From positions 1 to 64,000 of the IMG/VR virus record IMGVR_UViG_3300032323_001428: a stretch of DNA of 64,000 bases. The stretch is one strand, 5' to 3'. This document shows, piece by piece, positions 1 through 64,000 of the stretch; position 1 is the first letter of the stretch; each line of letters opens with the position of its first letter. Source of the DNA: a virus. The position numbers and the translations under genes were made by a program. The notes under the pieces were generated by a model. That model was not told the DNA's origin and searched no databases. It worked only from the letters and a program-made list of their open reading frames with translations.

Positions 1-123
1 GAAACCCTGAATTGTTTTATTGACTGTATTAGTTACATTTGTTGTTATTTTGTTTATATCAAATTCCTTTACTCTTCTTTGATAATCAGCAGAGAAACCC
101 TGAATTGTTTTATTGACTGTATT
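1..123. repeat. 30-bp direct repeat inside the structural gene
   Basis: Positions 1-30 and 94-123 are identical, a 93-bp (31-codon) period in frame with the minus-strand gene. The repeat encodes the NTVNKTIQGF segment and may be one of several periodic units continuing beyond the window edge. Confidence 0.8.
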
Positions 124-330
124 GTTTACGTTATTGTTAATATTTGTAGATATTGTGCTTATAATATTATCTACTGCAGAAGGTGCTGGTTGAACTCCTG
201 CTCTTTGAAAACCTACAATTTTATTTGCAGCACCAAATACAGAACCACCTGAAATAAAGTTCTGTGCTGCTGCTTTATTTGTATTCTGTCTTCCTACTAT
301 TTTTTCTGGTTTAAGAACAGAACTAACCAT
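1..330 (-). CDS. Large virion structural protein, N-terminus only
   Basis: The frame is open from an ATG at 330 to the left edge, giving the first 110 residues of a longer protein. Its ATG overlaps the end of the gp51 gene (ATGGTTAG), so the two are translationally coupled. The visible part is rich in Asn, Thr, Ile and Val and contains a 10-residue segment (NTVNKTIQGF) twice, 31 residues apart. Being next to gp26 and gp51, it is probably a baseplate hub or tape-measure-type protein, but I do not recognise a family from this fragment. The C-terminus lies outside the window. Confidence 0.6.
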   Translation of the reverse strand, partial: MVSSVLKPEKIVGRQNTNKAAAQNFISGGSVFGAANKIVGFQRAGVQPAPSAVDNIISTISTNINNNVNNTVNKTIQGFSADYQRRVKEFDINKITTNVTNTVNKTIQGF

Positions 331-502
331 TTTGTTGCTGCTGTTGTTTTAATTTTTCTTCTTCAATATGTTGCTGTAGAAGTGCTAAGTAAATATCCCT
401 TTCCCAAGGAATCATTGCTTCTATCTCAGTTAATGAATATTTATGGAACTGCATCAGTGCAAAATTGATTCTAAAATATGACTCTAGTTCCATATGAGCC
501 AT
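323..502 (-). CDS. 51: gp51-like baseplate hub assembly catalyst
   Basis: A 59-residue protein starting MAHMELESYF, with a central 'MIPWERDIYLALLQQHIEEE' segment and a Gln-rich tail. Small proteins with the pattern 'FHKYSLTEIEAMIPWERDIY' follow gp26 in T4-like cyanophages and are annotated as gp51, which helps assemble the baseplate hub and is not thought to remain in the virion. The start at 502 lies 3 nt from the gp26 stop at 505; the ATG at 493 is an alternative. The end overlaps the next gene's ATG. Assigned from family pattern plus position. Confidence 0.65.
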   Translation of the reverse strand: MAHMELESYFRINFALMQFHKYSLTEIEAMIPWERDIYLALLQQHIEEEKLKQQQQQNG

Positions 503-504
503 AC

Positions 505-1233
505 TTAGCCGAAAAAACTTGTCAGTCCTTCCAATACAACATCACTTTCCACTTTAGTTTTTGGGTTTGTGACTTTCACAGTATGAGAAAGTCTAGGCAT
601 CGTATCAAAGAACTTTTCAATTTCCTTGAATTGATTTGGGGTTAGAGTTTCAATCCAATCAGTCAATTCTTTTTTGGTAGAATCCGCAGCAGACCAACTT
701 TCCTCTGCGTTAAAAATAACATCAATACAAGAAGAGATTATATCAAAAGACCTTTCGATATTTGATGAACTTTGATTTGAACTAAAATCAAAATTAGTTT
801 TAATGAATTGGTCTAATGAAGGATACTTCATCTTCAAAACCAAATCAGTATCAAGTTGAATTTCTCTCTTATGTTCTGGGTCTTCTTCAACTTTAATTTG
901 GTCAATAAAAACAGTTACTGGAACTTGTGTTTCTCCATCATCACCACAAGTTATAATCAAGTCAAGACTTTCTCCAACTGACTTACCACGAACATTTAAG
1001 AAAATATACTCAATATCAAAAGTAGGTAGTTCTTCTACTTTAACACCTTTAGTTACAATACAATCTTTTAATACTTGCTTGATTGCATTTGTAATCTCTT
1101 TTGTGCTTTGACTTTCAAGAGCAAGAATCAATATTTTCTCTTCTTTGACTAGAAATGGTCTGTATTTAATTGTTTTTCCAGTTGATGGTAAAACCAATTC
1201 ATATTGTGGCGTTTTGATAGTCGGCAATCCCAT
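505..1233 (-). CDS. 26: gp26-like baseplate hub subunit
   Basis: A 242-residue protein. Its N-terminus (MGLPTIKTPQYELVLPSTG) followed by 'YRPFLVKEEKILILALES' is the typical opening of T4 gp26-family hub proteins in cyanophages. The family forms part of the baseplate central hub assembly. It sits upstream of gp51 in the same orientation, matching the conserved 26-51 order. Length is normal for cyanophage gp26. The start ATG at 1233 is the first in a clean frame and follows an AT-rich leader. Confidence 0.8.
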   Translation of the reverse strand: MGLPTIKTPQYELVLPSTGKTIKYRPFLVKEEKILILALESQSTKEITNAIKQVLKDCIVTKGVKVEELPTFDIEYIFLNVRGKSVGESLDLIITCGDDGETQVPVTVFIDQIKVEEDPEHKREIQLDTDLVLKMKYPSLDQFIKTNFDFSSNQSSSNIERSFDIISSCIDVIFNAEESWSAADSTKKELTDWIETLTPNQFKEIEKFFDTMPRLSHTVKVTNPKTKVESDVVLEGLTSFFG

Positions 1234-1283
1234 TGTATAGCAATTATTAATGTTTTTATTATTTATTCAGTTATTAAATTTAT

Positions 1284-2042
1284 TTATTTACGCAAATTGC
1301 CGTAATTCTTCTCCATTACGTATCTTGTATATTGAAATGTAACTGTTGTTTTTACAATTTGACTTCCTTCATAAGTCAAAGGCATCGCAGTAATATTTGT
1401 TGGAAATGCTTCAAGCATTCTATAAGTTAAATGTGGTGGGAATCTTATATCATTTGGTTTTGAACTATCAAAATTTCTTTCAAATTTTGTAAGTGATATA
1501 ATTCTCCTATAATCATCTGGATATCTAAATCGAAAGAAATCTCTTTTGTCTTTTCCTAGATTATTACCTTGTCCTTTTTCATTTGCTGGTAATTCACCAG
1601 TACCACCATATAATGGATTGATAAAGTTCATCCATTCTTCAAAAAGACGAATTAAATTATATTCACTATCCACATAAAAAGTCATTGTGAATTCTGGGAA
1701 AATTCTTCTCGTTGGAAATCTTTCAATCGTTCCCTGACGACTTCCCATTTCTTCTGTTACGTCAAACTGTACTCCAGGAATAACTGCTTCCGCACAATAA
1801 AAATCATAAACATAATTTTTTGTTTGATTTCCAGTAATAACATTAGATTTGCGTAACCAACTCATCAATCCACTTCCACCAGCATCAACATTGGTTAAAT
1901 GCAATGATACTTTAAACTGACTAGTAAGAGATAAATTACCAAAAATATCTCTTGCCGAAGGCATCCCATTTGATGGACTACCTTCAGTCATCTTAAGGTA
2001 TAATGGTCCTATTTCTGGAGACCCACTTTTTGGAGTAGCCAT
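1284..2042 (-). CDS. 54: gp54-like baseplate tail-tube initiator
   Basis: A 252-residue protein with a tail-tube-like core: 'FYCAEAVIPGVQFDVTEEMGSRQG', a 'RRIFPEFTMTFYVDSEYNLIR' strand pair and 'FEEWMNFINP'. This spacing of an inward-facing loop, a hydrophobic beta-strand and a helix is that of tube and tube-initiator proteins. T4 gp54 sits on the baseplate and starts polymerisation of the gp19 tube. It is transcribed divergently from gp4, gp48 and gp53. Choosing gp54 over another tube-like protein rests on context. Confidence 0.6.
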   Translation of the reverse strand: MATPKSGSPEIGPLYLKMTEGSPSNGMPSARDIFGNLSLTSQFKVSLHLTNVDAGGSGLMSWLRKSNVITGNQTKNYVYDFYCAEAVIPGVQFDVTEEMGSRQGTIERFPTRRIFPEFTMTFYVDSEYNLIRLFEEWMNFINPLYGGTGELPANEKGQGNNLGKDKRDFFRFRYPDDYRRIISLTKFERNFDSSKPNDIRFPPHLTYRMLEAFPTNITAMPLTYEGSQIVKTTVTFQYTRYVMEKNYGNLRK

Positions 2043-2043
2043 C

Positions 2044-2051
2044 TATAAATA
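2044..2051 (+). promoter_or_regulatory. Late promoter for gp4-gp48-gp53 operon
   Basis: A perfect TATAAATA lies in the 30-bp divergent gap between gp54 and gp4, 22 bp before the gp4 ATG at 2073. This matches the T4-type gp55-dependent late promoter and would drive the plus-strand structural block. Confidence 0.75.
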
Positions 2052-2072
2052 TCTTAAGTGTTTATACTATGT

Positions 2073-2540
2073 ATGCCTCGTAACGAAGATAGTAAATATA
2101 GACAGGGAAAATACAGACCACATAATCCACAAAAGTATGGTGGTGACCCATCAAATATTGTCTATAGGTCTTCTTATGAATTGAAGTTTATGCAATATTG
2201 TGATTTGACTGAAAGTGTGAATTCTTGGAAAAGTGAAGAGTTTTTTATTCCTTATCGTTCACCAATAGATAATAAGTATCATAGATACTTTCCTGACTTT
2301 TTTGTGAAGTATAAAGACAAGGACGGAAATACTAGAACTCTTGTTGTTGAAATCAAACCAGCAAAAGATTTAAAAATGCCCGAAACAAATCCCAAAAGAA
2401 GAACAAAGTCTTGGGCTTATTCAGTAAAAATGTGGGTAGTCAATCAAGCAAAGTGGGAAGCTTGCCGTGAATATTGTAAAGATAGAGGTTGGGAATTCAA
2501 GGTGTTCACCGAACGTGAGTTGGGGATAAACGTAAAATGA
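2073..2540 (+). CDS. 4: gp4-like head completion protein
   Basis: A 155-residue basic protein from ATG 2073 (MPRNEDSKYRQGKYRP). It carries 'YRSSYELKFMQYCDL', 'YRSPIDNKYHRYFPDFFVKY' and 'TLVVEIKPAKD', the TnsA-like PD-(D/E)XK arrangement (Glu; PDFF; ExK) found in the T4 gp4 (gp50) head-completion family. These proteins finish packaged heads before tail joining. An upstream in-frame Met at 2058 would overlap the late-promoter transcript start, so 2073 is preferred. The stop overlaps the next ATG. Confidence 0.75.
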   Translation: MPRNEDSKYRQGKYRPHNPQKYGGDPSNIVYRSSYELKFMQYCDLTESVNSWKSEEFFIPYRSPIDNKYHRYFPDFFVKYKDKDGNTRTLVVEIKPAKDLKMPETNPKRRTKSWAYSVKMWVVNQAKWEACREYCKDRGWEFKVFTERELGINVK

Positions 2541-3034
2541 TTGCAGACGACATTAGAAAACAAGCAGGCAACAAATATCGTAGTAGTGATTGGTGGACCA
2601 ATTCACTAATGAATGAATTGAGAAATCAACAAAATAAAGATATTAACGAAGCAGATACTGGATTTATAAAACCAGGAGATTTGGTTTTCTTTTTATATTC
2701 CGCAAAGTATCCACAAAAATATGAATATTGGGACAAACACCCTTTATCTTATGTTTTAGACATTAGTTTTAATGAAGGTTGGTTTCTTGGAGCAAATCTT
2801 CATTACCTCAATCCACAATATCGTGGAGGTGTCGCACAATCCTTTCTAAATAAAGAAGGAGTTGTAAACGCACCCAAGAAAACTTTACACAAATACCTCT
2901 TCTCTGGGGTAATGACTGAATTCTTTAAAGTGCCTGAAAAAGAATGGAGAGAAGTATCGTTGCTTCCAACAGAGAAGTTTGTTGATAAAAGAGGTCAACC
3001 AGTATTTAAAACCAAAGTTTGGGACGCACCATAG
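2537..3034 (+). CDS. Conserved cyanophage structural-operon protein, unknown
   Basis: A 165-residue soluble protein overlapping the gp4 stop by 4 nt and ending directly before the gp48 ATG. It contains 'RSSDWWTNSLMNEL', 'IKPGDLVFFLYSAKYP' and 'YWDKHPLSYVLDI'. I do not recognise a named family. Its position between gp4 and gp48 suggests a neck or baseplate assembly role; this is inferred from context only. No signal peptide or membrane segment is seen. Confidence 0.65.
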   Translation: MIADDIRKQAGNKYRSSDWWTNSLMNELRNQQNKDINEADTGFIKPGDLVFFLYSAKYPQKYEYWDKHPLSYVLDISFNEGWFLGANLHYLNPQYRGGVAQSFLNKEGVVNAPKKTLHKYLFSGVMTEFFKVPEKEWREVSLLPTEKFVDKRGQPVFKTKVWDAP

Positions 3035-4540
3035 ATGGCTTATGAAGTATTAAAAGACGAATATTATACTTCTGGTTTAGGTCCTCTTGGTCCTAGTCCT
3101 CTTGGTATTAGATATGACCCAGTAACTGGAGATTATGAATTAAAAGCAAAAAGTGCGTTAGGATATGATATAGGAATTGGACTAGCAATATTCTATAAAA
3201 ATGGTAGTTACACAAGTGATGCAATACGAGACCCAAAATTGTTTGTAGATGGAGATCCAAACAAACCAACAGCATTGGCGCAACAACTCTCAGTGGATAT
3301 AAGGAAGAAGGTATACGCAGCATATCAAGTAAAAGGAGGTGTTGCTGGTAAAAATGTAGTTAATTCTTCCGCAACACCTGCAAATCAAAATAGCAAAGCA
3401 GGAGTAAACAATAGTTTTCCAGGAACAAATCCAGGAATAGCAACAGCAATACCAGGAACAGGTGCATTAGCAGCACCACCAGGACAAGGGAACTTTTTTG
3501 ATCCTGGATTTGCTGCTCTTGCTAATCTCAATTTTGATAGCAATAATGAAAAAGATATTTTCAAAAGTGGTCTTTTATTGTACCCAATTGATATTTTAAA
3601 AGAACAACAAGACACATTACAAATTACAATGTATCGTTATAAAGCACCATTAGAAGGAGTATTTAGTGGAAATGTAAATCCAGCAGATATTTTCAAACAA
3701 GGATTGCAAAGAAATAGTGCATTAAAAGAATCAATTGCAACTACTATTTTACCAATTCCTTCTGGTATTCAAGACAATAATGCTATAAGTTGGGGTGATG
3801 ATACAATGAATAATATGACGGCAGCAGTTACTGCCGGAATGATTAAGAATGTAGGACAACAGGCAGGAATTCAAGCAGCACTTTCATTATTAAATTCAAC
3901 GACAGGGGGAAGTTTACCAACAGGAGCAGCGAACCAACTTACTGCTTTAGGATTTGCTGGTGCAGACTTAAACAACCCTATGGTAAAAACTGCAATAACT
4001 TCATTATTATTAAAAAATGCTGGTTTTGAAGTTCCAGCAGAAACTATCTTAGCAAGAGGATTTGGAATTGTTCCAAACTCAAACCTTGAATTATTATTCC
4101 AAGGTCCAACACTTCGTTCATTTAGTTTCAGTTGGCGTATGAGCCCAAGAAGTGCTAAAGAAGCAACAAATGTAAAAAGAATTATTCGTATGTTTAAACA
4201 AGGCAGTGCTCCAAGAAAATTAAACTCACAGTCTGGTGCTGGTGCTGCTTCTCTTTTTCTTGGAACTCCAAATATCTTTAAACTTTCGTATAAAACAGCA
4301 GGAAGTAAAGAAATATCTGGATTAAATAAATTTAAGATATGTGCTCTTGTTAATATGAATGTGATTTATGCACCTGACGGTCAATGGGCTGCTTATGCTG
4401 AAGGACAACCAGTGTCTTTGCAGATGTCCTTAAACTTCCAAGAAATTGAACCAGTTTATGAAAGTGATTATCAAAATAAAATATTTGGTAATCTTGGTGA
4501 TAATTATAGTCTAGTCAAAGACGACGATGTAGGATACTAA
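3035..4540 (+). CDS. 48: gp48-like baseplate tail-tube cap protein
   Basis: A 501-residue protein. The C-terminal third matches the T4 gp48 pattern: 'PNSNLELLFQGPTLRSFSFSWRMSPRS', 'RIIRMFKQG', 'LNKFKICALVNMNVIYAPDGQWAAY' and 'EIEPVYESDY'. T4 gp48 caps the baseplate hub and nucleates the tail tube together with gp54. The N-terminal half is longer than in T4 and has a Gly/Ala/Pro-rich linker (about residues 108-155), as in cyanophage homologues. It lies in the operon gp4-orf-gp48-gp53. Confidence 0.85.
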   Translation: MAYEVLKDEYYTSGLGPLGPSPLGIRYDPVTGDYELKAKSALGYDIGIGLAIFYKNGSYTSDAIRDPKLFVDGDPNKPTALAQQLSVDIRKKVYAAYQVKGGVAGKNVVNSSATPANQNSKAGVNNSFPGTNPGIATAIPGTGALAAPPGQGNFFDPGFAALANLNFDSNNEKDIFKSGLLLYPIDILKEQQDTLQITMYRYKAPLEGVFSGNVNPADIFKQGLQRNSALKESIATTILPIPSGIQDNNAISWGDDTMNNMTAAVTAGMIKNVGQQAGIQAALSLLNSTTGGSLPTGAANQLTALGFAGADLNNPMVKTAITSLLLKNAGFEVPAETILARGFGIVPNSNLELLFQGPTLRSFSFSWRMSPRSAKEATNVKRIIRMFKQGSAPRKLNSQSGAGAASLFLGTPNIFKLSYKTAGSKEISGLNKFKICALVNMNVIYAPDGQWAAYAEGQPVSLQMSLNFQEIEPVYESDYQNKIFGNLGDNYSLVKDDDVGY

Positions 4541-4541
4541 A

Positions 4542-5375
4542 ATGTCGTATTTCAGAGAACTTCCAAATTTCGAGTATATTGCGAATTTTCCTAATCAGTC
4601 ATTCAACACTGATTATGTTTTAACTAAAAATATATTCAAAAGAGCAAAACTACGTAGTGATATTGCAAATGCAATAACTGCTTTTGAATATTATCAAATT
4701 GTTGATAATGAAAGACCAGACCAAGTTGCTGCAAAAGTTTATGATAACGCAGAACTTGATTGGGTGATTTTAATAACCAATAATATTACAAATATCAATC
4801 AACAATGGCCGTTAGATAATAATAGTTTTTATAAGTATCTCATTGATAAGTATGGAAGTGAAGAAGAACTTGGAAAAACACATCACTGGGAAACTGTTGA
4901 ATTTAGAGACGAATATGGACGTGTTGTAGTTCCTGGTGGTTATCAAGTTGACCCAGCAAAACAAATAACAGTTGCAACTGGTCCAGGACAATTTAATAGT
5001 TATAATTTAGGTGAATTTCCAAAAGAAGATACAGATGTTATTACAATCAATTTAAATCAATATCTTCCTGTTTATAATGGTACGACAGAAACCACACAGG
5101 CAATTATAAAAGATATTGGATATAATTTATCTTCACTAAAAATTAGTGGAAGACAAAATAAAATTGATATTAGTATCACAAATAGTTTAGATACTTGGCC
5201 TGCCAGTTGGGGAGGAAAAACCTCAGTAAAAGGAAGAACTGAAAATACTACCATTCAAGTTCTTGATATTGCATTTGAAAATGATATAGTTCTCAATCCA
5301 TTATTATATGAAATTGTAGGTGAAGAGGTGAATGGTGAAATTATTCCAATATTTAAATTCAAACAACAATTCTAA
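4542..5375 (+). CDS. 53: gp53-like baseplate wedge protein
   Basis: A 277-residue protein. Its N-terminus has the gp53/LysM-like wedge signature: 'FRELPNFEYIANF', 'RAKLRSDIANAITAFEYYQIVDNERPDQVAAKVYDNAELDWVILITN'. T4 gp53 joins adjacent baseplate wedges around the hub. The C-terminal half is beta-rich and specific to cyanophages. It starts 1 nt after the gp48 stop. Confidence 0.8.
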   Translation: MSYFRELPNFEYIANFPNQSFNTDYVLTKNIFKRAKLRSDIANAITAFEYYQIVDNERPDQVAAKVYDNAELDWVILITNNITNINQQWPLDNNSFYKYLIDKYGSEEELGKTHHWETVEFRDEYGRVVVPGGYQVDPAKQITVATGPGQFNSYNLGEFPKEDTDVITINLNQYLPVYNGTTETTQAIIKDIGYNLSSLKISGRQNKIDISITNSLDTWPASWGGKTSVKGRTENTTIQVLDIAFENDIVLNPLLYEIVGEEVNGEIIPIFKFKQQF

Positions 5376-5391
5376 ATAAAATAAAAATCTT

Positions 5392-5688
5392 ATGTCCTTT
5401 CTACCTCCCATAGATGATGTAAAAATAAAAGTATCAAGAAACGTTGAAGCAATTTCTATCACCAATACAAATGCGTCTAAAATTACAACTACATCCATCA
5501 AAGAAGTAAGTAATTATGAATATGAAGTTTTAGAAAATGAAAAGAAAAGAAAACTCTTAATTCTAAAACCAGAATACTTAGCAGTCTTTATAGGTGATAT
5601 GAAGAATATTATGAAGTATGCGGAATCTTCACAATATGTAAATCAAAATACTAAACGTGGTTATAATCCAAAAATTACTGGGGTATGA
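5392..5688 (+). CDS. Small protein after gp53, unknown
   Basis: A 98-residue protein at the end of the plus-strand baseplate operon, 16 nt after gp53. It has a Thr/Ile-rich N-terminal half and a Lys-rich segment with 'KKRKLLILKPEYLAVFIGDMKNIMKYAESSQ'. I do not recognise the family. A structural or assembly accessory role is inferred from operon position. Confidence 0.6.
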   Translation: MSFLPPIDDVKIKVSRNVEAISITNTNASKITTTSIKEVSNYEYEVLENEKKRKLLILKPEYLAVFIGDMKNIMKYAESSQYVNQNTKRGYNPKITGV

Positions 5689-5700
5689 ACCCTATAGACA

Positions 5701-5730
5701 AAAAAATACCCCCGATTTTTTTCGGGGGTA
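5701..5730 (-). terminator. Intrinsic terminator after GIY-YIG gene
   Basis: An 8-bp stem (5707-5714 with 5723-5730, TACCCCCG/CGGGGGTA) is followed on the minus strand by a run of T (complement of 5701-5706). It ends the GIY-YIG transcript from the right. The stem also lies just after the plus-strand operon but has no U-tract in that direction. Confidence 0.75.
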
Positions 5731-5757
5731 AAATGGATTTAAAAAGTGATTTTGAAA

Positions 5758-6420
5758 TCAGGACTCATCTAGAAGAATTCCATATTTTTGTATGTGGTAT
5801 CTAGATTTTTTAGTTTCATCTACAGCAGTTTTGATGCAATCATAAACAATATTATTATATTTTATTCTTTTTGCTCTTGGATTTTTCCCACCAGATATAT
5901 TAACATCCACAATACCTTTATTCCAAGGAACTCTCCCTTGTGTTGCTTCACTTATTTTTAGTTTAGTTTCTTTGGAATGATTTTTACCTTTTCTATTCAT
6001 TTTTGGTTTATTTTTTATTTCCTTTGCTAATTGATTTTTCCTTTCAAAAGAATTTCTAGGAATACCTTTATTGGACTCGCCTATTCTTTTTTTGTGAACT
6101 TCTGTTAAAGATTTACCCAATCTTCCTTTTTTCCTATTGTGTATGTCTATATCATTCATAACTTTAGCAGAACATCCTTTACCTCCACTAGTTTTATTAT
6201 GAAGTATTCCTGTTCCCAAATCTTTTCTTCCAAATACAGAAATCATATAGACCTCGTGCCTAAATGCTTCATCTTCTATTAGATTTTGTTTTAGTAACAA
6301 TATTCTGTCTTTTGGTGGTGGATAAAATCCATTATGTTTTTGGTGTGCTCTTCTCCCTTTACCTTTTCCAATATAATATGGTGTTCCATCTTCACGCAAA
6401 TATGCGTAAGTATAATACAT
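5758..6420 (-). CDS. GIY-YIG homing-type endonuclease with NUMOD3 repeats
   Basis: A 220-residue protein. It opens with the GIY-YIG fold: '[22 protein letters not shown]' (YAY and YYIGKG motifs) and then '[26 protein letters not shown]', with the conserved Glu in HEV. Two or three NUMOD3-like DNA-binding repeats follow ('KRIGESNKGIPRN', 'LKISEATQGRVPW'), then a NUMOD1-like end. It is free-standing between the baseplate operon and gp32. The N-terminal 90 residues are very like those of the gene at 25005-25775, so the two are recent paralogs. A promoter-in-hairpin element precedes it (6428-6510). Confidence 0.85.
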   Translation of the reverse strand: MYYTYAYLREDGTPYYIGKGKGRRAHQKHNGFYPPPKDRILLLKQNLIEDEAFRHEVYMISVFGRKDLGTGILHNKTSGGKGCSAKVMNDIDIHNRKKGRLGKSLTEVHKKRIGESNKGIPRNSFERKNQLAKEIKNKPKMNRKGKNHSKETKLKISEATQGRVPWNKGIVDVNISGGKNPRAKRIKYNNIVYDCIKTAVDETKKSRYHIQKYGILLDES

Positions 6421-6427
6421 TTCTGCT

Positions 6428-6510
6428 CTTTAGTTACTGCATTAGTATTTATACAAGAAAAGGAGCAAAAATGCTCCTCTTCCCACCTTTAGAGATTGCA
6501 GTAACTTAAG
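6428..6510 (-). promoter_or_regulatory. Inverted repeat enclosing late promoter and terminator
   Basis: Arms 6428-6441 and 6497-6510 pair over 14 bp with one mismatch. Between them, on the minus strand, are a 7-bp hairpin (6461-6478, AGGAGCA/TGCTCCT, which can terminate the gp32 transcript) and a late promoter TATAAATA (6446-6453). The promoter-proximal arm abuts the AGAG ribosome binding site and ATG at 6420. Read-through RNA would fold the arm away; late RNA starts just before it and stays open. Confidence 0.7.
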
Positions 6511-6520
6511 GCATCACTAT

Positions 6521-7417
6521 TTATTCTGCTGCTAAACGCGCAAAATATGCAAGTGTATCATCATCCTCGTCATCACTAGAAGCAGAAGGACGAACTGAAA
6601 CAGATTCCTTTACAGGACGTGAAACTTCATCTTCTTCCTCTTCACCAATCGTCTCGGGGTCTTGGTACTTAGGAGTTCCTTTAATACCAAGTGTATAATC
6701 AAGACGTTTCTTCAAATCTTCATAAGACTTGAACTCACTTGGAGAAACAAAATCATTCAAGTTGTTGAGTGATTTATAGATTGTTTCCAGTTCATCATCA
6801 TCTTCAAGAAGAGCAGAAGATGGTGCAAACTCCGACTTATCGTAGTTCCAATAACCATCTTTCTTTACCAACTTCAATTTGAAATTAGCACCCTTCCAGA
6901 AATCAAAAGGATTGATTGGTTCTTCATCATCAAACTCTGGTTGCATAGAAGCCATAATCTTATCAAAGATTTTCTTACCAAACTTATAAAGGAACACTCG
7001 TCCTTCATTCGCAGGGTTCACAGGGTCTTTTACAACATAAATGTTTGCGAAATAAGAAAGCTTACGCTTACGATCACGAACAATGTTTTGATTATCCTTA
7101 CTACCAGTATTCCAAAGTTCACGGTTTGCTTCACATACAGGACAGTTTTGTCCCAAAGTAGTGAGGCAATTATCAATCAACCAACCACCAGTTCCTTGAA
7201 ATGCATGAGACCAAACCTGTGCCCAAGGTAGATCACAACCTTCGGGAGCAGGAAGAAAACGGATTACAGCAGAACCAGTTCCACCCTTATCCATTACAGG
7301 TTTCCAAAAACGATCATCATCTTTGGAACCACCGTCGTTGAGTTTCTCAACTTGTTTGATGAGTTTCTCGGTCAAAGAACCCATCTTGGATTGCTTTTTA
7401 AGATCAGCAAAAGACAT
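6521..7417 (-). CDS. 32: gp32-like single-stranded DNA-binding protein
   Basis: A 298-residue protein with gp32 architecture: a basic N-terminal cooperativity segment, a core with a zinc site visible as His71, Cys84, Cys92 and Cys95 (SH...NC...NCPVC), and a very acidic C-terminal tail ending 'DDEDDDTLAYFARLAAE' for binding replication partners. It coats ssDNA in phage replication, recombination and repair. gp59 (its helicase-loader partner) lies upstream with one gene between. A strong sigma70-like promoter precedes it, fitting early or middle expression. Confidence 0.95.
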   Translation of the reverse strand: MSFADLKKQSKMGSLTEKLIKQVEKLNDGGSKDDDRFWKPVMDKGGTGSAVIRFLPAPEGCDLPWAQVWSHAFQGTGGWLIDNCLTTLGQNCPVCEANRELWNTGSKDNQNIVRDRKRKLSYFANIYVVKDPVNPANEGRVFLYKFGKKIFDKIMASMQPEFDDEEPINPFDFWKGANFKLKLVKKDGYWNYDKSEFAPSSALLEDDDELETIYKSLNNLNDFVSPSEFKSYEDLKKRLDYTLGIKGTPKYQDPETIGEEEEDEVSRPVKESVSVRPSASSDDEDDDTLAYFARLAAE

Positions 7418-7461
7418 TTGTATTCTCCGTATTAGTAGTATTGAGAGTATTGTACATATTA

Positions 7462-7490
7462 AGTATAGCAGGTATAAGGTCAGTCGTCAA
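7462..7490 (-). promoter_or_regulatory. sigma70-like early promoter for gp32
   Basis: On the minus strand TTGACG (complement of 7485-7490), a 17-bp spacer and TATACT (complement of 7462-7467). It lies within and just after the 3' end of the preceding gene and about 45 bp before the gp32 ATG. Confidence 0.75.
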
Positions 7491-7812
7491 GGGAATTTTC
7501 AAGTTTTTCAATAGACTCTTCCATCTTCGCAAAAAACGTATTGATATCATCTCCTGGTTCTAATCCAAATAATAAAGCAGAATCAAGAATTCGATTTCTC
7601 ATTTCTATTGCTTCTGGGTCATCAGATAGAGACATTCTAAAAATAAAAACTTTTTGTTTTTCCAAAAATTGTTTCATCGTTTCTAGATGTTCCCTTTTTT
7701 TATCTTTATCAGAAAAAGGAATTTCCATCAATTCACTAAAAAGTTTATGTTGTAGTTCATCAAGTTCAAACAAAGATTCTCTGACTTGTTCTGAATCAAA
7801 AAATCCACTCAT
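7480..7812 (-). CDS. DUF1825-like protein related to a cyanobacterial family
   Basis: A 110-residue all-helical acidic protein. It opens 'GFFDSEQVRESLFELDELQ' and continues 'REHLETMKQFLEKQKVFIFRMSLSDDPEAIEM', resembling the cyanobacterial DUF1825 family (GFFDSE-VQ- start; -KQ-FIFR-LSDD- middle). The biochemical role of DUF1825 is not known to me. It overlaps the gp59 stop by 4 nt and precedes gp32, so it is made with the replication core. In T4 nothing occupies this slot. A gp33-type regulator is a weaker alternative. Confidence 0.6.
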   Translation of the reverse strand: MSGFFDSEQVRESLFELDELQHKLFSELMEIPFSDKDKKREHLETMKQFLEKQKVFIFRMSLSDDPEAIEMRNRILDSALLFGLEPGDDINTFFAKMEESIEKLENSLDD

Positions 7813-8399
7813 AAAACAATCTCCTTGAGAATTTCTTTATACTTTGCTACATCAATATTTAGGAATGGTTCATACTTTCGAATTCTTAGACTGACGGTTT
7901 CCCACACTGGGTCTGTTAGTTTCTTATCAAACTTTTCAACATAACCCAATATCATATCCAATATCACCATTGTTTCCAAACTAATTGCTTTTTGAAAATA
8001 CTTTTTGAGAATCTCTGGGTGCTGATTGTTTTTGATCTCAAATAATTCTACAAAACTATCTTTGTGTATAAAGACTTCTGCTTCTGTTTTGAATAAGTAA
8101 AAAAGACTTTGAGATTTCTTCAACCAGTTTGTATAAATTTGTTCTCCATTTTCGATGATTTCACCAATCCATAACGATTGAGTATCATTACATTCAGCAA
8201 AGTTTGCTACAAAATATGCTTTGATTTCATCATCATTCTTCTGTCTAGAAGTTCGTTCAAAGAAATACCTATCCTTCCTCTTATGAAAAGAGTCCAGAGA
8301 TGCTCTGGACTTTCCACAATATTTAAAGTAATCGTAATTTTCTTTTGTGAAATGATTTTTGAATGCTAAGTAAGTTTTATATACATCAAAAGGTGTCAC
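7809..8399 (-). CDS. 59: gp59-like helicase loader
   Basis: A 196-residue basic protein with the gp59 opening 'MTPFDVYKTYLAFKNHFTKENYDYFKYCGKSRASLDSFHKRKDRYFFERTSRQ', typical of T4-like helicase assembly factors. T4 gp59 loads the gp41 helicase onto gp32-coated forks. Its position just upstream of gp32 and after a gp33-like gene mirrors the T4 order 33-59-32. It overlaps both neighbours by 4 nt. Confidence 0.85.
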   Translation of the reverse strand: MTPFDVYKTYLAFKNHFTKENYDYFKYCGKSRASLDSFHKRKDRYFFERTSRQKNDDEIKAYFVANFAECNDTQSLWIGEIIENGEQIYTNWLKKSQSLFYLFKTEAEVFIHKDSFVELFEIKNNQHPEILKKYFQKAISLETMVILDMILGYVEKFDKKLTDPVWETVSLRIRKYEPFLNIDVAKYKEILKEIVL

Positions 8400-8650
8400 A
8401 ATGGCAATTTAGCACGAGTAGTTTTTTTCAAAAAATTCAATTCCGTAGCATCATTTTTAAGTTTCTCTTTCAATGGTTTAGAAACTAATTTAGATATAGT
8501 ATCAATTTCAATACTATTTTCTTCACAATACGTGACGATTGCATCGATATAATTGATTTTAGATTCTTTGACAATATTCTCTATATCCTGAGCAAACTTT
8601 TGAGGACATAAAAATTTGCTGTCTAATTCTTCCTTTAGTTTATCATTCAT
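8396..8650 (-). CDS. 33: gp33-like late transcription coactivator
   Basis: An 84-residue protein from ATG 8650, overlapping the upstream gene end by 8 nt. It contains 'FAQDIENIVKESKINYIDAIVTYCEENSIEIDTISKLV' and a C-terminal 'LKNDATELNFLKKTTRAKLPL', the signature of phage late-transcription coactivator-like small proteins. T4 gp33 bridges RNA polymerase to the sliding clamp so that gp55 can fire late promoters. Position (33-59-32 order) agrees. A longer start at 8755 would overlap the nuclease gene by over 100 nt and is rejected. Confidence 0.6.
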   Translation of the reverse strand: MNDKLKEELDSKFLCPQKFAQDIENIVKESKINYIDAIVTYCEENSIEIDTISKLVSKPLKEKLKNDATELNFLKKTTRAKLPL

Positions 8651-9383
8651 ATTGCTGAAGTTTATCTCTAACAAATTCTCTAATATATTCGGTGAGTAAC
8701 TTGATGTACTTTCCTTTGTCATATTCTTCATAAATTTCACATTCTCCGTTTTCACAAGCCATTATAATTACAAACTTCTTTACCATTATACCAGTCATCT
8801 CGTATAACATGCAAGCATAAGCAGCACATTGAACGAAATAATGCTCAATCCAATCTCTTGGTTTTGGTTTCTTTGAAGTCTTGAAGTCAATAACTGCCAA
8901 TTCACCATCGTATTCTGCAATACAATCAACAGTTCCCGCAATACCTAAAACTTTGCTATACAAAGAGTTTTCAAGTGCGTGAATATTATTTATCTTATTC
9001 AAATAAGGTTTCGCAATTCCAAATAACATTTGCGAAATTGGAAGAACTTCAGAATTAAATTCTTCATTCTTCAAATACATTTCAGCAAGTGTGTGCATAT
9101 CAGTCCCACGACTGGTTGCTTGCTTTGTGATTTTGTTTGCCTTTTCTTCTCCTACTTTCTTTCTCCAATCAGCAAAGAACTGACGGTTCTTATGACTGGT
9201 TACAGAAGTGATGGAGACAAGTTTAATTAACTCATCCTCATTGGGAACCTTATAATATCTTACACCATCAATAGTCTCCCTCTCCAATTGAGGGAGATTC
9301 AAATTTACATAATTAAATCTTTCTATTTTCTTTTGCTTTGAACCATATAGTTCATTATATTTTTCAATTAAAGGGTTAGTCAT
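8643..9383 (-). CDS. PD-(D/E)XK (RecB-family) exonuclease
   Basis: A 246-residue protein with the PD-(D/E)XK nuclease core: 'SRGTDMHTLAEMYL' (motif with GT-hH), 'KVLGIAGTVDCIAEYDGELAVIDFKTSKKP' (Asp and Asp-X-Lys catalytic residues) and 'YFVQCAAYACMLYE' (the QxxxY motif). Cyanophage homologues sit next to PhoH and gp59. It probably processes DNA ends in recombination-dependent replication. It overlaps PhoH upstream (4 nt) and the gp33-like gene downstream (8 nt). Confidence 0.85.
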   Translation of the reverse strand: MTNPLIEKYNELYGSKQKKIERFNYVNLNLPQLERETIDGVRYYKVPNEDELIKLVSITSVTSHKNRQFFADWRKKVGEEKANKITKQATSRGTDMHTLAEMYLKNEEFNSEVLPISQMLFGIAKPYLNKINNIHALENSLYSKVLGIAGTVDCIAEYDGELAVIDFKTSKKPKPRDWIEHYFVQCAAYACMLYEMTGIMVKKFVIIMACENGECEIYEEYDKGKYIKLLTEYIREFVRDKLQQYE

Positions 9384-10138
9384 AATCCAAGTTCAAGTTT
9401 TGCTGTAATATACTCTTTCACAAGACCAGAACGAACAATATCATCAACACCAAATTCAACCAGTTCAAATGAATCCATTTTTCTCAAAATATTCATAAAG
9501 TCAACAATACCATTTCTTTCATTTGATTTTACCAAATCAGATTGAGTTGCATCACCACAGAAACAAATTCTACTATTTTCACCAACACGAGTAATAATAG
9601 AATCTAATTCGTGAAAATTAAGATTCTGCATTTCATCAATAATGATAATTGAATTATCAAGAGTTGTACCACGAATGAAAGATGTGCTCCAGAACTTTAC
9701 AGTTTCTTGTGATTTGAGATTACCATAAAGCATCTCAAAGTCAGCATCACTTGGCATCTGGAACATATACTTTACCATATTCTTATAAGGAATTTGATAA
9801 AGAGCAGACTTATCATCATGGTCTCCTGGAAGAAAACCAATCTCACGAGTTGCTACAAGAGAACGAACCACATAGATTTGTTCGTATGGTGTTGTCTCAT
9901 CAAATACATCTTTGAGTGCGTTATAAAGAGTAATAAAGGTCTTACCTGTACCAGCAGCACCATAAGCAACTAAATGTTTTCCCTCTTTGTATGCTTCAAA
10001 AAGTTTCCTTTGATTTTCTGTAAGAGGTTCAACATCAACCAAATATTCAGCACTAATTGGTTTCTTTCTCTTTATTTGCCTAGTCGTCAAACCAACTCCA
10101 ATTGGGTGGTTATCATTGCTCCTTCTTTTTCTTGCCAT
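9380..10138 (-). CDS. phoH: PhoH-like P-loop ATPase
   Basis: A 252-residue protein with Walker A 'GAAGTGKT' (residues 60-67), Walker B 'SIIIIDEMQNL' and sensor 'RICFCGDATQSD', the PhoH family set. PhoH is widespread in marine phages. In cyanobacteria it is grouped with phosphate-stress genes, but its role in infection is unsettled; RNA handling has been proposed for the family. It is in an operon with a 79-aa gene upstream and the RecB-like nuclease downstream. Confidence 0.95.
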   Translation of the reverse strand: MARKRRSNDNHPIGVGLTTRQIKRKKPISAEYLVDVEPLTENQRKLFEAYKEGKHLVAYGAAGTGKTFITLYNALKDVFDETTPYEQIYVVRSLVATREIGFLPGDHDDKSALYQIPYKNMVKYMFQMPSDADFEMLYGNLKSQETVKFWSTSFIRGTTLDNSIIIIDEMQNLNFHELDSIITRVGENSRICFCGDATQSDLVKSNERNGIVDFMNILRKMDSFELVEFGVDDIVRSGLVKEYITAKLELGL

Positions 10139-10140
10139 AG

Positions 10141-10380
10141 TTAAATTGGTTTTACGTTTGCACCTGGAACTTTTGAAACCTTGTGTAGAACATCATTCCA
10201 TCCAGGGTTTCTTCTAACATGTCTGCTCAATAAATCACCCACCTCCCCAACATTCATTTGTGTGGGAATGAGTGGTTTGATATTTGGATTTTCTTGGAGA
10301 AAAGGTTCCTTTTCCGCCATATACATCCATTTTTCAAAGATTTCACCAGTTTCTGTATTTTCGAATCTATAAGTTGGCAT
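10141..10380 (-). CDS. FmdB-like small protein, zinc cysteines absent
   Basis: A 79-residue protein starting MPTYRFENTETGEIFEKWMYM, like the beta-hairpin start of FmdB/putative regulatory zinc-ribbon proteins, but with no Cys pairs. It is found directly upstream of phoH in many cyanophages. Function unknown. The stop is 2 nt before the PhoH ATG, so the two are co-translated. Confidence 0.65.
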   Translation of the reverse strand: MPTYRFENTETGEIFEKWMYMAEKEPFLQENPNIKPLIPTQMNVGEVGDLLSRHVRRNPGWNDVLHKVSKVPGANVKPI

Positions 10381-10404
10381 TATTTTAATAATATGTAAAA
10401 TTAT

Positions 10405-11094
10405 TTATTCCAATGTAATAGATGGTGCATCTTGACATTCAGGACAGTTTTCTCTACCCCAACCAAGAGCAGAAGAGATTGTAGGAAACTGACAGGTAAA
10501 GATACAACGGATTGCTTCAGCAACCTCCATATGCTCCTTCTGGGTGCCGTGAGCACTACGAAGGTCGATATAGTGCATCCACGACCTTAGAGAACCCGAC
10601 ATATACAAACGGGTCTGTGTTGCCTGTGGGAGCACGAAACGGGCACATTCTTTTGCTACTCCTTGAGCAAGAAGAAGATTGTAGATATTCAAACTCTCTT
10701 CAAAATGATTTTTAATCAACAAACTCATAGTTTCTGTTAGATCACTTCCAAGATCGTCCGTACTATTTTGTCTATTTTTTGTATCTTGTCTCCGCAAATC
10801 AGGTACAGGAAGTTCAACTTGAAGTTCCGTACTATCGGCATATCTTTGACTGAATTGTTGGAACGTGAAAGACCTATGACGCAAAATTTGCGTAGCAATC
10901 GCCAACGAGGTATTAATCTCAACTGTGAGGAATGCGTGTTCAAAGATACTCCAGTGTTGGTTCTTGATACAATATTTAAGCAATCCTTCAAAGTTTGAGT
11001 TCTCTTGATTTTTTGGATTACTTACACGGGCACAATAAGCAATATGTTGTTCTGCGTTTGGTGTGGCAGAAATGAGTTTAACTTCTGGTTTCAT
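10405..11094 (-). CDS. thyX: FAD-dependent thymidylate synthase ThyX
   Basis: A 229-residue protein with the ThyX signature RHRxxSxxxxSxR as 'RHRSFTFQQFSQR' (residues 72-84) and 'IDLRSAHGTQKEHMEVAEAI' near the C-terminus. ThyX makes dTMP from dUMP with methylenetetrahydrofolate, FAD and NADPH. It complements NrdA/NrdB in this window for nucleotide supply. It overlaps the next small gene by 4 nt. Confidence 0.95.
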   Translation of the reverse strand: MKPEVKLISATPNAEQHIAYCARVSNPKNQENSNFEGLLKYCIKNQHWSIFEHAFLTVEINTSLAIATQILRHRSFTFQQFSQRYADSTELQVELPVPDLRRQDTKNRQNSTDDLGSDLTETMSLLIKNHFEESLNIYNLLLAQGVAKECARFVLPQATQTRLYMSGSLRSWMHYIDLRSAHGTQKEHMEVAEAIRCIFTCQFPTISSALGWGRENCPECQDAPSITLE

Positions 11095-11258
11095 TTTCCA
11101 AATCCTTTTGATGTAAGTTTTTCCAATTGAACAAGTTCATTTTCCACAACTCTCAATTGTGATTTCATTTCTTTCAGTTGTTTATCTGAATACAAATGTT
11201 CCTGTTTGATTAATTTTTTAAGTAGTTTAACCAATTGTTTTGATCTGCTAGTCATCAT
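11091..11258 (-). CDS. Small coiled-coil protein upstream of thyX
   Basis: About 55 residues (MMTSRSKQLVKLLKKLIKQEH...), predicted to be almost wholly helical and heptad-like, ending 'LEKLTSKGFGK'. The start at 11258 or 11255 has a GAGG ribosome binding site. Overlaps thyX by 4 nt and the 51-residue gene upstream by 11 nt. Function unknown. Confidence 0.6.
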   Translation of the reverse strand: MMTSRSKQLVKLLKKLIKQEHLYSDKQLKEMKSQLRVVENELVQLEKLTSKGFGK

Positions 11259-11403
11259 TATCCTCAAATACTTCATCGTAATCAATAATTCGTTGATTAC
11301 TCTTTACTCTATGTGCTTGAACGTCTGTATAGATTTCTACCTTTAAAGAATCCAAAAGCAGTTCCATATTCCTTATAATCAATTTAACTTTTTCCCTATC
11401 CAT
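11248..11403 (-). CDS. 51-residue protein, unknown
   Basis: A short frame from ATG 11403 (MDREKVKLIIRNMELLLDSL...) to a TAG at 11248, ending in an acidic stretch. It overlaps the next gene's start, the pattern of coupled genes in this operon. No family recognised. Confidence 0.5.
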   Translation of the reverse strand: MDREKVKLIIRNMELLLDSLKVEIYTDVQAHRVKSNQRIIDYDEVFEDNDD

Positions 11404-11432
11404 ATAATAAAGTTATCTTCAGTTATTCTACA

Positions 11433-11464
11433 TAAAAAAAGGGGAGAAGTCAATCCCACCCTTA
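11433..11464 (-). terminator. Probable imperfect terminator after 92-aa gene
   Basis: On the minus strand AAGGGTGGGA, TTGAC, TTCTCCCCTT and a run of T: about nine pairs with one mismatch and wobble pairs. It follows the stop at 11466. Confidence 0.5.
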
Positions 11465-11465
11465 A

Positions 11466-11744
11466 TTATTTTCTTCTTTTTGTTTCTTTGGGAACATATC
11501 CATAAACTCTTGGATTTACTCTTCCATCAGTCCATTTAATTTCTTTCAGTGCTCCTTTTCCATATTCATCATAATAAGTGTCAAACACTTCCACCTTACT
11601 ACCTGATTGTACTATATCATATTTTTCTTTATCTTTTACAAGATACGTCACAAGATAAGAATCAACAGGAAGACTTTTATCTTTTGCTAATGATTTATCG
11701 CAGTCTTTATGTATAATATTCAATAATTTTCCTCCAGTTTTCAA
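11466..11744 (-). CDS. 92-aa basic protein, unknown
   Basis: A small protein with a beta-rich centre ('DSYLVTYLVKDKEKYDIVQSGSKVEVFDTYYD') and a basic end 'VPKETKRRK'. It overlaps the stop of the DUF6433-like gene by 4 nt and is followed by a terminator-like hairpin. No family recognised. Confidence 0.6.
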   Translation of the reverse strand: MKTGGKLLNIIHKDCDKSLAKDKSLPVDSYLVTYLVKDKEKYDIVQSGSKVEVFDTYYDEYGKGALKEIKWTDGRVNPRVYGYVPKETKRRK

Positions 11745-12298
11745 CCTCTATTTCCCCAAACAATATCAGGGTATGCTTCCGATACAATCTCTTTATTGAC
11801 TTTATATCTACTTTCAAGTTTCTTATCTTTACATAAACAAAGAATTTCTGCTTCCAAAGGATGCAAACCTTCCAAAAGATTTACAAAAATATTTTCTCTA
11901 CGAATTCCATTCAATGTATCATTTCCACCTTTGATAAAATTATAAAATTTAGTATATTCTTTACGAATTGTAGAATATCTTTGGTCAAGTGCTCCTATTG
12001 ATGAACCACTCATTTGTTTGATTGCATCTTCAATTCTTTCAGACATTGTTGATGTCTTCATATCATTCTCACCAAAAAATGGAACATCACCTTCTGGTAA
12101 AACAGATATTACAGTTTCATCAAAATTCCAAATAAAAATTGCTTTTAACGAATCGTGTTCGTATGTTTTAAGAACTTCTACTTTTTTTGCTTTTGATCTT
12201 TGTTTTGAAGCAAGAGCAAGAATTTCAAATATAAATGGATTTGGTGGAAGAATTTCGAGTTCAGTCTCCGTCTTCTTCTTCGTCGTTGTCGTCGTCAT
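11741..12298 (-). CDS. DUF6433-like conserved phage protein
   Basis: A 185-residue protein from ATG 12298 (MTTTTTKKKTETELEILPP). Recognisable family features are 'IWNFDETVISVLPEGDVPFFGEN', 'EYTKFYNFIKGG' and 'RRENIFVNLLEGLHPLEAEILCLCKDKKLESRYKV', as in the DUF6433-type proteins common in T4-like phages. Function unknown. The first 38 nt overlap, in another frame, the end of the membrane-protein gene upstream. A longer start at 12358 is unlikely. Confidence 0.7.
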   Translation of the reverse strand: MTTTTTKKKTETELEILPPNPFIFEILALASKQRSKAKKVEVLKTYEHDSLKAIFIWNFDETVISVLPEGDVPFFGENDMKTSTMSERIEDAIKQMSGSSIGALDQRYSTIRKEYTKFYNFIKGGNDTLNGIRRENIFVNLLEGLHPLEAEILCLCKDKKLESRYKVNKEIVSEAYPDIVWGNRG

Positions 12299-12506
12299 AA
12301 TTGTTTTCAAATCGTACTGCCAAAATTTCGTCTGGTATAATATTACCGTTCTCATCAAACATTTCTGGATGTAATGCTACTTTATTTCTATTCAAAATTG
12401 AATAAAAAATATCATTACCAAACCATCCTATGATTATTCCAATCAAGAAGGAACCAATAATTCCAATACCACAAAAGAAAAGAATATAGGGTGTTGCTGA
12501 TTCCAT
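12261..12506 (-). CDS. Small single-pass membrane protein, acidic tail
   Basis: An 81-residue protein: N-terminal hydrophobic segment about residues 7-30 ('YILFFCGIGIIGSFLIGIIIGWF'), then a soluble region and a strongly acidic end (YDDDNDEEEDGD). It would sit in the host inner membrane with an acidic cytoplasmic or periplasmic tail. Function unknown. Confidence 0.65.
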   Translation of the reverse strand: MESATPYILFFCGIGIIGSFLIGIIIGWFGNDIFYSILNRNKVALHPEMFDENGNIIPDEILAVRFENNYDDDNDEEEDGD

Positions 12507-12523
12507 TTTTTTTCTCCAAGAGA

Positions 12524-12709
12524 TTACGTTTTCTTTGCCACTCTTAGTTCAATTTTAAAATGTATCTCTCGTTTAAAAAGAGAAAACATTTTTCCAAAAC
12601 TGAACTGTCTAGAATCCAATTCTGGTTGATTTGTTCCTCCTTTTTTGCGAAGTAGTAACTCAACACCACGATTGATGTTTGTTTTTCCAGAATTATTTAT
12701 AGTACTCAT
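12524..12709 (-). CDS. 61-residue protein, unknown
   Basis: A small basic protein (MSTINNSGKTNINRGVELLL...). Its ATG overlaps the glutaredoxin stop at 12709, which supports it as a real coupled gene. It contains 'LLLRKKGGTNQPELDSRQF', seen in small cyanophage proteins. Function unknown. A TATAAATA occurs inside its first codons and may serve genes downstream. Confidence 0.55.
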   Translation of the reverse strand: MSTINNSGKTNINRGVELLLRKKGGTNQPELDSRQFSFGKMFSLFKREIHFKIELRVAKKT

Positions 12710-12957
12710 TAAAACATATTGTTCTCTTGTAAGTACTTCACGGTATCACTACATCCACCAATATTTTTTTTATCAAAAACAACTTGTGGAAATGTAGAAC
12801 CTTCACCAAATTCAGCATAAAATTGCTCTCTTGTAAATTCAGTTCCAAGTTCATAACAAATGACTGGGTATCCTCGTTTGATACTCAAATCACCTAGAAC
12901 CATTTTAATCTTGTCACAATAAGGACAACCTTTTTTTGAATAAACTGTAAAATTCAT
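12709..12957 (-). CDS. nrdC: Glutaredoxin (NrdC-like)
   Basis: An 82-residue glutaredoxin with the CPYC active site at residues 11-14, a 'STFPQVVFDKKNIGG' cis-Pro loop and a GG-C-D motif. It can reduce the phage ribonucleotide reductase NrdA encoded at the other end of the window. The start overlaps a 31-residue membrane peptide gene by 4 nt. Confidence 0.9.
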   Translation of the reverse strand: MNFTVYSKKGCPYCDKIKMVLGDLSIKRGYPVICYELGTEFTREQFYAEFGEGSTFPQVVFDKKNIGGCSDTVKYLQENNMF

Positions 12958-13049
12958 AAAATTATTAATAAGGGTATAAGAATTATTAAAATTGAAACTA
13001 AGGTCCCCATTACATTTGCTGCAATGGGGTAGATACTACCATCATCCAT
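12954..13049 (-). CDS. 31-residue membrane peptide
   Basis: A short frame from ATG 13049 (MDDGSIYPIAANVMG) with a C-terminal hydrophobic helix of about 18 residues. It overlaps the glutaredoxin start by 4 nt (ATGA). The overlap and clean hydrophobic pattern favour a real gene. Function unknown. Confidence 0.45.
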   Translation of the reverse strand: MDDGSIYPIAANVMGTLVSILIILIPLLIIL

Positions 13050-13054
13050 AAATG

Positions 13055-13426
13055 TTAAGATGCATTATTTCTTCTTGGTCTATAGTTATATAGATTTAAA
13101 TTTTCTTCTGGTTTCATCCATTTTACTATAGCATCCCTTTTTGCTTCTGTAAAGAAGTCTTGATTATAATACCACTGTTCCCAAGGAGTATGTCCCTTAG
13201 ATTGATTACAAGAATGACAGCAGGCAATTACGTTAGTCTTAATGTCCAATCCACCCTTACATTGGGGAGTAATATGGTCTAGTGTGATATTGTCTTCTGA
13301 TTTACAATAGGCACACTTATGTTCCCATTGTTCTTTTATAATCCTCCTCCACATTCGTTTTGCTTCTGCTTTACTAGTCGTTTCGAGATTAAACAAGTAG
13401 TCCTTAAACGAATGTAGAGGAATCAT
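13055..13426 (-). CDS. HNH homing-type endonuclease
   Basis: A 123-residue protein from ATG 13426. HNH core: 'HKCAYCKSEDNITLDHITPQCKGGLDIKTNVIACCHSCNQSKG', with paired cysteines (38/41 and 70/73), the catalytic His51 in LDH, Asn65 and His71. It is free-standing, downstream of a broken structural gene remnant. A TTG at 13438 is in frame, but the ATG at 13426 sits in a hairpin with a late promoter (13421-13453), which marks it as the regulated start. Confidence 0.8.
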   Translation of the reverse strand: MIPLHSFKDYLFNLETTSKAEAKRMWRRIIKEQWEHKCAYCKSEDNITLDHITPQCKGGLDIKTNVIACCHSCNQSKGHTPWEQWYYNQDFFTEAKRDAIVKWMKPEENLNLYNYRPRRNNAS

Positions 13427-13453
13427 AAGTTTTTGCAACTTATGATTATTTAG
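13421..13453 (-). promoter_or_regulatory. Start-codon hairpin next to late promoter
   Basis: An 11-bp perfect stem, 13421-13431 with 13437-13447, contains the HNH start codon (complement of 13424-13426) in its 3' arm. The late promoter CTAAATA (complement of 13447-13453) overlaps the upstream edge. RNA started about 6-7 nt after the promoter would lack about half of the 5' arm, weakening the stem; read-through RNA would form it fully. Confidence 0.65.
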
Positions 13454-13911
13454 AGATTAAACTTACGTCTGTATGCTTCAAAGTTTATTTGAATTTCTTC
13501 ATTTGTTAATTCACGATTATAAATCATCACATTGTTCCATAAGCAATCATAATTACTTGTCCCTGTTCCAAATATTTTATCCAAATTAATTTCATCAGAG
13601 TTGTTCCAATCATTCAAAGAACCTAACGTTTTAGTAGATGCGTTTGTAGATATAAAAGTATAATAGTTTGTTGTTACTCCAAAAACAACAAAAGTCCAAT
13701 CACTAAATGATACTGTTTGTGTTGATGGTATGGGAGTATTAGAAATACTAGTGGTTGGATAAGATCTACCATCTCCCCAAATAATTCTTACAGCACCTTG
13801 TCCACCAGTTCCACCATTTCTTACAAAATTAATTCCCAGAGTAGTCTCTGGTCTTGTTCCTCCACCTCCACCATAACTTAAACTATTAATATATGAGAAA
13901 ATATTTTTAAA
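13450..13911 (-). pseudogene. 3' remnant of a tail/structural protein gene
   Basis: The minus frame is open from after a TAA at 13914-13912 to TAA 13450 but has no ATG until near its end. The translation has a Gly-rich stretch, 'GAVRIIWGDGRSYP', then a beta-rich domain with 'SFSDWTFVVFGVTTNYYTF' and 'LWNNVMIYNRELTNEEIQINF', the concanavalin/LamG-like end seen in large phage fibre or baseplate-decorating proteins. It is a C-terminal piece without its body. Its stop overlaps the HNH late promoter. Confidence 0.65.
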
Positions 13912-13988
13912 TTATATTTCTCAATGTAGGAAAGAATGTCTCAATAATTTTCAGGTTTGATTGTTTAATTTTTTATGATTATTATATA

Positions 13989-14612
13989 TTATTTTATTTC
14001 CAATCTAAGTCCGCTTAGATTTGCAAAATCACCAATATCACCACATAAAAATGAATTGAAAGAAATTGTATATCTTGGATTATTAGATGTATTTGGATCT
14101 ACAAAATGATCTAAATTTGATGGAAAAATAATTAAAGTTCCCATTTCTGCCTTTTCAGCATGATATACAGTTGATGAGTTATCTGGTAAAAAATATTCAA
14201 ATGCATTTTTTATTGATTTTTTACTGTTGTAAGTTTCCCAAATACTTGGAATATAAAACTTTGTTCCTTCATCAGAATTTGTTAAATAATAAACTCCACT
14301 TATAATAGAATTAGCATGACAATGTGGATGATGACTAGACCCTTCTGGACTTTTATTTGCCCAAGATTGAGTTATTTTTATATCATCTGCCCAATAATTT
14401 ACTTCTCTTTTTACAATTAAAAGACACTCATGAAACCATTCATGCAAATCGATAAAATCTGTATTTTTGTGCAGATGTCCATCAATAGACCTAAAATTAT
14501 TTAAGTTATTACTCCAAGTTAAATCTGCAACTTTATTTTGAGTGTCTCTTAAAAGACATGAGGTGCTTTTAAATTTATAAATTTGTTGAGGCAATATTTG
14601 AAGTGTTTCCAT
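13989..14612 (-). CDS. 2OG-Fe(II) oxygenase-like protein
   Basis: A 207-residue protein of the phage 2OG-Fe(II) oxygenase type. Visible: 'SWANKSPEGSSHHPHCHANSIISGVYYLTN', with His-rich iron-binding start, and 'MGTLIIFPSNLDHFVDPNTSNNPRYTISFN', with distal His and the Arg that holds 2-oxoglutarate. Such enzymes hydroxylate proteins or nucleobases; the target is unknown. It is the last of three adjacent DSBH/cupin genes, 6 nt from the next. Confidence 0.75.
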   Translation of the reverse strand: METLQILPQQIYKFKSTSCLLRDTQNKVADLTWSNNLNNFRSIDGHLHKNTDFIDLHEWFHECLLIVKREVNYWADDIKITQSWANKSPEGSSHHPHCHANSIISGVYYLTNSDEGTKFYIPSIWETYNSKKSIKNAFEYFLPDNSSTVYHAEKAEMGTLIIFPSNLDHFVDPNTSNNPRYTISFNSFLCGDIGDFANLSGLRLEIK

Positions 14613-14618
14613 TATTTA

Positions 14619-15062
14619 TTACTCCCAAGAAAGACTCAGTGTAACTCTAGGGTCATGAACGATTGGTTCATGATAAACACCTTTAGGTATGAATAAACTA
14701 TCACCAGGAGTTAAATTATAAACCATTCCATTATCAAATTTATAAGAAACATTTCCTATAGATTGAACAATCAAAACATCAACATGATCGCAATGTTTTC
14801 CAAATGTGGAGGCATTTTTTGCAAAAGAAATATAAAGATGAAGAACATTAACTCCCATTTCAGTTTTAACCTCATTAAAAGATTCACCAATTGTACCAGG
14901 AAAAAAATTATCAATAAGGATAATTGTTGGAGAATTGCTATTTTCTTTTACAATTAATTTATTTGTTTGATTTAAACATTCATATGAAATTTTTTTAACT
15001 ACATCATCCCAAATTATAGTTTTTGAAATTTGAAAATGATTTTTTGTGTATATAATACTCAT
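14619..15062 (-). CDS. Cupin / JmjC-like oxygenase domain protein
   Basis: A 147-residue protein. Core 'HLYISFAKNASTFGKHCDHVDVLIVQSIGNVSYKFDNGMVYNLTPGDSLFIPKGVYHEPIVHDPRVTLSLSWE' shows the cupin pattern: His and Asp in KHCDHVD, Gly-Asp turn in PGDSLFIP and a distal His in GVYHEP. This resembles JmjC/ribosomal oxygenase-like (ROXA-type) folds, though it is short. It overlaps the upstream gene by 4 nt. Confidence 0.6.
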   Translation of the reverse strand: MSIIYTKNHFQISKTIIWDDVVKKISYECLNQTNKLIVKENSNSPTIILIDNFFPGTIGESFNEVKTEMGVNVLHLYISFAKNASTFGKHCDHVDVLIVQSIGNVSYKFDNGMVYNLTPGDSLFIPKGVYHEPIVHDPRVTLSLSWE

Positions 15063-15643
15063 AATTGATTTGAAGTAGCATTTGTTGTATGTTTAATCCA
15101 TGAAACCGAATTTTCAAATTTATCTCTTTTTAATAAAACATTATTAGATTCATAGTAATAAATTCCTACATTTCCAGCAACAATAATTCGATCAAAGTTT
15201 TCACCATTTACCCCATCTGCTCCATGTAATCTCCAAGAAGGAAAACATATAAAATCTCCGTTAGATTGATGCTCTGGGTAAATTTTATTTCCATAAGAAT
15301 CCATAAAATAAAAACATTTTTGTTTTGGTGCTCGTATAAAATGAACCCAAGAAATTAACTCAGAACCATCAAAATGATGATGGCAATTGTGACCACTTGT
15401 TGTATTATTATATAATTGAACCCACGAATGCCATTCATATTGCGAGATATGATAAAGTCCAATATCACACATCATTTCTTTAATTATTGAATCATAATAT
15501 GAATAACTTTGAATAGGATCATCTTCAGAATAATAAGTGCTGTACAATTTTTGTGGTGTTAAAAATTTTTCATTTTTAACAATATTAATTATTTGTAATA
15601 TTGTTTCTTCTGGAAGATTTTTTTTACATTCCCATAATATCAT
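15059..15643 (-). CDS. DSBH oxygenase-like protein
   Basis: A 194-residue protein from ATG 15643 (MILWECKKNLPEE). It has 'SGHNCHHHFDGSELISWVHFIRAP' (His-X-Asp-type metal site), 'NKIYPEHQSNGDFICFPSWRLHGADG' (distal His after Gly-Asp) and 'DRIIVAGNVGIYY' (Arg). This matches the double-stranded beta-helix order of Fe(II)/2OG enzymes. First gene of a three-gene cassette. TTG at 15658 is an alternative start. Confidence 0.6.
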   Translation of the reverse strand: MILWECKKNLPEETILQIINIVKNEKFLTPQKLYSTYYSEDDPIQSYSYYDSIIKEMMCDIGLYHISQYEWHSWVQLYNNTTSGHNCHHHFDGSELISWVHFIRAPKQKCFYFMDSYGNKIYPEHQSNGDFICFPSWRLHGADGVNGENFDRIIVAGNVGIYYYESNNVLLKRDKFENSVSWIKHTTNATSNQL

Positions 15644-15663
15644 TAGAGTCTCTCTCAAAAAAG

Positions 15664-15864
15664 TTAAGCATTCTTTTTACCATTTTTCTTCTTACAAGTA
15701 TCTCGTGCCCATGCTCTTGATAAACTATTCACATAAGAACAAGACTTACCAGACTTTCCACAATGAGGACATACTGCGTCTGGTGGATCTTTCAAGTATC
15801 CTTCAGGTGTATGCATTTTTTTCTTTTTAAGATTCACAGATTGTTTATGCTTTCGGTGATTCAT
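15664..15864 (-). CDS. Small zinc-binding-like basic protein
   Basis: A 66-residue protein with 'AVCPHCGKSGKSCSYVNSLSRAWARDTCKKKN', a CxxC and a further Cys pair suggesting a small zinc finger. Very basic at both ends. It overlaps the stop of the gene upstream by 4 nt. Function unknown; DNA or RNA binding is a guess. Confidence 0.6.
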   Translation of the reverse strand: MNHRKHKQSVNLKKKKMHTPEGYLKDPPDAVCPHCGKSGKSCSYVNSLSRAWARDTCKKKNGKKNA

Positions 15865-16175
15865 ACCCTAAAAGGTTTTTGTTGACCTTCTGGAAGTTTG
15901 ATTTGTGGTAATTGATTGATTTTCTCAATCATCCATTCATCTTGATGCTCTTGATAAGGTTTAGTATTGATGGCAATTTCATTGGTTGGAAGTGCTTTCG
16001 GCATCACTATATCAATTACCTGACCCATCAGAAACTTATTTCTAGTAATGGTTCTGTTCTGCGGATCAAATGCTACCAGTGCCAGTGCGTCTGTTTCTTC
16101 TCCACAATCTGCAATTTTTCTACCAGTCCTAGTTTCAATGACGGAAAAATAATCTTCGGTATTATACTTTTTCAT
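15861..16175 (-). CDS. 104-aa protein, unknown
   Basis: From ATG 16175 (MKKYNTEDYFSVIETRTGRKIADCGEETDALALVAFDPQNRTITRN...). Similar short proteins with 'MVAFDPxNRTITRNKFLMGQVIDV' are frequent in cyanophages. Function unknown. It overlaps the methyltransferase stop by 14 nt. Confidence 0.6.
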   Translation of the reverse strand: MKKYNTEDYFSVIETRTGRKIADCGEETDALALVAFDPQNRTITRNKFLMGQVIDIVMPKALPTNEIAINTKPYQEHQDEWMIEKINQLPQIKLPEGQQKPFRV

Positions 16176-16746
16176 TTTTTGGTTCTCCTTTATAATAAAT
16201 CCAACAATCTTCAGAGCAATCAAACTCATCTAGCATTTCATTCACTGCTTGTTTTACTCCAGGAAACCAATCAGTTCCTTCATTATAATAATCATGTCCA
16301 GCAAGAATACCTCCTGATTTTATTTTAGGCAACCATGCTTTAATATCTTTTTTAATATTTTCATATTCATGAGATGCATCAAGAAAAACAAAATCTAAAG
16401 AATTGTCTTTAAATTTTTTACATGCATCTAAGGAAGAAATTTTTAATGGGAAATAATATTCTTCTACTGGTTTCATATTATCTAAGAAAATATTATAGAG
16501 TTGAGGTAATTCTTTCATGCCTTCATGTTCAACACTTCCTTCCCAAGTATCAATACAATAGAACTCAATATTTTTATTTGAATTTGCAATTTCCACTGAC
16601 ATATAGGCAGCAGATTTTCCTTTCCAAGAACCAACTTCAACAAATCTACTTCCAGAAGAAAAATTCTTTACAATATTAGAATATAAAATTGGATAACTAA
16701 ACCAATTCTCCCCAAATTGCGATTGATCGTAAATATGTTTTTTCAT
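16162..16746 (-). CDS. Class I SAM methyltransferase
   Basis: About 194 residues from ATG 16746. SAM motif I is 'SRFVEVGSWKGKSAAYMSVEI', then 'IEFYCIDTWEG' (acidic ribose-binding loop), 'SLDFVFLDASHEYENIKKDIKAWLPKIKSGGILAGHDYY', typical of the methyltransferase 24 family common in glycan clusters and phages. Substrate unknown. TTG at 16761 is an alternative start. Confidence 0.8.
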   Translation of the reverse strand: MKKHIYDQSQFGENWFSYPILYSNIVKNFSSGSRFVEVGSWKGKSAAYMSVEIANSNKNIEFYCIDTWEGSVEHEGMKELPQLYNIFLDNMKPVEEYYFPLKISSLDACKKFKDNSLDFVFLDASHEYENIKKDIKAWLPKIKSGGILAGHDYYNEGTDWFPGVKQAVNEMLDEFDCSEDCWIYYKGEPKNEKV

Positions 16747-16757
16747 TTCTAAATCTG

Positions 16758-16982
16758 TCAATTATTAGGTTGCGAAGGAATTACAGGACTACGAGTTTCA
16801 TTCTTAATGACGATAAAGGCATCTTTCTGATAGGTTACACTACCATAAGGTTTAGACCACTTTGGATTTGATGTTGATACAGTTTGAGTTCCAGTTGCTG
16901 CAACACCACCAACCTGAACTACAATCTCATCCGTTGGTTCCCATCCAAGTTCTGCGATGAGTTCGTTAATCCTTTCTATCAT
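16758..16982 (-). CDS. 74-aa protein, unknown
   Basis: A small protein starting MIERINELIAELGWEPTDEIVVQVGG, ending 'KNETRSPVIPSQPNN'. It overlaps the upstream 42-residue gene. No family recognised. Confidence 0.5.
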   Translation of the reverse strand: MIERINELIAELGWEPTDEIVVQVGGVAATGTQTVSTSNPKWSKPYGSVTYQKDAFIVIKNETRSPVIPSQPNN

Positions 16983-17094
16983 TTTGCTTTTGAGTTCTTT
17001 CAGTATTATACTTCCATTTCATCGGGATGTAAAGGTTCGGCCATGTATCTCTGATAATCTCTGCGAGTTTATATGGGGTGGTGGAAGATATCAT
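16966..17094 (-). CDS. 42-residue protein, unknown
   Basis: Frame from ATG 17094 (overlapping the phosphoesterase stop, TGATGA) to TAA 16966: MISSTTPYKLAEIIRDTWPN... and a basic C-terminus. The overlaps on both sides suggest it is translated. Function unknown. Confidence 0.45.
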   Translation of the reverse strand: MISSTTPYKLAEIIRDTWPNLYIPMKWKYNTERTQKQNDRKD

Positions 17095-17795
17095 CAGTAT
17101 TTCTCCAATTTATAAACACCATTTTTCTCCACAATCGCAGAGCAAGTATCACACCAATCTCCACAACACATATACATCACCTTACCAAAGTTACGAATAT
17201 TTCCAGAATGTATGTGTCCGCAAATTACACCAGAATATTTCTTATCTCTTTGAGCACAATAAGAAGCAATATCGGTCTCATATTGATTGATATAATTCTT
17301 TCCTCTTACACTATTCTTCAGAGCATAAACCAAAGAGAATCGGAAGAACCTTTCCAACCAAATACTTAAGGGTGTAATTAATTCATATCCTTTATTGAAC
17401 ATCAGTTGCTTCCAAGACCCAGAAGAATACTCTGAATACTTATCTCCGTGAATACAAAGAAACTTATTTCCCTTTGAGTCCTTATGAACATACTCATCAA
17501 CCATCTTAAAGTTCTTGTGTTCAAAATCAGTATAACGACGAATCATTCCTTCGTGATTACCAAGAATATAAACAACTTCTGTTCCTTTCTTTGCGAGATT
17601 GAGAATCTGATGAACACATTCGGTATGCTCTTTGGTCCAACGAGTGTTATATCTTTCCATACAATGAATATCAATAACATCACCAACTAAAACTAATTTC
17701 TTAGTCTTAAGTTCTTTTAGAAATTTTAGAAACTTTTCAGTATTACATCTTGGAGTTCCTAGGTGAATATCACTGATAAAAGTTGCGTCGTACAT
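17094..17795 (-). CDS. LpxH-like metallophosphoesterase
   Basis: A 233-residue calcineurin-type phosphoesterase. The metal-binding blocks are 'ISDIHLGT' (DxH), 'LVGDVIDIHC' (GDxxD), 'ILGNHEG' (GNHE), 'FLCIHGDKY' and 'GVICGHIHSG' (GHxH). The overall layout is that of UDP-2,3-diacylglucosamine pyrophosphatase (LpxH)-like proteins. In a phage it might cleave lipid A precursors, nucleotides or modified glycans; substrate unknown. Confidence 0.8.
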   Translation of the reverse strand: MYDATFISDIHLGTPRCNTEKFLKFLKELKTKKLVLVGDVIDIHCMERYNTRWTKEHTECVHQILNLAKKGTEVVYILGNHEGMIRRYTDFEHKNFKMVDEYVHKDSKGNKFLCIHGDKYSEYSSGSWKQLMFNKGYELITPLSIWLERFFRFSLVYALKNSVRGKNYINQYETDIASYCAQRDKKYSGVICGHIHSGNIRNFGKVMYMCCGDWCDTCSAIVEKNGVYKLEKY

Positions 17796-17820
17796 AAAAA
17801 GTTGTGATTTATCTTATATA

Positions 17821-17886
17821 TTATAGCAAAGACATCAGAAAGAGGAACACTCCGAATGCTATGAAGGCTGCGAGGATGATGAGCAT
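17821..17886 (-). CDS. 21-residue hydrophobic peptide
   Basis: ATG 17886 to TAA 17821 encodes one hydrophobic helix (MLIILAAFIAFGVFLFLMSLL). It starts 1 nt after the stop of the gene upstream. Such one-helix peptides exist in phages, but at this length chance cannot be excluded. Confidence 0.35.
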   Translation of the reverse strand: MLIILAAFIAFGVFLFLMSLL

Positions 17887-17887
17887 T

Positions 17888-18043
17888 TTATTGGTGCTTT
17901 TGTAAATATGCAACCAAATCTTTAAGGTAGTCAGATGCCTTATCCCAATCTCCATTAAACCTATCATTAAGTTCTTGATAAATTTTTTCTGCGTTTTCAG
18001 GTGCTAGATTGGTTGCCTCAATAAATCCTTCTTTAGTAATCAT
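17888..18043 (-). CDS. 51-residue helical protein, paralog of 55-aa gene
   Basis: ATG 18043 to TAA 17888: MITKEGFIEATNLAPENAEK..., acidic and helical. The N-terminus resembles the 55-residue protein at 20889-21056 (MITREEFIKSVPLDPEISGR), so the two are probably paralogs placed on either side of psbA. It overlaps the preceding nuclease gene by 11 nt. Confidence 0.55.
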   Translation of the reverse strand: MITKEGFIEATNLAPENAEKIYQELNDRFNGDWDKASDYLKDLVAYLQKHQ

Positions 18044-18662
18044 AATGTTTTAATGTTTTTTCTGTAAGGTTGATGATTTCAGTTATGGGTAATTCTACCA
18101 CATAACACTCCGTATATCCACTGTCCGTGGTCTCAAAATCAATTTTATAATCTTGGTATTTTTGATGAATGAACTTTTCAAGATGATGAACTTGATAATG
18201 AATTCCTTTCCATATTTTAATTACACTATGTAATTTATTTTTGGTGTGATTTGCTAATTTATTGAAACTTCTACCAACCTTATAAACCAGTTTACCTTCA
18301 AGATAAACAATAACCAAATACAAATAATCAGTATCAAAATATCTTTCTTTCCAAGGGTTTTGACAATTATTGCCCTTTATTTTTTCTCCATATTTTTTGA
18401 CTCTTTCATCAGTTTCTTTGGTTAATCCTTTATTCCAAACTTTTTGACCTGTTTTCTTTCCTTTATTCCAAGGTTCTTTACCAACCTGCCATTCGGAAAA
18501 GTTTCTTGTTACACCAATTGTTTTAAGATACTTATATACAGAAACTCTTGGTATGTTTAGTTGTCTTCCAATCTCGTGGGAGGATAAACCAGACAAATAC
18601 ATTTGCTTCCAAATCTCCCTATCCTTATCAGTATATCTTACATTCATTTGTGGTCTGCTCAC
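18033..18662 (-). CDS. HTH-NUMOD3-GIY-YIG-like candidate homing endonuclease
   Basis: A 209-residue protein. N-terminal helix-turn-helix ('IWKQMYLSGLSSHEIGRQLNIPRVSVYKYLKTIG'), two NUMOD3-like 'WNKGKKTG...VWNKGLTKET' elements and a C-terminal domain 'YLYLVIVYLEGKLVYKVGRSF...HHLEKFIHQKY...GYTECYVVELP', like the T5orf172/GIY-YIG-related nucleases. Start is GTG 18662 or ATG 18647. It lies immediately downstream of psbA exon 2. The nuclease assignment is moderate. Confidence 0.6.
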   Translation of the reverse strand: MSRPQMNVRYTDKDREIWKQMYLSGLSSHEIGRQLNIPRVSVYKYLKTIGVTRNFSEWQVGKEPWNKGKKTGQKVWNKGLTKETDERVKKYGEKIKGNNCQNPWKERYFDTDYLYLVIVYLEGKLVYKVGRSFNKLANHTKNKLHSVIKIWKGIHYQVHHLEKFIHQKYQDYKIDFETTDSGYTECYVVELPITEIINLTEKTLKHYDY

Positions 18663-18671
18663 GGATATTAT

Positions 18672-18705
18672 TATTTATAAAAAAAGAGACCTGTAAAGGT
18701 CTCTT
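18672..18705 (-). terminator. psbA terminator merged with late promoter
   Basis: An 8-bp stem (18684-18691 with 18698-18705, AAGAGACC/GGTCTCTT) ends psbA on the minus strand. Its T-tract runs directly into TATAAATA (complement of 18672-18679), the late promoter for the nuclease gene downstream. Confidence 0.75.
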
Positions 18706-18731
18706 CATTATATCACAATTTAGTGATTATA

Positions 18732-19270
<539 letters not shown>

Positions 19271-20020
19271 AGCCACGATGTTGTATGTCTCTTCTTCTTG
19301 TCCGAACTTGTAACCATAATTCTGCGATTCAGTTTCAGTAGTTTCACGAACTAGTGAAGAAGTCACCAGCGAACCGTGCATCGCAGAGAACAATGAACCA
19401 CCGAACACACCAGCAACTCCAAGCATGTGGAATGGGTGCATAAGGATGTTATGTTCTGCTTGGAAGACAAGCATATAGTTAAAAGTACCAGAAATGCCAA
19501 GTGGCATAGCATCAGAGAAAGAACCTTGACCGAAAGGATACACAAGGAATACGGCACTCGCAGCAGCAACAGGTGCTGAGTAAGCAACGCAAATCCAAGG
19601 ACGCATACCTAGACGGTAAGAAAGTTCCCATTCACGACCCATATAAGCATAAATGCCAATGAGGAAGTGAAATACAACAAGTTGGAAAGGTCCACCATTA
19701 TAGAGCCACTCATCAAGACTTGCTGCTTCCCAGATAGGATAGAAGTGAAGACCAATAGCATTAGAAGAAGGAACAACGGCACCAGAGATGATGTTGTTTC
19801 CGTACATTAGAGAACCAGCAACTGGTTCACGAATGCCGTCAATGTCCACTGGTGGGGCACCAACGAAAGCGATAATAAAGCAAGTAGTTGCAACCAATAA
19901 AGTTGGAATACATAATACACCAAACCAACCAACATATAAACGATTGTCAGTTGAGGTTACCCATTGGCAGAATTGTTGCCAGTAGTTTGTTTGTTTTTGT
20001 AAGGCAATTGTAGCAGTCAT
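19271..20020 (-). CDS. psbA: psbA exon 1 (photosystem II D1, N-terminal part)
   Basis: Encodes residues 1-250 of D1 from ATG 20020 ([20 protein letters not shown]). It includes membrane helices A-D, '[24 protein letters not shown]' (redox-active Tyr and Asp region) and '[23 protein letters not shown]'. Spliced D1 is 359 residues, the normal length. The phage copy keeps photosystem II repaired during infection. An in-frame ATG at 20071 would add 17 residues not seen in D1 and lies in the leader, so 20020 is chosen. Confidence 0.97.
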
Positions 20021-20180
20021 TTGAATTAAAGGGGTAGTAAATATGAGTTCGGGGGAACGAACTGGTGACATTATTCCTACACCACCCTCCAGTGTAGGTA
20101 AAAAGACGTATTTGAATTCCCATAGGTCTTGGTTATCGGGAATGTAAGAAATCGTAAAGTTTTATCTTGATTTCCTAACT
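20021..20180 (-). ncRNA. psbA 5' leader, PhotoRC-II-like structured RNA
   Basis: The roughly 160-nt leader contains a 7-bp hairpin (20076-20082 with 20092-20098) whose 9-nt loop reads TGGAGGGTG, plus an upstream conserved segment (AAGTTAGGAAA..., ...CTTTACG). The same hairpin, with one compensatory pair change, occurs before the gene at 21084-21353. Structured psbA leaders of cyanophages are known as the PhotoRC-II motif; membership is inferred. The loop holds a Shine-Dalgarno-like GGAGG. Confidence 0.65.
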
Positions 20181-20214
20181 TATTTAGTATAACAGAACCC
20201 TAATCAAGAGTCAA
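20181..20214 (-). promoter_or_regulatory. Stacked early and late promoters of psbA
   Basis: TTGACT (complement of 20209-20214), a 17-bp spacer and TATACT (20186-20191) form a sigma70-type promoter. CTAAATA (20181-20187) overlaps the -10 box and is a late promoter, so psbA can be transcribed through the whole infection. Confidence 0.75.
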
Positions 20215-20814
20215 TCAGCATAAATACTCATCTTTATTTTTTCTGGACCAAGTATGAGACTGGCAGTGTTTCTTCATACTTTCACTTCTTTTATCTAAAC
20301 TTTCTTGAGAAAAAACTTGTTGTGCTCTTTTTTCCTTTATTTTCTGTTTTGCTTCTTCAGTATGAGATTTTCCTTCACAACCTTTTTGGGGTCCAGGTTT
20401 AAGATGTAGTTCATAATCAAACTTTGAGCATTCACAAATAGCCCTTTTGACTTGGTGTTCTTTTAGTCCAAGTAAATCAGCAACTTCTTTTCTTGATAAT
20501 CCTGATTGACGATATTTAAGAATAGAAAGTTCTTGTTGTGTTGGTTCAGTTTTCTTTGGAGGTTTGCCTCTTTTTTCAGTTGAGTTTCCTTTGCTTTTCT
20601 TTGCCCAGTTGATTGCTTGTTTATCGTGAATGAGTTTATGAGTTGCTGGATGATAAACATAAAGATGCTCTGGAATGTTTCTACCACCTTCACATCTTGG
20701 TGGATTATGATGAACATCAATACACTTCATCTGTTCATCAGTAAGTCCATAATGTTCTTGGGCAACCTTACGATAGTTATGCCTATCAGTAGAAAGAACA
20801 ATAGCAGAGCACAT
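20215..20814 (-). CDS. HNH homing-type endonuclease beside psbA
   Basis: A 199-residue protein from ATG 20814 (MCSAIVLSTDRHNYRK). Its nuclease core is 'CIDVHHNPPRCEGGRNIPEHLYVYHPATHKLIHD' (HH...N...H). An HTH-like segment follows ('ILKYRQSGLSRKEVADLLGLKEHQVKRAI'), then NUMOD3-like 'GKSHTEEAKQKIKEKR'. In S-PM2 a free-standing nuclease (F-CphI) next to psbA mobilises the psbA intron; this gene occupies a similar role by position, though I cannot tell whether it is homologous. The gene ends at the psbA -35 box. Confidence 0.75.
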   Translation of the reverse strand: MCSAIVLSTDRHNYRKVAQEHYGLTDEQMKCIDVHHNPPRCEGGRNIPEHLYVYHPATHKLIHDKQAINWAKKSKGNSTEKRGKPPKKTEPTQQELSILKYRQSGLSRKEVADLLGLKEHQVKRAICECSKFDYELHLKPGPQKGCEGKSHTEEAKQKIKEKRAQQVFSQESLDKRSESMKKHCQSHTWSRKNKDEYLC

Positions 20815-20818
20815 AAAA

Positions 20819-20856
20819 AACTCCAAACCTACTATTATTTAGGTAGGTTTGGAGTT
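20819..20856 (-). promoter_or_regulatory. Inverted repeat with late promoter in loop
   Basis: Perfect 14-bp arms (20819-20832 and 20843-20856, AACTCCAAACCTAC type) enclose a 10-nt loop that is essentially the late promoter CTAAATA (complement of 20836-20842). The 3' arm carries GGAG, the ribosome binding site of the HNH ATG at 20814. Read-through RNA hides it; late RNA starts at about the 3' arm and exposes it. Confidence 0.8.
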
Positions 20857-20888
20857 GTAATGAAGTTTATGTTAATATTTTGTAATAA

Positions 20889-21056
20889 TCAAAAATTTAA
20901 CCCCTTAAATCCATCAATAATAGTTTTTAAATGTCCCTCGGCACTTTCTATATTAGAACCGGTTTTCTTTATTAATTCCATCAATTCATCATAACTTCTT
21001 CCAGATATTTCTGGGTCAAGAGGAACAGATTTGATAAATTCTTCTCTAGTAATCAT
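20889..21056 (-). CDS. 55-residue helical protein, paralog of 51-aa gene
   Basis: ATG 21056 to TGA 20889: MITREEFIKSVPLDPEISGR..., ending 'IIDGFKGLNF'. The N-terminus matches the protein at 17888-18043. It is cotranscribed with the 89-aa gene upstream. Function unknown. Confidence 0.55.
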   Translation of the reverse strand: MITREEFIKSVPLDPEISGRSYDELMELIKKTGSNIESAEGHLKTIIDGFKGLNF

Positions 21057-21083
21057 AAGTATTAAAAAATTATTTTAGTAAGA

Positions 21084-21353
21084 TTAATGTTTCATCCATT
21101 CACCATTTTCAACATCCCAATGCCTTCTATCATAAACTTGAAAATTAACAGTTGTGAAAAATAGTGAAATACTAGTCCAAAGTCCTGCGTGGTCTGTTTT
21201 GATAGTATATTTAAAATCAACTCCAAACAAAATATTATCTCTATTTACTTCAAATTCCCAGAACTTATGTTTAAGTGGAGTTTTGCCAGAAATAAAATAA
21301 ATGTTTTTAAAGTTGTCTATTGGCAGTTCAATTTTAAAATTTACTATAATCAT
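21084..21353 (-). CDS. 89-aa unknown protein under a psbA-type leader
   Basis: A small beta-rich protein (MIIVNFKIELPIDNF...) with 'HKFWEFEVNRDNILFGVDFKYTIKTDHAGLWTSISLFF' and a Trp-rich end 'RRHWDVENGEWMKH'. No signal peptide or membrane helix. I do not recognise the family. Its promoter and leader copy those of psbA, so it is probably expressed in step with D1 and may act in photosynthesis maintenance or adaptation; that is inference. Confidence 0.65.
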   Translation of the reverse strand: MIIVNFKIELPIDNFKNIYFISGKTPLKHKFWEFEVNRDNILFGVDFKYTIKTDHAGLWTSISLFFTTVNFQVYDRRHWDVENGEWMKH

Positions 21354-21487
21354 TATTTTTATAAATAAATGACGGTTACATTATGTCCTGCACCACCCTC
21401 CAGTGCAGGGATGAGAGATGCTTTACTTCTGATGATCTCGGTTACAGAAGGTTACGGAACGTAAAGATTTGTCTTTGTTTCCTGACT
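21354..21487 (-). ncRNA. Second PhotoRC-II-like leader RNA
   Basis: A leader homologous to that of psbA. The 7-bp hairpin at 21387-21393/21403-21409 has the same TGGAGGGTG loop, and one stem pair is changed from A-T to G-C on both strands of the stem (covariation). The 5' part AAGTCAGGAAAC...CTTTACG also aligns. It precedes the 89-aa gene. Confidence 0.65.
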
Positions 21488-21521
21488 TATTTATCATAGC
21501 ACTGGGTGCCGGTGGTGTCAA
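21488..21521 (-). promoter_or_regulatory. Stacked early and late promoters of 89-aa gene
   Basis: TTGACA (complement of 21516-21521), 17-bp spacer and TATGAT (21493-21498), overlapping the late box GATAAATA (21488-21495). Same arrangement and same distance to the leader as at psbA. Confidence 0.75.
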
Positions 21522-21526
21522 GGCAT

Positions 21527-21548
21527 AAAAAAGTCCCCTTTCGGGGAC
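21527..21548 (-). terminator. Intrinsic terminator after 68-aa gene
   Basis: Minus-strand GTCCCC-GAAA-GGGGAC stem (21533-21548) followed by six T. A GAAA tetraloop and clean T-tract make this a strong terminator. Confidence 0.9.
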
Positions 21549-21554
21549 CGTAAA

Positions 21555-21761
21555 TCATTCTGCTACTTCTGGTAGTGGGATTTCTTCTGGTTCTGGTTCT
21601 GGAAGAGATACACCTGTTTGTGTAAGATACTCAATCGCACCTTGTACTTTTAGAAATAGTTCTCTTTTTACTGTAGCCTTAGTTTGTAGTCCTTCCAATT
21701 CAAGGGATAGGTCTTGTGCTTGCTTTACAAGATTTGCAAGATGTTCTTGTTGTTCGGTCAT
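21555..21761 (-). CDS. 68-aa coiled-coil protein, unknown
   Basis: A helical, heptad-patterned protein (MTEQQEHLANLVKQAQDLSL...) with an acidic Pro-rich end 'PEPEPEEIPLPEVAE'. Similar short proteins are common in cyanophages. An ATAAATA late-type box lies upstream near 21782-21790. Function unknown. Confidence 0.65.
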   Translation of the reverse strand: MTEQQEHLANLVKQAQDLSLELEGLQTKATVKRELFLKVQGAIEYLTQTGVSLPEPEPEEIPLPEVAE

Positions 21762-21827
21762 AAAAAGTTAATAAATTTGATTTATTTATATTATACCACA
21801 AGTAGTCAAATATGAAAAATGGTGACG

Positions 21828-21835
21828 ATAAATAC
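21828..21835 (+). promoter_or_regulatory. Late promoter of the plus-strand secreted operon
   Basis: GATAAATA on the plus strand, 22 bp before ATG 21858. It shows that the upstream in-frame Met at 21819 is not the start. Confidence 0.65.
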
Positions 21836-21857
21836 TAATAGTCATTCACACAAGAAA

Positions 21858-22319
21858 ATGAAAAGACTTCTATTAGCCTTTTCGTTATTCTTTGCTATTC
21901 CTGTAAGTGCTGCTGAGATTACATCTAAAATTACTGATTCTGTTCAACTTAGCGTACAGGGTGCTGCGGTACAGTCAACAAGAATCGGGGCATCTTATGG
22001 TGTGTCGGGAACAAACATTACATCATCAGCATTTGGTGGAACAAGTGGTGCTGGAACTTATGATATCAATACATCAGGTCAGGCATTTAGTTTCTCGGAA
22101 AGTTTTACTGCTTCCGATGCTTTAGTTACCAACCAATCTTGGTCTGCTGGAGCCATTGCTTCTCCCAACCTTTATGGAGATAGTGTTACTCAGTTAGCAG
22201 GAGACAAAGGTTCTCTTGCTGGTACATTATCAGGAACTGGTGTTCCTACTATTACTGCTGGTGGTCCTGGTTCAACAGGAACAGCACAACGCACTATTGA
22301 ACTGAGCGTATTCAAATGA
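21858..22319 (+). CDS. Secreted Gly/Ser/Thr-rich protein
   Basis: 153 residues from ATG 21858. It has a clear signal peptide (MKRLLLAFSLFFAIPVSAAE, cleavage after SAA or VSA). The mature part is rich in Gly, Ser and Thr with beta-repeats ('SVQGAAVQSTRIGASYGVSGTNI', 'GTYDINTSGQAFSFSESFT'). The same 'VSGTNI...FSFSES' plan recurs in the next gene, so they are related. Periplasmic or surface role; function unknown. Confidence 0.65.
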   Translation: MKRLLLAFSLFFAIPVSAAEITSKITDSVQLSVQGAAVQSTRIGASYGVSGTNITSSAFGGTSGAGTYDINTSGQAFSFSESFTASDALVTNQSWSAGAIASPNLYGDSVTQLAGDKGSLAGTLSGTGVPTITAGGPGSTGTAQRTIELSVFK

Positions 22320-22681
22320 GACACATAACTCCCGTTCTGCTTTTAGCAACGGGAGTCATTTGTACTCCTGCTTATGCTAATAGTGTTGTGCCTAATTTCA
22401 CCAGAGGAACTATCAATGCTACCACAGAATCAACTACACGGATTGTAGAAACCATACGCCAGGTGGAATACTCAACTGGCACATCTTATACTGTAACTGG
22501 AACCAATATTAATATTCCTGGCACTCCATCTCCTGGAGCAAACTACACCATTATAGACCAAGGTGCTCCGTTCCAATTTAGTGAGACATATCTCGGAACT
22601 GGATTGGCAAAAGAAACATGGATAGACAGAACTACAGAAACAAATTCAACTACTACATCAATCTCTGTATTTACACAGTAG
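22316..22681 (+). CDS. Secreted protein related to preceding gene
   Basis: 121 residues with signal peptide (MRHITPVLLLATGVICTPAYA|N). The mature part has 'YTVTGTNINIPGTPSPGANYTIIDQGAPFQFSETYLGTG', parallel to the preceding protein's TNI/FSFSE pattern, and both end in a 'ISVF/LSVF' strand. Overlaps upstream stop by 4 nt. Confidence 0.6.
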   Translation: MRHITPVLLLATGVICTPAYANSVVPNFTRGTINATTESTTRIVETIRQVEYSTGTSYTVTGTNINIPGTPSPGANYTIIDQGAPFQFSETYLGTGLAKETWIDRTTETNSTTTSISVFTQ

Positions 22682-23214
22682 TGTTGTCTGGTAGTGCGTT
22701 TGCTCAGAGCGCCCCAGCACCATCTAATACCAACATAGCAGGACCATCAGCATCGGCAACGGGTAACGTGACGAATCAGGCAGTACAGGTCTTACAAGGT
22801 CCTTACGCAATGAATACTTATGGTGGTGGTGTAAGTTGCCAGGGACCAACATTCTCACTATCTCCATTTGCTTTGAATAGTGGAAATGGTAGTGATGACC
22901 CAGAGACATTTGATTCAAGAAATTATAACTGGGGAATCTCTGCGGGTTTCAATATACCTTTGGATGGTATGTTGATGGAACTTTGTAAGTCAAGAGCAAA
23001 AGTAGAAATAGCAAGACAACAAAGTGAAGTTGAAAAAAGTCGTTTAGATTTTGAACTCGTGAGGGCAAGACTTTGTTTAGAAATGATAAGAAATGGTGGG
23101 TTTTTTCATCCACAAAGTCCTTATGGAAAAGTATGTGCTGATATAGTTGGCCCATCGCCTAATGGTTACTTAATGACTGGAAATGGTACGGTTGTTTCTA
23201 AAATTAAAAAATAG
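22618..23214 (+). CDS. Secreted protein with helical C-terminal region
   Basis: 198 residues. N-terminal hydrophobic stretch ending 'GSAFAQS' looks like a signal peptide. The C-terminal half has 'MLMELCKSRAKVEIARQQSEVEKSRLDFELVRARLCLEMIRNG', a long helix with paired cysteines. Overlaps the upstream gene by 64 nt; a start inside (GTG near 22680) would remove most of the signal peptide. Function unknown. Confidence 0.6.
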   Translation: MDRQNYRNKFNYYINLCIYTVVLSGSAFAQSAPAPSNTNIAGPSASATGNVTNQAVQVLQGPYAMNTYGGGVSCQGPTFSLSPFALNSGNGSDDPETFDSRNYNWGISAGFNIPLDGMLMELCKSRAKVEIARQQSEVEKSRLDFELVRARLCLEMIRNGGFFHPQSPYGKVCADIVGPSPNGYLMTGNGTVVSKIKK

Positions 23215-23272
23215 GTTAGACTTTGAACTTCTAATTTTTATAAATAGTAGTAGAAGTTCAAAGTCTAACCTA
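23212..23272 (+). promoter_or_regulatory. 22-bp perfect inverted repeat around late promoter
   Basis: Arms 23212-23233 and 23251-23272 are exact reverse complements over 22 bp, with a 17-nt spacer holding TATAAATA (23239-23246). The left arm starts at the stop codon of the upstream gene; the right arm ends in the A of the GIY-YIG ATG (23272). Read-through mRNA would lock the start region into a very stable hairpin. Late RNA, starting about 23252, has only the right arm. Confidence 0.85.
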
Positions 23273-23871
23273 TGGGTAAAATATACTTAATTATTAACAA
23301 TATTAATAATAAAATGTATGTAGGACAAACAAAACATTCAATAGAATGCAGATTTAGAGAACATCAGCAACCAAGTAAAAAAACTGCAATAACACAAGCA
23401 ATTCAAAAATACGGTAAAGAAAACTTCACAATTGAACTTTTGGAAGAATGTAGTATTCATAATCTTGATGAAAGAGAAACATTTTATATTGAAAAATACA
23501 ACTCATATAAAGAAGGATATAACAATACAATTGGTGGAGGGAGTCAGTACATATCTCACACACCAGAGGTAAAACAAAAATTAAGTATTGCTGCAAAAGG
23601 AAAACTTGTTGGAGATAAAAATCCAGCAAAAAGACCCGAAGTAAGAAAAAAAATTAGTGATTCACAAAAAAGAAGATTTGAAAGTGGTGAATGGAAAAGT
23701 CCAACAGAAGGTGGTCATACGCAAGAAGCATTGGAGAAAATGAGAGCAAATCAACCAGATAGAAGTGGTAAAAATAACTCTAGATATGGAGTGAAGATGA
23801 GTGAAGAAACTAAACAAAAAATTAGAGAAAAGCAATTAGCAGCACAAGCAAGAAAACGAAAAAATGAGTGA
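23272..23871 (+). CDS. GIY-YIG homing-type endonuclease
   Basis: A 199-residue protein with a classic GIY-YIG module: 'GKIYLIINNINNKMYVGQTKHSIECRFREH', 'AIQKYGKENFTIELLEECSIHNLDERETFYIEKYNSYKEGYNNTIGG' (catalytic Arg, Glu and Asn). NUMOD3-like repeats follow ('KQKLSIAAKGK', 'KKISDSQKRR', 'KQKIREKQLAAQ'). It is inserted in the secreted-protein operon and overlaps the next gene start by 8 nt. Confidence 0.9.
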   Translation: MGKIYLIINNINNKMYVGQTKHSIECRFREHQQPSKKTAITQAIQKYGKENFTIELLEECSIHNLDERETFYIEKYNSYKEGYNNTIGGGSQYISHTPEVKQKLSIAAKGKLVGDKNPAKRPEVRKKISDSQKRRFESGEWKSPTEGGHTQEALEKMRANQPDRSGKNNSRYGVKMSEETKQKIREKQLAAQARKRKNE

Positions 23872-24586
23872 TATACCAACAATCAATACAGGTGGAATAG
23901 GTAATATAAAAAACAATACCAACCAAATTCCTAATGTTGGTATTGTTGGTAATAGTATTGTTCCAAGTTTAGAACCTCCCGTTGTAACATCAACTCCACA
24001 ACCACTCATTCGTAGTTTAGAATTACCTGTATTTCAAGCACCAGATACTTCACTCAAATATCCAATCATCAATGTTCCTACACAGGAAGAGTTTGATGCG
24101 GCAGTGAGAGCAGAGAAGAAGGCACAGGAGGATGAGAAGCAAGAGAAGTCTAGAGGTCTTCCTGATAGTCCACCACCTATACTACCTCCTCAAATTCAAC
24201 AAGTATTGCCTCAAGAAGATAAATCAAATGAAGATGCGATACTACCAGTAAACACTAATCTTGGAGTGCCTGTAATTGAAGTACCAATCATCGGGGAAGT
24301 TCCAATTCCTCCAAAAGAACAGGTTATACTTGCTGGCACCACTGCTACTGCTTCTGTTGCTGCGGCTCTTATTGGCAAATCTTTGGTGGAATGGATGGTA
24401 GGTAAAATGAAACCAATCATTCAACAGATACTTATAAGGGGTAAGAAACTCTTGAATAGAGACCTTACCCCATATGAATTACAACTCTACTTCACAGCAG
24501 AATTAGATAAGAAAAATCTTAAGTTACTTAAAAAAGAATGGAAGGAAGAAAAGAAAAGTCAATATAAAAAAGCACACGACAAATAA
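23864..24586 (+). CDS. Pro-rich protein with one membrane segment
   Basis: 240 residues: Pro/Ile-rich N-terminus, 'EFDAAVRAEKKAQEDEKQEKSRG' coiled part, a hydrophobic stretch 'VILAGTTATASVAAALIGKSLVEWMVGKM' and a Lys-rich helical C-terminus. Similar proteins end the same operon in other cyanophages and are reported as hypothetical or structural. Convergent with the nuclease gene at 24587 with no terminator between. Confidence 0.6.
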   Translation: MSDIPTINTGGIGNIKNNTNQIPNVGIVGNSIVPSLEPPVVTSTPQPLIRSLELPVFQAPDTSLKYPIINVPTQEEFDAAVRAEKKAQEDEKQEKSRGLPDSPPPILPPQIQQVLPQEDKSNEDAILPVNTNLGVPVIEVPIIGEVPIPPKEQVILAGTTATASVAAALIGKSLVEWMVGKMKPIIQQILIRGKKLLNRDLTPYELQLYFTAELDKKNLKLLKKEWKEEKKSQYKKAHDK

Positions 24587-25000
24587 TTACTTCTTACGTT
24601 TAGATTCCAATAATGCAAAATCTTTTACTTTAGTATCACCCATATATGACCAGGCATATCCTTCATCAATCATCTGTTCATTGAGTGATGTTTCTTCATT
24701 ATTAATATACAATTTACCAAGAATTCTACCATACTTTTCGGTACTATCAGGTAGTTGTGTTTTGATTAAAATATCTTTAGCACCTTCTAATCTTTTTTTC
24801 AACCATTCTTTGACTTCTAATCCAAGTGCTTTTTCTTTGAGGTCTGTAGTACGACTTTCTGGAGTATCAATGCCAGCAAGACGTATTCTTTTTTCTAAAC
24901 TTATAGAGAACCCCAAATCAATATCAGCATCAATCGTATCCCCATCAACTACTTTTAAAATATTTTTAATTCTGTAAATATATGGGTCTTTATCCGCCAT
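24587..25000 (-). CDS. Staphylococcal nuclease-like (SNase) protein
   Basis: 137 residues with the SNase/TNase order: 'VVDGDTIDADID' (metal Asp), 'RIRLAGIDTPESRT' (catalytic Arg and metal Asp), 'EKALGLEVKEWLKKRL' and 'GRILGKLYINNEETSLNEQMIDEGYAWSY'. No signal peptide is seen, so it would act in the cytoplasm on host nucleic acid or in packaging. Common in cyanophages. Confidence 0.85.
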   Translation of the reverse strand: MADKDPYIYRIKNILKVVDGDTIDADIDLGFSISLEKRIRLAGIDTPESRTTDLKEKALGLEVKEWLKKRLEGAKDILIKTQLPDSTEKYGRILGKLYINNEETSLNEQMIDEGYAWSYMGDTKVKDFALLESKRKK

Positions 25001-25004
25001 TTTT

Positions 25005-25775
25005 TTAGTTTAAAATACTCTTACTATATATTCTTCCTATTACCCATTCTGAACTTGGGGATTCATCACTATTGAATAGTTTTTCAACTACACCATTATT
25101 CCACCACTTCCGTCCAGTCATATAATTTCTCCTCATATCCTTAAATTCCTGCGAACGAGGTATTCCTTTTTGAACTTCTCTTTGTTTTTCTATATGTTCT
25201 TTTGATTTTTTCTTTCCAGATAAAGCATTACTTATATTCCTTTTAGTTTCTTCCGAATGAGTTCTACCTTTTTGAGACTCACTCATTTTTCTTTTAGTTT
25301 CTTCTGAAATAATTTTACCTTTATTTGATTGACTCATCTTCATCTTATGTTCTTCAGAAAGAATTTTTCCCCTTTGAGAATCACTTATGCGTTTTTTAGT
25401 TTCTTCCGAATGAGTTCTACCTTTTTGAGACTCACTCATTTTTCTTTTAGTTTCTTCTGATGCGGTTCTTCCCTTATTAATTTCACTAAATTTTTTTCTT
25501 GTTTCACTACTTGGAACCCAACCAGAAGTTCCTTCACCACCATCAGTAAGATTTCTCAATATACCTGTCCCCAAATCCTTTCTACCATAAACAGAAATCA
25601 TATAAATTTCGTGTTTTATTGCTTCTTGTTCTGTTAGATTTCTTTTTAGATATATTATCCTATCTTTACTTGGTAAAGGCACAATTCTTTTTTTAACATA
25701 CAATCTAAACCCCTTACCTTTACCGATGTAATAAGGTGTTCCATCTTCCCGCAAATATGCGTAAGTGTAATACAT
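25005..25775 (-). CDS. GIY-YIG endonuclease with long NUMOD3 array
   Basis: 256 residues from ATG 25775 ([24 protein letters not shown]). The GIY-YIG domain is nearly that of the 5758-6420 gene. About six NUMOD3 repeats follow ([20 protein letters not shown] type), partly from a 67-bp exact DNA duplication. Other in-frame Mets upstream lie in the regulatory hairpin. The final segment '[14 protein letters not shown]' is NUMOD-like. Confidence 0.85.
25241..25460. repeat. 67-bp direct repeat within NUMOD3 array
   Basis: Positions 25241-25307 and 25394-25460 are identical, 153 bp (51 codons) apart, and encode two matching pairs of NUMOD3 repeats. This shows recent expansion of the DNA-recognition array. 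Confidence 0.85.
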
Positions 25776-25788
25776 TTCTACTCTGTTA

Positions 25789-25858
25789 TGGTTCGCAATA
25801 CTATTTATACAAGAAAAGATGCCCGAAAGCACCTTTTCCACCTGATAGATGCGAACCA
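25789..25858 (-). promoter_or_regulatory. Inverted repeat enclosing terminator and late promoter
   Basis: Arms 25789-25797 and 25850-25858 (TGGTTCGCA/TGCGAACCA, 9 bp) differ in sequence from the element at 6428-6510 but have the same contents in the same order: small GC hairpin, T-rich tract, TTGTATAAATA (25802-25809), second arm, AGAGTAGAAATG. Confidence 0.75.
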
Positions 25859-25873
25859 CACAGGTATTGTTAT

Positions 25874-26248
25874 TTATCGTTCTTTCAAATCTTTATTATA
25901 AATTTCTCTTCTTTTAGTATTAGTATCTCCAATATCTTTATGAGATTTTACTGACCTTCTTGCTTGTCCAGTAGTCAGTCCAGTCCAATCTTTTTTAAAC
26001 TTATGTCTTTGTTTTCCTGAAACTTTTTTGCCACTTTCATCATCGTGTGCGATTTTTAACTTACCATATCTTTCCAAATTTTTATCAGATGGTGTTTTAT
26101 CTGGATTTTCAACTCCAGTAGATATTCTCTTTGTTCTGTTTTTCTCTCTTGGAGTAAATCCAGATTGAAGTGGTCTTTTTGGATTATCCCACTCTACTTT
26201 ACCTTCAACCAACTCGCATTCAGCAATAAACTCTCTAAAAGTTTTCAT
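25874..26248 (-). CDS. Candidate internal head protein with capsid-targeting N-terminus
   Basis: 124 residues. N-terminus [16 protein letters not shown] matches the T4 internal-protein capsid-targeting sequence (MKTYQEFIAE), which directs proteins into the prohead and is cut by the gp21 protease after (L/I)xE. The rest is Lys/Arg/Asp-rich, suited to packing with DNA and injection. What it does in the host is unknown. Confidence 0.65.
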
Positions 26249-26275
26249 CTGTATTGATTACTTTTTAGGTATTTA

Positions 26276-26488
26276 TTAGAATGGGAGTTTAAACTTCCCT
26301 GTATTTAGGTTAGGAATAGGTAATTTTTCCAATGCTTTACTGATCTGTTTCTCAACAACAGCACCTACAAAATCTTCTGGGTTGTTGAGAATTGCTTCTG
26401 CTTTCTTATAAGTCGTGTAAGCACCATAGCAAAGTGCTCCACTAATACTGAGACTTAGAATTGATAATGCTAATGCTATTTTATTCAT
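26276..26488 (-). CDS. Small membrane or exported protein
   Basis: 70 residues with N-terminal hydrophobic segment (MNKIALALSILSLSISGALCYGAYTTYKKA), either a signal anchor or a lipoprotein-like signal with Cys20. The remainder is amphipathic and basic. Overlaps the 65-aa gene upstream by 8 nt. Function unknown. Confidence 0.6.
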   Translation of the reverse strand: MNKIALALSILSLSISGALCYGAYTTYKKAEAILNNPEDFVGAVVEKQISKALEKLPIPNLNTGKFKLPF

Positions 26489-26678
26489 TCCAGTTTTCCT
26501 CTTTGTGTATAAAAACTTTCAAATCTTTGACATACTTTCTTAGTATCTGTGCCTGTTCCTCATGCCAAAAATCACCCGTCTCCAAATGAAGACGGGTGTG
26601 GTTATCAATAGCCTTAAGTATTTGATGTATGGGTTTATTCCAACACTCACGTTTAGGAGTGTCCCACTCTCTTGCCAT
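26481..26678 (-). CDS. 65-aa protein, unknown
   Basis: A helical, Trp- and His-rich small protein (MAREWDTPKRECWNKPIHQILKAI...). Similar proteins appear in cyanophage lysis/packaging regions. No family name known to me. Confidence 0.6.
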   Translation of the reverse strand: MAREWDTPKRECWNKPIHQILKAIDNHTRLHLETGDFWHEEQAQILRKYVKDLKVFIHKEENWNE

Positions 26679-26687
26679 AATACCTCA

Positions 26688-26999
26688 TTATTTTTTACCT
26701 TTAAGTAGTGATTTAACTGCTCTTACTGGTCTTTCAAATGCTTGTCTAACTGCTGGTGTAGGTCCTGTTTTGACCATTTCGGGACTGAATGCTTTATGAG
26801 GTCTCCAACCCTTAATACCAGTTGCTCCTGCCTTATGTGCTTTGTCACTTCTGGTGAGTTGTTTTTTGTCATCATCCATCAATTCTTTCCAAGATGCTTT
26901 GTTCTCATTAGGAACTCTTTCATCTCTTCCTTTATTCCACCAATCTTTTGCTTTTTTTGCTAGATTTGCTTCAATAATAAATTCATTATAAGTCCTCAT
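26688..26999 (-). CDS. Second candidate internal head protein
   Basis: 103 residues. N-terminus MRTYNEFIIEANLAKKAKDW again matches the T4-type capsid-targeting sequence with an IxE processing site. The mature part is strongly basic ('KSLLKGKK' end) with Trp and Pro. Likely packaged with and ejected alongside DNA; inferred. Its ATG overlaps the stop of the 34-aa gene. Confidence 0.65.
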   Translation of the reverse strand: MRTYNEFIIEANLAKKAKDWWNKGRDERVPNENKASWKELMDDDKKQLTRSDKAHKAGATGIKGWRPHKAFSPEMVKTGPTPAVRQAFERPVRAVKSLLKGKK

Positions 27000-27100
27000 T
27001 TTTTCTTTCCACCATTCTTTGCATTCTTTGCTGTAGCATTCCCTTGATTCTGTTTAGAACCATTGGAACCTTTCTTACCTTTGTTTGATGATTTTGCCAT
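26996..27100 (-). CDS. 34-residue Lys/Asn/Gly-rich peptide
   Basis: MAKSSNKGKKGSNGSKQNQG..., ending in KKK, a very basic low-complexity peptide. The start overlaps the holin-like stop and the stop overlaps the next ATG. Function unknown; DNA-binding or a packaged peptide is possible. Confidence 0.5.
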   Translation of the reverse strand: MAKSSNKGKKGSNGSKQNQGNATAKNAKNGGKKK

Positions 27101-27450
27101 TAGACTCCACCTGTACGAGGTTGAACTTGTCCTTCCTCAAGTGCTTCAACTCTTTCTTCAAGAGATACTGATGTTTCAGCAATTGTTGAAACAGGTGATT
27201 CTAGTAAAACGGGTGGTTCTACAACTGTCTCAGTTCTTGGAAGTTCCTTTTTCTCATCATCATCATCTCCACCTTTCTTCATTGTATTAATACCAAAAGT
27301 GGCAGCAGAAGCAGTGAATACTGTAGCAATGAATGTGGGATCCATTTTAGCAAACATACCAGCATAACTTGCGGTAAGTAGTGCGGCAGACCAACTCAAA
27401 ATCACAACACGAATTAGTTGTCCCATACCATTTTCCTTTTTGTTGTTCAT
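27100..27450 (-). CDS. Holin-like membrane protein
   Basis: 116 residues. Two hydrophobic helices at about residues 12-30 ('LIRVVILSWSAALLTASYAG') and 38-56 ('PTFIATVFTASAATFGINTM') are followed by an acidic-basic segment and a soluble Glu/Pro/Val-rich tail with a coiled coil. It is directly downstream of the lysozyme gene. Size and topology fit a class II-like holin, but similar cyanophage proteins are unproven. Confidence 0.5.
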   Translation of the reverse strand: MNNKKENGMGQLIRVVILSWSAALLTASYAGMFAKMDPTFIATVFTASAATFGINTMKKGGDDDDEKKELPRTETVVEPPVLLESPVSTIAETSVSLEERVEALEEGQVQPRTGGV

Positions 27451-27468
27451 TTTTGTTAGTTTAATAGG

Positions 27469-28140
27469 TTAACCTTTTTTCCAAGATTCACCTTCTGCTT
27501 TTCTTCTACGAGCAAGTCCTGCTTCTACATTAGATCCAGGATTGCGGTAGAGGTATAAAGCATCTGGAACTTTGTCCCATTCTTTATTCTTCAGTGTGCG
27601 TGTAATAGTATTGAAATTATCACCACCATAAAAACCAGCACCAAGATTATAAGCAAAGGAGAGAAGTGCTCCTCTTTTGCCGTCAGACATTTCATTCCAG
27701 TGTGGAATTTTACGAAGTGATGGAAGAAACTGGTTCTTACATTGAGTAATCAATAACTCATCTGCTTCCTGTTGAGTGATGGTATCACCCATATGGAATG
27801 GTGATCCATCCTTCTTACGGGTAGTTCCCCAACCTATGGTGATTGGAAGTCCACCTGAAAGAGGATCTGGATATGCTTTGAGATGGCATCCTTCAAACTC
27901 TTTGATTAATTTAAGGCCCATCATAGGCATATCATCACCACCTGCTACAGGAGCGGTAGGACTAGCGGCAACCGCAGTTACCGCACTTCCCTTTTTTCCT
28001 CTATAAATCTCTGCCCAATCAATATTATCCTCAAGGTACTTAACAGGTAGGTTATCTTCTAACCATTGAACTGCTTTGATATGATTAGGGTTCTTCTCGT
28101 CATAAAACTTGAAGAAGTTGTGTAAGTCGATACGTGCCAT
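27469..28140 (-). CDS. GH24 phage lysozyme (endolysin) with N-terminal helical domain
   Basis: 223 residues. Residues 1-40 ('IDLHNFFKFYDEKNPNHIKAVQWLEDNLP') form a short domain shared with the next protein upstream. From about residue 73 is the T4-type muramidase: 'LIKEFEGCHLKAYPDPLSGGLPITIGWGTT' (catalytic Glu in KEFEG, and downstream Asp/Thr positions), then 'GALLSFAYNLGAG' and 'GLARRRKAEGE'. It would hydrolyse peptidoglycan at lysis. Confidence 0.85.
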   Translation of the reverse strand: MARIDLHNFFKFYDEKNPNHIKAVQWLEDNLPVKYLEDNIDWAEIYRGKKGSAVTAVAASPTAPVAGGDDMPMMGLKLIKEFEGCHLKAYPDPLSGGLPITIGWGTTRKKDGSPFHMGDTITQQEADELLITQCKNQFLPSLRKIPHWNEMSDGKRGALLSFAYNLGAGFYGGDNFNTITRTLKNKEWDKVPDALYLYRNPGSNVEAGLARRRKAEGESWKKG

Positions 28141-28158
28141 TAGTTTTCTCCTTATGTA

Positions 28159-28830
28159 TCAATCGAAAATGCGACCCCAACCATCGCTGCCACCTGGGCA
28201 CCAACGATGCTTAAGAACTGCTTTGGTATAAACGGTCTTCTTACCGTTTGTTACTGGTCCAGTATAGTTGTCATTCAATGAACCATAAGGATCATTTACA
28301 TAGTATCCTTTACCATCTGGTGTCTTGCCGATCACTACACACATGTGCCCGCCAGTAGGTGAAGAAAGAGAACCCCTGTGAAGAATACCAATAACGACGG
28401 GTTTGCCAGCATCCAAACTCTTATCAATATCAGAGAAAGAAAGATTGTAACTAAAGTGTGACTTAACACCATAACCTTGTAGAACTTTGGTTTGAACTGA
28501 GTGATCAGTTGTGTCACCAATGGCAAATACTTTCTTAACATACTCATCATCACCTTTGATGCTTCCTGGTTTGAGGAAAGCAAGGCACATAGCACACGAT
28601 GAACTGTTACAAGTTCTATGTGCATCTCTGTAGTTGTCTACTTGATTAAAGTAGGGAACCGACAATACTGATGGTGTTGGCGGTTTTGTTCTAAACATCC
28701 CAATCCATTCAGTCTCAGAATCATCCAAGAATTCAACAGGTAGGTTATCCTCTAACCATTGAACTGCTGCTACATGATTTGCATTACCATCATCATAATA
28801 CTTAAAAAAGTTATGAAGATCCAGTGTCAT
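28159..28830 (-). CDS. C39-like cysteine peptidase/endopeptidase with shared N-domain
   Basis: 223 residues. The first 35 residues ('LDLHNFFKYYDDGNANHVAAVQWLEDNLP') match the lysozyme's N-terminal domain. The rest is a papain-like C39 fold: 'SVPYFNQVDNYRDAHRTCNSSSCAMCLAFL' (Gln and catalytic Cys), 'GKPVVIGILHRGSLSSPTGGHMCVVIGKT' (His) and 'YYVNDPYGSLNDNYTG' (Asn/Asp). It probably cuts peptide bonds in peptidoglycan. Late CTAAATA box upstream (28855-28861). Confidence 0.75.
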   Translation of the reverse strand: MTLDLHNFFKYYDDGNANHVAAVQWLEDNLPVEFLDDSETEWIGMFRTKPPTPSVLSVPYFNQVDNYRDAHRTCNSSSCAMCLAFLKPGSIKGDDEYVKKVFAIGDTTDHSVQTKVLQGYGVKSHFSYNLSFSDIDKSLDAGKPVVIGILHRGSLSSPTGGHMCVVIGKTPDGKGYYVNDPYGSLNDNYTGPVTNGKKTVYTKAVLKHRWCPGGSDGWGRIFD

Positions 28831-28944
28831 TTTACCTCGTCTGTAACACTATCCTATTTAGATGATGCTGTTTTTATTAACAAAACAACAACAAAAATTG
28901 AAAAATAAATTTGGAAAATATGATAAATCATCCAAATAAAAAAA

Positions 28945-28971
28945 ATCCTCACCCTTATTTAGAGTGAGGAT
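28945..28971 (-). terminator. hli terminator with late-type box in its loop
   Basis: An 11-bp stem (28945-28955 with 28961-28971, one wobble) and a T8 tract on the minus strand end the hli transcript. Loop and stem top contain CTAAATA, a late promoter sequence oriented to the lytic genes. Confidence 0.75.
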
Positions 28972-29000
28972 AAGTATGATTACCTATTTTAGTTAGTGTT

Positions 29001-29210
29001 TCACCATACTCCAGGAATTACTTGCCCGGTTAGTACGTAGGCACCAACGGCAGCCACAAATCCCATCATCGCAAATCGTCCGTTTAGTTTTTCTGCACGT
29101 TCTGCATAAGTTTCAACTTCATTTTGTTGCATGTCTTTCTCCGTAATGTACATTGTTGGTTCTTTGGCAAACATGTTTTGTTGCCCACGATCATTAGTCG
29201 TTACAGTCAT
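29001..29210 (-). CDS. hli: High-light-inducible (Hli) protein
   Basis: 69 residues with one chlorophyll-binding helix: 'AERAEKLNGRFAMMGFVAAVGAYVLTGQ', the ExxNGRxAMxGF motif. Hli proteins bind chlorophyll and protect photosystem II, so it works with phage D1. Single-gene transcription unit with its own sigma70 promoter and terminator. Confidence 0.95.
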   Translation of the reverse strand: MTVTTNDRGQQNMFAKEPTMYITEKDMQQNEVETYAERAEKLNGRFAMMGFVAAVGAYVLTGQVIPGVW

Positions 29211-29237
29211 TTAAGTTTTGTAAAGTTCTACAACAAT

Positions 29238-29266
29238 AGTATATAGCAAATATAAAGAGGTGTCAA
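29238..29266 (-). promoter_or_regulatory. sigma70-like early promoter of hli
   Basis: TTGACA (complement of 29261-29266), 17 bp, TATACT (29238-29243), about 28 bp before the hli ATG. Near-consensus, so strong early expression by host RNA polymerase is expected. Confidence 0.85.
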
Positions 29267-29279
29267 GCACCACATTATA

Positions 29280-29978
29280 TTATTGATTTTTTTCTATCCT
29301 ATAAGCCATTCCATTTTCATGAAATCCATCAATTTCAATATATTCTGTTTTTTTATTAATGTCATCGTTTGGAGCTAGACAAAGATAAGGTCCAGGCATT
29401 CCTTCGTTACCAGAATAAGTTCTATATCCAGACATATGAAAATGAGAGGTTATAATTTGAAGACCTGGATTACGAATTTCATAATGTTCTGATATTAATT
29501 TTGCAATCTTATTATCACATCTAGGTTTTCCAAGATGGAAATTCATTTCGTCTGTAACTTTGATTGGGGTTTGGAATGCCCATACATCCTGAGATGATGA
29601 ATTATTAAATGGTGCAATACACCATTCACCATTTTCACAAAATACTTCCCATCTAGTCAAAGCAATAAAGACCTCTAGAAGATTAACTTCTTTTAGATTT
29701 GATATAGTATCATCAAAAATAATATCTGCATTTGAAATAATACAAATTTGATTGTTTAAATTTGTATTACAAAAATCAAACAAATCCTTATATGTTGGTC
29801 TATCTTCTTTTTGGATTATTTCTATTTTATCAGACTTAAAGTTCAATTTGGAATCGTCAGAAATAAAGACATATATTTTTTCAATATGTTCGTTTTCTAA
29901 ATTTTCGTGAATGCAAGTAATGTATTCACTATGTCTCTGATAATCATCAGATCTAAAATATTCTATTAATAAATTCAT
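29280..29978 (-). CDS. Glycosyltransferase-like protein (GT-A type)
   Basis: 232 residues. 'YVFISDDSKL' and 'NNQICIISNADIIFDDTI' give a GT-A-like nucleotide-sugar pattern with an N-A-D variant of DxD; later 'LTRWEVF...NSSSQDVWAFQTP' and 'GKPRCDNKIAKLI' resemble family members in viral glycan clusters. Last gene of the 17-kb operon. Acceptor unknown. Confidence 0.6.
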   Translation of the reverse strand: MNLLIEYFRSDDYQRHSEYITCIHENLENEHIEKIYVFISDDSKLNFKSDKIEIIQKEDRPTYKDLFDFCNTNLNNQICIISNADIIFDDTISNLKEVNLLEVFIALTRWEVFCENGEWCIAPFNNSSSQDVWAFQTPIKVTDEMNFHLGKPRCDNKIAKLISEHYEIRNPGLQIITSHFHMSGYRTYSGNEGMPGPYLCLAPNDDINKKTEYIEIDGFHENGMAYRIEKNQ

Positions 29979-30868
29979 TGAGTTTTAATCCAATCCATTA
30001 AATTTACTTGAGGTCTCCATCCAAAAATGGTTCTCAATTTTCCATTATTTGCAAGAGTAGTTCTTGACTCTCCAATTCTTTCTGGAATATTTATTTGATT
30101 TTCAGAAATGGCATTTGCAATTTCATTAATTGAGTAATTAATTCCATTACCTACATTATAAAGTTCACCATAAAAATCACCATCAATATCTTTTGTTGCT
30201 GCAAGAATATTTGCTTGAACTACATCAGATACGTGTGTGAAGTCTCTACGTTGTTCTCCATCACCAACAATTGTAAGTGCCTCTCCTTTTTTCTTTTGCT
30301 CCAAGAATAACCCAATTACTGGGGCATATTGTCCATTTAAAGGTTGCCGTTCACCATAAACATTAAAATACCTAAAGAAAATTGTTTTAAGACCAAATAG
30401 GTCATTATACATTTTACAGAGTTTTTCTCCTGCAACTTTAGATACCGAGTAAGGATTTAAACAATCATCAGGTTGATTTTCGTGATTTGGAGGTTCATTG
30501 AATCCATAACCAGATGAAGTAGAAGAATAAATCACTTTCTTCACTCCTGCTTCTCTAGCACACTGAAGAACAGTAATAGTACCAATACAATTGGTATTAA
30601 CTGCTTTAATTGGATTCAAAATTGCTGGTTGAATCCTAGCATCAGCAGCAAGATGAAAGACATAATCCACACCTTCATAAAGAGGTCTAGTTTTTTCATA
30701 ATCACAAATATCATACTTATAATTTTGTGCATTTGGGTTCCAATAAAATTCTTCATTGGATTCGGCACTTTCATTATCAATTACTATAACTTTGTGTTCC
30801 AACTCAATAAGTACATCAACAAGATTAGATCCAATAAATCCAGCACCACCTGTTACTAAAGATTTCAT
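29975..30868 (-). CDS. NAD-dependent sugar epimerase/dehydratase
   Basis: 297 residues, extended SDR type: 'VTGGAGFIGSNLVDVL' (NAD motif), 'DYVFHLAADA', 'STSSGYG' (catalytic Ser), 'NPYSVSKVAGEK' (YxxxK) and 'RYFNVYGERQP'. Closest in type to UDP-glucose 4-epimerase-like enzymes. Prepares a nucleotide sugar for the neighbouring transferases; exact sugar unknown. Confidence 0.85.
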   Translation of the reverse strand: MKSLVTGGAGFIGSNLVDVLIELEHKVIVIDNESAESNEEFYWNPNAQNYKYDICDYEKTRPLYEGVDYVFHLAADARIQPAILNPIKAVNTNCIGTITVLQCAREAGVKKVIYSSTSSGYGFNEPPNHENQPDDCLNPYSVSKVAGEKLCKMYNDLFGLKTIFFRYFNVYGERQPLNGQYAPVIGLFLEQKKKGEALTIVGDGEQRRDFTHVSDVVQANILAATKDIDGDFYGELYNVGNGINYSINEIANAISENQINIPERIGESRTTLANNGKLRTIFGWRPQVNLMDWIKTQ

Positions 30869-31818
30869 TTCAAATAAACCTCTTTAAATTTTTGAACTAC
30901 TTTTTCTGGAGAATAATCTTGATAACAATTCCATTCCAATTGATTTATTTCATTTTTATCCAAGTTCAATAGAATATTATCTATATCTTCTTTATTCTCA
31001 TAAAATATTCCCTTTTCACCTAAAGTATCAATATGATTTCTTTCGAGAGAATTGTAATAAGTAATGATAGGTTTATTTCTAATTGAAAACTCTGCACAAG
31101 ATAACCCAAAAGATTCACCAATATTCCTTGCATGTAACATCACATCTGAAGTATTAATGAATTTAACTTTTTCATTTAAATCAGCAGTTGGATCTAGGTA
31201 GATTATTCTTTCATGCTCACAAAAAGGTTCCGTATATTGAAAAACAAACCAAATGTCATTTCTTTTTTCTAAAGTTTCTACAATTGATTGCTTTACAAAT
31301 GGAAGATCAAAAGTATCCCACCCACCATTTCTTCCAAAAACTAGAGCATCTTTTGGAATTCCCAATTCATCTCTCATACTCATACTATGATCTGGAAGAT
31401 TTACAATATATGGAACGTAAGGTATTTTATAATCAGTTATTTTAGATAACCATTTTGAACCCATAGCATAAACATCTCCATGAACCCATTCTGGTTTCCA
31501 CCATCCAGATATAGCATTTACTAAATTTTTAGAAACTGATGAAATTACACCATCAGGTTCACCTCCCTTTTCCATTAAAAATGCATCACATTTATTTTTG
31601 GATAAAATATCATCTATTTGATTTTTATCTTCATATCCAAAAACAGGAAATTCTTTTTCAAATTTTTTAATGACACTTTTATCATTAAAATTATTTTTTA
31701 AATTAAACATAATGATTGGGTCAATATCAAGATAGTGTCTAGTCCAATATGCCCAATCATAAATTGCTACTGTGGTTCCCCGCAAACACAAAGAATTATC
31801 ATGAAATGCTATTCTCAT
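30865..31818 (-). CDS. GT4-like glycosyltransferase (GT-B)
   Basis: 317 residues. The C-terminal half has GT-B features: 'VFGRNGGWDTFDLPFVKQSIVETLEKRNDIWFVFQYT', 'DVMLHARNIGESFGLSCAEFSIRNKPIITY' (the E-x7-E donor-binding region). It overlaps both neighbours by 4 nt. Donor and acceptor unknown. Confidence 0.75.
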   Translation of the reverse strand: MRIAFHDNSLCLRGTTVAIYDWAYWTRHYLDIDPIIMFNLKNNFNDKSVIKKFEKEFPVFGYEDKNQIDDILSKNKCDAFLMEKGGEPDGVISSVSKNLVNAISGWWKPEWVHGDVYAMGSKWLSKITDYKIPYVPYIVNLPDHSMSMRDELGIPKDALVFGRNGGWDTFDLPFVKQSIVETLEKRNDIWFVFQYTEPFCEHERIIYLDPTADLNEKVKFINTSDVMLHARNIGESFGLSCAEFSIRNKPIITYYNSLERNHIDTLGEKGIFYENKEDIDNILLNLDKNEINQLEWNCYQDYSPEKVVQKFKEVYLK

Positions 31819-32624
31819 AAAGATATCTTTTTCTCCAAATCCTTTCTAGCAGTATCTCCAAGACTATCCATTTGTTCAAAGAAAGCAAGAGAAAGATTGA
31901 TATTATCTTGAGAAATTGTTGGACTAAAAGGACCAACAGGTTCATAACCATATTCAATATCCAAAATACGTTGGAAATTATCACCTTGAAAAATATCACC
32001 CCAACACTTTTCGCCAATTGTAGGGACAGTATCCAAGTAGAATGAATAGATTATTTGTTCAGTTGTTCTTTGACTTCCAGTAATAATTTGTGTATTTCCA
32101 AAATTACATTGGTTAACAAAAGCAATTGCAGACTCTGCATCGATTCCCACTTCTTCCATACGACCAGGAATGATACTTACATATCCAACATCATAGGTGC
32201 AACATTTAAGAGCAGTAGATGAATCTGCAAGACCAGTAACATTAGTAATTACATACTGATTATATTCATCAACATACTCAAGAACATTTTGGAAGGGAGG
32301 GATTTTCATTCCAACCTTACAGTTTCCTTGTGTTGCATCAGTAATAATTTTTGCATATTCAAGTATAATCTTTGAATCTAATAAGGAATAAGGTGCTTGA
32401 ATGTGAATTTCCCCTTCATTATCACCACGAATATCAGCAATTAGTTTTCCCATTTCTGATGCATGGGAAATCCATTCATCCAAATGATACATATCAACTT
32501 TACTGAATGCATTTGGATTTGTCGTTATACCTCGCACCAATTTTGGATCAATTTCAGATCCATATTTTTCCATTGTATCTTTAATAAATGGAATGTTAGC
32601 TGTATCAAAAAAGAAATCTCTCAT
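31815..32624 (-). CDS. talC: Transaldolase / fructose-6-phosphate aldolase-like
   Basis: 269 residues from ATG 32624 with GGAG ahead. TalC-like: 'RDFFFDTANIPFIK', 'VRGITTNPNAFSK' (TTNP motif), 'CKVGMKIPPF' (Schiff-base Lys), 'YVSIIPGRMEEVG' and 'TQIITGSQRT' (the ASxR-equivalent). Phage TalC usually acts in the pentose phosphate pathway. Here the gene lies within the glycan operon beside kinase, phosphatase and RibB-like genes, and is longer than typical phage TalC, so a role in making an unusual sugar is an alternative. Confidence 0.8.
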   Translation of the reverse strand: MRDFFFDTANIPFIKDTMEKYGSEIDPKLVRGITTNPNAFSKVDMYHLDEWISHASEMGKLIADIRGDNEGEIHIQAPYSLLDSKIILEYAKIITDATQGNCKVGMKIPPFQNVLEYVDEYNQYVITNVTGLADSSTALKCCTYDVGYVSIIPGRMEEVGIDAESAIAFVNQCNFGNTQIITGSQRTTEQIIYSFYLDTVPTIGEKCWGDIFQGDNFQRILDIEYGYEPVGPFSPTISQDNINLSLAFFEQMDSLGDTARKDLEKKISL

Positions 32625-32625
32625 T

Positions 32626-32988
32626 TTATTCTCCAATTTGTTTGTTAAAATCTTCCCAATTAGTTAATCTAATTGCTTTATCATCAATATAAAAGTCAGC
32701 AAGTGGTTTTCCAAAATGAATTTCATCATAAGGAATTTGATGTTTATTTAACCATTCTAACACAATAGGTGATTGATTGGCAATAATTTTACCTACATTA
32801 TTATTATATGTAAGCATGTTTCTTGCTGTCATAATAATAATATAGTGACCTTTAGACTTTAATCTTTGCAGTGTCTCAACTGCACCAGGAAGAGGTTCAA
32901 CGTCAAGATAGTGTTGTCCCTCTTTCTTAATGTGACATATTGTTCCATCAAGGTCAAAACAAAATTTATAAATTTTCGTAGACATCAT
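32626..32988 (-). CDS. HAD-family phosphatase (capsule biosynthesis type)
   Basis: 120 residues. 'FCFDLDGTICHIKKEGQHYLDVEPLPGAVETLQRLKSKGHYIIIMTARNMLTYNNNVGKI' has the DxDGT nucleophile motif and the TAR motif; 'PLADFYIDDKAI' gives the acidic metal motif. Small capless HADs of this kind are common next to sugar nucleotidyltransferases in capsule loci. Starts 22 nt inside the kinase gene's end. Confidence 0.8.
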   Translation of the reverse strand: MMSTKIYKFCFDLDGTICHIKKEGQHYLDVEPLPGAVETLQRLKSKGHYIIIMTARNMLTYNNNVGKIIANQSPIVLEWLNKHQIPYDEIHFGKPLADFYIDDKAIRLTNWEDFNKQIGE

Positions 32989-33931
32989 TTAAAATATTAA
33001 GTCCAGTCATCAACATTGCTTTTTGTCTATCTAAATTGTCATAATGTCTTGCACACATTCCAACAAAGATAAGACCTTCAATTAATTTTATCTTATTATA
33101 ATCAAATTTATACTCATCAGAAATAGATAAAAATTTATTATTAATATCATTTTTTCTTTGCTCATTATGAAAAGAAAGTTTGAATTGATTATCTACATTT
33201 GAAACATCAAACTCATCATAGATAAAAAATTCATAACCACCATTACATGAATGTGATATTTTTGCAAGATCATAATATGAATCACCGAAGAATTTTGTTT
33301 TACCAAAAACTCCTCTAGGATCAATGAATTTTAAAATCACATCATTGGTAATATCATTTACTCCATAAAGAATATTACTAAAACAAAGATCACCATGAAT
33401 AAAATGAAATTTGTCATCACATATTGATGTTTCAATATAAGATTTAATTTTTTCCCAAATAACATCAAAGGATTTTAAAATCTTACCATTAAATACAAAT
33501 TCTTTTGTATTTCTAAATTGAGAGAAAAAATCAAACTTATATATCAAATTAATGTATTCTTTCTCTGTCTTATCCACAAACATCAATAAAGAGTCTTCTT
33601 TAGATGCAAGGACGGAAGTAGATTCTTTATAGTTATTGATGTAAGAAAAAATAAAGTCAAAAACTTTAGTCCAAAAATCAGGATTATAATCCTGATTTAT
33701 CATAACATTTCCCAAATTTCCATAAGCATAATATTCAAGTTCCATCTGATAAATTTTTTCATCAGTTGAATAATTCAACATTCTTGGAAAATAAACTTGA
33801 ATATCCTTAGGGAGATTTTGATAGTATTCAATCTCCCCAAGAAGACGATCTTCTTCACTAGATTTAATAATACTTGCTTTTGTTTTTGAATTAAATTCAA
33901 AATTATTATAAGCTCTAGTTATAAAGTCCAT
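32966..33931 (-). CDS. APH/choline-kinase-like phosphotransferase
   Basis: 321 residues from ATG 33931. 'FHFIHGDLCFSNILYG' is the HGDxxxxN catalytic loop and 'VILKFIDPRGVFG' the metal-binding DxR-type motif of aminoglycoside/choline kinase-like enzymes. In capsule loci such kinases phosphorylate sugars or polyols. ATGA overlap with the nucleotidyltransferase-RibB gene upstream. Confidence 0.75.
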   Translation of the reverse strand: MDFITRAYNNFEFNSKTKASIIKSSEEDRLLGEIEYYQNLPKDIQVYFPRMLNYSTDEKIYQMELEYYAYGNLGNVMINQDYNPDFWTKVFDFIFSYINNYKESTSVLASKEDSLLMFVDKTEKEYINLIYKFDFFSQFRNTKEFVFNGKILKSFDVIWEKIKSYIETSICDDKFHFIHGDLCFSNILYGVNDITNDVILKFIDPRGVFGKTKFFGDSYYDLAKISHSCNGGYEFFIYDEFDVSNVDNQFKLSFHNEQRKNDINNKFLSISDEYKFDYNKIKLIEGLIFVGMCARHYDNLDRQKAMLMTGLNILNDVYENL

Positions 33932-35364
33932 CAAATCTTCATCATATTTTCTAAGGTTTCTTTACTAACAGAAGAAAGAGGAACTCTTCCAGATTCAGAC
34001 TTGCTATAAACTTCATCATGAAGTTCTTCAATTGAAACAAAAGTAAGATTATAGATCTTAGCAAACTGACGGAGAGTATCACCCTTAATCATTTTTCCAT
34101 ATTCATCCATAATTTCGATAATAACTCCAACCTCCTTCATACCTGCTAAACGGAGAATTTCAACACATCCCTCAGTGTGACCTCTACGTTCAGACAGAAG
34201 ACCAGGACGGGCACGGAGAGGAAATAAGTGACCAGGTTGTGCAAGAGAACTTGGTTTAGATTCATCAGAGCAGAAGGTATTGATAGTAGCAAGACGATCA
34301 CCAACGGACATACCAGTAGTAGCACCTTCTACTGCATCAATACTAGTTGCAAAAGGAGTTCCATACTTATCCATTGAATTGCAATTCATCATAGGAATTT
34401 CAAGTTGATCCAGTTTTTCCTGATTGCAAGGAAGGCACATCAATCCTCTTGCGTGTCTCATAGCAAAAAGAAGATTTTCTTCGGTTGCTTTTTCTGCTGC
34501 AAATACAATGTCTCCTTCAAATTCACGATCATAATCATCAACCATAACAATTGGTTTACCATTGCGAATATCTTCAACAGCTTGTTTTACATTCGATTGC
34601 TTAAGATTCAAAATAATTTCTCCAGGACTTCCAAGGGACACAAAATCATCACATTCCATATGATAGTTTTTAATTTTATAACCATCATTAATCAAATAAT
34701 TATAAGTCAAAGCAACATATTTTTCTTTAACACAAGAAACTTTACCAGATGACCATCCTGCATCCGAATCATCAGTCATAAGGTTCTTTGCACTTTCAAC
34801 AAAAAGGTTTGCATTCTTCCAGTAGAAAATTCCATTCAAAGACCAAGGAGAAATTGCAACTTTTTCAGCAAGTCTAGTTGCATAACCATTTTCATCGAGT
34901 TCAATATGACTATATCTACTTTCTTCACCAACAACAACATCCGAATGATCGTATGTGGAAACTACTCCGTCACAGTCTGTTTCTTTAATAAATTTAATGA
35001 ACTTATTGGGATTCCAAGGAGTATACTGATCACAATTTGTAATAACCAGTGGTTCAGAAAGATCAATTTTTCCAGTTTCTAATGCAAGAAGACAAGTTTC
35101 TGCTTGTCCTCTAGTAGAATGTCCAATATCAATAATTTCCATATCCAAATAATATTTGTTCTTAATATCAGTAAGAACTTGAATATATTTTGCTGGAAGA
35201 CCATTAACAATAATGTAATATTTTCCAGGAAGATTAAGTGAGGAAATTGCCCATTCAATTAGTGGTTTTCCTTTTACATCTACAAATGGTTTTGGTTCAT
35301 TGTAACCATTTGATTTAAAACGAGTTCCAAGACCCGCAATTGGAAATAAAATGTTCATAGTCAT
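33931..35364 (-). CDS. Nucleotidyltransferase fused to RibB-type DHBP synthase
   Basis: 477 residues. Residues 1-250 are a sugar-phosphate nucleotidyltransferase: 'FPIAGLGTRFKSNGYNEPKPFVDVKGKPLIEWAI' and 'LVITNCDQYTPW'. Residues about 260-455 are a 3,4-dihydroxy-2-butanone-4-phosphate synthase domain with motifs intact: 'DDYDREFEGD', 'GLMCLP', 'TTGMSVGDRLATI', 'PGHLFPLRA' and 'RRGHTEGCVEILRLAGM'. RibB converts ribulose 5-phosphate to DHBP and formate for riboflavin; in cyanobacteria it is normally fused to RibA, not to this domain. Start ATG 35364 or 35358. Confidence 0.85.
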   Translation of the reverse strand: MTMNILFPIAGLGTRFKSNGYNEPKPFVDVKGKPLIEWAISSLNLPGKYYIIVNGLPAKYIQVLTDIKNKYYLDMEIIDIGHSTRGQAETCLLALETGKIDLSEPLVITNCDQYTPWNPNKFIKFIKETDCDGVVSTYDHSDVVVGEESRYSHIELDENGYATRLAEKVAISPWSLNGIFYWKNANLFVESAKNLMTDDSDAGWSSGKVSCVKEKYVALTYNYLINDGYKIKNYHMECDDFVSLGSPGEIILNLKQSNVKQAVEDIRNGKPIVMVDDYDREFEGDIVFAAEKATEENLLFAMRHARGLMCLPCNQEKLDQLEIPMMNCNSMDKYGTPFATSIDAVEGATTGMSVGDRLATINTFCSDESKPSSLAQPGHLFPLRARPGLLSERRGHTEGCVEILRLAGMKEVGVIIEIMDEYGKMIKGDTLRQFAKIYNLTFVSIEELHDEVYSKSESGRVPLSSVSKETLENMMKI

Positions 35365-35412
35365 ATACAAGGGTTATAAAAAAATTTTAAAATAAAAAGC
35401 AAAAAATGTCAA

Positions 35413-36207
35413 TCAAATAAACATATCTTCGAAAGATTGGTAGTCTGAATAATTTTCTATTCTCAGAACATCACCAAGAACCTTATCAAATGTGTCTATC
35501 TTAATATTATTTAGAATGCACTGAGAATAGACCAATCTACAAGCATCCAATCTAGCCATATGTAAAGAATAATCAGTACCAACCAATTGATTAAAGTTTA
35601 ACCAAGATTCACAAACTGTTTTCATAATACTTGACGACGAAAGAAAAAACATTTCATATACCCTATCTGGACAATAAGATATTCCAGTATTAATATGAAA
35701 TAAAGTGTCATCAATTCTGTCAAAATATTTTTCTATGTCAGTATGAACATGTAAAAAATCTGGTCTGGTTTTAATTGCAATATCATATTTAATTTTATTT
35801 TCTTTTTCGTATTCTTCAAGTAGTTGGTATGCAGAATACAATTTATATAAAGAAGGAATACTAGTTGCTTTTGAATGATACAAAGTATCTGGACTTTGAT
35901 TTAAAAATGATTTTATTTCACCATTAGATTGATTGTGAATAAATTCTCCATAATCATCTATTGTATATTTTTTAATATTAGGAATTAAGTTAATATGCTC
36001 TAAACTGATTGATTTGTTTTTTTCTTGATTTTGAATATCTGCTTGTTCCTTTAAAGCATGTTCACTCCAAACAGATATTCCTCTATTATTCCAAGTTGAT
36101 AAAAATACATCACAATTAAATTTTTCAATAAATTGATTTAAATATTTTAATACTTTTGGGTGATCAAAAGTTCTCATTTGACCACAAATTAATAATGCTA
36201 TTTTCAT
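35413..36207 (-). CDS. Viral/bacterial surface-glycan transferase-like, paralog 1
   Basis: 264 residues. N-terminal 'IALLICGQMRTFDHPKVLKYL' (GQxRTF motif), 'CDVFLSTWNNRG' and 'YDIAIKTRPDFLH' (xTRxD, a putative metal/nucleotide site). Same family as the two following genes. Probably a glycosyltransferase of phage or capsule loci; donor unknown. Confidence 0.65.
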   Translation of the reverse strand: MKIALLICGQMRTFDHPKVLKYLNQFIEKFNCDVFLSTWNNRGISVWSEHALKEQADIQNQEKNKSISLEHINLIPNIKKYTIDDYGEFIHNQSNGEIKSFLNQSPDTLYHSKATSIPSLYKLYSAYQLLEEYEKENKIKYDIAIKTRPDFLHVHTDIEKYFDRIDDTLFHINTGISYCPDRVYEMFFLSSSSIMKTVCESWLNFNQLVGTDYSLHMARLDACRLVYSQCILNNIKIDTFDKVLGDVLRIENYSDYQSFEDMFI

Positions 36208-36872
36208 TATACAGATGATAAAACTTTATTTCTAACAAAAAACCAACCACCGTGCCTATCATTTGGATCCAAAACAAGCATATTCATATTTTCTTGTCTG
36301 TGTTTTACAGAACGAAAAACAAGTCGATGTTGACACAATGGCATTTTTTCATCATTCAAATAAAGATCAAGATTTGAATAAATTTTTGTAATGTCTAAAA
36401 TATCTTGTTTATTTCCACAAATAAATTTATTATCAATGTGAGTTGTTAACCATTCGTCTCCAGGAACATATGAAGTGTATAATTCATTCTTATTCAAAGA
36501 AAGTTCTTTTAATGACATTCCCTTTCCAATAATATCAGTTCTTGTCAAGATCCAATGGTCATAATCATCATCAACAGTTTCAATAAGACTATGAAGTTTA
36601 TTCATAGAATATAAAGGTGACAATGTAACAAATACAGACTTAGTGATTTTGCTTGTATCTATTTCATATAAAAATTCTGTTGAAATATCTACTTGAGGTT
36701 CTACAATAATTCTTTTTGGATTAAAAATAGTCTTGATGTCATTTTCTATTTCAGCATCTCCCCAAAAATGAGCATAATAATCTACATCACAATCTTTATA
36801 TAATTCTTCATTAAAGTCAATCCATTGATCAAAATATCTTGGTTGACCAAAAAAACATACTGCAAGTTTCAT
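36207..36872 (-). CDS. Surface-glycan transferase-like, paralog 2
   Basis: 221 residues with 'LAVCFFGQPRYFDQW' (GQPR), 'DVDYYAHFWGD' and 'YDHWILTRTDIIGKGMSL' (TRxD). Overlaps paralog 1's ATG by 1 nt and follows paralog 3 after 5 nt. C-terminal 'NKFICGNKQDILDI' fits the family. Confidence 0.65.
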   Translation of the reverse strand: MKLAVCFFGQPRYFDQWIDFNEELYKDCDVDYYAHFWGDAEIENDIKTIFNPKRIIVEPQVDISTEFLYEIDTSKITKSVFVTLSPLYSMNKLHSLIETVDDDYDHWILTRTDIIGKGMSLKELSLNKNELYTSYVPGDEWLTTHIDNKFICGNKQDILDITKIYSNLDLYLNDEKMPLCQHRLVFRSVKHRQENMNMLVLDPNDRHGGWFFVRNKVLSSV

Positions 36873-36877
36873 ACTTT

Positions 36878-37588
36878 TTAAAAACTTTTTCTATTTGGAT
36901 TTGGATCTATAACACACCAACCAGTTCTATCAATACCAGAACTAATTTCAATTCTATTTAATCCCATTCTTTCAATATGAATTCCAACAAAACTTTCTGG
37001 ATGAAAAATATTTCCCTCATTCCAATAAGTATCAATATTATCAATCAAAGAAGAGTATTTGTCAATTCCTTGAGAATTGGAAATTGCAATCACATCAGAA
37101 GTTCCCAAAGGATGAACAGTTTTAAAATCCCAAGCAGTTGGTATTAATATACTACCACTTTTTGCTAATTGAAGTTCTTCGTTGGATATTGTTCCATACC
37201 AACTTAAATCAGTCCTAGATTTTATAACAACATCATAACAAAAATTATTTTCAGTTTGATATTTATTTTTGAGTTGATTACAAAGTTTAACATTATAAAT
37301 CCCACTCAACCAAGTTTTTGGTGTTACTTCTGGTCTTTTATTTTGATTAAAAATTTCATCATTTGAGTGAATTTCTTTCCTTACATTTTCATTATATTCT
37401 TTAAGAATATATTTCTTTGGTTTCCAAAAATTTTCAATTTTTTCTTTACAATATTCAATTCCTTTGTTATTTGGATAACCAGAAAAAAATACATCTGGCA
37501 AAAGAGGATCTAAAATATTTTCTTTTAAACTTGGATACATATCCTCAAATGTATCCAATCTCCCAACTAATAAAAGAGCAATTTTCAT
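36878..37588 (-). CDS. Surface-glycan transferase-like, paralog 3
   Basis: 236 residues with 'IALLLVGRLDTFEDMYPSL' (degenerate GQxR), 'LPDVFFSGYPN' and 'YDVVIKSRTDLSWYG' (SRTD). It is the most divergent of three tandem paralogs and ends 'DPNPNRKSF'. Overlaps the methyltransferase stop by 4 nt. Confidence 0.6.
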   Translation of the reverse strand: MKIALLLVGRLDTFEDMYPSLKENILDPLLPDVFFSGYPNNKGIEYCKEKIENFWKPKKYILKEYNENVRKEIHSNDEIFNQNKRPEVTPKTWLSGIYNVKLCNQLKNKYQTENNFCYDVVIKSRTDLSWYGTISNEELQLAKSGSILIPTAWDFKTVHPLGTSDVIAISNSQGIDKYSSLIDNIDTYWNEGNIFHPESFVGIHIERMGLNRIEISSGIDRTGWCVIDPNPNRKSF

Positions 37589-38697
37589 ATAAAAATTGCA
37601 GTACTATTAATCTCCAAAATACCATTTTTAATTTCTTCATCATAAGATCCAGACCTCAAAACAATTTTTGGAGAATCAATTCCAGAAAGACATTTTGGAG
37701 ATTTTACAGTAATGTTTGTTCCATACATCCTTTTCTCTTGTTTATTAAAATCATTATCAAGGATATTGATAATTTGATTTTCATTAATTCCCATAGAAAT
37801 TAAATATTGAGAAAAAATATGAGCACCAAAAAGGTAAAATTTTTCTCCGTTTAATGTTGAATTAATATACTCAACATCATCAATCAGATTTTTAACATAA
37901 TCATTAAACATTGGTTTAATGTATGAAAAATCAAACTCATATGAGGAATTATTTTTTTTCTTTTTTACTGCTTTTATAAAAATTGAATGATTGTCAATTT
38001 CCTTTTCTTCTATTTCAAAATCATATTTACACAAAATATATTCCAACACATATTCATCAATATAAAAAGTATGTTCAAAATTAAGTGTATTTAAATATCC
38101 CATAGAAAGCCAGTGCTTCATATTTGGTATTGAAATATATTGAATACCACCAATCTCTAAAATTGAATTTATTTTATTAAAAAATGTATGTGGTTCATAA
38201 ACGTGTTCACAAAGATGAGAATGAATTACTGCATCAAATTTTTGATTAAATTCAAACTCTTCAAAAAAACCACGAAAGAATTTAACTCTAGAATCTTTAC
38301 TTTTTTGTTCTGATGGTTCAATAATGTTCCAATAAAAATCTTCATTAGTAGAAATAAAATGATCTACTAGTTTTCCTGTAGCTCCACCTATTTCTAAAAT
38401 ATTTTTTGGATTACTTTTTTTGATAAAATCAGCAAATTTTTTATGATGCAATCCCCAAGTTTTTCCTACAGTTCCTGGTGTATGGTGATTATAATAAAGA
38501 AGATCTAGAGGAAGTAATTTCATCAATTGAATTATTCCTTTGTCTGATATCCCCCATTTCATATCATAATATTGATCTGGTGCATTGTCATCAAAATCAA
38601 CACAACCCATAAAAATAGGAAAATTTTTAAAAGTAAAAACTTCTGTTAAATTTTTATCTTCAGTAATTGCACAATTTTTTCTTGTAATAATATTCAT
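37585..38697 (-). CDS. Sugar C-methyltransferase-like SAM enzyme
   Basis: 370 residues from ATG 38697. Three-part layout: N-terminal domain with 'VFTFKNFPIFMGCVD', a SAM domain 'NPKNILEIGGATGKLVDHFI' with 'FDAVIHSHLCEHVYEPHTFFNKI', and a C-terminal domain 'EKFYLFGAHIFSQYLISMGINENQIINILDND'. This is the arrangement of TylC3/NovU-type NDP-sugar C-methyltransferases, though the N-terminal zinc cysteines are not evident. TTG at 38718 is a less likely start. Confidence 0.7.
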   Translation of the reverse strand: MNIITRKNCAITEDKNLTEVFTFKNFPIFMGCVDFDDNAPDQYYDMKWGISDKGIIQLMKLLPLDLLYYNHHTPGTVGKTWGLHHKKFADFIKKSNPKNILEIGGATGKLVDHFISTNEDFYWNIIEPSEQKSKDSRVKFFRGFFEEFEFNQKFDAVIHSHLCEHVYEPHTFFNKINSILEIGGIQYISIPNMKHWLSMGYLNTLNFEHTFYIDEYVLEYILCKYDFEIEEKEIDNHSIFIKAVKKKKNNSSYEFDFSYIKPMFNDYVKNLIDDVEYINSTLNGEKFYLFGAHIFSQYLISMGINENQIINILDNDFNKQEKRMYGTNITVKSPKCLSGIDSPKIVLRSGSYDEEIKNGILEINSTAIFI

Positions 38698-38731
38698 AAT
38701 TTTTTTCTTATTATCCAAATTGAATATTTTT

Positions 38732-39520
38732 TCATATTAATTTGCATTTAGGTTTCCATTCGAATGATGTTGATACCCTGCGAGTTTCTACATGAAGATA
38801 AGATTTGGATTCTTTTCTTGAAAGTTTTAGATTTACATACCCAGATGAAGTAATTATATCCAAAAGTTGTTTAATAGTCAAACTTTGAGATCCAACCACA
38901 AACATATCATGTTTGATATACAAATTTTTTTCTATACACTTTTCAATTAAATCTACTAAATCATCAACGTGTATTATATCTATTCTAGTATCAAAATTTG
39001 TATATAAGTCTATAACATTATCTGTATTTACACTACTAATAAGTTTGTCAACTAAACCATTAATTCTATTTGATGGTAGTGATTTTCCTCCCCATACATT
39101 AGACACTCTTAATGCGATAGTGTCACATTCAACTGTTTTTAAAATATTTTCAACTTGTAATTTAAGGTCACCATAAAGAGTATTTGGATTTACCAATGAA
39201 TTTTCATCAACTGTTCTTTCGTGATTTACATACAATCCACCAGCAGTAGAAATAAAAATAATTTTCCCGTTTGGATTTTTCTTTGAATAAAAATCAAATA
39301 TTTTTTTACTATTAATTACATCATTTTTTACAAATTTTTCAAATTCATCGTAAGTATTTCTTGTAGTTGAAGACCATGCTAAATGAATAAGACATGAATT
39401 TTCATGAGAATCAAATACATCTTGAGGTTCATCTCGATATGAAACTTTAGTAACAAGTTGTTTACATAATTCTAAAAATCTCTTACCAATTAGACCACTA
39501 CATCCAGTAACGTAAATCAT
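38732..39520 (-). CDS. NAD-dependent epimerase/reductase
   Basis: 262 residues, extended SDR: 'YVTGCSGLIGKRFL', 'LIHLAWSST', 'ISTAGGLY' (Ser/Thr site), 'NTLYGDLKLQVE' (YxxxK) and 'RVSNVWGG'. RfbD- or epimerase-like. Adjacent to a C-methyltransferase, so it may act on the same sugar. Confidence 0.75.
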   Translation of the reverse strand: MIYVTGCSGLIGKRFLELCKQLVTKVSYRDEPQDVFDSHENSCLIHLAWSSTTRNTYDEFEKFVKNDVINSKKIFDFYSKKNPNGKIIFISTAGGLYVNHERTVDENSLVNPNTLYGDLKLQVENILKTVECDTIALRVSNVWGGKSLPSNRINGLVDKLISSVNTDNVIDLYTNFDTRIDIIHVDDLVDLIEKCIEKNLYIKHDMFVVGSQSLTIKQLLDIITSSGYVNLKLSRKESKSYLHVETRRVSTSFEWKPKCKLI

Positions 39521-39529
39521 AAAATTCCT

Positions 39530-40258
39530 CTATCTTATTCTTGTTGCCCATATTGGATATTGCTTTCCGTCAATATTCCAGTTTGGGTGCCAATATGTTT
39601 CGTCTTGAATACAATAAAAATTATGTTTTTTACTCAATAAAGAAAAAATAGATTGATCAAATCTATGTTCTCCTTTAAAAGTTTTATGATTTGGTATTAC
39701 TGATTCAGAATCATCGATATAATGATAATTATTTTCTGTTCCTATTAGTTTACACTCATCGATAATGGATCTATTTTCTTTAGTATTTTTTAAAAAATAT
39801 GTGGTCGAACATCTTTGTCCTGTATGAAAATAATTTTCATCATTTGGAAATATTTTAAAGTATGTATCTGATTTTGTATACTCTCTTTCTAAATGAAAAA
39901 TATCAAAACACAAAGAACCATTTTCCATTACAGTATCATAATACTCACACATTCTTTTTTTTCCACCAACATTAAAAGTACATCCAACATCAGCATAACA
40001 AATAACATCATCTTCTGGAATTGATTTCATCAATTCAGATATTAAAAAAAATTTCCAAATCCAAAAACCATATGCTCTTGTAGATTCCATAAAATTTTTA
40101 TGCTCTAAAAGTTCATTACAATAATCAAAACAATTTTTTTCAGAGAACAAATTAATAGATTTGAAAACTCCTAAATTCAATGCTTCATTATGAAATCTAT
40201 TTCTAGTAGAAGCATATTTTTGTTCTGGAGAACAAAACGAAATTAAATGTAAATTCAT
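39530..40258 (-). CDS. Glycosyltransferase-like protein, unknown donor
   Basis: 242 residues. 'GFWIWKFFLISELMKSIPEDDVICYADVGCTFNVGG' with an A-D-V-G motif in place of DxD, then 'FHTGQRCSTTYFLKNTKENRSIIDECKLI' and 'FKGEHRFDQSIFSLL'. This pattern occurs in cyanophage and giant-virus glycan clusters and is probably a GT-A transferase. Overlaps the GT10 gene stop by 4 nt. Confidence 0.6.
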   Translation of the reverse strand: MNLHLISFCSPEQKYASTRNRFHNEALNLGVFKSINLFSEKNCFDYCNELLEHKNFMESTRAYGFWIWKFFLISELMKSIPEDDVICYADVGCTFNVGGKKRMCEYYDTVMENGSLCFDIFHLEREYTKSDTYFKIFPNDENYFHTGQRCSTTYFLKNTKENRSIIDECKLIGTENNYHYIDDSESVIPNHKTFKGEHRFDQSIFSLLSKKHNFYCIQDETYWHPNWNIDGKQYPIWATRIR

Positions 40259-41100
40259 TTTAAAATTTTATAAAGATTTTTAATTAATGGTTCAAGAGAA
40301 ATTTTATTTTCAAATAAAGGTTCAGAGTTTATTCTATCATACAATTCTCTATTTGTATCAATTTCTTTAATTGTTTCAATCACTTCTTCATCAGACATAT
40401 TTACTGTATTGATAAAAGACTTTGGATTAAAATCTTTACAAACAGTTTCGTCCCCATAATAAATTGGAATGTTTCCAGCAATTTTTCCGTGAAGTAATTT
40501 TTCAGTATGATATCCTGGTGAAATAGAATTTTCATAACAAAGAGAAAACTTATAGTTTGAAATCAAATCTAATTTATGTTTTTCTCCATCTGGTAAATTA
40601 TATTCTGGATTTGCTTTACCAAAAATATCTACCCTTTTATACTCAGAAATTTTTTGAATTGCATTAAGTCTTGACTCAACCATTTTACCAAAAACAATTG
40701 AACAAAACTTATCTTTTGGTTTTTGGGTAAATTCATTTTCACCATAAAGATAAGATTCGGGAATCAACCATTCTGGATTTAAATATGTTTTTACATTAAA
40801 CCAATCAATATAAAGATACCAAAGAGGAAGACGAAAGTTCTTTCCTTCATAATCATCAAAATCAAATGTGAGTGAATAATCACATTTTTTAAAATTTGGT
40901 CTTTGATTTTCTCCAGTAAAAAATATTTTTTTACAATTTTTATATAAATTGTTTTCCATACCAAAAACACTGAAGAACATTACATCAGCATCTTCTGGAT
41001 GTACAACTTCAACATTCTCAAAAGATTGTTTTAGAAGATTAATAAAAAAGTTATTGCTTGGGTCAAAAGGAGACCAAAAATCAGAGAAGCATATTTTCAT
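40255..41100 (-). CDS. GT10 alpha-fucosyltransferase
   Basis: 281 residues with GT10 motifs: 'KKIFFTGENQRPNFKKCDYSLTFD', 'CSIVFGKMVESRLNAIQKI', 'RVDIFGKAN' and the signature 'YKFSLCYENSISPGYHTEKLLHGKIAGNIPIYYGD' that binds GDP-fucose. Alpha-1,3-type fucosyltransferases of H. pylori and eukaryotes share it. gmd and fcl in the same operon would supply the GDP-L-fucose. Confidence 0.85.
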   Translation of the reverse strand: MKICFSDFWSPFDPSNNFFINLLKQSFENVEVVHPEDADVMFFSVFGMENNLYKNCKKIFFTGENQRPNFKKCDYSLTFDFDDYEGKNFRLPLWYLYIDWFNVKTYLNPEWLIPESYLYGENEFTQKPKDKFCSIVFGKMVESRLNAIQKISEYKRVDIFGKANPEYNLPDGEKHKLDLISNYKFSLCYENSISPGYHTEKLLHGKIAGNIPIYYGDETVCKDFNPKSFINTVNMSDEEVIETIKEIDTNRELYDRINSEPLFENKISLEPLIKNLYKILK

Positions 41101-41108
41101 AATTAAAA

Positions 41109-42491
41109 TTAATTTATATTATTTGAATTCCAGTAATTACCAGAAATAGCAGAACAAAAATCTAGACTTTGTATAGCCAAAGATGGTTCAAACCAATAAT
41201 TATTTAAATTGAACTTTTCAATCAAATAATTATAAAAATGATCTGAAGGTAGATTAATATCAGATATACAATCTATTACCTTATTTACCATAGATCCACT
41301 AACTAAGAATGCGTGAGTACATCTAGATCCTCTGTTAGTTTTATAAACATATGTACCTTCAATATTTGGTTCGTGTAAATTCAAACAAGATCCAACCCAA
41401 GCAATATCCCAATCATCTGGAAGTTGAGATATAAAAAGATTGCAATAATTTACAAAATCATCACATAACGTAACATCATCTTCCAAAATTAAAGTTATTT
41501 GATATTGTTTTTTGAAAATATCTTTTAATATGGATACGTGTTTTAATGCTAACGATCTCTCAGAATTTTGAGCATTATCATCATAATAATCTAATCCTTT
41601 TTTCCAATCTTTGAACACTTTGGGATATTCTTTTTCTATCTCTTCAATATTCCATTCAGTTTTATCAAAATTTTCTACAAATTCATGTCTATAAATTTTT
41701 TCTTCTTTAAATTGTTCCAGGATAGATTTTTTTCTTTCCTCTAATTTTTTATAATGACAAATATAAACATTATCAACATTTAACTTTGGATGCAAAAGTT
41801 CTTTCTTTGCTAATTCATTTCTCCAAGGTTCTTTCTCAAAATAAAGATATTCACTTTCTGGAAATTTAAAAGTAAATTTATTATTATAATCAATTCCGTA
41901 AATTCTATAAGAAATTAACTCTTTTGAAAAAGTTATATCAGTATTATGATCAATATTATTAAAATTTAAATTCTCACCAAACAAATCGTAGTGCAATGAC
42001 ATTATTGCCTTGGAATAAACCTGAGGTCCTGTCATTTGTAATATATCATTTGGATATGAATTATTTTGAATATTATCAACAACCAATTCAATAACTTTTT
42101 TTAGAATTGGATGTTCTTTATCAAAAATCAAAGCCCATTGAACGAAGGTGTTTGGGTTAGTTTCTGCTGTGATAATAGCAGTATCATTTTCTTGTATAAG
42201 TTTATTTAAAGAAACATCAATAGATGAGTCCAAATCCACATATACTCCACCGTATTTGTAAAGAACTAAATATCTCCAAAAATCAACTTTTGCCACAGGA
42301 ACATTCAATCTATTAAAGCATTCCGATACTTCTCCTGGATAAAAAGTATTTACAAATTCATCAATTTCAGAATCAGTATAAAGTTGATAGTTATATTCAG
42401 AATTTAAACTCCTCATATTATCAACTTTTTTTTGTATTTCTGGATGAAGATCTTTAGTTATCCAAGACTGAAATATATTTTTAGGTATCAT
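41109..42491 (-). CDS. GT32-GT25 bifunctional glycosyltransferase
   Basis: 460 residues from ATG 42491. Residues about 1-230 are a GT32 (DXD sugar-binding) domain: 'IPKNIFQSWITKDLHPEI', 'VAKVDFWRYLVLYKYGGVYVDLDSSID'. Residues about 245-460 are a GT25 (LPS glycosyltransferase) domain: 'VYICHYKKLEERKKSI', 'SLALKHVSILKDIFKKQYQITLILEDDV' and 'SRCTHAFLVSGSMVNKV'. Two transferases in one chain suggest consecutive sugar additions. ATGA overlap upstream. Confidence 0.8.
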   Translation of the reverse strand: MIPKNIFQSWITKDLHPEIQKKVDNMRSLNSEYNYQLYTDSEIDEFVNTFYPGEVSECFNRLNVPVAKVDFWRYLVLYKYGGVYVDLDSSIDVSLNKLIQENDTAIITAETNPNTFVQWALIFDKEHPILKKVIELVVDNIQNNSYPNDILQMTGPQVYSKAIMSLHYDLFGENLNFNNIDHNTDITFSKELISYRIYGIDYNNKFTFKFPESEYLYFEKEPWRNELAKKELLHPKLNVDNVYICHYKKLEERKKSILEQFKEEKIYRHEFVENFDKTEWNIEEIEKEYPKVFKDWKKGLDYYDDNAQNSERSLALKHVSILKDIFKKQYQITLILEDDVTLCDDFVNYCNLFISQLPDDWDIAWVGSCLNLHEPNIEGTYVYKTNRGSRCTHAFLVSGSMVNKVIDCISDINLPSDHFYNYLIEKFNLNNYWFEPSLAIQSLDFCSAISGNYWNSNNIN

Positions 42492-43249
42492 AACCACCAA
42501 TTAAGTTTATCATTTATTGCCAAATTGCTTGGTCCTGTATAGTTTGGATAATCCAAACCATCCAAAGGATATGGTTTAGTTTCTTTATGTATAGTAACAT
42601 AATTTCCCTTATCAGTATGAATGCACATATCTTTTCTTAGATAAGAACATTCAATTACATCAGGAAAATCTTCAAATGGGTTGGCACCATTATTAACGTG
42701 AATATGATACAAATAGAAATGTTTATTTAATTTTTCAAACATTCTAATGACAGACTCACCATTATCATTAAGTGCCCTACCACCATTCTGAGGTACTCCT
42801 TCCACAATACGATTTTCACCACCTATCCAGTGAATTTCAATAGAAATCTGAGAAAACTTTAAAAGATTTTCTTCTTTCATATTAGGCAAAATCTCATATT
42901 CACCTCCTTCTATGTCAATACACATCAAAAGATTGGTATCATTTACCAAATCAAGTTCATCATCAAAAACTTCTGATGTTACATAAATTTGTTTAAATCG
43001 ATAGTTTGGGTGCTCATTGTGGTAAAAAGGTTCTGCATCATACATGTGTATAATTTTTCCCATTTGTGCCAATTGAAAATCGGATCCACAAACTGGTCCT
43101 ATTCCAAGTGAATAAACATCACTAGTTCTCAATAATGGTTCTTGATAAATTACATATCCACCATCACAAGGAGGACCAATTCTCATCTTGGTAAAACCAA
43201 GATCATAAGGAGTAAGTAATTCTTTCAACTTATCATAATATGTTTTCAT
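42488..43249 (-). CDS. FkbM-like methyltransferase
   Basis: 253 residues. 'VYSLGIGPVCGSDFQLAQMGKIIHMYDAEP' (SAM loop), 'NLLMCIDIEGGEYEILPNM' (the DIEGxE motif of FkbM/methyltransferase-22 proteins) and 'QISIEIHWIGG'. Likely O-methylates a sugar of the glycan. Confidence 0.7.
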   Translation of the reverse strand: MKTYYDKLKELLTPYDLGFTKMRIGPPCDGGYVIYQEPLLRTSDVYSLGIGPVCGSDFQLAQMGKIIHMYDAEPFYHNEHPNYRFKQIYVTSEVFDDELDLVNDTNLLMCIDIEGGEYEILPNMKEENLLKFSQISIEIHWIGGENRIVEGVPQNGGRALNDNGESVIRMFEKLNKHFYLYHIHVNNGANPFEDFPDVIECSYLRKDMCIHTDKGNYVTIHKETKPYPLDGLDYPNYTGPSNLAINDKLNWWL

Positions 43250-44115
43250 GAACTAATCCTCTTTATAATTTTTTTAAACATACCTTCAAGAGTAAAATAC
43301 TCTTCATAAACTTTTTTTCCATTTTCTAATAGATTATTATATTCTACATCAGAAATAGATTTTAGTATAGTATCAATATCTTCAATCTCATCTTCATTTA
43401 CTGGAACACAAAAATCATCCCAATCCAATTCATCAGTCCAAGGAAGATAATGAACATCTGAAATATAAACTGGAACAGTTCCTAATTGAAGAATTTCATA
43501 CATTCTAAAACTACTCTTCCCATAACCTCTTGGAGCAAGTCCAAATTTGCTGGAGCAGGTTATGTCCAGAAACTTCTTAAAGTTGTCCATAGGGACTGTC
43601 GTAGACCAGTTTCCGGCAGAAATCTCATACCCTTCCTTTCCAGATAAATGATTACACATATCCATACGAATAGGATGAGTATTTCTAGAACCAACAAAAG
43701 AAGCAAGAATAGTTTTTTCTTTATTTGGAATTAATTCTTTTGGAATAGAACTACAAATCAAAGGAATTGGAATAATATTATCACCTTCACGATTTCCACC
43801 AGCAGAAAAAATTAAAGTATCTTCTGGAAATTTTTCAAAAGGTCCATCATCAAATTGAGATACTGTAAAATATTTCCCATTAGATGAAAGAACTGAATCC
43901 AATTGCTCTTGAACGTTTTCGTATTGCTGTCCTGCAAACATCGAATTGCAAAAATTATTCGTCCAAAAGACATCAATATACTGTCTATCTGTTTGAATAT
44001 TTTCCTCATTCCACCTCCTAAAGAAATACTCTTCAAGATATTCTCCAGTATGATAAGGAGGATATGTTGGAGAAATAGATGCGGGTCTTAACGCATCATT
44101 ATTCATAAGAACCAT
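43246..44115 (-). CDS. Exostosin-like GT47 glycosyltransferase
   Basis: 289 residues with the GT47 signature 'CSSKFGLAPRGYGKSSFRMYEILQLGTVPVYISDVHYLPW' and an N-terminal 'YIDVFWTNNF' domain. AGGAGG lies before ATG 44115. In the operon between the GT77-like and FkbM-like genes. Confidence 0.8.
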   Translation of the reverse strand: MVLMNNDALRPASISPTYPPYHTGEYLEEYFFRRWNEENIQTDRQYIDVFWTNNFCNSMFAGQQYENVQEQLDSVLSSNGKYFTVSQFDDGPFEKFPEDTLIFSAGGNREGDNIIPIPLICSSIPKELIPNKEKTILASFVGSRNTHPIRMDMCNHLSGKEGYEISAGNWSTTVPMDNFKKFLDITCSSKFGLAPRGYGKSSFRMYEILQLGTVPVYISDVHYLPWTDELDWDDFCVPVNEDEIEDIDTILKSISDVEYNNLLENGKKVYEEYFTLEGMFKKIIKRISS

Positions 44116-44768
44116 AATTTTTCCTCCTTAAATTTTTTAGTCTTTTCTTCTACACCTACCATCCAATTATTATGGACTATTACGGCATTTTTTTTCTTTC
44201 CTTCATTGTAATATACATGTCCGTTGGGAAACAAGTCTGGACTCAATATTGCAATATAATCTCTGTAATTTTTTAAAGCAATCTCATTTACAATTAGTTG
44301 GTCGTCTTCAATTTCATTAGATCCACACTCATTCACCAAAGATTCACATTCTTTAGTATCATTAAAAACCATAAATCCAGAACAAAGAGTAGATCCTGGA
44401 CTGTCCGATTGAAATAAAACTTCTTCATTTCCTTCAATCAATTCAATTGGATTTTCAACAAATACAATATCAGTATCTACCCAACAAAGATTCTTATTTT
44501 CTTGGTAAATTTTTTTAATAAGAGACCATTTGATTTTAACAATATTTCTAAAACCACTTTCTTTATCAAAAGTCCAATCTTGATACTCTGTGATTGGTTG
44601 ATCTATATGAAGAAAAGCATTTTTATATTTTTTTAAATTTTCATATGCATTTAAATCCAAACAAGCAATATAAAAATCATCAATATCAATTCCCACATTT
44701 TTAGCAGAAATCAACATGTTCTTACAGATGTCTATACATCCACTATTTAAAAATGTAAGGAATTTCAT
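44103..44768 (-). CDS. GT77/nucleotide-diphosphosugar transferase-like
   Basis: 221 residues. 'NIVKIKWSLIKKIYQENKNLCWVDTDIVFVENPIEL' contains the DTD (DxD) motif; 'GSTLCSGFMVF', 'EDDQLIVNEIA' and 'FPNGHVYY' follow, the Nucleotid_trans (GT77-type) plan. Overlaps fcl stop by 4 nt. Confidence 0.75.
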   Translation of the reverse strand: MKFLTFLNSGCIDICKNMLISAKNVGIDIDDFYIACLDLNAYENLKKYKNAFLHIDQPITEYQDWTFDKESGFRNIVKIKWSLIKKIYQENKNLCWVDTDIVFVENPIELIEGNEEVLFQSDSPGSTLCSGFMVFNDTKECESLVNECGSNEIEDDQLIVNEIALKNYRDYIAILSPDLFPNGHVYYNEGKKKNAVIVHNNWMVGVEEKTKKFKEEKLWFL

Positions 44769-45715
44769 TGCGTTTTATACCATTCATAAGTTTTTTCAAT
44801 GCCTTCACGGAGAGAAATCTTCGGTTCCCAACCAAGTGATTTGATTTTATCAACGTTTAAAACTTTACGAGGAGTTCCATTTGGTTTTGTTGCGTCCCAT
44901 TCAATATCACCCATAAAACCAACGACTCTAGAAATACTCTCTGCAAGTTCCTTGATAGTTACATCCTCACCAGTTCCTATATTAATATGATCTGCTTCAT
45001 CATATTGCTGCATACAAGTGTAACAAGCTTCTGCAAGATCATCAACATGCAAAAACTCTCTCATTGCAGATCCATCCCCCCAAAGTTTTACAGAACCGTA
45101 ATAAGGTCCACCCATATCAATAGCATATCCATGCTCCTTCATATAATGAAACTTAGCAATCATCGCAGGAAGAACATGTGATGTTTCCAAATCAAAATTA
45201 TCATTAGGACCATAAAGATTTGTAGGCATCAAAGAAATGGCATTAAATCCGTGCTGCTGACGATATGCTTCACATAGTTTAATTCCAGCAATCTTTGCAA
45301 TAGCATAGGCATCATTCGTTGATTCCAGAGCACCAGTCATCAACTGATCTTCTGTGATTGGTTGAGTTGCAAACTTGGGATAGATACAGGAAGAACCAAG
45401 AAACAGAAGTTTTTTAACTCCAAAATTATAAGACTGTTGAATAATATTTGTTTGAATCTGTAAGTTTTCAGTTAAAAAATCTGCCTTATAGTTATTGTTT
45501 GCCATAATACCACCAACTTTAGCAGCAGCAACAAAAACATATTCTGGTTTTTCAATTCTAAAAAAAATCTCAGTTTGTTGTCGATCAGTAAAATCTATAA
45601 CTTGACGAGTTCCTTTTATAATATTTTTATATCCTTTACTCTCAAGGTTTCTAACAATTGCAGAACCAACCATTCCATTGGCTCCCGCAACTAATACTCT
45701 AGAATCACTGTCCAT
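44765..45715 (-). CDS. fcl: GDP-L-fucose synthase
   Basis: 316 residues from ATG 45715 ([20 protein letters not shown]). Fcl features: '[14 protein letters not shown]', '[16 protein letters not shown]', 'FLGSSCIYP', '[23 protein letters not shown]' and '[13 protein letters not shown]'. It converts GDP-4-keto-6-deoxymannose to GDP-L-fucose. An in-frame TTG lies at 45733. Overlaps gmd. Confidence 0.95.
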
Positions 45716-46706
45716 AAATGCACATATCCTCAACTAATTGTTCGAAAGAAATCTTAGGTTCCCAACCCAGTTTTTCCTTTGCCTTGGAGGCATCACCTAA
45801 CAAAGTCTGTACCTCAGTCGGTCTAAAATATTTAGGATCAATCTGAATAACTGTTTTTTTAGTATTCAAATCATATCCAAATTCTTCCAAACCTTCTCCC
45901 ATCCACACAATTTTCATGCCAAAGTAAGGTGCTGCTTCCTCAACAAAATCTTTTACGGAATACTGAACACCAGTAGCAATTACAAAGTCTTCTGGTTCAT
46001 CTTGTTGGAGCATTAACCACATAGCTTCTACAAAATCCTTAGCATGTCCCCAATCACGTTTGGCATTTAAATTGCCCAAGTACAAACATTCTTGAAGTCC
46101 AACTGAAATCTTAGAGAGTGCCTGTGTAATCTTACGGGTCACAAAAGTCTCACCACGACGGGGAGATTCATGATTAAAAAGAATACCAGTACAAGCATAC
46201 ATTCCATATGCCTCACGATAGTTCTTTGTAATCCAGTATCCATAAACCTTAGCACATCCATATGGACTGCGTGGGTAAAATGGTGTAGTTTCTTTCTGTG
46301 GAATTTCTTGAACTAAACCAAACATTTCACTAGTAGATGCTTGATAGATACGAACTTTATTTTCCATTCCAAGCAAACGGACTGCTTCAAGAACACGTAA
46401 AGTTCCCACACCATCCACATCAGCAGTGTATTCTGGCATCTCAAAGGATACTTTTACATGACTTTGAGCACCAAGATTATAAATCTCATCAGGTTGAACT
46501 AACTGAATAACTCTAACAAGATTTGTTGAATCAGTTAAATCACCATAATGCAACTTTAGTTTATTGTAAATATGATCAATACGATGGGTATTAATGAGTG
46601 AACAACGACGAATAATACCATGAACTTCATAACCTTTTTCTAAAAGGAGTTCGGCAAGATATGATCCATCCTGTCCAGTAATACCAGTAATTAAAGCAAT
46701 TTTCAT
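45705..46706 (-). CDS. gmd: GDP-mannose 4,6-dehydratase
   Basis: 333 residues, full length: '[31 protein letters not shown]', '[10 protein letters not shown]', '[10 protein letters not shown]', '[15 protein letters not shown]' and '[18 protein letters not shown]'. Makes GDP-4-keto-6-deoxy-D-mannose from GDP-mannose. First gene of the glycan operon, with a sigma70-like promoter just upstream. Confidence 0.97.
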
Positions 46707-46726
46707 ATAATAAAATATTTTGTATT

Positions 46727-46764
46727 ATCATACCAAAAAAGGAAAGTTTATGCAACTCTCCTTT
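46727..46764 (-). promoter_or_regulatory. Early promoter of glycan operon inside a terminator
   Basis: TTGCAT (complement of 46750-46755), 17 bp, TATGAT (46727-46732) ends about 20 bp before the gmd ATG. The -35 box is in the loop of an 11-bp terminator hairpin (46738-46748 with 46754-46764, followed by T) that ends the tRNA transcript. Confidence 0.65.
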
Positions 46765-46834
46765 AATATATGTAAGCATAGGGTCGTATTAAATACTGAC
46801 TCCACCAGTACTTTTAAAGTCTCTCCGTGACTAT

Positions 46835-46922
46835 GGGAGTGTAGGGAATCGAACCCTAACACGGGACTAATCTGGTCCACTTGGGATTATAAGACCCACG
46901 ATGCTCCATACATCACACTCCC
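46835..46922 (-). tRNA. Class II tRNA-like gene, apparent anticodon UAU
   Basis: On the minus strand: acceptor GGGAGTG/CACTCCC (7 bp, perfect), T-arm TAGGG-TTCGATT-CCCTA (perfect), D-arm ATG/CAT or GATG/CATC, and a long variable region with a GGAC/GTCC stem. The anticodon loop reads CTTATAA between TGGG and CCCA, giving UAU, with a U-U mismatch closing the loop. A long variable arm is normal for Leu, Ser or Tyr, not Ile, so isotype is unclear. No encoded CCA. Confidence 0.7.
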
Positions 46923-46928
46923 AAAAAT

Positions 46929-47132
46929 TCAACAACCTTCTTCGTGATCCGTGTGTATTCGAATAAGGTCGTCGTGCTCTTCTAAACCATCAATTATGTA
47001 TTCATAATCCTCTGCAGGCATTATGACCACTTCCTTTCCTTCACTGGTGATGATAAAAGACTCTCCGTTATCCACTCTTTCTAGTAGATTGTCAAAGTCT
47101 GCTTGAAATTCTTCAACTGTAAACTTTTCCAT
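46929..47132 (-). CDS. Phd/YefM-like antitoxin without toxin
   Basis: 67 residues from ATG 47132. 'FTVEEFQADFDNLLERVDNGESFIITSEGKEVVIMPAEDYEYI' is the Phd/YefM DNA-binding fold with its C-terminal acidic extension. No RelE/YoeB/Doc-like toxin gene is adjacent: next genes are a tRNA and small zinc-ribbon proteins. It may neutralise a host toxin during infection; inference. Confidence 0.75.
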   Translation of the reverse strand: MEKFTVEEFQADFDNLLERVDNGESFIITSEGKEVVIMPAEDYEYIIDGLEEHDDLIRIHTDHEEGC

Positions 47133-47198
47133 TTCAAAAATCAATATAAAAATATTTTATCAGACATTAGAATATCTGTCAATACAACTGTTAAAAAA

Positions 47199-47357
47199 TC
47201 AAAACTTATCTAAATGATCTTCCAATCTAATCAAAAGACGTTCTACATCTTTTGTGTCTGGTCCACCATCTTGTTTAGCATAAAAAATATAATCATCCAA
47301 TGATACAGTAAGTAATTCAATATCATTTTTTGAAAGCTTTGGGGTTTCCCAACTCAT
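47199..47357 (-). CDS. 52-residue protein, unknown
   Basis: ATG 47357 to TGA 47199: MSWETPKLSKNDIELLTVSL... acidic and helical, ending 'EDHLDKF'. ATGA overlap with the zinc-ribbon gene. Small, typical cyanophage accessory protein without known function. Confidence 0.5.
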   Translation of the reverse strand: MSWETPKLSKNDIELLTVSLDDYIFYAKQDGGPDTKDVERLLIRLEDHLDKF

Positions 47358-47608
47358 TTAATTTCAAACTCCATTTTTCTAATTTTACGGTTTCTTCTTG
47401 CTTCTTGATATGCAAGGTCTTCTCTTGTAAAAAGAGAAGATGAATTATTTTTTTGATCTGGTTTTGATATTAATTCTACCAAAGTCAAATCTAATGCAGT
47501 AATTTTATCGTCTTTTACTGTTGTTAAATTGTCACATCCACAACACTTAGTCTGTGTTGGATGTGAGTGCAGCTCTTTGTTGCACATTTTGCATCTGATT
47601 TTCAGCAT
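47354..47608 (-). CDS. Zinc-ribbon-like small protein
   Basis: 84 residues. 'IRCKMCNKELHSHPTQTKCCGCDNLTTVKDDKITAL' has CxxC and CCGC pairs for one zinc. The C-terminal half is helical and basic ('YQEARRNRKIRKMEFEIK'). Common cyanophage hypothetical. Confidence 0.65.
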   Translation of the reverse strand: MLKIRCKMCNKELHSHPTQTKCCGCDNLTTVKDDKITALDLTLVELISKPDQKNNSSSLFTREDLAYQEARRNRKIRKMEFEIK

Positions 47609-47660
47609 TTTGATTCATCCGTTTTAATTCATCAAGTTTTTTATATTATAGCATTAATTT

Positions 47661-48095
47661 CTATTCAAGAAAAGATCTCAACATCCAAACGAACTTGCCG
47701 TGTGCTTCGTTTAAATCATCAACAAGATTAATAGTTCCTCTTGATTTTTGTGCTTCTGCTTCTTCGGCAACTTCACCTAACATATCTATGATCTTTTTGT
47801 GCCCTTCAAGCAAATCTTTAATCATTTCCATTTCAGAAATATTCGTCTTTGCTTCTCCAACACCAGAGACTTCCACAACTCTAGATAAAGAACTAATAGG
47901 TTTAATTCCCAAAAATCTCATATGTTCTGAGATGCGGTCAACTTCTTCTTGAATTGCCTGATATTGCTCTCCAAATAGATCATGAATTTGTTTAAAGTCA
48001 GGTCCCACAACATGCCAGTGGTAAACCCAGGTTTTTTGGAATAACAAAAAAAGTGATGCCTGAGCATCACTTAAAGATTTAAATAAAGTTTCCAT
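47661..48095 (-). CDS. dps: Dps-family ferritin-like protein
   Basis: 144 residues. 'LFQKTWVYHWHVVGPDFKQIHDLFGEQYQAIQEEVDRISEHMRFLG' has the Dps ferroxidase signature (His in HWHV, His and Asp in IHDLF, Glu in EEVDR). Dps oxidises and stores iron and protects DNA from peroxide. Probably host-derived, helping limit oxidative damage during light-driven infection. Its late promoter is fused to the porin terminator. Confidence 0.85.
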   Translation of the reverse strand: METLFKSLSDAQASLFLLFQKTWVYHWHVVGPDFKQIHDLFGEQYQAIQEEVDRISEHMRFLGIKPISSLSRVVEVSGVGEAKTNISEMEMIKDLLEGHKKIIDMLGEVAEEAEAQKSRGTINLVDDLNEAHGKFVWMLRSFLE

Positions 48096-48114
48096 TATAC
48101 TGATACTTTTTAGT

Positions 48115-48148
48115 TATTTATAAAAAACCACCCCTTTCTGGGGTGGTT
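48115..48148 (-). terminator. Porin terminator region and dps late box
   Basis: A 9-bp GC-rich hairpin (48126-48134 with 48140-48148) lies 3' of the porin gene, which ends at 48172. On the minus strand its T-tract becomes TATAAATA (48115-48122), about 20 bp before the dps ATG at 48095, so one sequence ends the porin and starts dps late. Confidence 0.75.
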
Positions 48149-48171
48149 CCACTCAAGTTATGAGTGATTTA

Positions 48172-49653
48172 TCAGAAAGTAAACTTGGTCTGGACTACAC
48201 CACCCCAAGCAGATTCTCCTTGATATCGAGCATTATTACTCACATAGAAGAGAGCAGGAGTGATGCTGATGTTGTCTGAAACTTGATACTTATAGAAGAA
48301 TTCAAGCATTATGGCATCCTCAGAAATGTTTTCTGAGTTTCCAGGTTGACCAACAGCAACACCAGCAGTATTACCTTGAGCAAACACATCAGACCACTGA
48401 AGTCCAACGAACCAGGAATCGGAGTCAGTAGCACCAGTAGCAGAACCATCACCACTTACACCATTATAACCATAACCAACTGAGATAGAAGGAACGAATC
48501 CACTCTGAGAAGGTTGCCAGTAAGCATTCAGAGCAATGCTGTTGCTTTCCTGACCACTGGTAAGGGCACCAGAACCACCACCAAGAGCGTTGAAGGTGCG
48601 AACACGACTTCCTTTAGTACCATAACGGTAAGCAACCGCAGCACCCCACTGAGGAGCACGGTAACCAACTTGGGTCAGGAAGTTCAATCCACTATCAGAA
48701 TTGAAGACACCAGTTTCAGTATTGTCCCCATCCTGAGAGACATAGTTCAGACCAGCAAGGAAACCTCCCTGACCTTTTGGAACTTGTTGCTTCCATTGAG
48801 CACCAAAACCAGCACCAGTTGCCTTGTTATAGACACCAGAGGCACCACCAAGTTGGAAGAAGTCAAGGATTTCGGACTTATAAGCAGAAGGAACCCATGC
48901 CATCTCCGTGTTACGAACCAGAGGACCAGCAGTTAGAATTACACTCTTACCAACTGGGAACTGATAGTACAGACGGTCAATCACAACTTGATCGGCATAA
49001 GATTCTGCCTTATCAAGTTTGAAGAGTGAAGAACTGGAACCAAAAGGATCACTATTAAAGTTACCAGAACGAAGACGAGTGCGAAGCAAGTCCTTACCAG
49101 TAAATGAGGTATCAAAGTTCAGACGAACATCATAGTTAAATGCGGTATTACCTACATCAACACCTTTATTGGTTTCAAGACCGGGAACGCCACCAAGAAT
49201 AAAGTTTACTTCACCTTTGAGTTTGGTAGTGGTAGAGAATTGTGTTGCTTGAAGTTTACCAACTTTGCTTTCAAGACCATCTACACGAGAAGTGATGATA
49301 GAAAGTTCCGAATCAAACTCAGCAAGAAGTTTTTTGAGTTCATCTGTAGTTTCAGTTACACGATCCAGGCAGGCATTCAGCAGTGCTGCTGCCTCAAAAC
49401 GAGTCATTGCCTGACCACCTTTGTATGTACCGTTAGGATAACCAGCAACACAACCATAACGCTCTACAAGGTTGCCAAGTGCTTGATATGCCCAATCAGT
49501 AGGTTGGACATCAGAGAATTGAGTAATACTTGTGACCTGTGCTGCCGAAGCATACTTGTTGACATCCTCAGTATTGAGTTCTACAGCATTCACCGCAGGA
49601 GCAACAAGACCCAGAGCAACCGGGACAAGCATTAATTGTTTTAGAAAATTCAT
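48172..49653 (-). CDS. Cyanobacterial-type SLH-porin (iron uptake porin/Som-like)
   Basis: 493 residues. Signal peptide MNFLKQLMLVPVALGLVAPAVNA, an S-layer homology domain ('FSDVQPTDWAYQALGNLVERYGCVAGYPNGTYKGGQAMTRFEAAALLNACLDRV'), a coiled coil (about 100-135) and a beta-barrel ending in Phe ('VVQTKFTF'), the outer-membrane signature. It matches host SLH-OprB porins. Placed in the host outer membrane, it could change nutrient uptake or block superinfection; inferred. Late and early promoters plus a structured leader precede it. Confidence 0.9.
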   Translation of the reverse strand: MNFLKQLMLVPVALGLVAPAVNAVELNTEDVNKYASAAQVTSITQFSDVQPTDWAYQALGNLVERYGCVAGYPNGTYKGGQAMTRFEAAALLNACLDRVTETTDELKKLLAEFDSELSIITSRVDGLESKVGKLQATQFSTTTKLKGEVNFILGGVPGLETNKGVDVGNTAFNYDVRLNFDTSFTGKDLLRTRLRSGNFNSDPFGSSSSLFKLDKAESYADQVVIDRLYYQFPVGKSVILTAGPLVRNTEMAWVPSAYKSEILDFFQLGGASGVYNKATGAGFGAQWKQQVPKGQGGFLAGLNYVSQDGDNTETGVFNSDSGLNFLTQVGYRAPQWGAAVAYRYGTKGSRVRTFNALGGGSGALTSGQESNSIALNAYWQPSQSGFVPSISVGYGYNGVSGDGSATGATDSDSWFVGLQWSDVFAQGNTAGVAVGQPGNSENISEDAIMLEFFYKYQVSDNISITPALFYVSNNARYQGESAWGGVVQTKFTF

Positions 49654-49837
49654 ATAGTTTGTTAAGAATTACAACTACGAAGTTTATTTAGAATCCCAGC
49701 ATTCTTACGAAATACTGGGATAATTGGATAGACCTCCCTGTTTGTGCATCGTTGAGAGGCATGGGAGGTGTGGGATTTATAAGAAGTTTGGACCTCCTTC
49801 ACCCGTGAACGTACTATAAGGCATCAGGGCAATAAAG
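49654..49837 (-). promoter_or_regulatory. Structured leader and promoters of porin gene
   Basis: A sigma70 promoter (TTGACT 49836-49841, 17 bp, TATAGT 49813-49818) starts a leader of about 150 nt. It contains an ACCTCCC/GGGAGGT pairing around 49740-49775, an 11-bp hairpin (ATCCCAG type) near 49694-49722, and late boxes TATAAATC and CTAAATA. No ORF is evident. Confidence 0.6.
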
Positions 49838-50026
49838 TCAACCCTTTGCTTCCTTACGGGCGTTCTTCTCTTCGGTAATCTCGCCTCTACGGGTCTTGAC
49901 GAGTTTGGCAACTTCCTGAAGTGCCTTACGAGCACGAGTACCAGCAGCACTATTACCGGCAGTGAACTTTTCGTCTTCTACTTTCCATGCTTCAATCGCA
50001 CTCAGTAGTTCTTGTGATACAGACAT
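49838..50026 (-). CDS. Small helical Lys/Ala-rich protein
   Basis: 62 residues from ATG 50026 (MSVSQELLSAIEAWKVEDEK...). Basic C-terminal half ('TRARKALQEVAKLVKTRRGEI') somewhat like histone-H1-type proteins. Common in cyanophages; function unknown. It ends inside the porin -35 region. Confidence 0.6.
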   Translation of the reverse strand: MSVSQELLSAIEAWKVEDEKFTAGNSAAGTRARKALQEVAKLVKTRRGEITEEKNARKEAKG

Positions 50027-50068
50027 AATAATCTCCAATAAAATAAGATATGGTTATATATAAGACTT

Positions 50069-50470
50069 TTAGTTACATCCAGACACCCAAGTAGAACATA
50101 AACGCATTTCTCCACCTAAAGACTTACATTCATCCGTATAACACACAGATTCATCAACAGGTTTCTCTGAAAATATTGGAGCAGGAATCTCTACAGGTTT
50201 TTCTCCAGTTTTTCTCCAATACTCATCAATTGCCCTATCAACATCCCTCTTAATTCTTCGGTCAAGTTTCTCTGGGTCTTTGATGATAAACTCATTGAGA
50301 ATAGTTTGTGGGAAATATTTTCGTTGCATTTCATCCAATAAGTCCCATAAAGTATTTGTGGATATTCCAGAGCATTGGGAGAGTGCTGCAATAATGGAGG
50401 ACAATACGACTCCTATAATTGCATATTGTTTTATATCTGGTTTCTTCTTGCCAAAATTGAAATTAAACAT
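50069..50470 (-). CDS. Membrane-anchored Cys-rich protein, unknown
   Basis: 133 residues. One N-terminal hydrophobic helix about residues 15-34 ('YAIIGVVLSSIIAALSQCSG'), a charged helical region and a Cys-containing end ('SVCYTDECKSLGGEMRLCSTWVSGCN') with four or five cysteines suited to disulphides outside the cytoplasm. Function unknown. Confidence 0.6.
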   Translation of the reverse strand: MFNFNFGKKKPDIKQYAIIGVVLSSIIAALSQCSGISTNTLWDLLDEMQRKYFPQTILNEFIIKDPEKLDRRIKRDVDRAIDEYWRKTGEKPVEIPAPIFSEKPVDESVCYTDECKSLGGEMRLCSTWVSGCN

Positions 50471-50498
50471 AAAAAAGGAGGGTTATGAGTGCCCTCCT
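50471..50498 (-). terminator. Terminator after tail-lysozyme-like gene
   Basis: AGGAGGG/CCCTCCT stem (50476-50482 with 50492-50498) followed by T on the minus strand. An AATAAATA late-type box lies next to it for the gene at 50069-50470. Confidence 0.75.
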
Positions 50499-50521
50499 AT
50501 ATTTATTCAATTTTATGAAAT

Positions 50522-51166
50522 TTATACTTCAACAAGAACTAAACGATTTGCGTAGTTATAAGCATAATCAGTTCTTGCCCCATGATGCCCCCAACGTATC
50601 CATTTTTTAGCAAGTCCCATATAATCATTAATAGATTTACCGGGAGTTTTCATTTTAGGTTCAATCATTTTCCAGTCACCTTCATACATCATATATTGCA
50701 ATTGAGTATCAAGTGTGGAAGGGTCTCCACCAATACGAGCGGCAAACTTACCAAGACCATTATATCTTGGAGCATCCGTCCACTGGAGGGCACCAAATCC
50801 ACCACTCCTACAAGCACTATAAGACACTCTAGCACCACCCTCACATACATTAGGAGTGAAGGTAGACTCTTGTCGGATATTGCCCATAATGGTTGCTATG
50901 GCATTTTTGTCAGTAATTCCACGATTCTGTAAGAATTCTACAGTCTTCGTTTCATTAGTATTACATCCTTTACAAATTAACCTTTTTTCTTTTGGTTTAT
51001 CGGGAGCAACCTCTTTGGTCGCTGTCTTTGATGTAGGCTCCTCTTGAATAATAGAGAATGGTGGAGGACCACTCACGGGTGGAGGAGGAAACACTTGGGG
51101 CAGTGTTACCGTGCTGGTTGTAACCGATGCCAAAAGGGGCAAGGCTACTGTAAAAAATTGTTGCAT
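50522..51166 (-). CDS. Secreted phage tail-lysozyme-like protein
   Basis: 214 residues. N-terminal signal or anchor (MQQFFTVALPLLASVTTSTV), Pro-rich linker, a CxxC pair ('LICKGCNTNE') and a lysozyme-like domain about residues 80-210: 'FLQNRGITDKNAIATIMGNIRQESTFTPNV' (catalytic Glu in RQES), 'GFGALQWTDAPRYNGLGKFA'. This is the phage tail lysozyme-type fold for peptidoglycan cutting, with a secretion signal. Confidence 0.75.
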   Translation of the reverse strand: MQQFFTVALPLLASVTTSTVTLPQVFPPPPVSGPPPFSIIQEEPTSKTATKEVAPDKPKEKRLICKGCNTNETKTVEFLQNRGITDKNAIATIMGNIRQESTFTPNVCEGGARVSYSACRSGGFGALQWTDAPRYNGLGKFAARIGGDPSTLDTQLQYMMYEGDWKMIEPKMKTPGKSINDYMGLAKKWIRWGHHGARTDYAYNYANRLVLVEV

Positions 51167-51308
51167 TTAGTTTAATAGAATTCGGCATCCGTATAAAAGG
51201 GGGGTATACCAACCCTCTCGGGAGGCACCTTCCACGGCTCTAGGTGTCACGGTCACAGACTCATAATAATTACCCTACTCATAATAGGGATTTACCATAA
51301 TAAGTTAT
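51167..51308 (-). promoter_or_regulatory. Structured non-coding leader of tail-lysozyme-like gene
   Basis: About 140 nt after a late box CTAAATA (51309-51315). It contains CCCTA/TAGGG, CACCT/AGGTG and CCTC/GAGG hairpins and a GGTATACC palindrome, and has no long ORF. Known cyanophage leader motifs such as wcaG RNA could not be matched by eye. Confidence 0.45.
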
Positions 51309-51321
51309 TATTTAGAATTTG

Positions 51322-51516
51322 TCAAAAATCCATAAAATAACCATTAATATAATCAAGTGATAATACTTCAAGATTTTCTTTTTGAATTACCCAATCACGG
51401 ATTTCACTATAGATACATTCCGCATCTCTTACTCTACCCTCTTCACACAAATCGCACATACGATTAATATGTTGTTGTATCGTATTATTGCAGATTTTTT
51501 TGAGGTGAAGTCCCAT
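51322..51516 (-). CDS. 64-aa protein, unknown
   Basis: MGLHLKKICNNTIQQHINRMCDLCEEGRVRDAECIYSEI... with three cysteines and a helical pattern. It overlaps the 3' end of the GIY-YIG-like gene by 32 nt and ends just before a late promoter. Function unknown. Confidence 0.5.
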   Translation of the reverse strand: MGLHLKKICNNTIQQHINRMCDLCEEGRVRDAECIYSEIRDWVIQKENLEVLSLDYINGYFMDF

Positions 51517-51934
51517 TAAAGTAATCCTTCCTGAAATATCGGTTCATGACATTTGAATTGTAATACGCAGGAGTCCCACTGTCAAGTGCTTCGGTCAGGA
51601 CGTTGTTTAAAAATAATTGCCTTGTCTCTTCATAGTTTGTTTTACCTAATGTCTTATGAAGAGACACTATAGTTCTTTGGAATTTATCCTTTCCGTGTTT
51701 CTTTATATCTTCTTTTAATTCAGGACAAGAACCATAATAATTTTTCCAATCACTTTCTTGTTTTACTTTTCTCTTCTTTCCTTTCGGTGTTCTAAAAGAC
51801 CAAAAGTATTTTCTTCCCAAATATTTCCTTTGAGTTTCTTCGCAACTTATCAAATAAACAAATCCAAAATTCTCTTGAATATCTTCTGTCTCAAAAACTT
51901 TTCCTTGATATAACCAAGGATTATCATAACTCAT
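51485..51934 (-). CDS. Seg-like GIY-YIG endonuclease
   Basis: 149 residues. 'NFGFVYLISCEETQRKYLGRKYFWSFRTPKGKKRK' with 'ESDWKNYYGSCPELKEDIKKHGKDKFQRTIVSLHKTLGKTNYEETRQLFLNNVL' is the compact GIY-YIG form seen as putative Seg-like or endonuclease II-type proteins in T4-like phages. YLI and YLG replace GIY and YIG. Late promoter TATAAATA at 51959-51966. No clear RBS hairpin. Confidence 0.7.
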   Translation of the reverse strand: MSYDNPWLYQGKVFETEDIQENFGFVYLISCEETQRKYLGRKYFWSFRTPKGKKRKVKQESDWKNYYGSCPELKEDIKKHGKDKFQRTIVSLHKTLGKTNYEETRQLFLNNVLTEALDSGTPAYYNSNVMNRYFRKDYFNGTSPQKNLQ

Positions 51935-52013
51935 TCGGGTCTTTAATAATATTCAAAGTATTTATAGATATAACTTATCTTCAACCCTAACAGAGTGATT
52001 ATAGTCATAAAAA

Positions 52014-52033
52014 AAGCACCTGTCAAGGTGCTT
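52014..52033 (-). terminator. Terminator after large head-associated gene
   Basis: AAGCACC/GGTGCTT stem (52014-52020 with 52027-52033), loop TTGACA on the minus strand, then seven T. Confidence 0.85.
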
Positions 52034-52052
52034 AATAAATTGTAATATTATA

Positions 52053-53900
52053 TTAACCTTCCATAATTTGATCGAACCAACCCTCACTCATATTGTTGAT
52101 AATCACATTTGCGTCATCAACTGTTGATGCAAAGTTGTTTTCGAGAAGATATGATGCTACAAACTCGTATGCGGCATATGCCTCTTTAATCTCTCTTGGG
52201 GTCATAGCAGCAGCTCTCTTACGTGCCTTATTTCCTCTACCTGTGGGTGGGAGATCAGCACCATACTTGCTGTATCCTGCCTTTAAATAACTATTGTGTG
52301 CTTCTTTTGCCTTATCTGCATAAGATTGCGAAGCATTGCCCATATCAACTTGTGTCTGTGCTCTTTCGGCATTACCTTTAGCACGATTTAGAATTTTTCT
52401 TTTGGCAGAAGTATCAGACTTTTCAGGACCAACATTATACCTTGCGCGAAGTTGATCACCTCTACTTTGTGGTTTAGGTGTTTCGTCTTCTTTCTTTTTA
52501 GAGAATAAACCTCTGATTGCACTACCAATACCTTCATCAAGATAAATCTCAGCCATTTCGTCCCAAGTATAATCACTGAGGTCATAACCTTCTTCTACAA
52601 GTTCATTTACCCAGAGTTCAACTTCTTCGTTGTAAGACTTATCCTTCACCATAGCAATTGCTTGTGCTTTCGTCATCCCAGAAGCAATCATTCTCGCAAC
52701 TCTTACATCCGCAAAGTCATTATCACCATCTTGGTCTTGGTCTACTTTTTTCTTTGCTTCGTAAATTGAAGCATAAGCACCTGCAATATCTCTAATTGTT
52801 TTTGCAGAAGGCCACTCGTAAGAACTTTTCACCATCTCTTTCTTTTGGGAATTTGTATTATTTATACTATTTGTTCCTGGTGTTGCTGGTTTAATTCCTT
52901 GAGAAGCACCTGCAATTTGAGAAGGTGTAGGTGTAGAAGTTGCTGGTTTTGCTGCTAATGCTTTAGCAGCCGCAGAACCTGCTGGTGCTCTATTTAAATT
53001 TGCTGGTGTATTTGCTCTTGCTAAATCCGCACTTACACTCTTCAAATCAGGAATTGCAGGAGTTGGTCCAGTTGTAGGAAGATTGGTCTTCTGTGCTGCT
53101 TGAAGTGCCTTTTCTGGTGATGCTCCACCTGCTCTTTCTTTTTGAGCTGCTCTCAATTCAGCAGATGTTGGAGTTCTTCTCTCAAATGAAGTGTTTCCTA
53201 ATTTACCAACTGCTGGTGTTGCAGGTTTTGGTTGTGCCGCAGCAGGAGTTGCTGCTCCTGATGATGCAGAAGTTCTTGCAGCATTTTGTGCGGCAACACT
53301 TGAATAACGGGACTTCTCCGCAGCACTAAATGCTCTTGCCTTAAAATTAGCACCAACTCCTGTGCCTTCTACTCCATCTTTCTTTGAAAGAACTGGACCT
53401 TTTGGTGGTGCTGGTTTTGGTGGTGTTCCTGGCACTGGTGTTCTTGTTGGTGGTGTTCCTGGTACTGGTTGTTCTAATGGTTTTTCTGGTGGTAGTTTTT
53501 TTTCTGGTGGTAGTTTTTTTTCTGGTGGTTTTTGTTCATCTCTCCCCAAGCCAGTTTCTTTGTTTAATCTAGTAGCAAGTCTTATCGCTTCGGCGCCTTT
53601 ATCTGGGTCATAAGAAGTTGCCCCAGGTTTTGCGATATATCCTTTATTTGTCTTCACCACTCCCAGTTGTGCTCTTTGGTTCGTTGCTCTAGTTGCTACC
53701 TCCCGATTAAATGCATCAAGTGCTTTTTGTCCACCAATACCACCAATTTCAGTTAAATACTCTTCATACAACTCTTCCCAGGTATACTCACTCAGGTCAT
53801 AACCTTCTTCTAGGAGTGAACTAACCCAACTTTCAACTTCTTCCCAAACATAAACACTCAAATACAACTCGTTCAAGGCGTCCAAATCTTTTCTATTCAT
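52053..53900 (-). CDS. Large Pro/Ala-rich head or internal protein
   Basis: 615 residues, modular. Residues 1-55 ('LDALNELYLSVYVWEEVESWVSSLLEEGYDLSEYTWEELYEEYL') and about 425-460 ('EEVELWVNELVEEGYDLSDYTWDEMAEIYLDE') are copies of the same helical motif; between are PEKKLP and PGTPP repeats and an Ala/Pro-rich linker. C-terminus 'YEFVASYLLENNFASTVDDANVIINNMSEGW' is another helical module. Cyanophages have such low-complexity virion proteins. Possibly packaged with DNA; unproven. Confidence 0.7.
   Translation of the reverse strand: MNRKDLDALNELYLSVYVWEEVESWVSSLLEEGYDLSEYTWEELYEEYLTEIGGIGGQKALDAFNREVATRATNQRAQLGVVKTNKGYIAKPGATSYDPDKGAEAIRLATRLNKETGLGRDEQKPPEKKLPPEKKLPPEKPLEQPVPGTPPTRTPVPGTPPKPAPPKGPVLSKKDGVEGTGVGANFKARAFSAAEKSRYSSVAAQNAARTSASSGAATPAAAQPKPATPAVGKLGNTSFERRTPTSAELRAAQKERAGGASPEKALQAAQKTNLPTTGPTPAIPDLKSVSADLARANTPANLNRAPAGSAAAKALAAKPATSTPTPSQIAGASQGIKPATPGTNSINNTNSQKKEMVKSSYEWPSAKTIRDIAGAYASIYEAKKKVDQDQDGDNDFADVRVARMIASGMTKAQAIAMVKDKSYNEEVELWVNELVEEGYDLSDYTWDEMAEIYLDEGIGSAIRGLFSKKKEDETPKPQSRGDQLRARYNVGPEKSDTSAKRKILNRAKGNAERAQTQVDMGNASQSYADKAKEAHNSYLKAGYSKYGADLPPTGRGNKARKRAAAMTPREIKEAYAAYEFVASYLLENNFASTVDDANVIINNMSEGWFDQIMEG
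53484..53530. repeat. Short tandem repeat encoding PEKKLP units
   Basis: Unit TCTGGTGGTAGTTTTTT (about 21 bp) is repeated two to three times and encodes LPPEKK units of the Pro-rich linker. Polymerase slippage could change copy number in multiples of seven residues. Confidence 0.7.
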
Positions 53901-53954
53901 CTTCTTAGGAGTAGTAAAAAGTACTTTTCTATACTTATTTATTCTTTTTACTTA

Positions 53955-55481
53955 TCAATCAACAAACTGTTTCCAGTATTCATATGGAGTCATTTCTTCT
54001 CCCATATTCTTTCTTGCTTTTTTACGTGCTCTTTGTGTTTGTTTTGTAGTTGAAGATGGATTATCACTAGTTCTTCCACCTTTTGCTCCTTGATAAGAAC
54101 GAAGTGTCGTCTCACCAGATGCATTTGGTTTTGCTAAGTGAGTTTTAATTTTTGTAGAAGTTGGGTTGTTCTGTTTCTCTTTCTCAAATGCATTATTAAC
54201 TTTTGCAGCATCATCATACATATGAGTTTCCTTAGCACCACTCTGCTTTGCAATTCCTTTTGCCGTATCTACTTTTTTCTTCCCAACATCACTACCTTTC
54301 ATTCCACCAGTATAATGAATTTTATTCATAGGAACATCAATACCGTGCTTCTTCAAGTGTCCTTGGAATTCACTTGGTTTATCAAACTTTGAACGAGCAG
54401 TAATTATATGAACGTTTTGTCCTCTTGCTTGTTTTCTCTTAACATCTTTAATTGTTTTTTTGTTTGGAGTAGAAGTTTTTGAGAAAGTTTTAGCACTTTG
54501 GAACTCACTAAAATCATAAGAATGTCCCTTATCTTTATCAAGTTTATGAGTATTAAACTCTTGGTTGCTTAAACTTTGAACTCTTTTCCCAGATGCGTCC
54601 TTTACGTGAACCTGAACATTTGGTTTGCCTTTCTTACCGTGACCAAACAAGGTCTCATCTACATCATATGCATGAATTGTTTTCTTTGGTCTAGTTCCTC
54701 TTGCTTTCTCTTCAATATACTCTTCAAGAATAACTGCTACAAATTCATCACTCATACACTCAAACATATTTTCAGCAGTCTCATAATCTTCTGCGAATTC
54801 ACTATCAACCAAAGTTTCAATTACATAATCATAAATGTTTTCCGTTTCTTCTTTTTGTGCCGCATAATAAGCACCAAGTGCTCTCTTAATTCTTTGCTTC
54901 TTACTATCACCTTTAAATGTTTTGCTCTTTGAATGAACGAAATCACTGATTGTCGCACCAGCATCAGCACCTACATCAATCTTTTCATCAAGTTCAAACT
55001 CTTCGTTTTCTATTCTTGCTCTTCTATCATTTTGATTGCTTACGTGACTATCTTGATATTTTGTAACTTTACCTGTCTTATCTCTAATAAATTTTGTTTT
55101 CGTCCATTTACTTTCCTTTTCTCCTCTTTGTTTTTTTTCTCCCCAGTTATCAATATGAAGTTCTGTTCTAAACTGATTTTGACCATCCTTATTTCCAATA
55201 TAAGGATTATTTGTTATTCCTGCTCTTTTATTTCTTGCTGTTTCCTTTTCACTTCTTGATAGACTATTATCAACCTTTGCTTCACTCACTTCTACTTCTT
55301 CTTTCTTTACTGACGCAACAAAACCAGGAAGTTGTGGTCCACCCTTTTTTGCTCTTTCTTTTCTTCTACGAGTAATTTCGGCATCTGCCTTATTCGCAAA
55401 TTCTTTCTGCCCTGCAATATCTGGATGCTCTGCCGCAACACCTTCACTATAAAATCTTTTAAACTTAAAAGTTCCAGACAT
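53955..55481 (-). CDS. Virion protein with embedded HAD-like domain
   Basis: 508 residues from ATG 55481 (MSGTFKFKRFYSEG). Low-complexity charged N-terminal third, a helical module ('IYDYVIETLVDSEFAEDYETAENMFECMSDEFVAVILEEYIEE') like those in the neighbour, then from about residue 270 a HAD-like phosphohydrolase: 'IHAYDVDETLFGHG' (DxDET), 'VHIITARSKFD' (TAR) and 'ETHMYDDAAKVNNAF' (DD). Such a fold in a structural-type cyanophage protein is unusual; target unknown. Confidence 0.7.
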   Translation of the reverse strand: MSGTFKFKRFYSEGVAAEHPDIAGQKEFANKADAEITRRRKERAKKGGPQLPGFVASVKKEEVEVSEAKVDNSLSRSEKETARNKRAGITNNPYIGNKDGQNQFRTELHIDNWGEKKQRGEKESKWTKTKFIRDKTGKVTKYQDSHVSNQNDRRARIENEEFELDEKIDVGADAGATISDFVHSKSKTFKGDSKKQRIKRALGAYYAAQKEETENIYDYVIETLVDSEFAEDYETAENMFECMSDEFVAVILEEYIEEKARGTRPKKTIHAYDVDETLFGHGKKGKPNVQVHVKDASGKRVQSLSNQEFNTHKLDKDKGHSYDFSEFQSAKTFSKTSTPNKKTIKDVKRKQARGQNVHIITARSKFDKPSEFQGHLKKHGIDVPMNKIHYTGGMKGSDVGKKKVDTAKGIAKQSGAKETHMYDDAAKVNNAFEKEKQNNPTSTKIKTHLAKPNASGETTLRSYQGAKGGRTSDNPSSTTKQTQRARKKARKNMGEEMTPYEYWKQFVD

Positions 55482-55504
55482 ATGAGTAAGCAATACCTTC
55501 TTTT

Positions 55505-55537
55505 TATTTATAAAAAAAAGAGGGGTCGAAACCCCTC
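55505..55537 (-). terminator. Terminator fused to late promoter
   Basis: GAGGGGT/ACCCCTC stem with a CGAA-type loop (55520-55526 with 55531-55537) ends the 138-aa gene. Its T-tract leads into TATAAATA (55505-55512), the late promoter of the gene at 53955-55481. Confidence 0.85.
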
Positions 55538-55952
55538 ACATCACATTTAATCCTGGTTTTAATACTTCATATTCTCCATTGTTAAAAATAACACCAGAAT
55601 AATAGTTTTTACCATTAAACTCACAGAACATATTATATTCTCTACTATCTTCAAATGGAGTTATATCTATTAAGTTTCCATAGGTATTTTTCCAGATACT
55701 ATGGTATATCGCACACCCATAACTTTCATCATCAATATCTGTGATTAAATAATAACCACTTATCTTTTTCCCCCCATAAGTATTTGTATAATGATTTACA
55801 TTATTGTGGCAGTTTGCATCAGCACATAAAGGTTTAACTACCACAGGAACTTTCAATAGAATATGAGAAAAACTACAATACTCCTGAAGTTTTATAACAC
55901 ACTCATCTTCTGGTAGTGATATTCTAAATTTTCTTTTCAATACTCCATCCAT
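55536..55952 (-). CDS. 138-aa conserved protein, unknown
   Basis: Contains 'PLCADANCHNNVNHYTNTYGGKKISGYYLITDIDDESYGCAIYHSIWKNTYGNLIDITPFEDSREYNMFCEFNG'. Conserved Cys, His and Asn with a 'HSIWK...LIDITPF' core suggest a small enzyme fold, but I do not know the family. Its start overlaps the GIY-YIG gene stop by 29 nt. Confidence 0.6.
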   Translation of the reverse strand: MDGVLKRKFRISLPEDECVIKLQEYCSFSHILLKVPVVVKPLCADANCHNNVNHYTNTYGGKKISGYYLITDIDDESYGCAIYHSIWKNTYGNLIDITPFEDSREYNMFCEFNGKNYYSGVIFNNGEYEVLKPGLNVM

Positions 55953-56658
55953 TTGTTCTAGGTCCTTTTCTATTATACTTTATTGCGGCAATCATAGTAG
56001 CATATGAGATATTTTGAGATTTACAAAACTCTTTTAATCCACCAACAATAACATATTCTTTATTTTCTGGAGATGTGAGTTTCCAAATTTTTGCAGATGG
56101 TGGTTTAAAACCTGCAGCATATCTTTCCTTTGCCTTTTCACTTATTTTTCTTTTTCTTTCTTCACTACAAGGAATACCATAACTTGGATTATTCTCTCCC
56201 GCAACCTTTTGACTTATTTTCCTTTTTGTTTCTTCACTATGTTTTTTAGGTCCATATCCACCAACAGAAAGTTGCAAATTTCTTCTTTTTTCTATTTGGT
56301 CTTCCCACTTATCACCATATATTTCTTGGTATGTTTTTCCTCTATGATTTGGTGGTCTTGAGCTTTCACAAATATTTGTTAATATTCCACCCTCATCATA
56401 TCGTATTCTTCCATATTTTTGTATTAATGATTCTTCATAAAAATAAGCATCATTTTCATTTTCAAAATATTCAACTATTTTGACTTCTGGTTCATACCCC
56501 TCCTTTCTTATTTTTTGTATTTTATTAAATTTTCTTTCATTATCACTTTTTGCTCTTGTTTTTTCGGACAAATGAAAATAAACCCGATCATCTTTTCCCT
56601 TTCCAACATAAAAAGGCAGATTGACTCTTGGGTCTATTAATTCATAAACATAATACAT
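55924..56658 (-). CDS. GIY-YIG homing-type endonuclease next to nrdB
   Basis: 244 residues from ATG 56658. 'YYVYELIDPRVNLPFYVGKGKDDRVYFHLSE' (YVY and FYVGKG motifs), 'VEYFENENDAYFYEESLIQKYG' (Glu), then NUMOD3-like 'EETKRKISQKVAGENNPSYGIPCSEERKRKISEKAK' and a NUMOD1-like C-terminus 'VIVGGLKEFCKSQNISYATMIAAI'. Inserted directly downstream of nrdB, a favoured homing target in T4-like phages. Confidence 0.9.
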   Translation of the reverse strand: MYYVYELIDPRVNLPFYVGKGKDDRVYFHLSEKTRAKSDNERKFNKIQKIRKEGYEPEVKIVEYFENENDAYFYEESLIQKYGRIRYDEGGILTNICESSRPPNHRGKTYQEIYGDKWEDQIEKRRNLQLSVGGYGPKKHSEETKRKISQKVAGENNPSYGIPCSEERKRKISEKAKERYAAGFKPPSAKIWKLTSPENKEYVIVGGLKEFCKSQNISYATMIAAIKYNRKGPRTNGWSIEKKI

Positions 56659-56660
56659 AA

Positions 56661-56714
56661 ACAAGAAACTGAACTCTAATACTATTTATATAATATTATA
56701 TTTCAGTTTCTTGT
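56661..56714 (-). promoter_or_regulatory. 13-bp inverted repeat enclosing late promoter
   Basis: Perfect arms 56661-56673 and 56702-56714 (ACAAGAAACTGAA type) enclose TATAAATA (complement of 56683-56690). The 3' arm ends 2 nt before the GIY-YIG ATG at 56658. Read-through from nrdB would fold the start region into a stem; late RNA would not. Confidence 0.8.
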
Positions 56715-56719
56715 ATTAG

Positions 56720-57904
56720 TCAAAGTTGAAATCCAGCAAATGTGTTTGCAGCAACATCTTGTTTAATTCCACCAACAATATAAGACTGCACCTGCGTTTG
56801 TTGTGGGCTGACTTGAAGTCCTTTGGAACTAATCCAATGCTCCGTCCAAGGAAGTGGATTATTCTTTGCAGCAATATCATAAAGTGGTTTAATACCAATA
56901 GACTTCATACGACGATTCGCAATCCACTCAACATAACTCCAAAGGAGTTTGTCGTTCAATCCAATCATTGAACCATCTTTAAACAAATATTCTGCCCACC
57001 TCTTTTCCTCATTTACACAATTCTCAAAAGCACCTTTTACCCATTCCTCTTCTTCTTTAGCAATTTGTTGCATTTCTGCATCATCTCCTTCACGCCATTT
57101 ATTGAGGATGTTTTGAGTAATGACAAGATGCTGATTTTCGTCTCTTGCGATGAGAGAGATAATTTTAGCGGATCCTTCCATAAGTTTGAGTTCACCAAAC
57201 GCAAACGAGCAAGCGAAAGAGACATAGAATCTGATACCTTCGAGAATATTGACATTTGCTATTGCACGATAGAGTTTTCTTTTGAGTTCATACCTTTCTT
57301 CTTTTGCAGTTCCAGCACCCTCTTGTGCGTGAACCCAAAGATTTGAGTTTCCATAATGTTGTGCGGAATTGATAAAGTCATCATAAGCACCAGTTACTGA
57401 TGATGCCCGTTCAAGAATTTTTTCATTACTCAAAATAGAATCAAAGACTTCTGTGGGATCAGAGTAAACATTCTTAATAATGTATGTATAGGAACGACTA
57501 TGAATCATCTCCATAAATTCCCAAACCTTCATACATGCTTCCAATTCTGGAAGAGAACAATAAGGTGTAAAAGCCATTCCAGGACCACGACCCTGAACTG
57601 AATCCAAAAGAATTTGATACTTCAAATTAGAAGTGAAGATATGCTTTTGTTCTGGACGAAGAGATTGATAATCTCCACGATCTTTTTGTAAAGAAATTTC
57701 TTCTGGTCTCCAGAAATATCCCAACTGTTGTTGAGTCAGTTTATCAAAGACAGGATACTTGTAAGTATCATATCTTTGAACTCCAAGAGGAGCACCAAAA
57801 AACATAGGTTGCTTTTTGGGATCTACCTCTTGAGTATTAAATACAGTCATTCCTTCAATCATTTTTTCTTTTTCTGCAGTAACTCTAAATTTTACAGGGT
57901 TCAT
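56720..57904 (-). CDS. nrdB: Ribonucleotide reductase class Ia, small subunit
   Basis: 394 residues. 'SLPELEACMKVWEFMEMIHSRSYTYIIKNVY' holds the first di-iron Glu/His ligands; the later helices have 'LEGIRFYVSFACSFAF' and 'KIISLIARDENQHLVITQ' (ExxH). The C-terminal peptide ending 'NTFAGFQL' would dock on NrdA. Makes the tyrosyl radical for dNTP synthesis. Preceded by nrdA 30 bp upstream. Confidence 0.95.
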   Translation of the reverse strand: MNPVKFRVTAEKEKMIEGMTVFNTQEVDPKKQPMFFGAPLGVQRYDTYKYPVFDKLTQQQLGYFWRPEEISLQKDRGDYQSLRPEQKHIFTSNLKYQILLDSVQGRGPGMAFTPYCSLPELEACMKVWEFMEMIHSRSYTYIIKNVYSDPTEVFDSILSNEKILERASSVTGAYDDFINSAQHYGNSNLWVHAQEGAGTAKEERYELKRKLYRAIANVNILEGIRFYVSFACSFAFGELKLMEGSAKIISLIARDENQHLVITQNILNKWREGDDAEMQQIAKEEEEWVKGAFENCVNEEKRWAEYLFKDGSMIGLNDKLLWSYVEWIANRRMKSIGIKPLYDIAAKNNPLPWTEHWISSKGLQVSPQQTQVQSYIVGGIKQDVAANTFAGFQL

Positions 57905-57934
57905 TTTTTACTCCTTGTATTTTACAACTTATCT

Positions 57935-60247
57935 TTAAATAGAGCAACTATCACAAGAACTTTCATCAGCATTAGAAAGTTCTTCAAGAAGAGATTGGAT
58001 ATCCTGTTTTGGTTCTTCCTTGACTTCATCAGTCTTATTATCATATGTATTTTGATAATAAGCCGTCTTATGCCCCAGTTTAAAACAAGTAAGCATATCT
58101 TGTGCCATTACGCTAACAGGAACTTCATTATTGGCATAATTCTCTGGATTATACGACCAGTTTCCAGAAATTGCTTGATCAAAGAACTTCTGCATAACTG
58201 CAACAATATTAATATACCCACGATTGCTAGGCATATCCCAAAGCAACGTATAGTTGTTTTTAAGATGTTGATACTGTGGAACAATCTGTTTGAGAGGTCC
58301 TTTTTTAGATTTCTTAATTGATAAGAATCCACGAGGAGGTTCAATTCCATTAGTTGCATTTGAAACTACAGAACTTGATTCTGATGGCATTTGTGCTGTA
58401 AGAGTAGAGTGTCTCAATCCAAACTCTTTAATTGACTGTCTTAGTGCTTCCCAATCGTGCTGAAGAGGAACAGAAGACACTTCATCTACATCTTTCTTGT
58501 AAGTATCAATAGGAAGAATACCTTGTGAATATTTAGTATGATTGAAATATTCACAAGCACCCTTTTCTTTAGCAACTTCATTTGATGCTTTAAGAAGGAA
58601 ATATTGGAATGATTCAGACAATTGATGAACTGCATCCCAAGATTCTTGAGTATCATAATTAAATCCAAGTTTAGCAAGATAATGTGCCAACCCAATGTAT
58701 CCAACACCCAAAGACCTACGTGCTTTAGTTCCAATCTCTGCAGCAACTACAGGATAGTTTTGATAATCAATCAATTCTTCCAAACCACGAACAGAAAGAT
58801 TACAAAGATCCTCAAACTCTTCATCTGATTTTACTTTACCAACATTAATAGCAGAAAGAATACAAAGTGCAATCTCACCATTAGGGTCATCAATATGTTG
58901 AAGTGGGATTGTGGGGAGTGTAATTTCCATACAAAGGTTACTCATCTCAACTTTATCCATAAAGGATGAATGAGAGTTGCAGTGGTCAATATTCATAATG
59001 TAAATACGACCAGTCTCTGCCCTTTCCTTCAGAAGGTCCAGAAAAAGTTCTTGTGCTCCAATCGTTTTTCTTGGAATAGACTCATTTCGTTCTGCATCCA
59101 CATATAACCCATCAAATGAATCAGTGCCAAAAGCATCATACAACCCAGGAACTGAGTGTGGAGAGAAGAGTGAAATATCTTCGTTCTTGATGAATCTTTC
59201 ATAGAACAGTTTGGAGATTTGGATTCCATAATCTAATTTGCGAACACGATTATCTTCGGTTCCTTTATTATTTTTAAGAACTAGAATATCTTCTATTTCT
59301 TGATGCCAGATAGGAAAGAAAACTGTAGCAGAACCACCTCTGATGCCGTTTTGTGTGCAGCATCGCACAGTTGATTCAAACTTCTTAAGGAAGGGGACCA
59401 CACCTGTGTGCTGTACCTCTCCGCCTCTGATTTTAGAGTTGATGCCACGGATGCGACCTGCGTTGATGCCGATGCCTGCTCTTTGAGCAACATACCTCCC
59501 AATAGCCATATCACTACTGAAGATGCTATCCAAGGTGTCGTCAACATCAACAAGAACACAACTTGCAAATTGACGAAGTGGTGTTCTAACTCCTGCCATG
59601 ATGGGAGTTGGGATGTTGATTTTGTGTTTGGAGATTGCGTCATAGTATCTCTTGATGTATGAAAGACGTGTTTCCTTTGAATATCTAGCAAAGATAGTAG
59701 CAGCAATCATCATATACATGAACTGTGGAGTTTCATATACTTGTCCGCTGCTGCGGTCCTGGACCAAATACTTATCAACTACTTGACGAAGACCAGCATA
59801 AGTAAACAGATAATCTCTACTATGCTTAATGTAATTACCAAGTTTGTCAAGTTCTTCTTCTGTATAATTAGTTAAGATTTCTGGATCGTACACTCCAACG
59901 TCAACACAATTCTTAATATGATCTACAAAAGCAGGATGATCTTGAACTCTTCCATACAAAGATTTTCTTACAGAAAACAGAAGTAATCTTGCAGCAACAA
60001 ACTGATAATTTGGATTATCCAAATCAATCAAATCACTAGCAGAACGAATTAAAATCTCCTGAATTTCTGCTGTTGTAATTCCATCATAAAATTGAATACC
60101 AGATTGCATCTCAACCTGTGATGCAGAAACACCAGACAGGTCCCTACATGCCTCCTCAACCATCAAGTGAAGTTTATTGAGATCAAGAGGTTCATTATCA
60201 CCACTTCTCTTAACTACCTTTGTACCGTTGCTCATACTCGTTTCCAT
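57935..60247 (-). CDS. nrdA: Ribonucleotide reductase class Ia, large subunit
   Basis: 770 residues. N-terminal ATP-cone-like region ('KVVKRSGDNEPLDLNKLHLMVEEACRDL'), catalytic 'QFASCVLVDVDDTLDSI', 'INAGRIRG', 'MDKVEMSNLCMEITLP' (active-site Cys/Glu) and redox tail 'SSCDSCSI'. Reduces NDPs to dNDPs with NrdB and glutaredoxin. Start at 60247 overlaps gp61; 60235 is an alternative. Confidence 0.97.
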   Translation of the reverse strand: METSMSNGTKVVKRSGDNEPLDLNKLHLMVEEACRDLSGVSASQVEMQSGIQFYDGITTAEIQEILIRSASDLIDLDNPNYQFVAARLLLFSVRKSLYGRVQDHPAFVDHIKNCVDVGVYDPEILTNYTEEELDKLGNYIKHSRDYLFTYAGLRQVVDKYLVQDRSSGQVYETPQFMYMMIAATIFARYSKETRLSYIKRYYDAISKHKINIPTPIMAGVRTPLRQFASCVLVDVDDTLDSIFSSDMAIGRYVAQRAGIGINAGRIRGINSKIRGGEVQHTGVVPFLKKFESTVRCCTQNGIRGGSATVFFPIWHQEIEDILVLKNNKGTEDNRVRKLDYGIQISKLFYERFIKNEDISLFSPHSVPGLYDAFGTDSFDGLYVDAERNESIPRKTIGAQELFLDLLKERAETGRIYIMNIDHCNSHSSFMDKVEMSNLCMEITLPTIPLQHIDDPNGEIALCILSAINVGKVKSDEEFEDLCNLSVRGLEELIDYQNYPVVAAEIGTKARRSLGVGYIGLAHYLAKLGFNYDTQESWDAVHQLSESFQYFLLKASNEVAKEKGACEYFNHTKYSQGILPIDTYKKDVDEVSSVPLQHDWEALRQSIKEFGLRHSTLTAQMPSESSSVVSNATNGIEPPRGFLSIKKSKKGPLKQIVPQYQHLKNNYTLLWDMPSNRGYINIVAVMQKFFDQAISGNWSYNPENYANNEVPVSVMAQDMLTCFKLGHKTAYYQNTYDNKTDEVKEEPKQDIQSLLEELSNADESSCDSCSI

Positions 60248-61233
60248 CCAATAAGTTTTGCTTTTGCTTCTAGTCCCATATAAGTATTTTCCTTGATGAT
60301 TTTTGAGGCATCAATTCCTGATAAAATTATATCATTGATATCTTTTTCTTTCAAGTCATTTGGCCAAATGACAATTGGAAATTTCATTTGTATTGCCTTT
60401 TCCATTCTATCAACAATTTGTTTATTCCGTTTTTCATTATCATAAACCATTACGAAATCTGTTCCAAAGTTAGAAACAAAAAACATTTTGTCAATGTCTG
60501 CACCAACCATAGCAATTGAATTATCTAAAAACATACTATCAAATGGTCCTTCAACAACATAAACAGTTTTGTCGTAATCTGGTTTATCCAAATTGTAAAT
60601 TTTTGGATGTGTATCATTAAGAATAATCGTAATGTATTTTACCTTTGAATTTTTATTCAAACTACGACCTTGAAATCCAAATATTTCTCCTTTATTAACC
60701 AAAGGAATAATGATTCGTGGTTCGTCCTTTTCTACTTTATCAAAGGTGTGTTTTTGAGTATTCGTCCATTCTTTAAACTTCTCACAGAAATACAATTCAC
60801 GCAGATAGTTGTTGGGTATCTTTCTATCTTCTAGGTATTTTCTTGCGGAGTGTTCTTTATTTAGTTCTGCGATAGTAGGAAGGTCAAATGCTTTTTTTGA
60901 AAAGTTTGGTTTCTCAAAATTAAACTCTGGGTTCTTTGTTTGAGATCCTCTTCCTGTTGTTCCTTCTTTATATCTTTCCATTACATACTGGTCGTAAAGA
61001 ACAGTATCCATATCTTTTAGAAAGTTTGTAAATGTTCTAGAAGTCCCACAATTATGACATTTGAAATTGTGATCATTCTTTAATTGGTAAATATACCCTC
61101 TTGTTTTACTTTTTGTCCTTTGACTATCACCGCAGTAAGGACACCGAAAGTTGTAAAGACCTTCTTTTTTCTTGGCAAACTTATCCAGTCGGGAAGAAAC
61201 CAACCCGATGTATTTGGAATCAACAAAACTCAT
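60232..61233 (-). CDS. 61: gp61-like DNA primase
   Basis: 333 residues. N-terminal zinc-binding site 'FRCPYCGDSQRTKSKTRGYIYQLKNDHNFKCHNCGTSRTFTNFL', then a TOPRIM-type core: 'GEIFGFQGRSLN', 'KTVYVVEGPFDSMFL' (Glu) and 'DFVMVYDNEKRNKQIV' (DxD-like). Makes RNA primers with the gp41 helicase. In front of nrdA with a 16-nt overlap. Confidence 0.9.
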   Translation of the reverse strand: MSFVDSKYIGLVSSRLDKFAKKKEGLYNFRCPYCGDSQRTKSKTRGYIYQLKNDHNFKCHNCGTSRTFTNFLKDMDTVLYDQYVMERYKEGTTGRGSQTKNPEFNFEKPNFSKKAFDLPTIAELNKEHSARKYLEDRKIPNNYLRELYFCEKFKEWTNTQKHTFDKVEKDEPRIIIPLVNKGEIFGFQGRSLNKNSKVKYITIILNDTHPKIYNLDKPDYDKTVYVVEGPFDSMFLDNSIAMVGADIDKMFFVSNFGTDFVMVYDNEKRNKQIVDRMEKAIQMKFPIVIWPNDLKEKDINDIILSGIDASKIIKENTYMGLEAKAKLIGWKRV

Positions 61234-61245
61234 TACAAAAGAATA

Positions 61246-61638
61246 CTATTTCAGTCTCTCTATTCTACCGTTGTCTTGTGCTGGTGTCAAGATGCGAGTG
61301 ACCAATTCAGAATTATTGATTGTGAAACTTACTGCTGCAAGAACTCCAATACCTACCCAAACTTTCTTTTCTAATCCTTGTAACTTTGCCAATACCGCAG
61401 TATGGTCTTTATCCATTTTATCTTTTAATTGATCCATTTTTGTAAAGAGTATATCTTCTATCTTTTCCCCGTTATTAATCTTTTCTTCATGAACTACAAG
61501 CATTTTAGTTACATTTGCATTTACTTCACTTATCTTTTCAATCGCACTCTCAATACGTTGCATTAACTGTTCACTTGTATGGATTTTTTCCTCAAGGATT
61601 GCAACCTTCGTTTCTATTGTTTGAGGGGGACTATACAT
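61246..61638 (-). CDS. Coiled-coil protein with C-terminal membrane helix
   Basis: 130 residues. Long coiled coil (about 8-90, 'ILEEKIHTSEQLMQRIESAIEKISEVNANVTKML...'), then 'VWVGIGVLAAVSFTINNSELV', a single transmembrane segment. Resembles small tail-anchored proteins (DUF7201-like) common in phages; function unknown. Confidence 0.6.
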   Translation of the reverse strand: MYSPPQTIETKVAILEEKIHTSEQLMQRIESAIEKISEVNANVTKMLVVHEEKINNGEKIEDILFTKMDQLKDKMDKDHTAVLAKLQGLEKKVWVGIGVLAAVSFTINNSELVTRILTPAQDNGRIERLK

Positions 61639-61646
61639 TGGATTGA

Positions 61647-61874
61647 TTATTGTGGAGGTTTTCTTTTTTGCATCCAGTTCTTACGAGAACCTTTGCCCAA
61701 AAATATATTCTTTTTATTTTTAAAAACAGGTGGAGTATCTGGTGGAAGACCCGCTATATTTATTTGACCTGGTGGGTTGGTGGAATTTGTAGGAGCAACA
61801 GATACAGACATTCCTTCTTCAACAATATAATGTCTTACAATTGAAATAATTCTGTCTAGGGTAGATTCTTTCAT
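61647..61874 (-). CDS. 75-aa protein, unknown
   Basis: MKESTLDRIISIVRHYIVEEG... followed by a Pro/Thr-rich segment 'NPPGQINIAGLPPDTPPVFKNKKNIFLGKGSRKNWMQ'. The 'GLPPDTPPVF...GLGSRKNW' motif recurs in cyanophage proteins. Overlaps upstream stop by 1 nt. Function unknown. Confidence 0.65.
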   Translation of the reverse strand: MKESTLDRIISIVRHYIVEEGMSVSVAPTNSTNPPGQINIAGLPPDTPPVFKNKKNIFLGKGSRKNWMQKRKPPQ

Positions 61875-62245
61875 TAGATTAAATTAAGTTGTTCTAAACA
61901 TTCTATATCAATTGGAATATTATGAATTTTAGTTTTTGGAACTTCTGGTAATCTTCCAAGATAAACTACAAAAGTTTTTATAATACTCCAAAACTCACTA
62001 TCTATTTTATAAAACAATAAAGGTGTTGCTGCATCACCAAATACATTATAAAGAATAATAAAATGATTAACCAAAAGGTGAGCATTTAGCTCACCCGTTG
62101 TTTTATGTCTTTTCAATAATCTTTTTATCCACTTGAATCTTTTTAGGTCCTCATAAAAATCATCTTTGGTTGCAGCTTGTGGATTATCATAATGTTTAAT
62201 AGCAAACATCAAATAATTATCTTCGTTCAACTCGTCAAATCTCAT
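61874..62245 (-). CDS. DUF7207-like conserved T4-like phage protein
   Basis: 123 residues: 'ATKDDFYEDLKRFKWIKRLLKRHKTTGELNAHLLVNHFIILYNVFGDAATPLLFYKI'. This block (RFKWIKRLLxRY, LNHLIxLYNVFG) is conserved in T4-like phages. Function unknown. It precedes the 75-aa gene. Confidence 0.7.
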   Translation of the reverse strand: MRFDELNEDNYLMFAIKHYDNPQAATKDDFYEDLKRFKWIKRLLKRHKTTGELNAHLLVNHFIILYNVFGDAATPLLFYKIDSEFWSIIKTFVVYLGRLPEVPKTKIHNIPIDIECLEQLNLI

Positions 62246-62253
62246 ATTATATT

Positions 62254-63291
62254 TTATCTAACCGTTAATGTAGTAGTTCCAAGTCCAACTCCAGAAGTTG
62301 TTCCAGCACCAGCAATATTACGAATAAGAACATCTCCAAATTGTTGTGTGAATGAACTAATTACACCAACACCATTAGAACCATCGGTAACAAGACCAAT
62401 AAACCCTCTGCTTGCATCAATAAATAATTTAGTAGCAACAGTTCTTGTGCTGAATGTAGCAGCAGTTCCTGCTATGATTGTAGTACCAATTGTGCTTCCC
62501 GTTCCAATATAAACGAAAGTATCTCCAACACCAGTAACAGAAACATTAGTAAGTTTACCTGCAACTGAAAGTGAACTTCCCGAAGAAACGTTTACTACAG
62601 AATTAACAAAGATTTGTGTTGCTCCAATTGCAACTGTTGGTCCTGTAGTTATTCCAGTTAAGAAGTTAACGTTTGCAGTTAAAAGAGTGCTTGGAGATGT
62701 AAATGCAAATGCTACTCTGTTTGTAATTTGACCGTTATACCCTGTATATATCCCTGGTGAACCGTGAGTAGCAGCAGTTCCAGCCCAAGCATATTGAATA
62801 GCAGCTGGACTTATCGATGCTGCCGTTGCAACAATTCTTGTTGTCTCATTTGTATTATTAGCATCAAAAGCACGAATACTAACAGTTGCACCAGCACTTG
62901 CAAAAACAAGTTCATTAAACACAACGTGAATATATCCAGTAGTATTTGTAGCAATACCAGTTGTTGCACCACCACCAATAGAAATTGGTGATGCTAAATT
63001 TGGATCCTCAAAGAAAACTGCAACTGGACCAGCAGTTCCAATACCAGCAGATTGGCTATTAACACCAACATTAGTGATATTCAAATCAGGAACTGTAACC
63101 AAAACTTCGTCAAAATAACGAGTAGAAATTCCCGAATTTTCTCTAGTCTTATATCTTCTTTGAATCCAACCACGAACATCTGCGAAAGTATTCCAAGGGC
63201 TCGTGTTACGGTCCAGTTCATTTTGAAATTTCGGAATAGCGTAATTATTTGTCGCATTTTCCGAAGTTGATGAAATACCCCAAAGTGCCAT
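62254..63291 (-). CDS. Thr/Gly/Ala-rich virion structural protein
   Basis: 345 residues. 'MALWGISSTSENATNNYAIPKF' start, 'NTFADVRGWIQRRYKTRENSG' and then a long beta-rich Thr/Gly/Val region. Cyanophages have conserved structural proteins with this 'MALWG...GW(I/V)-R' opening. Probable head or tail decoration protein. Late promoter TATAAATA at 63323-63330. Confidence 0.75.
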   Translation of the reverse strand: MALWGISSTSENATNNYAIPKFQNELDRNTSPWNTFADVRGWIQRRYKTRENSGISTRYFDEVLVTVPDLNITNVGVNSQSAGIGTAGPVAVFFEDPNLASPISIGGGATTGIATNTTGYIHVVFNELVFASAGATVSIRAFDANNTNETTRIVATAASISPAAIQYAWAGTAATHGSPGIYTGYNGQITNRVAFAFTSPSTLLTANVNFLTGITTGPTVAIGATQIFVNSVVNVSSGSSLSVAGKLTNVSVTGVGDTFVYIGTGSTIGTTIIAGTAATFSTRTVATKLFIDASRGFIGLVTDGSNGVGVISSFTQQFGDVLIRNIAGAGTTSGVGLGTTTLTVR

Positions 63292-63322
63292 GTGATTTCT
63301 CGTTAATTTTTTTTCCTAAACT

Positions 63323-63355
63323 TATTTATAAAAATAGGGGAGTATCAAACTCCCC
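63323..63355 (-). terminator. Terminator fused to late promoter
   Basis: GGGGAGT/ACTCCCC stem (63337-63343 with 63349-63355) ends the 59-aa gene upstream. The downstream T-rich run continues into TATAAATA (63323-63330). Confidence 0.8.
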
Positions 63356-63382
63356 CCTTCCCAAATATTAATCAATAAATGA

Positions 63383-63562
63383 TTAAGGTGTTAAATCTTT
63401 ACCACCCTTTGCTTTTAGTTGTCCTTGGACTTGTAAAAGAAGTAGCGAAAGAAGTCCGTTTGCTTTGACTTTTGGGTTTGCTCCAAGTGCTTCAGAAACT
63501 GCAAAAAGAACAGTTGCGATAAGTGCTTGATTGGCAAGTGCCCATGCGATGAGTGCTGACAT
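63383..63562 (-). CDS. 59-residue hydrophobic protein
   Basis: MSALIAWALANQALIATVLF... with one helix of about 25 hydrophobic residues, then 'GANPKVKANGLLSLLLLQVQGQLKAKGG'. Late box GATAAATA lies upstream near 63594. Holin-like size, but function unknown. Confidence 0.6.
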   Translation of the reverse strand: MSALIAWALANQALIATVLFAVSEALGANPKVKANGLLSLLLLQVQGQLKAKGGKDLTP

Positions 63563-63598
63563 AATAACCTCGTATGAAGAAGGAACCTATCTTATTTA

Positions 63599-64000
63599 TC
63601 AACAGTTCCACTTTCTTAGTGAAAGTGCCTTTCTTGTTGGTCTTCCTTTTTCGTCCTTCATAGGACCAGGCATTCCTCCCATACGAGCACAAAAAGACTT
63701 TCTGCGTTTTGCTGCTTTACTACCTTTTTTAAGTTTTGATGGTGGAGTAGTCACAGCAAGAGAGAGTTTTGAACCAGGATTTTCTCTACGATAAGAAGCA
63801 ATCCCTTTTTTGTTTAGTCCACCCTCAGGGTTCTTTCCTTCTTTTCTTTGCCAAGCAGCAGATTCCTCACCAATAATTCCCGAATTCAATTGAGAGTTTT
63901 TTTTCTTCTTTGCGTCTACTGCTTTTTTAATAATTGCCATCATAAGAACTTTTTTTTTATCATCCTCACAACCACATTCTTCTGCTACTGCTACTGCTTT
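63599..64000 (-). CDS. DUF6321-like basic protein, 5' end cut by window
   Basis: The frame is open from the stop at 63599 to the right edge (134 codons). The C-terminal part 'AAWQRKEGKNPEGGLNKKGIASYRRENPGSKLSLAVTTPPSKLKKGSKAAKRRKSFCARMGGMPGPMKDEKGRPTRKALSLRKW' is the DUF6321 pattern found in T4-like phages. ATG 63943 is a possible start, but the upstream codons (KAVAVAEECGCEDDKKK) look coding, so the gene may be longer. Confidence 0.65.
   Translation of the reverse strand, partial: KAVAVAEECGCEDDKKKVLMMAIIKKAVDAKKKKNSQLNSGIIGEESAAWQRKEGKNPEGGLNKKGIASYRRENPGSKLSLAVTTPPSKLKKGSKAAKRRKSFCARMGGMPGPMKDEKGRPTRKALSLRKWNC

Follow-up and report, generated by a model that had tools for sequence, protein, structure and literature searches.

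Hairpin leaders around a putative late promoter precede free-standing homing endonuclease genes in cyanophages

Free-standing homing endonuclease genes (HEGs) in cyanophages recurrently have a leader in which two complementary arms flank a late-promoter motif. Judged from their sequence, these elements are very probably the leaders of mobile HEG cassettes, late-gated by the pairing of the arms around the promoter. In RNA that reads through from upstream, the two arms would pair and bury the region of the ribosome binding site (RBS), the AUG or both, and it is proposed that a start buried in this way keeps the nuclease from being translated early. Between the arms is a putative late promoter of the gp55 type, N[A/C]TAAATA. 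Its transcripts would start some 6 nt further on, where the 3' arm begins or just ahead of it; they would then be without the 5' arm and hence translatable. Promoter activity, start masking and timing are what we infer from the leaders, the anatomy of which can be observed directly.

Leaders in the window

The window is a stretch of 64,000 nucleotides from a 91,111-base IMG/VR viral contig, kin of Synechococcus phages (Kyanoviridae), and its features are collected in Table 1. Gene starts in the contigs were taken from a simple script, and some of them are wrong. When the 16 window genes that, by script, have NATAAATA at most 95 nt upstream of their start are ranked by pairing energy across the motif, the GIY-YIG/NUMOD3 genes 23272, 25775, 56658 and 6420 take the top four places.

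The original prediction described a perfect 22-bp inverted repeat at 23212 that reaches the ATG of a GIY-YIG gene. This repeat is real and slightly longer, with 23-nt arms that are 100% complementary, a loop of 17 nt and a predicted fold of −33.5 kcal/mol, and the last base of its 3' arm is the T of ATG 23272. The match to the Megablast neighbour DSL-LC03 is restricted to genes upstream of this nuclease. Five more elements had been listed with it, and of the six those at 23212, 6428, 20819, 25789 and 56661 stand, while that at 13421, where TAAATA is outside the hairpin, does not. At 6428, 25789 and 56661, pairing arms flank TATAAATA ahead of the nuclease ATGs 6420, 25775 and 56658, all on the minus strand. 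The reading of each element as a single hairpin is correct for 23272, 56658 and 20814, which are plain, but incomplete for the composite leaders of 6420 and 25775, where a putative second late promoter further upstream, the 5' hairpin and the terminator are left unexplained.

The loop motif of the 20819 hairpin is CCTAAATA and not TATAAATA, and its 3' arm has GGAG 6 nt upstream of ATG 20814. The published late-promoter motif of cyanophages is NATAAATA (PMC2984593). In the cyanophage isolates W01-W07, W09 and W10, the fraction of sites with an ORF start 15-35 nt downstream is 39.6% for NATAAATA and 40.1% for NCTAAATA, compared with 3-4% for NG/NTTAAATA. That NCTAAATA is as enriched as NATAAATA supports CCTAAATA as a promoter at 20836-20843, and cyanophage late promoters would appear also to accept C at position 2, i.e., N[A/C]TAAATA. 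The 20819 hairpin is conserved in 13 relatives, in which the far upstream flank is different. The HNH-like motif of the 20814 protein comes from reading, with no match to an HNH profile, and no relatives of the protein were found among the isolates. Near this gene are a group I intron (19069-19321, minus strand) and two PhotoRC-II RNAs (20063-20157 and 21373-21464, both minus strand), a layout that recalls the cyanophage system of psbA intron and free-standing F-CphI. Elsewhere in the window, an abiF RNA (49732-49768, minus strand) has a score that exceeds the Rfam gathering threshold.

With the exception of 13421, N[A/C]TAAATA is placed between the arms in such a way that late RNA would lack the 5' arm. 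At 13421 the arms (13422-13431 and 13437-13446, −6.5 kcal/mol) are entirely downstream of TCTAAATA (13447-13454), from which it follows that a transcript from TCTAAATA would retain the whole hairpin; the locus was rejected as a member of the class, and its hairpin may be a chance palindrome. A seventh candidate on the same contig, at about 79.4 kb and thus beyond the window, is a good instance that was absent from the original list: an HNH gene (L287, start 15593, minus strand) with TCTAAATA within arms that include the ATG.

Table 1. Features of the hairpin leaders and their genes in the window
Feature	Position	Strand	Basis or remark
Gene upstream of 23272 hairpin	22618-23214		
23272 5' arm, plain hairpin	23211..23233	+	23 nt, 100% complementary to 3' arm; fold; begins within upstream gene's stop codon
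23272 late promoter TATAAATA (putative), hairpin loop	23239..23246	+	Sequence; promoter class enriched before ORF starts
23272 3' arm, into ATG	23251..23273	+	Perfect complement; orthologues covary at 4 pairs
GIY-YIG/NUMOD3 nuclease, 199 aa	23272..23871	+	Pfam PF01541, 1.3e-10
6420 Pu (putative), AATAAATA	6518..6525	-	Overlaps gp32 TAA stop; 52/52 in leader class
6420 P1, 5' hairpin, arm 1 in loop	6485..6512	-	Class fold and locus check
6420 arm 1 of long-range stem P2	6497..6512	-	Fold
6420 intrinsic terminator	6455..6484	-	GGAGCA..TGCTCC then TTTTCTT; sequence, fold
6420 Pd, late promoter TATAAATA (putative)	6446..6453	-	
6420 arm 2 of P2, into Shine-Dalgarno region	6425..6441	-	Fold
6420 NUMOD3 homing endonuclease gene	5758..6420	-	phrog_314
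25775 Pu (putative), GATAAATA	25871..25878	-	Overlaps upstream TAA stop
25775 P1, 5' hairpin	25840..25865	-	ACCTG..CAGGT; L418, identical sequence
25775 arm 1 of P2	25850..25863	-	Fold
25775 intrinsic terminator	25811..25839	-	Fold
25775 Pd (putative), TATAAATA	25802..25809	-	
25775 arm 2 of P2	25783..25797	-	Fold
NUMOD3 homing endonuclease gene, ATG 25775	25005..25775	-	
56658 plain hairpin, TATAAATA inside (56683-56690)	56661..56714	-	Outer 13 bp 56661-56673/56702-56714
GIY-YIG/NUMOD3 nuclease gene, ATG 56658	55924..56658	-	
20814 plain hairpin, CCTAAATA in loop (20836-20843)	20819..20856	-	14-nt perfect arms
HNH-like protein	20215..20814	-	HHNPP..H..H motif by eye; HTH by profile
Hairpin at start of short HNH gene, not counted as member	13422..13446	-	Promoter motif outside

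Nuclease specificity and selection on the pairing

Five scans of viral contigs with nuclease proteins as queries gave 261 loci. When nuclease genes are picked by homology only and compared with other late genes that have the motif, an arm score of at least 11 across the motif is reached by 56 of 87 HEG leaders, against 5 of the 145 comparison genes (p=3e-25, with family members that are not independent), and four of these five high-scoring controls are endonucleases by PHROGs profiles. Among dinucleotide-shuffled 5' segments, 0.9% reach the score attained by 73 of 108 nuclease leaders, a set in which, unlike the homology-only set, some genes were first spotted through their own hairpin. The enrichment on which the original prediction depended is therefore present against shuffled sequence as well as against non-endonuclease late genes.

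A gene-blind scan of 11 genomes (ten phage isolates and this contig) gave 532 N[A/C]TAAATA sites with a downstream ORF start and 19 genes that score at least 11, of which 17 are nucleases when calls made from relatives or from motif reading are included, so that the signature is close to nuclease-specific. The 17 are of GIY-YIG, HNH and endonuclease VII-like types or belong to a KITFEEV-type family, some members of which match phrog_314; two of them (L298:1560 and L276:16459) are without a clear profile match of their own. No hairpin was detectable at a number of nuclease genes that do have the late-promoter motif, and miscalled start codons explain some of these cases. The orientation of the upstream gene was tried as a predictor of hairpin presence and was uninformative, gene starts often being miscalled. 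What stands of the claim of a general cassette at unlinked genes is a recurrent hairpin with a late promoter and a predicted start-masking fold, found in at least two nuclease classes; its extension to 13421 does not.

Other leaders and labels were noticed as well. The non-nuclease matches of the pairing scan include palindromes with TATAAATA on both strands, common to divergent late genes, in T4 (L346, about 17428-17479) and in Sf-CH5 (L340, about 1455-1526). In DSL-LC03 (L313:1196-1260) an HNH gene with a late-promoter hairpin directly follows GTGTAGCTCAGTTGGATAGAGCAACGG, which is like the 5' part of a tRNA, and this nuclease may interrupt a tRNA gene. A third leader type (L277:18263, L339:17671) has two pyrimidine/purine blocks, with arm 1 followed by a conserved TGCGTAAGTCCC before TATAAATA is reached, and stands ahead of nucleases marked by a stretch of 13 protein letters (not shown) in S-SRM01, Sf-CH5 and several viral contigs. 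Homing endonucleases of GIY-YIG/NUMOD3 type are annotated "translation initiation factor 2" at L265 (MW015081 62515-63273), L266 and L269, and this mislabelling occurs in S-SRM01, B23 and Sf-CH5.

Consider now how the arms have changed between relatives. Among orthologues of the 23272 leader, 94.7% of the pairs are kept and 4 pairs have changed on both sides, and in the 56658 family 7 of 11 pairs have changed on both sides (52 cells); in each case the covariation score is reached by 0 of 500 shuffles. Structure is thus kept while sequence changes, as had been claimed from the window alone. Stem mismatches on the sense strand are more often G.U than A.C (33 vs 14, binomial p = 0.008), and in the composite class the corresponding numbers are 12 and 1. 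That the arms covary and that G.U exceeds A.C together imply selection on the sense RNA.

A different reading is that the repeats act in DNA, as a palindromic operator at which the late promoter is repressed by the nuclease itself or by some other protein. The promoter is indeed within the repeat, and autorepression of I-TevI at an operator is established (PMC2988022), but an excess of G.U over A.C on the sense strand is not expected from DNA recognition, close relatives differ in arm sequence yet keep the pairing, and the same leader type is common to GIY-YIG and HNH proteins, so we hold the operator to be very unlikely. Chance palindromes, which an AT-rich window with many imperfect inverted repeats might suggest, are refuted for the class by the window ranking, the enrichment, the shuffles, the blind scan and the covariation tests, and their probability is close to nil.

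The gp32 locus bears on where the leaders come from. In HEG-free relatives, S-PM2 and S-SRM01 included, gp32 has a TGA end followed by a plain terminator, and the composite leader is absent; in HEG-bearing relatives there is a TAAATA end and then the whole leader. In one HEG-bearing case (L429) TGA is retained and ACTAAATA is found 10 nt further on. Since gp32 loci carry the leader only with the nuclease, the leader arrives with the nuclease. A role of TAAATA as boundary repeat of the cassette was rejected, as only 9 of 45 cassette 3' ends have one. It could be argued that the hairpins serve the upstream gene, as devices for RNA stability or transcription termination, and do not affect translation of the nuclease, as a genuine terminator is situated just upstream of Pd in composite leaders and a terminator is present at the HEG-free gp32 loci too. 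This is unlikely, because the plain hairpins at 23272, 56658 and 20814 are without a U-tract and include or abut the ATG, and because long-range arms that bracket a promoter are nearly confined to nuclease genes.

The effect of losing the 5' arm on the accessibility of the start can be predicted. At 23272 the predicted unpaired probability of positions −15 to +3 is 0.03 when the RNA reads through and 0.75 when it starts at the late promoter, while the mean goes from 0.29 to 0.56 for the whole set and from 0.47 to 0.58 for controls. The predicted stem over the RBS, the AUG or both in read-through RNA is strong at 23272, 56658 and 20814 and partial at 25775, where predicted accessibility changes only from 0.39 to 0.51. 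In some members of the composite class the core of the 3' arm stops about 11-14 nt upstream of the ATG, and masking may be partial there. Directly downstream of the leaders is a homing endonuclease gene, as in systems of the I-TevI/segB/mobE type.

Composite leaders and a predicted small RNA

The composite class comprises 52 deduplicated leaders from the viral-contig scan, selected by the pattern CTTTTCTTGTATAAATANTA alone. Every leader is laid out in one order: first Pu, the putative upstream late promoter, then the hairpin P1 and an intrinsic terminator, followed by Pd (TATAAATA), arm 2 and the ATG, with arm 2 complementary to the loop and 5' strand of P1. Pu is N[A/C]TAAATA in 52 of 52 leaders, with C at position 2 in 21, and is present also in both window members and nine isolate members of the class. 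The 5' stem-loop with a complementary loop and the intrinsic terminator are part of the predicted fold in 51 of 51 leaders, P1 starting 3-5 nt after Pu in all of them, although the leaders fall into few sequence types and cannot be counted as 51 independent cases. The stretch that begins with P1 and closes with the U-tract measures 48-61 nt. Of 51 downstream proteins, 40 are phrog_314 homing endonucleases, and nearly all the rest look like other GIY-YIG or HNH types.

As MAFFT misaligns the 3' strand of P1, pairing was assessed by swapping partners among leaders instead of by a covariance model. Swaps weaken the P2 core from −17.3 to −8.4, P1 from −7.4 to −5.4, the pairing of the P1 5' strand with the RBS-proximal region from −6.1 to −4.2 and the terminator from −11.9 to −8.5 kcal/mol, and the native mean is reached by 0 of 300 permutations. 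No Rfam family matched at the window leaders or at six composite loci, and no antiterminator pairing between P1 and the terminator is apparent by reading.

In T4 late promoters the TATA box precedes the start by roughly a turn of the helix (PMC2988020), and with this spacing the 5' end of a Pu transcript would fall at the first bases of P1. The added parts of composite leaders are most simply read as a second, short RNA, which Pu would start at the first base of P1 and the intrinsic terminator would end after about 55 nt. Given the complementarity between its loop and the Pd leader, such an RNA could act in trans as a late repressor of the nuclease. Tentatively, the predicted RNA may damp nuclease translation in trans as well as in cis. 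It is likewise conceivable, at somewhat less than even chance, that composite leaders are two-promoter circuits in which each mobile nuclease has its own matched small-RNA repressor. S-SRM01 (MW015081) has composite leaders ahead of genes at about 48536, 51348, 56059, 62515 and 192520. Six composite leaders of this phage show less cross-pairing than randomly drawn sets of six (P=0.007), which fits such private pairs, though relatedness is a confounder. Plasmid CopA and RNAI are short terminated antisense RNAs in which a hairpin loop pairs with the target leader; they are made from the opposite strand of their target, whereas the leader to which the predicted RNA is complementary lies downstream of it and has the same orientation.

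The rival account, by which Pu is inactive (its TAAATA being no more than the upstream stop or a trace of the insertion), P1 is a hairpin that happens to lie at a 3' end and the cis mask alone matters, comes close to an even chance, and action in cis only is about as likely as a small RNA in trans. The TAA of Pu is the stop of the upstream gene in 23 of 52 loci, and for the 21 Pu with C at position 2 the case for activity is the enrichment of such sites by itself. On the other side, TAAATA is invariant in 52 of 52 loci and always preceded by A or C, in agreement with the cyanophage late-promoter rule; in 29 loci the stop is elsewhere or no ORF is seen; TAAATA is absent from most cassette 3' ends and from HEG-free gp32 loci; and P1, which covaries, is at a fixed distance of 3-5 nt.

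Relation to known systems

In T4, I-TevI, and also I-TevII and I-TevIII, have leaders in which a hairpin sequesters the RBS of early read-through RNA and encloses a late promoter, and late RNA is without the 5' arm (PMC2988022). T4 segB and mobE of Aeromonas phage Aeh1 are free-standing HEGs with RBS-sequestering hairpins; for I-TevI the mechanism is established, and for segB and mobE it has been either proposed or demonstrated (PMC2988022 and PMC3014915). The comparison with I-TevI in the original prediction is apt, and as PMC2988022 lists the same mechanism for I-TevII, I-TevIII, segB and mobE, the general idea is not new. The late-gated leader is this known mechanism, here widespread in cyanophages. 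I-TevI is intron-encoded, whereas the genes considered here are free-standing cyanophage genes, and those of the composite class have Pu, P1 and a terminator in addition. While segB and mobE are single cases, here a module is repeated before many GIY-YIG and HNH nucleases and covaries across orthologues.

Related arrangements are known outside this group. In T4 e, soc and 49 (endonuclease VII), the Shine-Dalgarno sequence or the AUG is in an inhibitory stem on early RNA, and gene e has late promoters inside the 5' strand of the stem (PMC3014915). Endonuclease VII-like genes score here too (L280:7372, L281:3706), in likeness to gene 49, but e, soc and 49 are not genes of mobile elements, whereas the signature in these cyanophages is almost confined to nucleases. 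The seg43 gene of Aeromonas phage 25 has a stable hairpin just upstream of the RBS and not over it, a placement that resembles some composite leaders, and the excerpts of PMC2988022, from the open-licence PubMed Central literature, describe neither an upstream late promoter nor a complementary 5' hairpin for it. CfrI of cyanophage S-PM2 is an RNA of about 225 nt, antisense to psbA and an HEG (PMC2984593). It is, like the RNA predicted here, a cyanophage RNA tied to a homing endonuclease gene; the predicted one is of about 55 nt, on the same strand and before the gene.

Scattered T4 cases would in this way become a general cyanophage rule for free-standing homing endonucleases. Nucleases of unrelated classes share one kind of late leader, self-masking by prediction, which thus behaves like a module that can be separated from the rest of the mobile element. 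The signature predicts nuclease genes missed by annotation, such as those labelled "translation initiation factor 2", and the late-promoter motif of cyanophages would be revised to N[A/C]TAAATA. The predicted small RNA gives a named candidate for the cultured phage S-SRM01, and the leaders as a whole bear on how selfish DNA may limit the harm to its host phage.
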